Shown: positions 1-31,358 of the stretch, in pieces
Numbering within the stretch: position 1 is the stretch's first letter
How the letters are laid out: each line of letters starts with the position of its first letter
IMG/VR virus record: IMGVR_UViG_3300036770_008729
Span: 1-31,358 of that record
Source: a virus
Reading direction: 5' to 3' (one strand)
Length of the DNA stretch: 31,358 nt
Position numbers and translations under genes: made by a program
The notes under the pieces: generated by a model
Seen by the model: only the letters and a program-made list of their open reading frames with translations
What the model was told of the DNA's origin: nothing
Databases searched by the model: none

Positions 1-354
1 AGAACCAGATGTTCCGCTACCAGATGTTCCAGAAGTGCCATTGGATCCGGATGTTCCAGATGTTCCACTAGAACCAGATGTTCCAGAAGTGCCATTAGAA
101 CCAGAAGTCCCAGAAGTGCCATTAGATCCGGATGTTCCGCTAGAACCAGATGTTCCGCTAGAACCAGATGTTCCACTAGAACCAGAAGTCCCAGAAGTAC
201 CATTAGATCCGGATGTTCCAGATGTTCCACTAGAACCAGAAGTCCCAGAAGTACCATTAGATCCGGATGTTCCAGATGTTCCACTAGAACCAGATGTTCC
301 AGATGTACCATTGGATCCGGATGTTCCAGATGTACCATTGGATCCGGATGTTCC
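1..354 (-). repeat. Collagen-like Gly-X-Y coding repeats
   Basis: Nine-base units (reading GGA ACA TCT or GGT TCT AGT on the minus strand) encode GTS, GSS and GSN triplets. Near base 14-21 one codon is missing relative to sister units (cgctacc instead of cgctagaacc), which breaks the Gly-X-Y register once. None of the triplets contains proline. The plus-strand frame across this repeat, rich in Pro, Asp and Val, is a shadow. Confidence 0.9.
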
Positions 355-768
355 TGGTGGTGAGTATGTCCAACTAGCATTACCCTGTGAATCACTTATT
401 AAAAAATAACCTTGACTAGCACCTGTTGGTATTTGTAGTTGTGATAAAGTTGCCCCGCCAGCCCTGATATTAGAATAAGCTAAAGGTATCACACTTCCTA
501 AAGTAGTGTGATCATTGTTTGTAGATATAAACGTCCAAACATCTTCCGTTTCATTCCAAACTATACCTTGTGTTGCTGCGAGTGGTCCTCTGTCTACAAA
601 AATACCAGCATCAAAATAAGGTCCAGATTGACTATGTGCCAAAACTATAATAGGATCTTGTACGGTCAAACTTGTTGAATTTATAATTGAATAAGAACCA
701 ATTATTGAAAAACTACCCGTAATTAGAACATCACCATTTATTTCTGTATTTCCGTATATCTTTGGCAT
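1..768 (-). CDS. Collagen-like phage tail-fibre protein, C-terminus beyond the window
   Basis: The frame stays open from an ATG at 768 to base 1 (256 codons seen), so the C-terminus is missing. Residues 1-138 form a non-repetitive head. It contains a stretch (VQDPIIVLAHSQSG, then AGIFVDRG, then IVWNETEDVW) of the kind found at the N-termini of fibre proteins of marine T4-like phages, where it probably joins the fibre to the tail. From residue 139 onward the chain is almost only Gly-X-Y triplets (GTS, GSS, GSN), a collagen-like rod that should trimerise. It starts 17 bases after the 1,039-aa fibre gene stops and has no promoter of its own that I can see, so it is probably co-transcribed with it. 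The receptor-binding tip would lie past the edge. Fibre role is inferred from composition, family-type motif and neighbour. Confidence 0.8.
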   Translation of the reverse strand, partial: MPKIYGNTEINGDVLITGSFSIIGSYSIINSTSLTVQDPIIVLAHSQSGPYFDAGIFVDRGPLAATQGIVWNETEDVWTFISTNNDHTTLGSVIPLAYSNIRAGGATLSQLQIPTGASQGYFLISDSQGNASWTYSPPGTSGSNGTSGTSGSNGTSGTSGSSGTSGTSGSNGTSGTSGSSGTSGTSGSNGTSGTSGSSGTSGSSGTSGSSGTSGSNGTSGTSGSNGTSGTSGSSGTSGTSGSNGTSGTSGSGTSGS

Positions 769-785
769 ATTAGTTTGTATTTTTT

Positions 786-3700
786 TTAACCTATAATAAT
801 TGTTTTTACATTAGTTAATGTCGAACTAAAAATTATATCAACTGAACCAGTTCCTGTTATTTGAATATTTCCTGGTATAATCATTTGTCCTGTGCTATCA
901 AAAGTCTGAACAAAAACATCTTCTGTTCCAAGATTGTGTGTTATACTTTCAGTGACACTTGCTGTAAATGTTCTCAAATCTTTGTGTTTTTTTGTTAGAC
1001 CTAAACTCGTAGAAGATGTCCAACTACTTAATCCACTACCGTCAGTTGTCAGTAAATATCCATTAACACCAGAGTTATTCGGTAGTGTATATGAGTTATT
1101 TATCACTACTGATTGTCCTAAATTAATACTCGATGCACTTAATGTTATCGTAGATGCATTAGTAATAGTAAAATCAAAAGACACCGCATCAATAGAAGTA
1201 TTTTGCAAAAAGGAACCTCCAATTCCATATACATTCGTAGATATTTGTGAAATACCGTTATCAAAAGTTCCTGTGAATCCAGTAGTCGTTTGAAATATAG
1301 ACGAGTTCACTCTCCATCTATTTTCGATAGTTTCATAGACTAGTTCTATACTCTCATCATCGGAAACTACCAAATCTGTTCCTGCATTACCAGTTATGAT
1401 TCTATTAGATGATAAACTCGAACTATTGTTGTGTTGAATTATTATATCATCCGGTCCTGTGTTTGTAATCGTTAATCTTTTCCCGATATAACCATCACTA
1501 AATCCTGTTATATAAACAGGTGATCCAGATGAGTTTTCTACTACTATATAAGATGTATCTGATGTTGAATAGTTATTGTAGGTTCCAGTAAGGTTTTGAA
1601 TAGAACTATGTCTTGTCGCTAAATCTCCTGATACATCAAGTCTAGTATTAGGAACTAAATTATTTATTCCTATCTTTCCACTAGAGTCAGCAACTATTCT
1701 GATATTACCACTTCCATTACTTATAAAAATAGAACCAGTAGTTCCAGCAGAAACTGTTATGTTTGATCCAACAAATGTGTTATTACTTCCTGATGTTAAT
1801 CCTCTTCCTGTATTATAACCTAAGAATGTATTGTTATTACCAATAATACTTTCATATCCAGCATAAGCACCTATAGCAGTGTTATTACTTCCTATCGTAT
1901 TTCCGAAAAGAACCTCGTGACCAATTGTACTGTTATTAGAAGATGTGGCTGATGAATAGAGACCTCTTGTTCCTACTGATACATTATTACCACCTCTCAA
2001 ACTATAAGAGTTTTGTAGACCTACTGATACATTGGATGTTCCCGTTCTATTGTCAAATAATGACTGGTAACCAATAGAAACATTAAATGATCCTGTCGTA
2101 CTGTTGTAGGAAGATTTATATCCTACAGCAACATTACTTAATCCAGTGCTACTAAAATATAAAGACTGATTTCCAATTGCAACTGTATTAGTTCCTGTCG
2201 TATTAGTTCTCAATGAGTCAGATCCAATAGAGACATTTTCAAATCCTGTAGTGTTAGAATATTGAGAGTAATATCCTATGGCTACATTATCATTACCTGT
2301 AGAATTGGTTCTTAATGATAATACACCAATAGCAACATTTTGATATCCTGTATTATTAAGTTGAAGTGAACTAAGTCCAACTGCTGTATTATTACCACCA
2401 GAACCGTTACTTCTCATTGAATTTCTTCCAATAGCCGTGTTATTTATTCCACTAGATGTAGAGGAATTGATAGCTTCGAATCCAAATACCGTATTAGTTG
2501 ATATATTTGAAGATCCCCTACCTGCATAAACTCCGTTTATAGACATATTTGTTGAGGTGCTTGCAGTTCCATCATCAAAGAAGGATGAAGTTGAAGACAG
2601 TGAAGTTGATCCTGTCCATTTCGGTAAAAAATTAACAGTTCCTGTTCCTGTAACATTTGTTGCAAAAACACTATCAACATATCCTTTAGTAGGAATGGAT
2701 AAAGAATCCCATCCAGGTTGAGTAGAAGGTTGAACTGTATATTTACCTAAAACATCTCCTTGTAGTTGAATATTACTTGTGTATAAAGTATTAGATTGAG
2801 TAGCTGAAATATTAGAACCACCAATTATCACTGAATTAGTTATACCTGAATTAAATGATGAATTTCTACTTCCAACAAAAATTGGATTTTTATCAGTATT
2901 GGAAGATGTTGATGATATTAAATTAGTAGATACTAATATATCATCATTATTTATTCCAATTGAAACTGAAGATTGAGTAGTAGAAGAAGGAGTTGCAAAA
3001 ATTTGAACTAATTTTTCTCCCAAAGAAATTGATTCACCTATTCCATTTTCTAAAACTAATTGATTTGCAACTATACCTAAATCTATTTTAGAATTACCTG
3101 ATGTTGATTTTATAAATTGACCAGATTGTATAATAATATCGTTTGCTCCGGTTGTTGCTCCTACCGCTAAAACAGTAGCTAAATTAGGTGATGAATTTTC
3201 ATTTTGCCAAGTTACATTTCCTAATCCATCTGTTTTAAGAATTTGATTTGATGAACCATCTGATGATGGTAATCTATATTGTCCGTTAATATTTACTGTG
3301 TTACCTAAGTAGACTGTATTTGATTGAGTTGCTGTTAGAGTAGTTCCTCCAATTATTACGGAATTTGATACACCAGCATTAAATGACGAATCTTTAGTTC
3401 CTATGAATACCGCGCTTCTATCATTAGAGTTTACACTTCTTGAAAAGAATGCATTTTCTTTTATGGATATTTCTTGATATTTATCTGAATTAAAATTATA
3501 AGAAACACCTATGTTAATTTCTCTATCTAAACCAGTTGATTTTAAGTTTATATTTTTAGAATTCAAATCTATCAATGATTCCTGATTTGTTCCATTATCT
3601 GAACTTAAATAAATATGACTTTCTGTTGCTAAAGAAAAGAATACTTTAGATGTTCCATAATCTGAAACTATTCCTGTTCCTGATGCAACTATCAAATCAT

Positions 3701-3905
3701 TAGTTCCTGTTGTGTTACCAACTGATAAAACTGATGAAAGAGAAGGAGTTGATCCTATTCCTCCTGAACCAGCTATCGGAGTAACAACTCCAAATTGATC
3801 TTTTTGCTTGATTATACCATCTAGATCATATGCCACTGTATACCCATTGGATGGTGTGGCGACCGTTGTCATGTCTACAAGATTATTAAATATAACGTAA
3901 CTCAT
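786..3905 (-). CDS. Long tail-fibre / receptor-binding protein with beta-roll repeats
   Basis: 1,039 aa. After a short N-terminus come two related modules, starting near residues 52 and 240 (TPSLSSVLSVGNTTGTNDL and SPNLATVLAVGATTGANDI). Each carries an SNSVIIGG motif. From about residue 470 to 710 there are a dozen or so ~20-residue repeats of the type NTAIGxxSLxxNxTGxxN, the pattern of trimeric beta-roll heads seen in YadA-like adhesins and in Bacteroidetes phage fibres. A region beginning TRLDVSGDL follows. The last ~60 residues (SITHNLGTEDVFVQTFDSTG onward) match the C-terminal tip common in tail fibres. There is no signal peptide, as expected of a virion protein. It heads the fibre pair with the downstream collagen-like gene and has an AATATATA box 21 bases before the ATG. 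Receptor binding is inferred. Confidence 0.85.
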   Translation of the reverse strand: MSYVIFNNLVDMTTVATPSNGYTVAYDLDGIIKQKDQFGVVTPIAGSGGIGSTPSLSSVLSVGNTTGTNDLIVASGTGIVSDYGTSKVFFSLATESHIYLSSDNGTNQESLIDLNSKNINLKSTGLDREINIGVSYNFNSDKYQEISIKENAFFSRSVNSNDRSAVFIGTKDSSFNAGVSNSVIIGGTTLTATQSNTVYLGNTVNINGQYRLPSSDGSSNQILKTDGLGNVTWQNENSSPNLATVLAVGATTGANDIIIQSGQFIKSTSGNSKIDLGIVANQLVLENGIGESISLGEKLVQIFATPSSTTQSSVSIGINNDDILVSTNLISSTSSNTDKNPIFVGSRNSSFNSGITNSVIIGGSNISATQSNTLYTSNIQLQGDVLGKYTVQPSTQPGWDSLSIPTKGYVDSVFATNVTGTGTVNFLPKWTGSTSLSSTSSFFDDGTASTSTNMSINGVYAGRGSSNISTNTVFGFEAINSSTSSGINNTAIGRNSMRSNGSGGNNTAVGLSSLQLNNTGYQNVAIGVLSLRTNSTGNDNVAIGYYSQYSNTTGFENVSIGSDSLRTNTTGTNTVAIGNQSLYFSSTGLSNVAVGYKSSYNSTTGSFNVSIGYQSLFDNRTGTSNVSVGLQNSYSLRGGNNVSVGTRGLYSSATSSNNSTIGHEVLFGNTIGSNNTAIGAYAGYESIIGNNNTFLGYNTGRGLTSGSNNTFVGSNITVSAGTTGSIFISNGSGNIRIVADSSGKIGINNLVPNTRLDVSGDLATRHSSIQNLTGTYNNYSTSDTSYIVVENSSGSPVYITGFSDGYIGKRLTITNTGPDDIIIQHNNSSSLSSNRIITGNAGTDLVVSDDESIELVYETIENRWRVNSSIFQTTTGFTGTFDNGISQISTNVYGIGGSFLQNTSIDAVSFDFTITNASTITLSASSINLGQSVVINNSYTLPNNSGVNGYLLTTDGSGLSSWTSSTSLGLTKKHKDLRTFTASVTESITHNLGTEDVFVQTFDSTGQMIIPGNIQITGTGSVDIIFSSTLTNVKTIIIG
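1765..2498 (-). repeat. NTAIG-type beta-roll coding repeats in the long fibre
   Basis: Roughly a dozen imperfect ~57-63-base units encode N[TV][AS][IV]G followed by SL and TG motifs. Unit ends are approximate. Repeats of this type form left-handed trimeric beta-rolls in autotransporter heads, and units may be gained or lost by recombination. Confidence 0.75.
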
Positions 3906-3926
3906 TCAAAAAATTATTTGTTAGAG

Positions 3927-3934
3927 TATATATT
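3927..3934 (-). promoter_or_regulatory. AATATATA box upstream of the long fibre gene
   Basis: Reads AATATATA on the minus strand, 21 bases before the ATG at 3905. The spacing is longer than the 4-7 bases seen for most copies in this window, so it could give a short leader. Same proposed late-promoter motif. Confidence 0.4.
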
Positions 3935-3971
3935 ATTTCTAAAAATCTTATTTTAATTCTAAAGTTAAAAA

Positions 3972-4334
3972 TTAGTATTTAGGAAGGTTCATGTCTGTAT
4001 TGATTTCAATTTTGAAATTGAAACCTGTATCTTCATCAGTGCCATATTTTATATCACTACTATATCCGTTAGACCCATCAAATGTTTTTGGTTTTGAACC
4101 ATGTAATAAAGATTTTTTTCTTTCAATCTCATTTTTTTTCTTTTGTTCTTCTAATTCTATCATTTGCTCAAATGTGAGTGAATTATCTGTTTGTTCAGGA
4201 ACAACTTGATTTGTGTTATATGAAGAAGTTTGATGTCCGTATTTTCTAAGGATCTGTTCGGCTTCCCAACCTGTTATTTCTTTTTCAGATTCAATTTTTT
4301 GTACTTCTATTTGTCTTACTTCTGGTCTGTTCAT
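3972..4334 (-). CDS. Small coiled-coil protein of the fibre block, function unknown
   Basis: 120 aa, not recognised. The middle (about residues 54-78, FEQMIELEEQKKKNEIERKK) is strongly charged and helical, a likely coiled coil. The N-terminal half is rich in Glu, Lys and Gln and the C-terminus ends in a short hydrophobic/charged stretch. No signal peptide or membrane segment. It sits 66 bases upstream of the long fibre gene on the same strand and has its own AATATATA box four bases before the ATG. By position it may be a fibre chaperone, connector or minor virion protein, but nothing in the sequence proves this. Confidence 0.7.
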   Translation of the reverse strand: MNRPEVRQIEVQKIESEKEITGWEAEQILRKYGHQTSSYNTNQVVPEQTDNSLTFEQMIELEEQKKKNEIERKKSLLHGSKPKTFDGSNGYSSDIKYGTDEDTGFNFKIEINTDMNLPKY

Positions 4335-4338
4335 AAAT

Positions 4339-4346
4339 TATATATT
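4339..4346 (-). promoter_or_regulatory. AATATATA box 4 bases before the start at 4334
   Basis: Minus-strand AATATATA, spacer ATTT, then ATG. It lacks the TT prefix of the full ten-base motif (reads TAAATATATA). Confidence 0.5.
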
Positions 4347-4400
4347 TATTTTAAAAAAATAAAAAACCTTTTATTTTTTTTATATATAGTAATAATATAT

Positions 4401-4472
4401 TGCGGGATAGAGCAGAGGAAGCTCGCAAGGCTCATAACCTTGAGGTCGGAGGTTCGATTCCTTCTCCCGCTA
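4401..4472 (+). tRNA. tRNA-Met(CAT), initiator-like
   Basis: Folds as a full cloverleaf. Acceptor pairs 2-7 with 66-71 (GCGGGA/TCCCGC); D stem is GAGC/GCTC; anticodon stem is CAAGG/CCTTG around CTCATAA (anticodon 4433-4435); T arm is GGAGG-TTCGATT-CCTTC with one G-T pair. Bases 1 and 72 are both T and cannot pair, and the D stem has A11-T24. Both are hallmarks of bacterial initiator tRNA rather than elongator Met. Only two of the three G-C pairs expected at 29-31/39-41 are present. The 3' end reads ACA, so CCA must be added by enzyme. A terminator follows directly. Isoleucine (modified CAT) is unlikely given the 1-72 mismatch. Confidence 0.9.
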
Positions 4473-4480
4473 CAATTGAA

Positions 4481-4507
4481 AAACCTACTTTAGAGTAGGT
4501 TTTTTTT
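4481..4507. terminator. Two-way rho-independent terminator
   Basis: AAACCTACT (4481-4489), loop TTAG, AGTAGGTTT (4494-4502), then a T run to 4507. A run of A on the other side lets it work for the minus-strand direction as well. It ends the tRNA transcript, and may limit read-through from the oxygenase gene whose stop is at 4514. Confidence 0.85.
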
Positions 4508-4513
4508 ATTAAA

Positions 4514-5068
4514 TCAAATAAATTCATATTGTCTAATCCAGATAGTAGCAATATATTTTGTTCCTGATATAACAGGGAGACCAGCATGAATACTATCATA
4601 GTCTAAAGTTCCATCATCATTTAAATTTGACCAAACAACAATTTTAGCTGTCTCTGGTTTGATTTTTTTTCCAATACTTGGAAAGTTAGTTTCACCACCT
4701 GAAAAGTTATCATTTAAATATAAGAGTACAGTATGTGTTCTTTGTCCACCTCTTTTCATTTGTTCTTCATAGTAAGATTCACCAGGGTGAAGAAAATCAT
4801 GATGATCTTTGTATTGACCTCCTACTTCATATTTGACTATATGTATATTTTCCATATTGATAATAGGAATGCCAACAAGTGAGGAAACCATTTTTATATA
4901 TTTTGATACATACTCATCTTCATCACTTTTCAACCAACATCCATCAGCTACTCTATATCCGTCTATATTTTTACCAAGAGTAGCAGCAGGTTTAAATTTA
5001 GAGTTAGCTAAAGAAATAAACTTTTCACACAATTCAACTTCACAAAAATTGGAATATTCTTCTATCAT
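4514..5068 (-). CDS. 2-oxoglutarate/Fe(II) oxygenase, prolyl 4-hydroxylase type
   Basis: 184 aa, about the size of the catalytic core of bacterial and viral P4H enzymes. Iron ligands are visible as H89-x-D91 (YKDHHDF) and H161 (SIHAGLPV), and K171 in GTKYIATIWIR is the likely 2-oxoglutarate contact. The GGETNFP turn at 124-130 is also typical. Family members hydroxylate proline or related residues in proteins, using O2 and 2-oxoglutarate. The gene starts one base after the stop of the upstream gene (5070-5453), so the two form an operon. Substrate unknown: the nearby collagen-like fibre has no proline in its triplets, so it is not an obvious target. Confidence 0.88.
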   Translation of the reverse strand: MIEEYSNFCEVELCEKFISLANSKFKPAATLGKNIDGYRVADGCWLKSDEDEYVSKYIKMVSSLVGIPIINMENIHIVKYEVGGQYKDHHDFLHPGESYYEEQMKRGGQRTHTVLLYLNDNFSGGETNFPSIGKKIKPETAKIVVWSNLNDDGTLDYDSIHAGLPVISGTKYIATIWIRQYEFI

Positions 5069-5069
5069 A

Positions 5070-5453
5070 TTAAAAGCTAATTTTATAATTTACTCCAACT
5101 TCTTTGGTTTCTGGATTAAGATTTAAATTCAAACCCTTAATAAATTCTGGACTAATAACAATTGTTTTATCAGGTAAAAATTTTATGAAATCAGCTACAA
5201 ATTTTTTTGGTTCTAAAATATTATTTCCTAACATATTTACTAAAACTTGCTTGTTCTGAACTCCAGTTTTTTTGATTTGAATATTATATTTGTTACAAGT
5301 GTCTATTATATTCATTGCCGGTTTATTTTTAATTATTTCCTGAGCATCTAATTTAGAAATACCCAATCCTAAAAAAGTCGCTAAAGAAAAAGCAACATTT
5401 CTTAGTTGACTTTCATTCAATTTAAAATCATCAAAACCTAACAAATATTCCAT
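5070..5453 (-). CDS. Small protein with tag-like N-terminus, function unknown
   Basis: 127 aa, not recognised. The N-terminus (MEYLLGFDDFKLNES) loosely resembles the short MKYxKxFE leader shared by several proteins here, with LNE as a possible prohead-protease-type site. The rest is a mixed helical/hydrophobic globular domain with no clear motif and no membrane segment. It is translated from an mRNA that continues into the oxygenase gene one base later, and carries the full TTAATATATA motif seven bases before its ATG. It could be a partner or substrate of the oxygenase, or a packaged protein. Both are guesses. Confidence 0.7.
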   Translation of the reverse strand: MEYLLGFDDFKLNESQLRNVAFSLATFLGLGISKLDAQEIIKNKPAMNIIDTCNKYNIQIKKTGVQNKQVLVNMLGNNILEPKKFVADFIKFLPDKTIVISPEFIKGLNLNLNPETKEVGVNYKISF

Positions 5454-5460
5454 ATTAGCA

Positions 5461-5470
5461 TATATATTAA
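5461..5470 (-). promoter_or_regulatory. TTAATATATA motif, 7 bases before ATG 5453
   Basis: Full ten-base motif on the minus strand followed by spacer TGCTAAT and the start codon. Proposed late promoter for the oxygenase operon. Confidence 0.55.
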
Positions 5471-5523
5471 TAATTTGTTAACAACTTCATCATAAACAAA
5501 AATCTTTTACATGAAACAATTTG

Positions 5524-5531
5524 TATATTTG
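5524..5531 (+). promoter_or_regulatory. Bacteroidetes-type -7 box (TATATTTG)
   Basis: TATATTTG matches the Bacteroidetes TAnnTTTG consensus, 28 bases before the ATG at 5560. No convincing TTTG lies 19 bases upstream, so this copy is weaker than those at 17167 and 23990. Confidence 0.5.
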
Positions 5532-5559
5532 TAATTAAAATAAAAAAAACAAAAACAAT

Positions 5560-5937
5560 ATGAAAAAAATATCCATAAAAACTACAATTATAGTAAGTGT
5601 AGTATTAGCAGGTCTAATTGTAAGTTACTTAGTAAGTAATAACAATCATGATGTTACATGTGTAAGTAATAATAACAATCATGATGTTACATGTGTAACT
5701 AAAAATGATAATTTTGACATAACAAAAGACGGTGTATATCTGAAGGAATTCTATAAAGATAGTGATGATCCTTTTACAAAGGTAAATAAGGATACTATCC
5801 GAATACTAGATATTCAAGAATCTAAAAGAAATGGTAAATTTTATGTTAAATGGACATTTACTAAATGGAATGATACTACTAGATATATTTCTTCTGAGCT
5901 ATCATATATTGCAGAAAATACTATAAGAATCAAATAG
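5560..5937 (+). CDS. Small single-pass membrane or lipid-free secreted protein, unknown
   Basis: 125 aa. Residues 8-25 form one hydrophobic segment after a Lys-rich start (MKKISIKTT), so the protein is either anchored by its N-terminus or exported. There is no lipobox cysteine. Next come two copies of an 10-11-residue unit (SNNNHDVTCV, then one with an extra Asn), followed by a basic, aromatic C-terminal domain of about 75 residues (GVYLKEFYKD, FYVKWTFTKW) that reads as a beta-rich fold. The duplicated Cys could form a disulphide outside the cytoplasm. Host-type promoter box upstream. Function not recognised. Confidence 0.75.
   Translation: MKKISIKTTIIVSVVLAGLIVSYLVSNNNHDVTCVSNNNNHDVTCVTKNDNFDITKDGVYLKEFYKDSDDPFTKVNKDTIRILDIQESKRNGKFYVKWTFTKWNDTTRYISSELSYIAENTIRIK
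5632..5694 (+). repeat. Tandem duplication, 30 and 33 bases, inside the 5560 gene
   Basis: GTAAGTAATAACAATCATGA... occurs at 5632-5661 and again at 5662-5694 with an inserted AAT. Apart from the added codon the units are identical, so the duplication is recent and in frame. Confidence 0.9.
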
Positions 5938-5972
5938 TAATTTTATATATAATCTAAATACAATTTATTACT

Positions 5973-6344
5973 ATGTTAAAGATAGATTGGTATTTAGAAC
6001 AACCATACGACTTTGAATATAAAAATTATATTCTACTCGATTATGTTCAATCAGTAGATAAAAGTTATCAACTGCATCAACTGAGTCCTTATCTTCTTTG
6101 GACTGAAAAGCTTGTTTTGGAATTAAAAGATTTTCAAAAAAAAAGAATTCAATTTCTAAAAAAACTTGAAAAGGATGTTTTATTATATGAGTATGGTAAA
6201 ATTCAGATAGTTAAATCTAAAATTAAAGAGCCGGATTTTATTAAAACTATAACCGAAATAATAGACTTTTCTCAACCTATATTAGAATCAAAAGTTAAAT
6301 TTGGGTATAAATTGTTAAGTAAATATCCACAATTGCTATATTGA
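5973..6344 (+). CDS. Unknown 123-aa cytoplasmic protein
   Basis: Not recognised. N-terminal part is rich in Tyr, Asp and Leu (WYLEQPYDFEYKNYILLDY); residues about 43-72 form a charged, probably coiled helix (TEKLVLELKDFQKKRIQFLK). No signal peptide, membrane span or metal motif. It lies 35 bases after the membrane protein gene and 42 bases before the ribbon-helix-helix gene on the same strand, so it probably shares their transcript. Codon use (AAA, GAA, TTA, AGA) matches the phage average. Confidence 0.7.
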   Translation: MLKIDWYLEQPYDFEYKNYILLDYVQSVDKSYQLHQLSPYLLWTEKLVLELKDFQKKRIQFLKKLEKDVLLYEYGKIQIVKSKIKEPDFIKTITEIIDFSQPILESKVKFGYKLLSKYPQLLY

Positions 6345-6358
6345 GAAGATGTAGTACA

Positions 6359-6366
6359 AATATATA
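6359..6366 (+). promoter_or_regulatory. AATATATA box, 20 bases before ATG 6387
   Basis: Core of the proposed late motif, with the longer spacing also seen upstream of 3905. Confidence 0.35.
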
Positions 6367-6386
6367 CATCAAAAAATAATAATAGT

Positions 6387-6566
6387 ATGCCAACTAAAGA
6401 TAAAATGTTTTCTCTGAGACTTCCAGAGGAATTGTTAGAAAATTATAAAAGATTTTGCGATGAAAATTCTTTTAATATTTCTAAAAGGTTAAGAAAATTT
6501 ATGGAAAGAGATATTGAAATTTGGAAAGAAAAAATGATAAAAAAAGATAACAACTCAAATAAATAG
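6387..6566 (+). CDS. Ribbon-helix-helix DNA-binding protein
   Basis: A 59-aa gene beginning MPTKDKMFSLRLPEELL. Residues 6-12 (KMFSLRL) are a typical antiparallel beta-strand of Arc/CopG/MetJ-type repressors, in which alternating side chains enter the DNA major groove. Helix 1 (about 14-27, EELLENYKRFCDEN) and helix 2 (30-48, NISKRLRKFMERDIEIW) complete the fold; NISK is the usual helix-2 cap. Such proteins act as dimers on short palindromes. It is 4 bases away from the convergent gene end at 6571. Palindromes that could be its operator exist in the window (18652-18693), but no link is shown. Confidence 0.8.
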   Translation: MPTKDKMFSLRLPEELLENYKRFCDENSFNISKRLRKFMERDIEIWKEKMIKKDNNSNK

Positions 6567-6570
6567 TTTA

Positions 6571-7074
6571 TTAATTCTCTTTCCAATCATCTCTATTATT
6601 TAGAAATCTTAAATCATTGGTTGTTATATTGATATTTTTGAAGTGATTAAAAAAATCAACTAATTTTTCAACTGATTCATCTGTGAAAGAAAATATACAA
6701 TCCTTACAATCCTTACAAAATTTAGTTCCGTATGTCATATTCTGGATCACATGAATTTTATTAGGTGGTTCTAAGCTAAATTCCGATACAACAAAATCAC
6801 CTAAAGTTATATCAACATCAAATCTTATACTTTTAGTTGTTGCATCTTGAACAGTGTATAAATCAATTTCAAGAGTATCAGTATATCCCCACTCATTTTC
6901 AGTATTTACATAAGTGATTTGAAACATATCGCTATTTTTCATAATATTACCTCTTTTGAATTTGTGAATTCCATATTCTTGAATAGTAAACTCTTCTGGT
7001 AATATTCTACTCAAATCTATATCATATATCATATTTGATTGAGAATAAGACTCGAATTTTTTTAAATATTTCAT
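6571..7074 (-). CDS. Tagged protein, paralogue of the 18695 gene, unknown function
   Basis: 167 aa from the ATG at 7074. An upstream in-frame ATG at 7134 exists, but 7074 is preferred because TTAATATATA lies five bases before it and the protein then starts MKYLKKFESYS, like MKYIKTFERYN (14855) and MKYLRTFIENA (18695). The C-terminal ~95 residues match the 18695 product: FSLEPPNKIHV versus FSIEPPNKINV, and TDESVEKLVDFFNHF versus KDESVKDLVNFFNAF, each ending in a short LRFLNN / LAFLDE stretch. A CKDCKDC cluster near residue 120 is absent from the paralogue. Function is not recognised; the N-terminal peptide suggests a packaged internal protein. Confidence 0.8.
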   Translation of the reverse strand: MKYLKKFESYSQSNMIYDIDLSRILPEEFTIQEYGIHKFKRGNIMKNSDMFQITYVNTENEWGYTDTLEIDLYTVQDATTKSIRFDVDITLGDFVVSEFSLEPPNKIHVIQNMTYGTKFCKDCKDCIFSFTDESVEKLVDFFNHFKNINITTNDLRFLNNRDDWKEN

Positions 7075-7079
7075 ATCTT

Positions 7080-7089
7080 TATATATTAA
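7080..7089 (-). promoter_or_regulatory. TTAATATATA motif, 5 bases before ATG 7074
   Basis: Minus strand: TTAATATATA, spacer AAGAT, ATG. This spacing decides the start of the 6571-7074 gene. Confidence 0.6.
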
Positions 7090-7153
7090 TTTTCTCTTTA
7101 TTATATTTTTCGTTATTTCGATTGTGTTAAACAAAATTTGACAATTTTTATAT

Positions 7154-7252
7154 AATATATAGTTTTATATGCTTTATGCTAATTAACTCGACCGGCCCAT
7201 GGTAGATGGGGGTTCCTGAAAAGGTTCTTCAATAGAGTAAAAAATATATTTG
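7154..7252 (+). promoter_or_regulatory. AATATATA box and GC-rich leader of the giant adhesin gene
   Basis: AATATATA lies at 7154-7161. The next ~90 bases precede the start codon and include a GC-rich block (7190-7216) unlike the surrounding AT-rich DNA. In it CCCAT (7196-7200), loop GGTAG and ATGGG (7206-7210) form a hairpin. A second box-like AATATATT sits at 7243-7250, two bases before the ATG pair. The gene may thus have a structured leader; start site unknown. Confidence 0.4.
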
Positions 7253-10200
7253 ATGATGAAATTTTTCAAGTACATATTTTTATCTCTGATAACCTTGTTA
7301 TCTATAAATTCTTTTTCACAAACCGCAATGCCTGCTTCTGGCACTAATGTTGGTGCATCATCGGGTAGTTGGCTAGTTCCTGCCAATGTTTATTCAATAG
7401 AAATTGATGCTTGGGGTGGTGGTGGAGCTGGTGCTGGTAAATCGACCTCAGGGACTGGTGGTTTAGCTGGTGGTGCAGGTGGATCAAGATCTACAACAAC
7501 AATTTCAGTAACACCTGGTCAAATCATATATTTTAGAGTGGCAGCCTCTAGACCCGGAACTACAGGAAATGCAGCAAACGGAAATGATACCTGGGTCAAT
7601 AAGTCATTAAATTCCGCACCTACATCTTCAACCGATGGTGTTGTCGCTAAAGGTGGGGCTAGTGCAGTTGGAACTGCTGCTGGTGTTGGTTCAACAACAG
7701 GATGTATAGGAACATCTAACCAAGGTGGTAGTGGTAGAGTCGGTGGTGTAACTGCTGGTGGTGGAGGTTCTGGTGCCGGTACGAACTTAGATGGTAATGA
7801 TGCCACAGGAACTGCTGGTGCGACCGCTCCTGCTGGTGGTGGTAATGGTGGTAATGGTCACTCATCTGGTGGTGCGGGTTCTGCTGGTTCAATTCCTGGT
7901 GGAGGAGGTGGTGGTGCCTATAAAAACAATAACACATCAAGAAGTGGAGGAGCTGGGGCAGCTGGTAGGGTTATACTTACTTATTTAGCTATTCCTAATT
8001 GTGCCTCTCTTAATGCACCATCAAACAATTCAACTGGTATTTCAACAAATCAAGTACTTAGTTGGGCTGCTGTTAGTGGTGCTACAAGTTATGATGTTTA
8101 TTTTGGTACAAGCTCTACTCCGCCTTTTGTTATAAATCAAACAGGAACATCTTATACTCCTACATTATCATATTCAACTCAATACTATTGGAAGGTAGTT
8201 GCTAAAAACTCAGCCGGTGATGCCTTAAGTTGTTCTACTTGGAACTTTACAACAAAAGATCCTGGTTGTCTTTCAGCAACCTACGGTCAGTATCCTAGTA
8301 CTACATATACACCATCTTGTATGGGAACCGTTGAGAATATAACTACTACTGGATATGCTAGTGAGTATTCGGTTGTTAGTTTACAAAATGGTGAAACTTA
8401 TACATTTTCTTCATCTAATTCTACTGATTTTATAACTATTTCTAATTCTGCTGGAACGACTGTTTTAGCATATGGCACAACACCTGTTTCGTGGACTTCT
8501 AATTTAACTGGAAATGTTAGATTTTATACACACACAAATGAGGCTTGTGGTTCTTCTACTACTGGTCGAACTAGAAGAGTTCAGTGTTCGATACCACCAC
8601 TTTGTACTTCTCTAATCTCACCTTCTGATGGATCTACTGGTCAGAGTATTGGTACTCAACTTTCTTGGCAATCTGTTTCTAATGCGAATAGTTATGATGT
8701 ATATTTTGGAACATCATCAAATCCACCTTTTATACAGAATCAGACAGGTACAACTTACTCCCCTTCATTGTCATATAATACTACCTACTACTGGAAAATA
8801 GTTCCTAAGAGTTCTGTTGGTAGTGCTACTGGTTGCTCAGTATGGTCTTTCACCACTGGTGGTCCTGGTTGCTTAAATTCTACTTATGGACAATATCCAA
8901 CATCGGTGTATAATCCAGGATGTACTGGAACACCCGAGAATATAACAACTGCTGGCTATGCTGGTGAATATTCTATGGTAACTTTAATTAGTAATGTTAA
9001 TTATACATTCTCGTCTTCTGTTGCTACTGATTTTATAACAATTAGTGATGAGTTAGGAACAACAATACTGGCTTATGGTACAGGTAGTGTTTCTTTTACT
9101 TGTCTTACTGATGGTAATTACAGATTTTATACTCACACTGATAATGCCTGTGGTTCTTCGAGTACTAGTAGAGTTAGAAGAATCCAATGTTCTACTCCAC
9201 CCCCACCGGCTAATGATTTAATTGCAAATGCACAAGATGTTGGTTTATGTGGTGGATCGTTTAATGGCAATACTAAGTTTGCTACAAATTCCGGAGATGG
9301 ACCAAGTTGTTGGACGGCTCCTTCTGAAAATTGGACAGCACCTGGTGTTTGGTACACGGTGGTTGGAAATGGTCAGAACATAACAGCATCTCTTTGTGGT
9401 TCTAATTATGATACCAAGCTATTTATTTATACAGGAACACCTGGTAGTTTGACTTGTCTTACTTACAATGATGATTTTTGCTCAACTCAATCACAAGTTA
9501 CGTTTTCATCGACATTAAATACTACTTATTATATGTTGGTTACTGGATATGGATCTGCAAAAGGTGCTTTCACATTTTCAGTAAGTTTGGATCCATCGGT
9601 TCCTGTTATATCAACAAATCCAACAAACAGCACAATTTGTCCAGGTTCAAGTTGGACATTTTCAGTTATCGCCTCTGGTAATCAAGGCCCTCTTTCTTAT
9701 CAATGGTATTTAGATGGAAATGTAATTAGTGGTGCTACTCAATCTACATATGATGCTTCGACTGCTGGTACCTACTATGTTATTGTTTCTAATAGTTGTG
9801 GTGCTACAACTCAATCAAGTAATGCTACATTAAGTTTATTTACTTTACCTACTATTACTGTTAATTCTCCTGAAATTTGTTTTGGTAATTCTACTACAAT
9901 TATTGCTTCTGGTGGCACTTCTTATAGTTGGTCAACCGGTGCCACTACCAGTTCAATATCTGTTAGTCCTATTTCAACAACTAATTATATTGTAACTGGA
10001 ACTGATGTGAATGGATGTCAGAATACAGCAACTTCAACAGTAACTGTAAATCCTAATCCATTAGTATCTCTAAACACACTATCAAGTACTATTTGTTCTG
10101 GTGGATCCGGTACTAATAACATTACAGCTACTCCGTCATCCGGTAATCCAACATATAATTATCAGTGGCAGTATTTTAATGGTACTTCTTGGGTTAATAC

Positions 10201-13200
10201 CGGTACGAATGTTAATACATTGAATGCTACTCCAAGCGCAACTAGAGAATATAGAGTTGTTATAAATGATAGTAAATCTTGTTTGGTAACTTCATCTTCT
10301 CATACGGTTACTGTGGTTCCTGATCCTATAAATCCTACATTAAATACAAAGAGTCCAAATCAAAATGATATTTGTGTTGGTACTGGAGTATCTGCTACTT
10401 TTAATTCGGGTAGTGATGGTGTTGGTTGTCAAGATATTTTTCAATATTCAATAAATAGTGGAATTAGTTGGTCTAGTTATAATCCAGGAAATACAATTTC
10501 AACATCTGGTCTAACACAAGGAACGACTGTTCAGATTAGAGGTCGTAGAGGTAATTGTAGTACTGGTATAGGGTGTTCTAATAATGCTTATGATGTATTA
10601 GTTCAGTGGACTATAGTGACTCCTCCGATTCTTTCAACAAACGTTTCTGACGTAAGTTGTAATGGTGGAAATAATGGTAACATTAATCTTACCGTATCTG
10701 GATCTGTTGGTCCTTTCTCATTTAATTGGTCAGGTCCAAATGGATTTACTTCAACTCTTGAAGACCTATCAAATGTAGAGGCTGGTAGCTATACAGTTGT
10801 TGTTTCTACACCAAGTGGTTGTCAGTCTACTACTTCAATTACAGTATCTCAGCCAAGTAATATGGTATTAACTATTGTTGGTCAAAATGTTGCTTGTAAT
10901 GGTGGTAGTTCCGGTAATATCGACTTGACTGTTAGTGGTGGTACACCTACATATACTTATTCTTGGTCTAATGGTGAGACAACTGAAGATATATCAAATT
11001 TAAGTCCTGGCTCATATACTGTAAACGTTAGTGATGCGAACGGTTGTATTGCAACATCTACAGTGTCAATATCTGAACCTTCTTTACCAATTAGTTTATC
11101 AAATACAAATCAAAATGTCCTATGTAATGGTGGTAGTGATGGTTCAATTGATCTTAATGTATCTGGTGGTACACCAGGTTATACTTATTCCTGGTCAAAT
11201 GGACAAACATCAGAGGATATTTCTGGATTGATTGCGGGAACATATTCTGTTTTGGTAACAGATTTCAATGGATGTACATCTACACTTACAACTACAATTT
11301 TACAACCATCCGCTTTAAGTAGTTCTGTCGCTGTCTATAATGTAAATTGTTATGGTCAAAATACTGGTTCAATTAACTTGACTGTTTCAGGTGGGACACC
11401 TGGTTATACTTATTTATGGTCAAATGGGCAAACATCAGCTTATGCAACGGCATTGGGAGCTGGTACCTACTCTGTGTTAATAACAGATGTTAATGGTTGT
11501 CAATCAACTAATAATGCTACTATAACTCAACCTACTTTATTGGTTGCATCTCATACTAAGGTCAATCTTACTTGTTATAATTCAAATGATGGCTCTATAA
11601 CAGTTACTGCTTCTGGTGGTACACCTCCATATACTTATGGTTGGACAAATGGTATGACAGGATCTACTATTTCTAATTTACCAGCTGGTAATTACACATC
11701 ATATGTTTCTGATTCAAAAGGTTGTACTAAATTACAAACTATAAATGTCTCACAACCCTCTGTTCTTTCTTCAAGTGTTAATAGTCCTACAATATCAACT
11801 TGTCAGACAACACCAGTTGTTATTACAGCTTCTGTTATAGGTGGAACTGCTCCATATACATATTTATGGTCTACTGGAGCAACTACTAATACAATTTCTG
11901 TTTTACCTACACAAACTACATCTTATACTATTCAAATTACTGATTCTAAAGGATGTGTTAATAATAATATCGCTACGGTAACTGTCAGTCAAACGGTTGG
12001 ACTTCCTATTGTAGGTTCGGTTTCTGGACCAACACAGGCCTATAATTATATGTTAAATGGATCTTCTGCTACTTATTCAGTTAATCCTGTTCCTGGTGCT
12101 ACTAGTTATATTTGGTATATACCAAACAATGGCGTTTGGGTTATCGGTAATAACACATCAAATATATTGACTGTTCAATTTCAATCTTATTTCACTGGTG
12201 GTGATTTTTATGTTGCAGCTCTTGATGGTTGTTCTATTAGTTATTCTGATACATTAAATGTTTCTATTTTAGATAATCCAATTATTGCCGGTTCATCTTG
12301 TGGAATACCTTCGGGTTCAATAAAGACCTACTATGTTTCAAATTCAATTCCTGGTTTAACTTATAATTGGACACCACCTTATGGTTCGGTCATTCTTTCT
12401 GGTCAGGGTAATGATACTGTTCAAATTAAATATAGTTCTTATTTTCAATCACAATCTCAATTATATGTTAATACATCTACGATATATGGTGTATTCACCG
12501 GGGAAAAGGAAATACTAAGAAACGCTTCATCACCAACTGCGATTTTAGGACCTCAATCTATTTGTGCGGATGGAACAACTATTTATGAATATTATGTTGA
12601 TTCTGTGGCTACTGCTACATCCTATATTTGGGGTGTGCCAAATGGAGTTAGTATCGTTAGTGGTCAAAGTAATGATACCATTCAGGTTAGATTTAGTACT
12701 TCATATATTGGTGGTAATTTTAGCGTGATGTCTGTAAATCAATGCGGATCTTCTCCTATGAGATATGGAACAGTTTCTAATAGTAATCAACAATTTTATC
12801 CTGGTACTATTTCTGGGCCAGGTGATCTGTGTCCTTATTTAGGAACTACAGTTACTTATAGTGTTCCTCTATCCGCAGGTTATACATATACTTGGTTAGC
12901 TCCTTCCGGTATGACAATTTTATCAGGTCAGGGAACAAATATAATAACATTACAAGTATCTAACTCTTTTACTTCTGGAACTTTGAGTGTGAAATTAAAT
13001 GAAGGTTGTGGTGATAGTCCATATTCTACTCGTAGTCTTTCAACTCAACAAACAAATATATCAGTTTCTCAAATACAAGGATTAACAAACCCTTGTTCAA
13101 TTGTTGGTACTGGTCAAACAACAACATATAGTATCACACCAATAAGTGGTGTAAACTATAACTGGTCTGTTCCGGTAAATGCTACAATAGTTTCTGGTCA

Positions 13201-14227
13201 AGGTTCAAATGTAATTAGTGTTAGTTTTCAATCCGGTTTTTCTGGAGGTGTGATAAGTGTGTTAGTTTCTGGTGGTTGTGCTAGTCCAATAACTGTGTCT
13301 AAAACTTTATCACTTGGATATCCTTCAATGACAATTCAGGGCACAAGATGTGTTGAAAATGGTTGGTCTTATAACTACTCGGTTTCTTTTCCTAGTATGG
13401 CTTATTATTATAATGTTCAGAGTTATACTTGGGTTCCACCTGCAAATGCAGTTGTTAGTAGTGGTCAGGGAACTCAAAGTGCGACTATAACTTATCCTTC
13501 AAACTTTGAGTCCAATTGTACAAACAATATGTGTGACTCAATTAAAGTATATGTTCAGTTTCCTTGTGGTGTGAAATTGGTAAAAATGAAAATTGGTATG
13601 ACAACTTATGCTGCTAGCTCAATTATTGGTCCACCTTCAACTTGTGGTCCAGATACTGTTATGTTGAATGTTGCGGTTCCTACACCAGTAAGAGCAACTG
13701 GTTATATTTGGGGTTATCCAAATGGTGCTCAATTTTTAAACCTTAATGGTGGTGGGTCTTCAAATGATACTATTTTTGCAAAGATTAATTCTACTTACTT
13801 TGGTGGTAGTTTTAGTGTTATGAGTTTTAATCAATGTGGTTCAACTCCAATGAGATATTTTACCTTACCAAAGGTTTGTCCTACTGCTATTATTATAAAT
13901 AATGATCCTGAGATATCTACTGATATAATAACTACGATGAATGATATTCTTTCGGATCCAGAATATTTGGAAAATCAAAAAAGACCTTTGGATTTTATAA
14001 CTTATCCAAATCCTGGTCAAAACATAATAAATCTTAGAATATTTAAAGGAAATTCACCTTACTATTTGATTCAAATAACTAATTTGATTGGTCAAAATGT
14101 TTATGCCAAATTACATGAGGCTGAAGATGTTATTGATATTTCTAAATTTGAAGAAGGAGTATTCTTTATTTCAATTCAGGATAATGAAGGAAATAAATTA
14201 ACTAAACAATTAGTTATTGAGAGATAA
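7253..14227 (+). CDS. Giant SprB-repeat adhesin-like protein with T9SS sorting domain
   Basis: About 2,324 aa; starts at one of two adjacent ATGs (7253 or 7256). Order of parts: Sec signal peptide (MKFFKYIFLSLITLLSINS, cleavage near SFSQ); Gly-rich domain (bases ~7360-7980); two copies of a ~200-residue module, each an Fn3-like domain (SYDVYFGTSS, TYYWK) plus a CGSS-containing beta domain (8000-9205); a PPC-like domain (~9210-9594); several Ig-like domains; five SprB-type repeats (10628-11761); a string of PKD-like domains with FGGSFSVMS-like ends (~12020-13890); and a C-terminal ~80-residue type A T9SS sorting domain (FITYPNPGQN to KQLVIER). Such proteins are exported by Sec, then moved to the surface by T9SS and often used for gliding or adhesion. 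Its presence among phage genes is highly unusual. Overlaps the convergent gene at 14214 by 14 bases. Confidence 0.9.
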   Translation: MMKFFKYIFLSLITLLSINSFSQTAMPASGTNVGASSGSWLVPANVYSIEIDAWGGGGAGAGKSTSGTGGLAGGAGGSRSTTTISVTPGQIIYFRVAASRPGTTGNAANGNDTWVNKSLNSAPTSSTDGVVAKGGASAVGTAAGVGSTTGCIGTSNQGGSGRVGGVTAGGGGSGAGTNLDGNDATGTAGATAPAGGGNGGNGHSSGGAGSAGSIPGGGGGGAYKNNNTSRSGGAGAAGRVILTYLAIPNCASLNAPSNNSTGISTNQVLSWAAVSGATSYDVYFGTSSTPPFVINQTGTSYTPTLSYSTQYYWKVVAKNSAGDALSCSTWNFTTKDPGCLSATYGQYPSTTYTPSCMGTVENITTTGYASEYSVVSLQNGETYTFSSSNSTDFITISNSAGTTVLAYGTTPVSWTSNLTGNVRFYTHTNEACGSSTTGRTRRVQCSIPPLCTSLISPSDGSTGQSIGTQLSWQSVSNANSYDVYFGTSSNPPFIQNQTGTTYSPSLSYNTTYYWKIVPKSSVGSATGCSVWSFTTGGPGCLNSTYGQYPTSVYNPGCTGTPENITTAGYAGEYSMVTLISNVNYTFSSSVATDFITISDELGTTILAYGTGSVSFTCLTDGNYRFYTHTDNACGSSSTSRVRRIQCSTPPPPANDLIANAQDVGLCGGSFNGNTKFATNSGDGPSCWTAPSENWTAPGVWYTVVGNGQNITASLCGSNYDTKLFIYTGTPGSLTCLTYNDDFCSTQSQVTFSSTLNTTYYMLVTGYGSAKGAFTFSVSLDPSVPVISTNPTNSTICPGSSWTFSVIASGNQGPLSYQWYLDGNVISGATQSTYDASTAGTYYVIVSNSCGATTQSSNATLSLFTLPTITVNSPEICFGNSTTIIASGGTSYSWSTGATTSSISVSPISTTNYIVTGTDVNGCQNTATSTVTVNPNPLVSLNTLSSTICSGGSGTNNITATPSSGNPTYNYQWQYFNGTSWVNTGTNVNTLNATPSATREYRVVINDSKSCLVTSSSHTVTVVPDPINPTLNTKSPNQNDICVGTGVSATFNSGSDGVGCQDIFQYSINSGISWSSYNPGNTISTSGLTQGTTVQIRGRRGNCSTGIGCSNNAYDVLVQWTIVTPPILSTNVSDVSCNGGNNGNINLTVSGSVGPFSFNWSGPNGFTSTLEDLSNVEAGSYTVVVSTPSGCQSTTSITVSQPSNMVLTIVGQNVACNGGSSGNIDLTVSGGTPTYTYSWSNGETTEDISNLSPGSYTVNVSDANGCIATSTVSISEPSLPISLSNTNQNVLCNGGSDGSIDLNVSGGTPGYTYSWSNGQTSEDISGLIAGTYSVLVTDFNGCTSTLTTTILQPSALSSSVAVYNVNCYGQNTGSINLTVSGGTPGYTYLWSNGQTSAYATALGAGTYSVLITDVNGCQSTNNATITQPTLLVASHTKVNLTCYNSNDGSITVTASGGTPPYTYGWTNGMTGSTISNLPAGNYTSYVSDSKGCTKLQTINVSQPSVLSSSVNSPTISTCQTTPVVITASVIGGTAPYTYLWSTGATTNTISVLPTQTTSYTIQITDSKGCVNNNIATVTVSQTVGLPIVGSVSGPTQAYNYMLNGSSATYSVNPVPGATSYIWYIPNNGVWVIGNNTSNILTVQFQSYFTGGDFYVAALDGCSISYSDTLNVSILDNPIIAGSSCGIPSGSIKTYYVSNSIPGLTYNWTPPYGSVILSGQGNDTVQIKYSSYFQSQSQLYVNTSTIYGVFTGEKEILRNASSPTAILGPQSICADGTTIYEYYVDSVATATSYIWGVPNGVSIVSGQSNDTIQVRFSTSYIGGNFSVMSVNQCGSSPMRYGTVSNSNQQFYPGTISGPGDLCPYLGTTVTYSVPLSAGYTYTWLAPSGMTILSGQGTNIITLQVSNSFTSGTLSVKLNEGCGDSPYSTRSLSTQQTNISVSQIQGLTNPCSIVGTGQTTTYSITPISGVNYNWSVPVNATIVSGQGSNVISVSFQSGFSGGVISVLVSGGCASPITVSKTLSLGYPSMTIQGTRCVENGWSYNYSVSFPSMAYYYNVQSYTWVPPANAVVSSGQGTQSATITYPSNFESNCTNNMCDSIKVYVQFPCGVKLVKMKIGMTTYAASSIIGPPSTCGPDTVMLNVAVPTPVRATGYIWGYPNGAQFLNLNGGGSSNDTIFAKINSTYFGGSFSVMSFNQCGSTPMRYFTLPKVCPTAIIINNDPEISTDIITTMNDILSDPEYLENQKRPLDFITYPNPGQNIINLRIFKGNSPYYLIQITNLIGQNVYAKLHEAEDVIDISKFEEGVFFISIQDNEGNKLTKQLVIER
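8000..9205 (+). repeat. Two tandem ~600-base modules in the giant gene
   Basis: Bases ~8000-8599 and ~8603-9205 encode parallel ~200-aa blocks. Both contain SYDVYFGTSS, YGQYP, ENITT, ATDFITIS or STDFITIS, and RFYTHT followed by ACGSS. Divergence is moderate, so the duplication is old. Confidence 0.85.
10628..11761 (+). repeat. Five SprB-type repeats
   Basis: Five ~75-residue units (residues ~1127-1504 counted from base 7250), each with a CNGG/CYG motif, a D or N-[GI]-x-[IL]-x-[LV] strand, SGGTPxYTYxWSNG, AGxYxVxVxDxxGC and a QPS end. This is the repeat of the flavobacterial gliding adhesin SprB. Confidence 0.85.
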
Positions 14228-14855
14228 ACTTTTTGTCAATTATAGCAAATGAGAAATGTTGTTTTGGTGGTAAAAAAACTATAGTTTTATCTAAAATACC
14301 TTCAAGTTTTTTTCTAATCTTATCCATGACAGATATGACATTGTCATACAAAGTTACATTCAGGTTTGTTTTTTGAACAAAAACAAAACAAGGAATCCAC
14401 CCTGAATTCAATAATTCTGGAATTTCTCTACTTTCTTCTTTTATTTTATCCTTAAAGTAACTAGAAATTGTAGGATTTTCAAACACACGAACCCAATCCA
14501 ATTTTTGATGTTTCATGCTCAATCCAACAAGAGCAGCATTAATAGATTTGAGGTACTTTAAGTCACCAATATTATTATTATTAAAATAGTCTTCAGTTCT
14601 TAAAAATTTTGTACTTAAAGTCTCACCGTTACATACTAAGTTTTGAAATCCAACTCCTGGTTTTAATAGGTAAGGACTTAAATAACCAATTGAAAATTCA
14701 GGAAATAAATCTTCTAAATCAACCAAACAATCAAAAGTATCTTCTATATTTAAATCATCAAAAGCACTTTCGATTATTTCAATACCGGATTCACAATCTT
14801 GAAGTTCAAGCTGTTCAATAAAATTATATCTTTCAAAAGTTTTGATGTATTTCAT
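14214..14855 (-). CDS. Tagged protein MKYIKTFE..., unknown function
   Basis: 213 aa, not recognised. Begins MKYIKTFERYN, the clearest copy of the shared N-terminal peptide. The rest is acidic in its first half (ESGIEIIESAFDDLNIED) and more hydrophobic and basic toward the C-terminus (TIVFLPPKQHFSFAIIDKKF). No membrane span. Its ATG is two bases after the stop of the 745-aa putative virion protein, so the two are translated from one mRNA driven by the TTAATATATA motif at 17100. That linkage supports a virion or packaged role. Its last 14 bases overlap the end of the giant adhesin gene on the other strand. Confidence 0.8.
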   Translation of the reverse strand: MKYIKTFERYNFIEQLELQDCESGIEIIESAFDDLNIEDTFDCLVDLEDLFPEFSIGYLSPYLLKPGVGFQNLVCNGETLSTKFLRTEDYFNNNNIGDLKYLKSINAALVGLSMKHQKLDWVRVFENPTISSYFKDKIKEESREIPELLNSGWIPCFVFVQKTNLNVTLYDNVISVMDKIRKKLEGILDKTIVFLPPKQHFSFAIIDKKFISQ

Positions 14856-14857
14856 AG

Positions 14858-17095
14858 TTATTCATTATATGGGAAATTCGGTAAATAAAGACGAGTAGTT
14901 GCATTGTCTGCAAAAACCAAGTATTTACTATCATCTCTAATAATATATTGATTACAAATCTTAGTGTGTTCAGATTCTGGTATAACATCTAAGAATACTC
15001 TTATGTTAGTTGCTTTCATATCAGAACCAAGTAACTCTGGATTTACTCCTTCCATCTCAAAGGTTATAGGAGTTATATCTTGTTCATTTTTATAAACTTG
15101 TTTCAATATCGTGTTTGTTAGTGTGGCTGCCTCTTCCTCCAGCTCTATATTTCTCTTATAGATGTATTGTTGCATTTTTCTCTGTCTTTGTTCTATATTA
15201 AGCACATAACAATACCATACTTCTTCATTAAGAGCATTTGTTTCATTTACAGGAACACCTGATAAATCAAAGTGGTAAGTTTCTGTGTTAAGAGTTACTA
15301 TAATAGTATCGTTTAGTAATTCAGCACTCCATCCTTTTGAGTTATCTTCATCATAATAATTAAAGAATGAATAGACTTCATCCATCACATAATTGTTAAG
15401 ATTGAACCAAATTTGAAAGCCAATATTATCTGAGACATCCAATTTTGGATCTAAGTTTTTATATCTTACCGCTGTTGTTCCCTGTTCAACGGTTGATAGA
15501 TCATAGTTAGCTTTAGCGATTATTGTAGATGAGTTTTCAATCAATTCCTTATTAATTTCTGCCATTATTTCTTGTCTAATAGGTTCCCTTGTAAGTGGTT
15601 TGAATTGGTCTTTATTAGCTATAGATGCTTTATCTTGAACATTTTCAACACCAAACAATTCATCAATAGTGCTATTCTTAGTGAGTTGGTCAAGTTTTGT
15701 CTGAATTTGTTGATTACCAGCAATAACATTTGCTTTCTGAGTGTATTTTTTCAATACAAGTTTATAATACACTGCTGAGTTATTGAAATTTCTAAATTGT
15801 TGAGCATGGTCAACTTGAAACATTCTATTCAAATTACAGAAATAAAGAAAATCCTCTTTTGATGGTCTTCTTTGTGGTCCAAATATCTCTTTGAATTGTT
15901 TTTTTGTAATGTGAACATTCATATTTTCAAATAAACTCAAATCAAATTGATTCATTACTATCTGACTATCTGGAAAGTTGTTACCATCTACTGATACTTT
16001 CATATCACCTTGACAGACTACATTGTATAATTGATATTCATGTAGAGTGTGGTCTTGGCCTTTTTTATCAGCGTCTGTGCAAAAATAAATTACTTGGTGA
16101 CCAAATACTTGCTCAGCATCAGAACTCATTTTATTTAAAAGATTAAATGCTGTATTTTGTTGATATGGATTGTAAAGTTTAGCCTTTTCATCAGCTGTCA
16201 TTTGAGGCAAACTATTAGGTGTCTCACATTGTCCACCTGAATTAGAAATCCCACCATTGTTAAGTGCTGGTATAAAATTTCCATTTGCATCGTAATATCC
16301 GGTCAAATTAGATTGACAACATTCTCTAATCCCATAAAGATTTGTTTTGAAATAGTCTTTACTAACATTTTGAAAATCACCTATTAGATTAATATCTTGA
16401 ATACTGACATTTGCATCAGAGTTGTTCTCAACTGAATATTCAATTTGAAAAAATCTAACTGGATTAATAGGAGTAGTGCTTATATTTTCTTTTGTAAATG
16501 GTTCCCAACTAGACCAGGTTCTAGAATTATCTTGTGAATATCTATATTTTATAGATACTCCAGCTGGTATTCCAGTTGATGAGATTATCTCTATATCATC
16601 TACCTTGAATACTTTAAATATATATGGAGCTTTGAAAATTTTACTTTGACCAGAAGATAAAACTATTGTACTTTCATCTGTGACAACATCTCTTTCTAGA
16701 TCGCCATTTAATTTATATTCTAACAGTCTTATATTTCCTACAGTTGAGTTTCCTCCTCTTGTCCATCTGATATCTATATTAAGTTTGTCTTTTGGATCTA
16801 CTACAGGAAAATTATCTATATTTCTTTTTAGGTCTAACCATTCTGTCCATTGAATTCCATTTCTTGATATCCTATATTCTTGTGATAGGAATCTATTATC
16901 GGTCATTCCTAATGTATCATATAAAAATAAATTAAATAATTTAACATTTTGTAAATCTGTAATACTTATTGTATATTGGTCTCCTATATTTGAAAATATT
17001 GGAGCAAAGTCGACAGATGATGTCGCCGATGTGATACTAAACTTGTATGATATAGAAATAGTACCATTTAGGTTATCAGTTGCAATATTAGGCAT
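14858..17095 (-). CDS. Putative virion structural protein, tail or baseplate
   Basis: 745 aa, no signal peptide. The N-terminal ~250 residues read as repeated beta-sandwich units with RISRNGIQWTEWLDL and YRYSQDNSRTWSSWEPF, a pattern seen where a fold is duplicated. The centre (about 260-480) has CCQSNLTGYYDANGNF and HVITYF-like segments plus helical parts. The last third (about 560-640) looks like a concanavalin/LamG-type beta-sandwich (IGFQIWFNLNNYVMDEVYSF, then WYCYVLNIEQRQ). These features suit a baseplate, neck or decoration protein. No family is firmly recognised. First gene of an operon with the tagged 213-aa protein; full TTAATATATA motif four bases upstream. Confidence 0.65.
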   Translation of the reverse strand: MPNIATDNLNGTISISYKFSITSATSSVDFAPIFSNIGDQYTISITDLQNVKLFNLFLYDTLGMTDNRFLSQEYRISRNGIQWTEWLDLKRNIDNFPVVDPKDKLNIDIRWTRGGNSTVGNIRLLEYKLNGDLERDVVTDESTIVLSSGQSKIFKAPYIFKVFKVDDIEIISSTGIPAGVSIKYRYSQDNSRTWSSWEPFTKENISTTPINPVRFFQIEYSVENNSDANVSIQDINLIGDFQNVSKDYFKTNLYGIRECCQSNLTGYYDANGNFIPALNNGGISNSGGQCETPNSLPQMTADEKAKLYNPYQQNTAFNLLNKMSSDAEQVFGHQVIYFCTDADKKGQDHTLHEYQLYNVVCQGDMKVSVDGNNFPDSQIVMNQFDLSLFENMNVHITKKQFKEIFGPQRRPSKEDFLYFCNLNRMFQVDHAQQFRNFNNSAVYYKLVLKKYTQKANVIAGNQQIQTKLDQLTKNSTIDELFGVENVQDKASIANKDQFKPLTREPIRQEIMAEINKELIENSSTIIAKANYDLSTVEQGTTAVRYKNLDPKLDVSDNIGFQIWFNLNNYVMDEVYSFFNYYDEDNSKGWSAELLNDTIIVTLNTETYHFDLSGVPVNETNALNEEVWYCYVLNIEQRQRKMQQYIYKRNIELEEEAATLTNTILKQVYKNEQDITPITFEMEGVNPELLGSDMKATNIRVFLDVIPESEHTKICNQYIIRDDSKYLVFADNATTRLYLPNFPYNE

Positions 17096-17099
17096 GACT

Positions 17100-17109
17100 T
17101 ATATATTAA
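17100..17109 (-). promoter_or_regulatory. TTAATATATA motif, 4 bases before ATG 17095
   Basis: Minus strand: TTAATATATA, spacer AGTC, ATG. Drives the putative virion protein and, by read-through, the tagged 213-aa protein. Confidence 0.6.
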
Positions 17110-17142
17110 ATTGATAATTCTATTTAAATTTCTTCTAAATTA

Positions 17143-17174
17143 TTTTGTTAATAAATAAATCCTCCTTATATTTG
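17143..17174 (+). promoter_or_regulatory. Bacteroidetes-type promoter of the peptidase gene
   Basis: TTTTG (17143-17147), 19 bases, TATATTTG (17167-17174), about 30 bases before the ATG at 17205. Both boxes and the spacing fit the Bacteroidetes housekeeping sigma factor. Confidence 0.65.
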
Positions 17175-17204
17175 TATGTATAATAAAGTAAATAACAAAA
17201 AGTT

Positions 17205-18479
17205 ATGAACATTAAAGAAAAATTCTTAGAATTAACAAGTAGAACATATCCTCACGGAACTGAGAAGGAAGTTTTTCCTCTACTTAATTCAGAATTAAAA
17301 GAAGATGAATTTGGTAATCTATTCATTAAAATTGGCGAGAGTGATGTTATGTTCACTGCTCACTTAGATACCGCAACTTCAGCTCTTACTAAAGTAGTTC
17401 ATGTTGAAGATGGTAATATAATTAAAACCGATGGTAAATCAATATTAGGAGCAGATGATAAAGCTGGTGTAACAATTATGTTACATATGATTGAAAAAAA
17501 TATACCAGGTCTTTACTACTTTTTCTTAGGTGAAGAAGTTGGTTGTGTTGGTTCAAGAAAAGTTGCAAATCAATATAAAGAACAAAAGATATCTGGAATT
17601 AATAAAGTAATATCTTTTGATAGAAGAGGTTATAATTCAGTAATCACTTTTCAATCTGGTTCAAGATGTTGTTCAGATAAGTTTGGTGAAGAATTAGCAA
17701 AACAATTAAATAATATTGAGTCTACTTTTAGTTACAAAAATGATCCTACTGGGTTACTTACTGACTCAATTCAGTTTGTGAGTTTATATCCAGAGTGTAC
17801 TAATATATCAGTTGGATATCAATATGAGCACACTTATACTGAGCAGCAGAACATTGAACACTTAGAGAAATTAGCTGAGGCTTGTTTGAAAGTTGATTGG
17901 AATAATTTACCAGTTGAGAGAGATCCTTCTAAAACAGAATACTCTTATAGTAGTTATTATGGATATGATTATGACTATGGATATAGCAATTACAAATCAT
18001 ATTCTGACTATGATTCAGTTTATTATAAAAAACAATCACCTAAGGTATTAACTGAAAAAATTTGGTTTATTGATGATAAATATGATTATGTTTCTTATGT
18101 AGAGGTTGATAAATCAAACAAAGTTGTAGCGGTTGATTTGGACTCTAGAAGAATTGAATATGAAAAAACAATTATCAATAATTTATTGAATCAACTTGAA
18201 TTAGAAAGAGAATCTATTACTTGGACAGGTTTCAAATTAGATGTTAAATATTCTGATAATCATTCTTCTCAGTGTGATAGAAATGATTTGATTGAATATC
18301 TACCAGAATTGGATTATAGCAAATTTGCTTCACTTACAGAAGAAGCTGTTAATGAATACTGTGCTAAAAACAATCAAAATTCTATTTCAGCTAATACCAA
18401 CTTTCTAACGGATAGAGATTATCCAGATTGGAATTATAATGAGTGGAATGACTATTTAGATAATGACTTATATGATTAA
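17205..18479 (+). CDS. M20/M28-type zinc metallopeptidase with Tyr-rich insert
   Basis: 424 aa. The first ~230 residues have the di-zinc peptidase set: H53 and D55 in FTAHLDT, bridging D84 in LGADDKAG, catalytic pair E110-E111 in LGEEVGCVGS, D139 in ISFDRRG and H209 in YEHTY. The fold cleaves N- or C-terminal residues or small peptides; family M20 and M28 cannot be told apart by eye. Residues ~240-275 are a low-complexity Tyr/Ser/Asp run (SYSSYYGYDYDYGY), followed by a ~150-residue C-terminal domain I do not recognise. No signal peptide, so it works inside the infected cell. Own host-type promoter, hence probably early. The small gene at 18484 follows by 4 bases. Confidence 0.85.
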   Translation: MNIKEKFLELTSRTYPHGTEKEVFPLLNSELKEDEFGNLFIKIGESDVMFTAHLDTATSALTKVVHVEDGNIIKTDGKSILGADDKAGVTIMLHMIEKNIPGLYYFFLGEEVGCVGSRKVANQYKEQKISGINKVISFDRRGYNSVITFQSGSRCCSDKFGEELAKQLNNIESTFSYKNDPTGLLTDSIQFVSLYPECTNISVGYQYEHTYTEQQNIEHLEKLAEACLKVDWNNLPVERDPSKTEYSYSSYYGYDYDYGYSNYKSYSDYDSVYYKKQSPKVLTEKIWFIDDKYDYVSYVEVDKSNKVVAVDLDSRRIEYEKTIINNLLNQLELERESITWTGFKLDVKYSDNHSSQCDRNDLIEYLPELDYSKFASLTEEAVNEYCAKNNQNSISANTNFLTDRDYPDWNYNEWNDYLDNDLYD

Positions 18480-18483
18480 TAAT

Positions 18484-18639
18484 ATGGAAATAGGAAAATT
18501 AAAATTGACAGAAGCTCTTAAATTACTTAAACCTATTGCTCATAGTTATGGGTTGAATTTGAGTAATTCAAAAGATTTCAAAACAGCTAGAATTATTTTA
18601 GCAAATCTTTATTGTCACGATATTCAATATGAACACTAA
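18484..18639 (+). CDS. Small 51-aa protein, unknown
   Basis: MEIGKLKLTEALKLLK onward, 51 aa, ending ...IQYEH. It starts 4 bases after the peptidase stop and so is probably translated from that mRNA. Mostly two helices, with a C and H near the end (YCHD). Codon use fits phage genes. Function unknown. Confidence 0.55.
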   Translation: MEIGKLKLTEALKLLKPIAHSYGLNLSNSKDFKTARIILANLYCHDIQYEH

Positions 18640-18651
18640 TATTACAGAATT

Positions 18652-18693
18652 GGGTATATACAATTTGTAAAATTTACAAATTAATATATACCC
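18652..18693 (+). promoter_or_regulatory. Near-perfect 42-base palindrome overlapping a TTAATATATA motif
   Basis: GGGTATATA (18652-18660) pairs with TATATACCC (18685-18693), and AATTTGTAAA (18662-18671) with TTTACAAATT (18673-18682), separated by one C against AA. The centre is a single A at 18672, which is too short for a comfortable RNA hairpin and more like a DNA operator. The TTAATATATA motif (18681-18690) lies inside the right arm, four bases before ATG 18695, so a dimeric protein bound here would cover the proposed promoter. Confidence 0.65.
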
Positions 18694-18694
18694 T

Positions 18695-19471
18695 ATGAAG
18701 TATTTGAGAACTTTTATAGAAAATGCCGTTCCAGTAATTGGTGGAAACAAAGAATATAGAATGCAAAGTTTACCTCACAAAGGTGATCCAATAGCTTCTG
18801 ATGGTAAGATTTCTATTTTACAACAAGATTGGTTTGAAAAACTATTGCCAGATACATTAAAAGTGTCTTGTGATCCAAGATTATTTAAATTGAATTTTGA
18901 CCAATCATTAACTCCGGTTGAAAAAAAAGACTTTATTTTTGAAAAAAATGATTGTGCAATTAATAAAAGTATAATTCAGTTTAATTATTGGATGGTTCCT
19001 GATCATAATCCTGGTGAGGAATTAGAAGATGGTGAACCTTCTTGTATTGAATTTGATATATGTTCAGTTAAAACCTTAGAAGGTATAAAATTAATAGTGG
19101 ATATCACACATGGTGAAGACATTACTTTTCAGTTCTCAATTGAACCTCCTAATAAAATAAATGTTGGACATTATACCGGTGTTGGTTCTCTTTATGATAA
19201 TAAAACACATTTCGGATTCAAAGATGAATCAGTTAAGGATCTAGTTAATTTTTTTAATGCCTTCGATCATGGAATTAAATTGACCCAGAAAGATTTAGCA
19301 TTTTTAGATGAACATAGAGATAGTTATAAACATGATGTATTTAATAAAAAACATAACTATACTGATGATTCTGACTTGCTTAAATTTGGAAATTCCATGA
19401 AAGACAATGAGCCAAGTTTGAAAAATGTTCAATCATTCAGTAACTTTAATCCATCTACCATCAGTAAGTAA
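18695..19471 (+). CDS. Tagged protein, paralogue of the 6571 gene, unknown function
   Basis: 258 aa, starting MKYLRTFIENA. The section from about residue 120 to 215 aligns with the 6571-7074 product: FSIEPPNKINV, KDESVKDLVNFFNAF and KDLAFLDEH match FSLEPPNKIHV, TDESVEKLVDFFNHF and NDLRFLNNR. Compared with that paralogue it has an extra ~60 residues near the N-terminus (to about residue 80) and a Lys/Asn-rich extra ~45 at the C-terminus. No known family. The promoter motif lies inside a palindrome just upstream, so this copy may be controlled differently. The last 39 bases overlap the opposing gene 19433-19819. Confidence 0.8.
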   Translation: MKYLRTFIENAVPVIGGNKEYRMQSLPHKGDPIASDGKISILQQDWFEKLLPDTLKVSCDPRLFKLNFDQSLTPVEKKDFIFEKNDCAINKSIIQFNYWMVPDHNPGEELEDGEPSCIEFDICSVKTLEGIKLIVDITHGEDITFQFSIEPPNKINVGHYTGVGSLYDNKTHFGFKDESVKDLVNFFNAFDHGIKLTQKDLAFLDEHRDSYKHDVFNKKHNYTDDSDLLKFGNSMKDNEPSLKNVQSFSNFNPSTISK

Positions 19472-19819
19472 TTGAAATTTACCAATGTATTCAAAATTGT
19501 GAGTCCATTCATCTGGTGATATTATTGAAAGAAAATCTTCACCATTTTGTTTTTTATATAGGTAGTAATCATTGCCTGCCACTGGCTCAAAATTATGTTT
19601 TGAACTATATAACCTTTCATTTATTGAAATTTCAGCTAAAAGATGTTCATATTGTTTAGCAATCTCATCAAATTTAGAAGTGAAGTATTTTTTTACTTTT
19701 TGACTTTTTTCTATTTTGAATAGTTGAATATTATCAGGTGAAAATTTTTGAGAACCAATTTCTGTTGGGTATTCCTTTGTCCTTCTATCAGGTACAAAAC
19801 TATCTGGTAATTTTTTCAT
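19433..19819 (-). CDS. DUF2452-like protein
   Basis: 128 aa. After a short basic/charged start, the block KFSPDNIQLFKIEKSQ, then a helical region, then NFEPVAGNDYYLYKKQNGED and FLSIISPDEW resembles the DUF2452 family, found in Bacteroidetes genomes. Members have no assigned biochemistry. Assignment rests on my recall of this motif order and needs a profile search. It ends convergently with, and overlaps by 39 bases, the tagged protein gene at 18695. A weaker TTATATAT stretch sits ~11 bases upstream. Confidence 0.6.
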   Translation of the reverse strand: MKKLPDSFVPDRRTKEYPTEIGSQKFSPDNIQLFKIEKSQKVKKYFTSKFDEIAKQYEHLLAEISINERLYSSKHNFEPVAGNDYYLYKKQNGEDFLSIISPDEWTHNFEYIGKFQLLTDGRWIKVTE

Positions 19820-19877
19820 TACTATTTCATATATAAATTATTCATTTAGTTTAATTTTATAATTCAAAAAAATTTAT

Positions 19878-19898
19878 TATATTTGTCATTAATATATA
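19878..19898 (+). promoter_or_regulatory. Overlapping host-type box and TTAATATATA motif
   Basis: TATATTTG (19878-19885) is followed by TTAATATATA (19889-19898), five bases before ATG 19904. The host-type -33 element is not obvious (no TTG in the right place). This gene could be read by either system. Confidence 0.5.
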
Positions 19899-19903
19899 AT
19901 ATA

Positions 19904-20359
19904 ATGTCAACTCAACTCTATAAAATAGTTTTTAATAAAAGTTCATTTGAATTAAATGATGATTACGAAAGACTTTCTGAATACGAGAAAGAAATAATAT
20001 CATCTATGCCAGTTGATGCTTTTTTTGACTATGATTGTGATGATGATTATACTTGTTTTTTAATAACTAGTATAGAAACAGTAAAATCATATGTATCTAT
20101 TCTAAATAATAATTTAATTAAACATAAAGTCCATAACATTTCAAATAAAGTTATTAACAACGAAATCAATTTAGAAAAAGAGATTAAAGATTCAATTGAG
20201 CCAACTTATAAAATAAAATTCAATATATTTATTGATGGTGTCAATGAATGGATTTTAGAACACTTAGATATAGACACGGTTTTAGATAGAATAAACCAAG
20301 TTGGTGGTATGAATAATTTAAGACAAGTAGAAAAGGAATTTCTTAAAAACTACAAATAA
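19904..20359 (+). CDS. Unknown 151-aa protein, first in a coupled string
   Basis: Starts at ATG 19904 (MSTQLYKIVFNKSSF); a TTG seven codons earlier is an alternative but lies inside the promoter motif. Acidic (YDCDDDYTCF), with a C-terminal helix ending FLKNYK. No motif or membrane span recognised. It opens the string 19904-21537, in which each gene overlaps or touches the next, so the four products are likely made together. Confidence 0.65.
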   Translation: MSTQLYKIVFNKSSFELNDDYERLSEYEKEIISSMPVDAFFDYDCDDDYTCFLITSIETVKSYVSILNNNLIKHKVHNISNKVINNEINLEKEIKDSIEPTYKIKFNIFIDGVNEWILEHLDIDTVLDRINQVGGMNNLRQVEKEFLKNYK

Positions 20360-20514
20360 TGAAGAGAATATTACAACCTTTATTTCAAAATTATGCAGAT
20401 TTTCTAATCTCAAGATTGGAAAAAACTGACACACAAGCAGAATTTGAAGCACTGTTTTCACAGGCTTTGTATTTAGATTGGATAGCTTATACTTTTGGCG
20501 TCGAACTAAAATGA
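20359..20514 (+). CDS. Small 51-aa protein, unknown
   Basis: MKRILQPLFQNYADFLIS onward, 51 aa. Its ATG overlaps the stop of the previous gene (TAATG) and its stop overlaps the next start (ATGA), a clear sign of translational coupling. Mostly one long amphipathic helix. Function unknown. Confidence 0.6.
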   Translation: MKRILQPLFQNYADFLISRLEKTDTQAEFEALFSQALYLDWIAYTFGVELK

Positions 20515-20822
20515 GGAAAATGAATTTTATAACCAGACATTTAATTGGTAGAATAGGAACTTTGATTGAAGAAAATCAAAAGTCACTTAATCATTCAAGT
20601 TTTCTTTATTTAGATAAACCCACAAAGACAAGAACCAAGTTTATTAATAGAGTTAATAAGTTTAACTATTACTATCAGAATGAAATCTTACCTCAAAGCT
20701 TTTATTTCTTAGAGCCTATACAGCTAATGGAAATATATGATAGTCTTAAAACCAATAACTTTTTTATCTATAAGACCATAAAAGGCAAAGACTATAAAAC
20801 CAGAATCAAAAAACGTGATTAG
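20511..20822 (+). CDS. Unknown 103-aa protein, basic
   Basis: Start placed at ATG 20511 (MRKMNFITRH), where ATGA overlaps the stop of the previous gene; a start 33 bases earlier would lie inside that gene. Lys/Arg- and Tyr-rich, ending KTRIKKRD. No recognised domain. The next gene starts 8 bases before its end (GTG at 20815). Confidence 0.6.
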   Translation: MRKMNFITRHLIGRIGTLIEENQKSLNHSSFLYLDKPTKTRTKFINRVNKFNYYYQNEILPQSFYFLEPIQLMEIYDSLKTNNFFIYKTIKGKDYKTRIKKRD

Positions 20823-21537
20823 TTTATTAGGATATGATTTTAAATATCAACTTTATGTTGATTATGCTTCTTCAAATAGTTGTGAGACAAGTGGTTGTAT
20901 TGAAGAAGGCATTTGTCGCTGCACTGAAATTCATGACTGTCAAGTAACTGATGTCAAATTTAAAGATATATCAGATATCGTTTATAATTCATACTTTGAT
21001 AAAAGTAAATCTTCAAAAAGAAATATCAAAATTAACGAACTACTTTATGGTATCAATGAAGAAATAGACCGATATACAGTTGATAGAATTCTTAGAATTA
21101 ATAAAATCTGGCTTGATAAAAATTGGATAGTTCAAATTAATAATGGTTATTATGGTCAGGAAATAGATGTTGTGATATTAACATCTGAAATGGCTGATAA
21201 AATATCAAAAGAATTAGATACTGCTTTTGATATTTTAGATTTAAATAAAAGAGTAGAATTTCTTTTAGAGTTGGAGTATGGAAAACTTTTACCTCAATTA
21301 GAAAACTGTAGTTGGAAATTAATTAAATTAAAAAAAGATGATATTATTTTCCCCTCAAAATCTCATTTAGAGTTAGTTGGAAAAAAAGAATTAATTCACT
21401 ATTCTGCTCCTAAATATAATTCTATAAGAGCTGTTGTTACCAAAGATGGTAATTACTGGAAATTAGTAGATGGTTATCACAGATTATCTGCTATTAGTTT
21501 AGGTGATTTCTGGGTTTTAGCTGGAGAAAAAAGTTAA
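20815..21537 (+). CDS. ParB/Srx-fold-like protein with N-terminal Cys cluster
   Basis: 240 aa from GTG 20815; no ATG is near. The C-terminal ~60 residues contain KYNSIRAVVTKDGNYWKL followed by VDGYHRLSA (residues 218-226), the ligand-binding motif (G-x-H-R) of ParB-like/sulfiredoxin-fold proteins, which in chromosomal ParB binds CTP. The first 45 residues have five Cys (23, 28, 34, 36, 42) that could hold a zinc ion. The middle has long charged helices. The role could be nucleotide binding or DNA-linked; no partner ParA is seen. It ends with a 4-base overlap on the convergent gene 21534-23432. Confidence 0.6.
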   Translation: MISLLGYDFKYQLYVDYASSNSCETSGCIEEGICRCTEIHDCQVTDVKFKDISDIVYNSYFDKSKSSKRNIKINELLYGINEEIDRYTVDRILRINKIWLDKNWIVQINNGYYGQEIDVVILTSEMADKISKELDTAFDILDLNKRVEFLLELEYGKLLPQLENCSWKLIKLKKDDIIFPSKSHLELVGKKELIHYSAPKYNSIRAVVTKDGNYWKLVDGYHRLSAISLGDFWVLAGEKS

Positions 21538-23432
21538 TTTGGTAAAAATTCACCACTTTCTACCTGTTCTAATCTTTTAACTAATTTATTCAAAGATTTT
21601 TTAGCAGTTTCTTTCCCTTTTTCAATCATCTTTTTGTCAAATTTCAAAGGTAACTCTCCTGATGTATCATCATTTAATACTCTATTATAATGATTGATTT
21701 TACTACTAAGTCTTTTTTCTAATGTTTCAAGTAAATCCTCTATTTCCTTATGATAGTCAAAAAGATCCGTAACTCTTTTTTCAGATGTATCAACTTCCCA
21801 TCCGAATACAATTGCATCTTCTTCTTTCAGATATTCTACTCCTTCTAAGTTAACAGGGTTAGGATTATTTGATGCATCTAAAACCTTAAATGTTTCAATC
21901 TTAAACTTCTTCAAAATCCATTCTCCTTTATAGTCCTTCTCTAAAAGAGAATCATGGATGTATTGATAATCTGACCAATCTGAAAATCTATTTGATAGAA
22001 TTTCAGCCCAAGGTCTATCAAGAATTTTTGAACCCATATATAAAACTTCATCATCATCTTCGTGATACCAACTTGCTTCATCATGCGGTTCAATACTTCC
22101 ATCAGAATAAATATTATCAATAACTTTTTGAGCATCTTGCTCTAAGATTCTATCACCATAAGCCTCGGAATAAACTGAATCATCTTCATGTAAATAATCA
22201 TCATACCATTCACTATGAACTATAACATCACAATCCTCTGGGTAGTATCCTCTGTTTCTTCTTGAACCTCTGGTAACTTCAACACATCTATTATCCCATA
22301 GATAAGTATTTTCATAGTCAGACCAAACTGCTCTATCTTCTGGAATGTTTTCTCCGTGATAGTCAGACCAAACTCCACTACTAGTTTGACTATAACCACC
22401 ATCAGTATCGTCTAATAGATAGTGACCGTCATTATCTTCTTCATCATCGTTGTGTAATGTTCCATTATCAATGTCAAATCTTCTGAATGTGTCCATATAT
22501 GGATATCTTTTATATCCGTAAGTGGTTCCATTTTTAGGAAGTTGTATTTTCATATACACACCAATAGATTCTCCTTTATATGTCATAGATTGAAAAGAGT
22601 GGTGATTGTTATTGGTTTTATATCCCCAACCTTTATCATCTGCAAATTTTCTAAATTTAGCCACGTCGGATTCTTTGATGGTGTATTGTCTATCCATAAA
22701 CCATTCAGGTCCTTCGTATACTCTACCATTCTTTTTATATGAGGTGATTTTCCAGATTAGTGCTCTCCCGATTAGTTTACCATCTTCTAACAGAACAACC
22801 ATTTTACATAAATCAGGATTCTTAGAATACATTTCAAATACCGAAGCTGGTTTTTCTCTCATACAAGAATTTCCTAAATTACCACTAACTTCTTTGTAGT
22901 TATTGTAATCATACCAGAATGGAATTTGATCACCTTCAACTATTTCAAACTTTTCACCTGTTTGTTCAATAGAGGATTTGAACAAGTTAACAAAATCTTC
23001 TCTTTCTTTATCTGAATATTTACCTGGAAATAGTTTATTTACAAATCTTCCTATTGCTAATGGATTCCTAGATTTTAGGAAAAGGCCGGTTCCTCTATCA
23101 GATCCCTTTTTGTCGAGTGACCATAGCTCATCAGCTAAATCTACATCTGGATTTGTATCTACATAATCCATAGTTGGATATTTATCCATAATGATTTTTT
23201 TAGCATTTCTCATTGTTGAAAAACTAATATATCCTTCTTTATCTAAGTCAATAAATGTAATATCTGGTTTGATATCTTCCGCTTCAATTGAAATGATGTC
23301 TTTTGCAATAGCATTTTCTTTTGACAATTTAACTAGAATTCTTCTAACATCAGGAGAATAATAAAAGATAGACTCATTAATTAATCTTTCCAAAATTAGA
23401 TTTTCATTAAAATCATGATATTTATATAACAT
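21534..23432 (-). CDS. Large tagged acidic phage protein with GNSCM motif, unknown
   Basis: 632 aa. Begins MLYKYHDFNENLILERLINES, a looser form of the shared N-terminal peptide with LNE/INE-like sites. Residues 185-191 are NLGNSCM, followed by REKPASVFEMYSKNP and LLEDGKLIGRALIW; I have the impression this block occurs in phage proteins, but I cannot assign a function. About residues 345-450 are very acidic with imperfect repeats (VWSDYHGENIPED, VWSDYENTYLWDN, VHSEWYDDYLHEDD, VYSEAYGDRILEQD) that resemble Cys-lacking zinc-ribbon repeats. The C-terminus is helical and basic. Full TTAATATATA motif five bases upstream. Confidence 0.7.
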   Translation of the reverse strand: MLYKYHDFNENLILERLINESIFYYSPDVRRILVKLSKENAIAKDIISIEAEDIKPDITFIDLDKEGYISFSTMRNAKKIIMDKYPTMDYVDTNPDVDLADELWSLDKKGSDRGTGLFLKSRNPLAIGRFVNKLFPGKYSDKEREDFVNLFKSSIEQTGEKFEIVEGDQIPFWYDYNNYKEVSGNLGNSCMREKPASVFEMYSKNPDLCKMVVLLEDGKLIGRALIWKITSYKKNGRVYEGPEWFMDRQYTIKESDVAKFRKFADDKGWGYKTNNNHHSFQSMTYKGESIGVYMKIQLPKNGTTYGYKRYPYMDTFRRFDIDNGTLHNDDEEDNDGHYLLDDTDGGYSQTSSGVWSDYHGENIPEDRAVWSDYENTYLWDNRCVEVTRGSRRNRGYYPEDCDVIVHSEWYDDYLHEDDSVYSEAYGDRILEQDAQKVIDNIYSDGSIEPHDEASWYHEDDDEVLYMGSKILDRPWAEILSNRFSDWSDYQYIHDSLLEKDYKGEWILKKFKIETFKVLDASNNPNPVNLEGVEYLKEEDAIVFGWEVDTSEKRVTDLFDYHKEIEDLLETLEKRLSSKINHYNRVLNDDTSGELPLKFDKKMIEKGKETAKKSLNKLVKRLEQVESGEFLPN

Positions 23433-23437
23433 AAATG

Positions 23438-23447
23438 TATATATTAA
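23438..23447 (-). promoter_or_regulatory. TTAATATATA motif, 5 bases before ATG 23432
   Basis: Minus strand: TTAATATATA, spacer CATTT, ATG. It lies directly beside a host-type promoter pointing the other way, so this 51-base gap holds two divergent promoters of different classes. Confidence 0.6.
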
Positions 23448-23479
23448 TTTTGCACGTTAGAAAATTATTCTTATATTTA
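23448..23479 (+). promoter_or_regulatory. Bacteroidetes-type promoter of the kinase gene
   Basis: TTTTG (23448-23452), 19 bases, TATATTTA (23472-23479), four bases before ATG 23484. The last base of the -7 box is A rather than G. It would give a nearly leaderless mRNA. Confidence 0.5.
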
Positions 23480-23483
23480 CTTA

Positions 23484-23954
23484 ATGAAAAAACCTAATGT
23501 CATATTACTTATTGGTCATCCTTTAGTTGGTAAATCAACTTGGGTTAGAAACAATTACCCTAACGCTAAAGTTATCAGTAGAGATGATATTGTTTTAGAA
23601 ATATACGGATCAGATGATTATAATATGGCATTTGACTATGTAGATCAAAAAAAAGTTGATAAAATTTTAACTCAAAGACTTATTCAGGCTGGTCTTCAAT
23701 CTGATGATGTTATTATTGATATGACTCACATGGCTTCTAAAAGAAGAATGAAGAACCTAATAAAGTTCCCTAATCACAATAAAATTGGAGTAGTTTTTTC
23801 ACACTTAGATGATGATGAAATAATAAGAAGAAATCAGTATAGATTAATCACTGAAAAGAAGTCTATACCACTTTCGGTTGTAAAAAATATGATACAATCT
23901 TTTGAAGAACCTAATAAATCAGAGGGGTTTGACGAAATTATTTTCGTAAAATAA
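23484..23954 (+). CDS. P-loop polynucleotide kinase-like (AAA_33 type)
   Basis: 156 aa. Walker A at residues 11-18 (GHPLVGKS, K17), ISRDD at 31-35 where the Asp binds the acceptor 5' hydroxyl in T4 PNK, and VIIDMTHMASKRRM near 76-89 with basic lid residues. The size fits the kinase half of PseT-like enzymes, and the phosphatase domain is missing. Likely role: phosphorylate RNA or DNA 5' ends, for example in tRNA repair after host nuclease attack. An RNA ligase partner is not in the window. Host-type promoter just upstream. Confidence 0.8.
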   Translation: MKKPNVILLIGHPLVGKSTWVRNNYPNAKVISRDDIVLEIYGSDDYNMAFDYVDQKKVDKILTQRLIQAGLQSDDVIIDMTHMASKRRMKNLIKFPNHNKIGVVFSHLDDDEIIRRNQYRLITEKKSIPLSVVKNMIQSFEEPNKSEGFDEIIFVK

Positions 23955-23965
23955 AATATTGATTT

Positions 23966-23997
23966 TTTGGTAAATTAAATACTTTTGATTATATTTG
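23966..23997 (+). promoter_or_regulatory. Bacteroidetes-type promoter of the 24017 string
   Basis: TTTGG (23966-23970), 19 bases, TATATTTG (23990-23997), 19 bases before ATG 24017. The best-matched copy in the window. Confidence 0.65.
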
Positions 23998-24016
23998 TAT
24001 TACAAATAAGATATAT

Positions 24017-24373
24017 ATGAACAACTCAACTAAAACATACTCATTAAACTTTAATAACCTAAAACTTGTAGATGGTGATTACACTAAAACTGATGATTGG
24101 TATGAAATGATTTGTGAGAATGGTTGTTTTTCTACTGACTCTCAATATATGAGATTCAGTAGTGATGGAATAGATGTTGTTGTTGACTTTGACTTATCTG
24201 TTATCGGAACTGTGTCACATGATCCTGGTGATTATTGGACTCCTCCCTACACTGATATAGATGTTGAAGAAGTTGAAATCAATGTCATATCTTTACATAT
24301 AGACGATTGGGAAGTAGAATTGACAAAGGAGTTGAAAAACTTTCTTGAAGTTGAGATAAAAAAACACCTATAA
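24017..24373 (+). CDS. Unknown 118-aa phage protein
   Basis: Acidic, rich in Asp and Tyr. The stretch SHDPGDYWTPPYTDI reads like small phage proteins of unknown role. No membrane span. It opens a four-gene string on one strand, each gene within 0-6 bases of the next or overlapping it, under a strong host-type promoter. Confidence 0.65.
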   Translation: MNNSTKTYSLNFNNLKLVDGDYTKTDDWYEMICENGCFSTDSQYMRFSSDGIDVVVDFDLSVIGTVSHDPGDYWTPPYTDIDVEEVEINVISLHIDDWEVELTKELKNFLEVEIKKHL

Positions 24374-24374
24374 A

Positions 24375-24683
24375 ATGGAAAAAATCTACAAAGAAGATGA
24401 GTGTTGGTGGGTTGATGAACTTGCTGACATTTATTATTTTAAAACCATTAACCAAGAAACAAATGAAGAATCTTCAGAGATTTTGTCCTGGACAAGAATG
24501 GTTGACTTATCAATCTATTCTAAAAATCCGTTAAGAATGTATGATATAGAATCAAATGAGAAAAAATATTACTTTCTACTGTATCAAGTAGGTGATAGAT
24601 ATAAATTAGAAATAGAAAATACTTATGAGTTAGAAGAACTTTTAAGACAGAAAAATATAATACTAACAGCAGAAACAAAATAA
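24375..24683 (+). CDS. Unknown 102-aa protein
   Basis: Starts two bases after the previous stop window (ATG 24375). Contains WWVDELADIYYFKTINQ and an IESNEKKYYFLLYQVGD strand. Acidic. No known domain; member of the 24017-25237 string. Confidence 0.6.
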   Translation: MEKIYKEDECWWVDELADIYYFKTINQETNEESSEILSWTRMVDLSIYSKNPLRMYDIESNEKKYYFLLYQVGDRYKLEIENTYELEELLRQKNIILTAETK

Positions 24684-24689
24684 TTAATT

Positions 24690-24977
24690 ATGACAGAAAT
24701 TGGAATACATTTAGAATCAGTTAGAAAAAAAATGAGAGATATTTCTATATTTAGAAATATGACAGAATTCTCAAATGAAAATGGAACAAAAGTTATGATC
24801 CATCAAGACGACATGACTATGTATAATAGTTGGCACCTAACATCTTATCATTATGTTGATAAGGTTTTATATAGAGGAAGTAGCTCAGAATTGCCACACC
24901 AATACCAAGCATTTTTGGATAAAATAGGAAATCCAAAAAATGTTATTGTTACACAATCATCACAAGATACATATTGA
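24690..24977 (+). CDS. Unknown 95-aa protein
   Basis: MTEIGIHLESVRKKMRD onward. Contains VMIHQDDMTMYNSWHL and ends TQSSQDTY. Starts six bases after the previous gene. The next gene starts in its stop (TGATG). Function unknown. Confidence 0.6.
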   Translation: MTEIGIHLESVRKKMRDISIFRNMTEFSNENGTKVMIHQDDMTMYNSWHLTSYHYVDKVLYRGSSSELPHQYQAFLDKIGNPKNVIVTQSSQDTY

Positions 24978-25237
24978 TGATATCTGATTTTAATTCAGAT
25001 ACAATATACAAATATCTTGATAATTATATCAGGACTATTAATAATTATGGTCACTACAAGATTAAAGAAGTTGTTATACTGAAAATCGATAGAGTTATTG
25101 GTTTTCAAATTATTGTTGTTGATTACAAAGTCTCTATTTACAAATCCGGATTTGGATTTGTTGAAGGTTCAATAACTTTAGATTTAGCTGATCCACAAAC
25201 TAAGAGAGACCTTATCCTAAACGAAATTATAGATTAA
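24977..25237 (+). CDS. Unknown 86-aa protein
   Basis: Start at ATG 24977, which overlaps the previous stop (TGATG); a TTG one codon earlier is an unlikely alternative. Sequence is beta-rich (VVILKIDRVIGFQIIVVDYKV), ending LILNEIID. Last gene of the string. Function unknown. Confidence 0.6.
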   Translation: MISDFNSDTIYKYLDNYIRTINNYGHYKIKEVVILKIDRVIGFQIIVVDYKVSIYKSGFGFVEGSITLDLADPQTKRDLILNEIID

Positions 25238-25256
25238 TCAATTATAGTTGTTTTTT

Positions 25257-25266
25257 TTAATATATA
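25257..25266 (+). promoter_or_regulatory. TTAATATATA motif, 5 bases before ATG 25272
   Basis: TTAATATATA, spacer CAACT, then ATG. It fixes the start of the flavoprotein gene, because an upstream TTG codon would lie before the motif. Confidence 0.6.
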
Positions 25267-25271
25267 CAACT

Positions 25272-26123
25272 ATGAAAGTAAGAAAGTTAGGTGATAAGAA
25301 GCCAAAAGTTTTAGTATTTCAAGGTTCTCCAAGAGATAAAGAATCCTGTTCAAATATGGATTCTAAATCACATTCTGTGGTTGATTATATGGTTAATAAA
25401 TGGTCACCATTTGTAAACTTCAAGGTGATTGACTTAGCGGTTAATCAATCAAAAAGACCTACAATTCAGCCTTGTAAGGGTTGTGTTTCTACTGCTGGTG
25501 GTTTTCATTGCCATTTTAGTTGCAGTTGCTATTTCAAAGGAGATAAGTCTAAACCAGATTTACTAAAAGAAATGGACGTCTATGAGTTATTAAAAGAGTG
25601 TGATGCTTTTATTATAGTATCTCCTATTCATTGGTATTCACTTTCATCCCAGGTAAAATTACTTTTTGATAGGTTAGTTTGTGTTAATCAAACATTAACT
25701 GTTGATGACGCAAAAAAATTGATGGGTGCTGATAATATAAAAAACTCAGAAGTTACTGGTAAATTTTCAAAGTCTGGAAAATATGATAATATGTTAAGAA
25801 ATCATCTAGAAGGTAAAGTTGCTGGGTTTTATGTTCATGGTGATGATGGTGCAAATGATTATAGTAAAAATGAAAAACCAGATTCTTATTCTGATGTTTT
25901 ATATGATGGATTTGCTCAAAATCCTAAAAGTGTAGTAATGCCTTTTATTACACAATTAAAGTATTCTGGTATATATGTTCCGGATGAATTAGTAGAATCT
26001 TTTTATGTGAATAAAGGAGTTGACTACTATACTGCCAACATTACAATGAATAGAGAAATGGAATTCTTTGACAGAGCGGATAATTTATTAGAAAATTTAC
26101 TTACCTTTTTAGATAAAAAATAG
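25272..26123 (+). CDS. FMN-dependent flavodoxin-like reductase
   Basis: 283 aa from ATG 25272. Flavodoxin-fold signs: VLVFQGSPR (residues 13-21, phosphate loop for FMN), IIVSPIHWYSLSSQ (114-127) near the isoalloxazine, and LLFDRL. PCKGC (67-71) followed by C80, C84 and C86 makes a five-Cys cluster that might bind iron-sulphur or zinc, unusual next to this fold. The family reduces flavins, quinones or other small molecules with NAD(P)H. The central ~60 residues (NNMLRNHLEG, DYSKNEKPDSYSD) are an insertion. Single gene behind its own TTAATATATA motif, so perhaps late. Substrate unknown. Confidence 0.75.
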   Translation: MKVRKLGDKKPKVLVFQGSPRDKESCSNMDSKSHSVVDYMVNKWSPFVNFKVIDLAVNQSKRPTIQPCKGCVSTAGGFHCHFSCSCYFKGDKSKPDLLKEMDVYELLKECDAFIIVSPIHWYSLSSQVKLLFDRLVCVNQTLTVDDAKKLMGADNIKNSEVTGKFSKSGKYDNMLRNHLEGKVAGFYVHGDDGANDYSKNEKPDSYSDVLYDGFAQNPKSVVMPFITQLKYSGIYVPDELVESFYVNKGVDYYTANITMNREMEFFDRADNLLENLLTFLDKK

Positions 26124-26172
26124 TTTATCTAACTTTTCAACTTTTTATTTCATAAAAATATAAAATCTATAT

Positions 26173-26246
26173 CGCGGGTTAGAGAAGAGGCCTATCTCAT
26201 TTGGCTCATAATCAAAAGATCGGAGGTTCGAATCCTCCACCCGCTA
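26173..26246 (+). tRNA. tRNA-Met(CAT), initiator-like, second copy
   Basis: Full cloverleaf: acceptor 2-7 with 66-71 (GCGGGT/ACCCGC), D stem GAGA/TCTC, anticodon stem TTTGG/TCAAA with one G-T pair, T arm GGAGG-TTCGAAT-CCTCC. Anticodon is at 26207-26209. C1 and T72 do not pair and the D stem has A11-T24, both as in initiator tRNA. None of the three G-C pairs expected at 29-31/39-41 is fully kept (T-A, G-C, G-T). It differs from the first copy at many positions, so it is not a recent duplicate. No CCA encoded. Confidence 0.85.
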
Positions 26247-26348
26247 CTGAGTTTTCGTAGTGGTTAACTTATCCTCTAAATAGAGGGGTCTGATTTAATC
26301 AGAGTGGATACCTAACTCCACACAAACGCGACCCAAAAATCCCAACTA
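26247..26348 (+). ncRNA. Candidate structured small RNA between tRNA and terminator
   Basis: No gene lies between 26123 and 26431; the span holds the tRNA, this segment, a terminator and a promoter. Here three hairpins follow in a row: CCTCT-AAAT-AGAGG (26273-26286), TCTGAT-TTA-ATCAGA (26289-26303) and GTGGA-loop-TCCAC (26304-26321). Also GGGTC (26286-26290) matches GACCC (26330-26334), and TGAGTTT (26248-26254) can pair with AAACTCA (26348-26354), an alternative to the terminator stem. The first and third loops and the missing T-loop sequence exclude a tRNA. No ORF is present. Function unknown. Confidence 0.5.
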
Positions 26349-26378
26349 AACTCACTGAATTATTTAGTGAGTTTTTTT
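26349..26378 (+). terminator. Rho-independent terminator of the tRNA/sRNA unit
   Basis: AACTCACT (26349-26356) pairs with AGTGAGTT (26366-26373) around a 9-base loop, then a T run to 26378. It ends the tRNA plus candidate small RNA transcript, just upstream of the MgtC promoter. Confidence 0.8.
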
Positions 26379-26379
26379 A

Positions 26380-26409
26380 TTGATAATAATTTTTTAATAT
26401 GTATATTTG
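26380..26409 (+). promoter_or_regulatory. Bacteroidetes-type promoter of the MgtC gene
   Basis: TTG (26380-26382), 19 bases, TATATTTG (26402-26409), 21 bases before ATG 26431. Fair match to the host consensus. Confidence 0.55.
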
Positions 26410-26430
26410 TATATTAAATAAATAAAAATT

Positions 26431-26895
26431 ATGACAGATATTTTTAATATACAATCAGAACTAAACATCTTACTTTTTGCATTGCCTAAATTAGTTGTTG
26501 CTACAATTTGTGGTGCAATTGTTGGTTGGGAAAGAGAAAAGAAAAACAAAGTAGCAGGTCTAAGAACCATTATATTAATCTGTGCTGGTTCTGCAATTTT
26601 TACTATTGCTTCTTTTTTAGCAAGAGACATTTATAATTTAGGTGATCCAACTCGTATACTTTCTACAATTGTTACTGGTATTGGATTCTTAGGTGGTGGT
26701 GTTATATTAAGAAATGATGATAAAGTAATTGGATTAACAACAGCGGCTTTTATTTGGACTATCTCTGCAATTGGTATACTTTGTGGTATGGGGTTCATGT
26801 TGACTCCTATTGTAATGACAATTGGTCTTGTAGTTGTATCAACTTATTTTGAAAGAGTTGAAAAATATATCAAACAAAATAACGACAAAAAATAA
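26431..26895 (+). CDS. MgtC/SapB-family membrane protein
   Basis: 154 aa with four to five hydrophobic segments. Family signatures: ICGAIVGWEREKKNKVAGLR (27-46), GDPTRILSTIVTGIGFLGGG (71-90) and GLTTAAFIW (101-109). Full-length bacterial MgtC is ~220-230 aa with a C-terminal ACT-like domain; here only the membrane domain remains. In Salmonella and mycobacteria MgtC affects the F1Fo ATP synthase and magnesium/phosphate stress. A phage copy might lower host energy use or stop another protein, but this is inference. The stop overlaps the start of the CYTH gene (TAATG), so the two are coupled. Host-type promoter upstream. Confidence 0.85.
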   Translation: MTDIFNIQSELNILLFALPKLVVATICGAIVGWEREKKNKVAGLRTIILICAGSAIFTIASFLARDIYNLGDPTRILSTIVTGIGFLGGGVILRNDDKVIGLTTAAFIWTISAIGILCGMGFMLTPIVMTIGLVVVSTYFERVEKYIKQNNDKK

Positions 26896-27395
26896 TGAAA
26901 TTAGAAATTGAAAGAAAGTTTCTGTTAAAGTCAATACCTGAAAAGCAGCCCGATGAGATCATAAAAATCGAACAATGGTATCTTAGAAACTCACATGGAA
27001 CTTGGGAAAGAGTTAGAAAATGTGAATCTAATATCAATGGTGTTTATTATGTTCATACCATAAAAAAGTCAATTTCCAAAGGTGTGAACATGGAAGATGA
27101 AAATACTATTTCAAAAAATGAGTATGATGATTTTATAAAAGATTGTAACCTGACTAATAGTCAATCAAGATATATCACAAAGGAAAGATGGTGCTATAAA
27201 CAAAATGAACTTAAATGGGAAGTTGATATTTTTCATAGTGGACATCATTTAGTTGTTGCAGAAATTGAAATACCAAAAAGAACTTTCAAAATAAAAATTC
27301 CAGATTACATAAAAGAAAAGTTACTACTTGAGGTTACGGGTATGAAACAATTTAGTAATAAAAACTTATCTAATCCAGTAAATAAAACTTCATAA
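26895..27395 (+). CDS. CYTH-domain phosphohydrolase or cyclase-like protein
   Basis: 166 aa. Starts MKLEIERKFLL, where E4-x-E6-x-K8 is the CYTH signature (EIERK). Further family features are R at WERVRK (about 39-42) and the paired acids EVDIF and VVAEIEIP of the tunnel fold. CYTH proteins act on triphosphates (thiamine triphosphatase, inorganic triphosphatase, adenylate cyclase); which one is not clear here. Its ATG overlaps the MgtC stop, so both are made together. The next gene follows by 21 bases. Confidence 0.82.
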   Translation: MKLEIERKFLLKSIPEKQPDEIIKIEQWYLRNSHGTWERVRKCESNINGVYYVHTIKKSISKGVNMEDENTISKNEYDDFIKDCNLTNSQSRYITKERWCYKQNELKWEVDIFHSGHHLVVAEIEIPKRTFKIKIPDYIKEKLLLEVTGMKQFSNKNLSNPVNKTS

Positions 27396-27416
27396 ATCTG
27401 TTTCATATAACACTTA

Positions 27417-27818
27417 ATGTATACTGTCAAAATTAAAGATAAATATTTTATTGTTGAGGACATATCAACTCAATTTTCTATTGGGTCTCACGCTACAATA
27501 AATTTAACTATTAATACTTTAAAATATCCGGATTATTATCATTTTTTTACTGATATATTTGATAGCTATTCTGATGAAATCTTTAATCAAAGACCTAGAA
27601 CCGATATAGTTTTTGACCTTCAATGGAAAAATCTCAGAGGTTATGGTTGTTCATTGAAGTCATTAGATATTGACAGTATGAATTATCTTATGTATGTTTC
27701 TATTATGTGTGACTATTTAGAACAGGTTACTGTTCAAGAAAAAAGAGATGAATTGATAGATGATGTTTTAAATGAAACTTCGGAAAATAAAAATAATATA
27801 ACTAAAAATCTAAATTAA
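27417..27818 (+). CDS. Unknown 133-aa protein upstream of the unfoldase
   Basis: Not recognised. Aromatic, acidic: DKYFIVEDI, YPDYYHFFTDIF, then LRGYGCSLKSLDID and MCDYLEQVTVQEKRDELIDD, which reads like a structural-protein fragment of a helix-rich fold. Ends with an Asn-rich tail (ENKNNITKNLN). Located 7 bases before the ClpC-like gene on one strand. Possible partner of the unfoldase, but no evidence for it. Confidence 0.6.
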   Translation: MYTVKIKDKYFIVEDISTQFSIGSHATINLTINTLKYPDYYHFFTDIFDSYSDEIFNQRPRTDIVFDLQWKNLRGYGCSLKSLDIDSMNYLMYVSIMCDYLEQVTVQEKRDELIDDVLNETSENKNNITKNLN

Positions 27819-27825
27819 TAAACTT

Positions 27826-29994
27826 ATGAATAAACTAGATTCACAAGAAAACTATCTTAAAAATGTTCCTAATATCAAGGCCGCATTAGAGGATGATGAT
27901 GAAGATGATGGGAAATCATTTTCAGGTAAGAAACCTGACAGTAAATCTAAAACACCTGTGTTAGATACATTCAGTCGCGATTTAACAAAAATGGCTGAAG
28001 AAGGTAAATTAGATCCTATTGTTGGACGTGAAAAAGAAATCGAGCGTGTTTCTCAAATTCTTTCTCGTAGAAAAAAGAATAATCCAATTTTAATTGGTGA
28101 GCCTGGTGTTGGTAAGTCTTCTATTGCTGAAGGATTAGCACTTAGAATTGTCCAGCGTAAAGTTAGTAGAATTCTTTATAACAAAAGAGTAGTTATGCTT
28201 GACTTAGCTTCAATGGTTGCTGGTACTAAATACCGTGGTCAATTTGAGGAAAGAGTTAAAGCTCTTATGGCTGAACTTGAAAAAGAGCCTAATATTATTC
28301 TTTTCATAGATGAAATTCATACTATGATTGGTGCAGGTGGAGCTTCTGGTTCATTAGATGCCTCAAATATGTTCAAACCAGCATTAGCTCGTGGTGAAAT
28401 TCAAATCATTGGTGCTACTACTTTAGATGAATATCGTAAACATATTGAAAAAGATGGTGCTTTAGAAAGAAGATTTCAAAAAGTTATGGTTGAACCAGCT
28501 TCTCCAGAAGAAACTTTACAAATCATTTCTAACATTAAAGATAAGTATGAGTTACATCACAATGTTACTTATACTGAAGATGCGATTAAAGCTTGTGTTG
28601 ATTTAACAAGTCGATATATGTCTGATCGTTTCTTACCAGATAAGGCTATTGATGCTTTAGATGAGGCTGGTTCTAGAGTTCATATTTCAAATATTGTAGT
28701 TCCTAAAGAAATCACAGATATTGAAAATAAAATTGTAGATATCAAAGATAAAAAGAATGAAGTAATTCGTTCTCAAAAGTATGAAGAAGCTGCTAAATTA
28801 AGAGATGTTGAAAGACAATTAAATGAATCTTTAGAAACTGCTAGAAAAGCTTGGGAAGAAGACTCTTCTAAAAACAGACAAACTGTTACAGAAGATAATG
28901 TTGCTGAAGTTGTTTCTATGATGACTGGTATTCCTTTACAAAAAGTAACTCTTAATGAAACTAACAAGTTAGGTAAAATGCAGGAGTCTATTATTGGTAA
29001 AGTAATTGGTCAAGATGAGGCTGTTAAAAAGATTGTTAAAGCTATCCAAAGAGGTCGTGTTGGTCTTAAAGATCCAAACAAACCAATTGGTTCATTTATG
29101 TTCTTAGGACCCACAGGTGTAGGTAAAACACAATTGGCTAAGGTATTGGCTAAGTATCTATTTGATTCAGAAGATTCTTTAATTAGAATTGATATGTCTG
29201 AGTATATGGAAAAATTCGCAGTGTCTCGATTAATTGGAGCTCCTCCAGGATATGTTGGACATGATGAAGGTGGTCAATTAACTGAAAAAGTTAGACGTAA
29301 ACCTTATTCAGTTATTCTACTTGATGAAATTGAGAAAGCTCATCCAGAGGTGTTTAACTTATTACTTCAAGTTTTAGATGATGGTCAATTAACTGATTCA
29401 TTGGGTAGAAAGGTTAATTTCAAAAACTCAATTATTATTATGACTTCTAATACAGGTTCACGTCAATTAAAAGATTTTGGAACTGGTGTTGGTTTCTCTA
29501 CTAAGAACAGAGTAGCGAAAGGACAAGAAGAGTCAAATGCTGTTATTGATAAGGAATTAAAAAAGAAGTTTTCGCCAGAATTCTTAAACCGTATTGATGA
29601 TGTTGTAATGTTTAACTCTCTTGTAAAAGAAGACATTAATAAAATTATTGAAATTGAGTTAAGAAAGTTAGTAAATCGTGTTGAAGAAATGGAATACACT
29701 TTAGATATCTCAACAGAAGCTGTTGATTATATCGCATCTGAAGGATTTGATCCAGAATATGGAGCAAGACCTTTGAAAAGAGCTATTCAACGATTGGTTG
29801 AAGATGTTTTAACTGAAGAGATTATACAATCTAATCCTTCAAAAGGATCTAAACTTTCTTTAACTTATAATAAGGAAGAAGATAAGATGATTGTGGAAAT
29901 CACATCAGATGAGCCTAAAAAAGAAATTGTAGAAGAAGCTAAGATTGTTAAGAAAAAAGCACCTAAAAAGAAAGATGATAAAGACGATAAGTAA
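27826..29994 (+). CDS. ClpC-type AAA+ unfoldase lacking the N domain
   Basis: 722 aa. Two AAA+ rings: Walker A1 at 91-98 (GEPGVGKS), Walker B1 ILFIDEIHT; Walker A2 at 428-435 (GPTGVGKT), Walker B2 [12 protein letters not shown]; arginine fingers and sensor motifs typical ([11 protein letters not shown]). The middle insert is short with [17 protein letters not shown], the UVR-like ClpC type, not the long ClpB arm. Near residue 555 is GTGVGFST, a VGF tripeptide of the kind that docks on ClpP. The N-terminal Clp_N domain is replaced by ~45 acidic residues ([10 protein letters not shown]). Tail is Lys-rich. CGT is used often for Arg, unlike neighbours (AGA), suggesting acquisition from host. It could redirect host ClpP or remodel proteins. 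Confidence 0.92.
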
Positions 29995-30010
29995 AAATCA
30001 TTAGTCTAAA

Positions 30011-30045
30011 AAAAAGAGAGAGAGTATAAACTTTCTCTCTTTTTT
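30011..30045 (+). terminator. Rho-independent terminator after the unfoldase
   Basis: AAAAAGAGAGA (30011-30021) pairs with TCTCTCTTTTT (30034-30044) around a 12-base loop, with T run extending to 30045. It closes the MgtC-CYTH-unknown-ClpC unit. Confidence 0.8.
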
Positions 30046-30097
30046 ATTTTAAACTATTGGTGGTATATAGACTATAAGATAAAAAGTATTTTATTAT

Positions 30098-30799
30098 ATG
30101 ATACATATACTATGGTGCACTTTAAGACCTGCACAATTCAAATCATCACATACGGAATGGTTGAAAAGAGCTGATAATCCTGAAAATATACAAACTTATG
30201 TTGCTGTAAACTGGCATCAACATGCAAATGAACTCAGAGATTATTTGAAAAATAATTTTATGATAACTTTAGATACTAATAAAATTGGTGTTTGTTATCC
30301 ATCATATCAGTTATCTTCAAATCTTGGTGTAAAAATGGGTAAATGTGAAGATTCTGATATTGTAGTTTTTGCGTCTGATGATTTTATGGCTCCTCAAAGT
30401 TGGGACACATACCTCATAAACAAATTCAATGGTAAAGAAGATTGTGGACTTATGGTTAGAGATGGTTATCAAAAACCAGACTCTTCTAATATGTTACATC
30501 CGGCTATCACAATTCCAATTATGACTTATGGTTGTTTGAAAAAGTTAAACATGACAATTTATCATCCAGCTTATAATCATATGTTTTCAGATTGTGAATT
30601 GTATAATAATCTAAAAGATTTGAATTTACTATATGATGATAGGCTCAACGATGAGACTACATTTGAACATCTTCATTATGCTGCTGGTAAAAGAAAGGCT
30701 GACCAGGCAGACCAAGCTTATAATGCTAAATGGAAAGATGATGAAGCAACTTGGAATAAAAGAAAGATTCTCACTGTTGAGGAAAGAATAAAAATCTAA
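30098..30799 (+). CDS. GT-A glycosyltransferase-like protein
   Basis: 233 aa. Pattern of family 2-like GT-A enzymes: YPSYQLSSNLGVKMGK (67-82) then IVVFASDDFMAP (88-99), where D94-D95 would bind the metal and sugar nucleotide, followed by GLMVRDGYQKP. No transmembrane segment. In phages such enzymes add sugars to virion proteins, DNA or host surface glycans; target unknown. The next gene starts 5 bases after it and looks like another transferase, so they may act in one pathway. Confidence 0.65.
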   Translation: MIHILWCTLRPAQFKSSHTEWLKRADNPENIQTYVAVNWHQHANELRDYLKNNFMITLDTNKIGVCYPSYQLSSNLGVKMGKCEDSDIVVFASDDFMAPQSWDTYLINKFNGKEDCGLMVRDGYQKPDSSNMLHPAITIPIMTYGCLKKLNMTIYHPAYNHMFSDCELYNNLKDLNLLYDDRLNDETTFEHLHYAAGKRKADQADQAYNAKWKDDEATWNKRKILTVEERIKI

Positions 30800-30804
30800 A
30801 ATAA

Positions 30805-31358
30805 ATGTGTATTATAACAACTATAAATCCTTATGGTAATTTTGATGCTCAAAAGGAAGCAATTTCATCTTGGACTTCTAAGTTCCCTGTTTATTCTGTG
30901 AATACTAAGTTAGAAATTGAGATTGCTAAGCCTCTTTATCCAGATGTAAAATTTATAGAAACTGATAATACTTTTCAGTATAATAAAAAGACACTTATAA
31001 AGCTTTCCGCAATTTTGCAATCTGCAAAACAAATAGATTCTAATTTTATTGCTATTATAAATTCCGATATAATATTAAGTGATAAAATCAAAGATATTTT
31101 TATCAATAAATATTTAAATGATGGTATTATAATTGGTACTAGATGGGAGTTAGATGAAAGTAAATCAGAAATATATCCATTCAAATCAGGATATGATATA
31201 TTTATTTTTTCAAAGAAGTATATAGATCTTTTTAATAATATAAAGTATGTTATAGGCTTACCTTGGTGGGACTTTTATATTCCACTTATTGCGATAAAAT
31301 CTGGACTGAATGTTTATCATATTAAAAATAAAGTAATTTTTCACAGAACTCACACTAC
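30805..31358 (+). CDS. Second glycosyltransferase-like protein, 3' end beyond window
   Basis: Open from ATG 30805 to the window end (184 codons and two bases; C-terminus missing). Contains FIAIINSDIILSDKI, where NSD could be the metal site of a GT-A fold, then GTRWELDESK and IGLPWWDFYIPLIAIKSGLN, in a pattern seen in small glycosyltransferase-like phage proteins. No signal peptide. Start is 5 bases after the first transferase gene. Less certain than its neighbour because no catalytic residue is proven. Confidence 0.5.
   Translation, partial: MCIITTINPYGNFDAQKEAISSWTSKFPVYSVNTKLEIEIAKPLYPDVKFIETDNTFQYNKKTLIKLSAILQSAKQIDSNFIAIINSDIILSDKIKDIFINKYLNDGIIIGTRWELDESKSEIYPFKSGYDIFIFSKKYIDLFNNIKYVIGLPWWDFYIPLIAIKSGLNVYHIKNKVIFHRTHT

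Follow-up and report, generated by a model that had tools for sequence, protein, structure and literature searches.

The DNA analysed here (the window) comprises bases 1-31358 of a virus record that is linear and 281,114 bp long. The plus strand of the window carries ORF8 (7253..14227), whose 2,324-aa product is predicted to be a secreted surface protein and has a T9SS sorting domain of type A. The ATG at 7253 was taken as the start, the ATG at 7256 being an alternative. From the N- to the C-terminus, the protein is made up of a signal peptide, a Gly-rich domain, Ig/Fn3-like repeats, SprB repeats, PKD_6 repeats and the sorting domain. The predicted Sec signal peptide, MMKFFKYIFLSLITLLSINSFS (7253..7318, plus strand), would be cut before a glutamine, which places Gln at +1 in line with the Bacteroidetes Q-rule (PMC5837995). 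This prediction comes from our own heuristic and not from SignalP, and it bears out the signal peptide that an earlier, sequence-only reading of this DNA had placed at the start of the gene. The adjoining Gly_rich_2 domain (7355..7984, plus strand; Pfam 4.8e-8) is in part weakly similar to the tip gene of an operon in related phages (35% over 77 aa).

Five SprB-type repeats had been claimed as well. With Pfam, the SprB family matches ORF8 in six stretches (4e-63), namely five full repeats (10634-10741, 10883-10981, 11102-11209, 11330-11434 and 11555-11659) and a partial one (11822-11884), the array as a whole covering 10634..11884 on the plus strand. PKD-like and Ig-like repeats had been claimed too: PKD_6 matches seven stretches (7.6e-46), the best of them at 12530..12763 (plus strand), and Ig/Fn3-like repeats are present, but the Pfam score of Ig_7 in ORF8 is under its cut-off.

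The proposed type A sorting domain (14003..14218, plus strand) scores above the curated cut-offs of both Pfam (Por_Secre_tail, 5.3e-9, 36.7 bits vs a cut-off of 27) and NCBIfam (TIGR04183, 28.9 bits vs a cut-off of 23), and a fold model agrees. The model was built from an alignment of nine phage sorting domains and predicts an Ig-like beta-sandwich of seven strands with a mean pLDDT of 93.6. In the PDB it comes closest to the cargo domain of NucA, bound in the T9SS translocon complex; other matches include the C-terminal domain of mirolase (8qb1) and the RemA and RemZ complexes, and among domains solved in T9SS complexes it matches 8glk_D (E 1.4e-4), 8gl6_D and 8gl8_D. No type B (CHU_C) sorting domain was found in ORF8, which is matched by type A models alone. 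ORF8 was also considered as an orthologue of SprB; the type A domain rules this out.

The contig and the slot that holds ORF8

Genes for a baseplate wedge protein, the large subunit of a phage-type topoisomerase II and a single-strand-binding protein were recognised on the contig, and the window itself has tail-fibre and virion-structural PHROG matches. ORF10 (14858..17095, minus strand; 745 aa) is a distant relative of neck proteins annotated in Tenacibaculum and Chryseobacterium phages, and is 65% identical in LR745206 (634,780 bp) and 62% identical in LR756502 (642,428 bp), both huge phages. A search with ORF10 matched 21 IMG/VR contigs of up to 508 kb. No terminase was detected in the window's contig, which is thus probably a fragment; four of the IMG/VR relatives (G002, G005, G020 and G021) do have a terminase, and sorting-domain genes occur in 4/4 of these. 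The phage hallmark genes, together with the relatives that have a terminase, rule out host contamination, and the suspicion that the DNA might be a chromosome can be dismissed on these grounds and on the presence of the neck-protein relative in huge phages. Judged by its gene content, the 281-kb contig belongs to the genome of a huge phage, of which it is one piece.

Two other regions of the contig stand out. A sugar/glycan island at C1:36606-49238 (L003:5606-18238) encodes a glycosyltransferase, a GHMP kinase, a cytidylyltransferase, two NAD-dependent epimerases, a nucleotidyltransferase and a HAD phosphatase, and may modify glycans of the virion or the host surface. At C1:88500-93200 (L005:17500 to L006:2200) three conserved genes lie side by side; their PHROG matches are of unknown function, and we take the genes to resemble PrkA kinase, YeaH and SpoVR, presumably an unusual set for a phage.

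ORF10 is the syntenic anchor beside a variable slot that holds ORF8. ORF8 occupies the strand opposite to ORF10, and one small ORF lies between them, ORF9 (14214..14855, minus strand; 213 aa), which belongs to a family with the N-terminal motif MKYIKTF and has no PHROG match. The opposite edge of the slot is formed by ORF7 (6571..7074, minus strand; 167 aa) of the MKYLKKF motif family, a relative of which is found across the slot in L025-L027. Flanking virion genes had been claimed for both sides of ORF8. This is correct on the right, where ORF10 is one small ORF away, but not on the left, where several unassigned or metabolic genes separate ORF8 from the nearest virion-like gene, which encodes a 1,039-aa repeat-rich virion-structural protein (786-3905, minus strand). 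A collagen-like tail-fibre protein with GTSGTSGS repeats (1-768, minus strand) runs off the end of the window.

N-terminal motifs of the MKxLKxF/Y type were found in 55 of the 384 called ORFs of the contig (for example 6571-7074 and 14214-14855 of the window). In 49 of these 55 an (L/F/T)xE-like site follows soon after the motif; the same pattern is absent at residues 31-60. We assume that this combination resembles the capsid-targeting propeptide of the T4 internal head proteins.

In three relatives (G004, G005 and G030) an operon of four secreted proteins lies directly downstream of the ORF10 counterpart. It encodes, in this order, a large type A protein, a tip protein, a 188-aa protein that we term the stalk and a type B protein of 189-190 aa; the tip protein of G004 and G005 consists of a glycine-rich domain and one SprB-like repeat. 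ORF8 lies in the corresponding interval of the window, which in other relatives is occupied by a tRNA synthetase or other genes.

The region upstream of ORF8 contains two elements that are motif matches only. TATATTTG (7245..7252, plus strand) abuts the start codon, and TAATATATA (7153..7161, plus strand), of a class seen upstream of many virion genes, is situated about 95 bp upstream. The -7 element of Bacteroidota promoters has the consensus TAnnTTTG, which TATATTTG fits. Across the contig, TATATTTG is often found about 12 nt before a called start, while the spacing of TAATATATA peaks at about 13 and at 27-34 nt before called starts, often those of virion genes. TAATATATA and TATATTTG may mark late and early promoters, respectively, some with very short leaders. 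For ORF8 itself the promoter reading is motif-based with mixed signals, and we count it against our best explanation.

SprB, PKD_6 and Por_Secre_tail are host-type domains, locally similar proteins occur in bacterial genomes and the viral scan found no orthologue of ORF8 in other phages, all of which would suit a captured host surface protein that travels as a passenger with no benefit to the phage. However, the composition of the gene is phage-like. Its GC content exceeds that of its neighbours only at codon positions 1 and 2, GC3 is 0.15 compared with 0.14 in the virion gene ORF1, and few long genes come closer to the phage average in codon usage. ORF8 is thus not an obvious recent import, and recent capture was rejected on GC3. 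In addition, the frame is intact over 7 kb, and a sorting-domain gene of type A or type B is kept in 8 of the 10 relatives that reach 150 kb or more, G008 and G014 being the two that have none.

The same-slot counterparts also argue against a passenger gene, since the slot-operon genes in the relatives are under purifying selection. Between G004 and G005, where synonymous sites are near saturation and dN/dS values are rough, the ratio was 0.09-0.10 for the last three genes and about 0.24 for the ends of the type A gene (operon range 0.09-0.25), with 0.18 for ORF10 and 0.14 for the peptidase gene ORF11 as comparison. We therefore regard a passenger gene as very improbable. ORF8 had only four local matches in the viral scan, of Fn3-like similarity, and only local similarity to bacterial genomes, from which no source organism can be named. 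With no orthologue in the collections searched, statements on constraint and phage enrichment reach ORF8 only by class; it shares with the relatives its class of sorting domain, its genomic slot and its modules. Sorting-domain genes as such do occur in relatives, and the earlier reading passes this test of its own along with those on the profile match and on the phage nature of the contig.

Sorting-domain proteins and a secreted trio in related phages

Two more sorting-domain proteins were identified on the contig: a second type A protein at 66270-70763 (1,497 aa, P-domain and PKD_6) and the type B protein ORF143 at 117360-120977 (1,205 aa, SprB repeats). By these assignments, the window's phage encodes at least three such proteins. 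The viral scan returned no relative of ORF76. Of the sorting-domain proteins in the relatives and LR756502, 22 were inspected, and 22/22 have a signal peptide at the N-terminus by inspection. This co-occurrence bears on the possibility that ORF8 is a head-decoration or tail protein, its SprB, PKD and Ig repeats being promiscuous phage Ig-like modules. In PHROGs the Ig/SprB repeats of ORF8 do score as Hoc-like decoration and also match tail proteins, and the neck-protein relative ORF10 is nearby. Virion assembly, however, is cytoplasmic, whereas ORF8 has export signals, and signal peptide and sorting domain are needed only for export; a virion component is thus hardly probable at all.

By our heuristic, 11 proteins of the contig look like clear substrates of signal peptidase I that have Gln at +1, the background frequency of Gln in N-terminal regions being 3.4%. 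This set leaves out the odd matches ORF47 and ORF328 as well as ORF200, whose match is open to doubt, given the histidine-kinase-type ATPase domain at its C-terminus. L009:7869-9356 (minus strand; C1:158869-160356) encodes a protein of 495 aa in which a hydrophobic N-terminus is combined with a histidine-kinase-type ATPase domain; a 53% identical relative lies near the ORF10 counterpart in G002. The product of L013:4857-5456 (plus strand; C1:235857-236456) is a secreted protein of the DUF4294 family (Pfam 1.2e-51), and its signal peptide follows the Q-rule.

Among 50,697 phage records, tblastn detected type B domains in the huge phages LR745206 and LR756502 and one short contig only, so no cultured phage with the set was found there. 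Several viral contigs encode proteins that consist of no more than a signal peptide and a bare type B domain. They are 111 aa long in G021, 116 aa in LR756502, 107 aa in L106 and in L114 and 109 aa in L118, and are located on separate contigs at L129:8036-8371 (minus), L138:9509-9859 (minus), L106:431-754 (plus), L114:1667-1990 (minus) and L118:6117-6446 (minus). A fold search with the type B mini-protein gave no PDB match below 1e-3, so the family assignment rests on sequence. The PorP/SprF shuttle (PF11751) had no match in the window's contig or in the related phages, with 8 and 9 matches in two Bacteroidota genomes used as controls; phage type B cargo would consequently have to borrow host shuttles and may exhaust them.

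The bare proteins are possible T9SS competitors. Phage sorting-domain proteins, above all those of bare type B, might fill limiting PorP/SprF-like shuttles or translocons of the host, with the result that SprB is not delivered, gliding stops and receptors vanish. The recurrence of such proteins at 107-116 aa and the lack of a phage-encoded shuttle speak for this. So do data from Flavobacterium johnsoniae, in which type B cargo needs a PorP/SprF-like shuttle that is scarce, and overproduced cargo needs an extra one (PMC12618676). PorV, the shuttle for type A cargo, is in apparent excess or recycled in the same species (PMC12618676), and the type A protein ORF8 should thus not titrate it. Furthermore, a minimal type B signal has been reported that exceeds the conserved domain in length, and a huge multidomain adhesin would be an odd decoy. 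As an explanation of ORF8, competition for shuttles appears improbable.

The last three genes of the slot operon (tip, stalk and type B anchor) form a trio that is also found elsewhere. A search with the stalk matched 57 viral contigs, and these loci together with six further loci gave 42 stalks after removal of identical sequences, a number that is an upper bound on independent cases because some contigs are close relatives. An IxH[ND] C-terminal end is present in 42/42 stalks and in 40/40 secreted upstream neighbours, and in 40 of 42 cases a type B gene follows the stalk, mostly with gaps of -1 to 19 bp. The secreted trio was seen in dozens of viral contigs (L198-L204, L209-L265) in varied genomic surroundings. 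In one contig type (L222) it is located between the genes for tail tube and baseplate hub, adjoining two tail sheath genes, and is thus wired into the structural module there. The N-terminal domain of ORF143 is also found on several tips (L198-L204, L247), which makes ORF143 a one-polypeptide version with tip, SprB stalk and type B anchor.

In 396 Bacteroidota genomes the stalk model retrieved no full-length stalk; its best scores were 59-61 bits inside larger proteins, compared with 276-312 bits in viral contigs. The N-terminal domain of ORF143 was likewise absent among the best few candidates per genome in the 396 genomes, a search with no built-in positive control. The families thus look phage-enriched and not freshly borrowed.

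We infer that the parts of the trio assemble and that IxHN takes part. Tentatively, and with less than even confidence, we propose that Bacteroidota phages own a surface-fibre system in which separately secreted tip and stalk subunits with IxHN/D tails assemble on a small type B anchor, itself placed on the infected cell by the host T9SS and a host SprF-like shuttle. Huge phages would have one-polypeptide versions (ORF143 and, more loosely, ORF8), and the bare sorting-domain proteins would compete for shuttles. If true, this would be a phage-specific organelle of the outer surface that controls further infection or cell attachment. Discussions of how phages control the outer surface of Gram-negative cells usually centre on small lipoproteins or glycan-modifying enzymes. 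With about 1.8 kb the trio is compact, and the bare sorting-domain proteins of 107-116 aa could serve to probe competition for T9SS shuttles.

Predicted export and purpose of ORF8

According to our preferred mechanism, ORF8 would be expressed during infection. Sec would export the protein and signal peptidase I would expose its N-terminal Gln, a step with strong sequence evidence. The SprA translocon and the PorV shuttle would recognise the type A domain, as computed from profiles and fold, and would carry ORF8 over the outer membrane. By analogy with type A proteins of F. johnsoniae, it would then be displayed statically on the infected cell, or shed from it, with the Gly-rich/Ig-like N-terminal part outermost. 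The idea that the phage makes its host display a surface protein is supported as a prediction by the signal peptide and the sorting domain, and we hold export and display to be very probable.

In F. johnsoniae, type A cargo is taken up by PorV and then fixed to the surface or released, and SprB fused to the type A domain of RemA is displayed but immobile (PMC12618676). This behaviour leads us to predict static display or shedding for ORF8; motile display would be possible only for type B proteins. A role of ORF8 in gliding, as had been suggested, is weakened by the immobile fusion and by the domain being type A and not type B.

ORF8 is likely to be one of a set of phage-encoded cargos of the host T9SS, which most likely remodels the surface of the infected cell, chiefly against the adsorption of competing phages and secondarily to alter adhesion. 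Taken separately, host-surface remodelling is probably the selected function, while superinfection exclusion in particular is a tentative suggestion, to which the position of the trio among late structural genes in tail-module contigs is a poor fit, as exclusion would act early. Displayed or shed fibres might instead glue infected cells to other hosts, to surfaces or to particles, which would let progeny emerge close to new hosts. Among the cargos of F. johnsoniae, those of type B are adhesins, known or predicted (PMC12618676), the tip domains vary on a conserved stalk and anchor, and the trio is found among late tail genes in one contig type. On the other hand, the Gly-rich tip of ORF8 bears only a weak resemblance to that of the relatives' tip gene, and adhesion in place of exclusion seems to us rather unlikely. 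We favour superinfection exclusion somewhat ahead of adhesion, with shuttle competition as a side effect or as the role of the bare sorting-domain proteins.

Comparison with known systems

The sequence-only reading had assumed that no phage protein normally uses the T9SS and that the strategy might be undescribed. This has to be corrected, as phage T9SS cargo already appears in PMC7468147 and in passages of PMC6949934. In the open-access literature, no paper was found on type B sorting domains in connection with phage, and T9SS cargo combined with prophage and superinfection led to Cryophage only. Cryophage encodes proteins with type A sorting domains that have been proposed to use the host T9SS and described as a 'unique occurrence', with superinfection control and competition suggested for the cargo (PMC7468147). 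The window's phage likewise has type A sorting-domain proteins in a true phage genome. The Cryophage cargo, however, consists of an endoglucanase, a GH39 hydrolase and a PA14 protein, all of type A (PMC7468147), whereas the proteins found here are SprB/PKD adhesins, belong to both types and occur in a huge-phage lineage as well as in many other viral contigs. T9SS sorting-domain genes have also been described near crAss-BACON tandem repeats in phage contigs, one of them fused to a repeat-rich ORF (PMC6949934); unlike here, those repeats are BACON, and the relevant passages contain neither a mechanism nor type B cargo.

Phages of more than 634 kb have been reported as predicted Bacteroidetes phages of the Mahaphage clade, in a paper whose main text leaves secretion and sorting domains unmentioned (PMC7162821). 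Huge phages of this clade and the window's contig have neck-protein relatives that are 62-65% identical and sorting-domain cargos of the same families, the contig differing in being a fragment without a detected terminase. Porphyromonas gingivalis phages also encode proteins with Q-rule signal peptides; T9SS and sorting domains are unmentioned in the main text of that report (PMC10367356). Like SprB of the sprCDBF operon of F. johnsoniae, ORF8 is a giant secreted surface protein with SprB repeats, and the type B domain at the end of SprB has counterparts at the ends of ORF143 and of the trio; unlike SprB, ORF8 has a type A domain and no accompanying SprF gene.

As far as our searches show, what is new is the presence of SprB-repeat adhesins and of type B cargo in phages, with several such proteins per genome in huge phages, together with the trio, its IxHN tails and its tail-module location, and the proteins made up of a signal peptide and a bare type B domain. 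Several large T9SS adhesins per genome and a trio in dozens of contigs would make T9SS export a common phage strategy, in contrast to the 'unique occurrence' of Cryophage.
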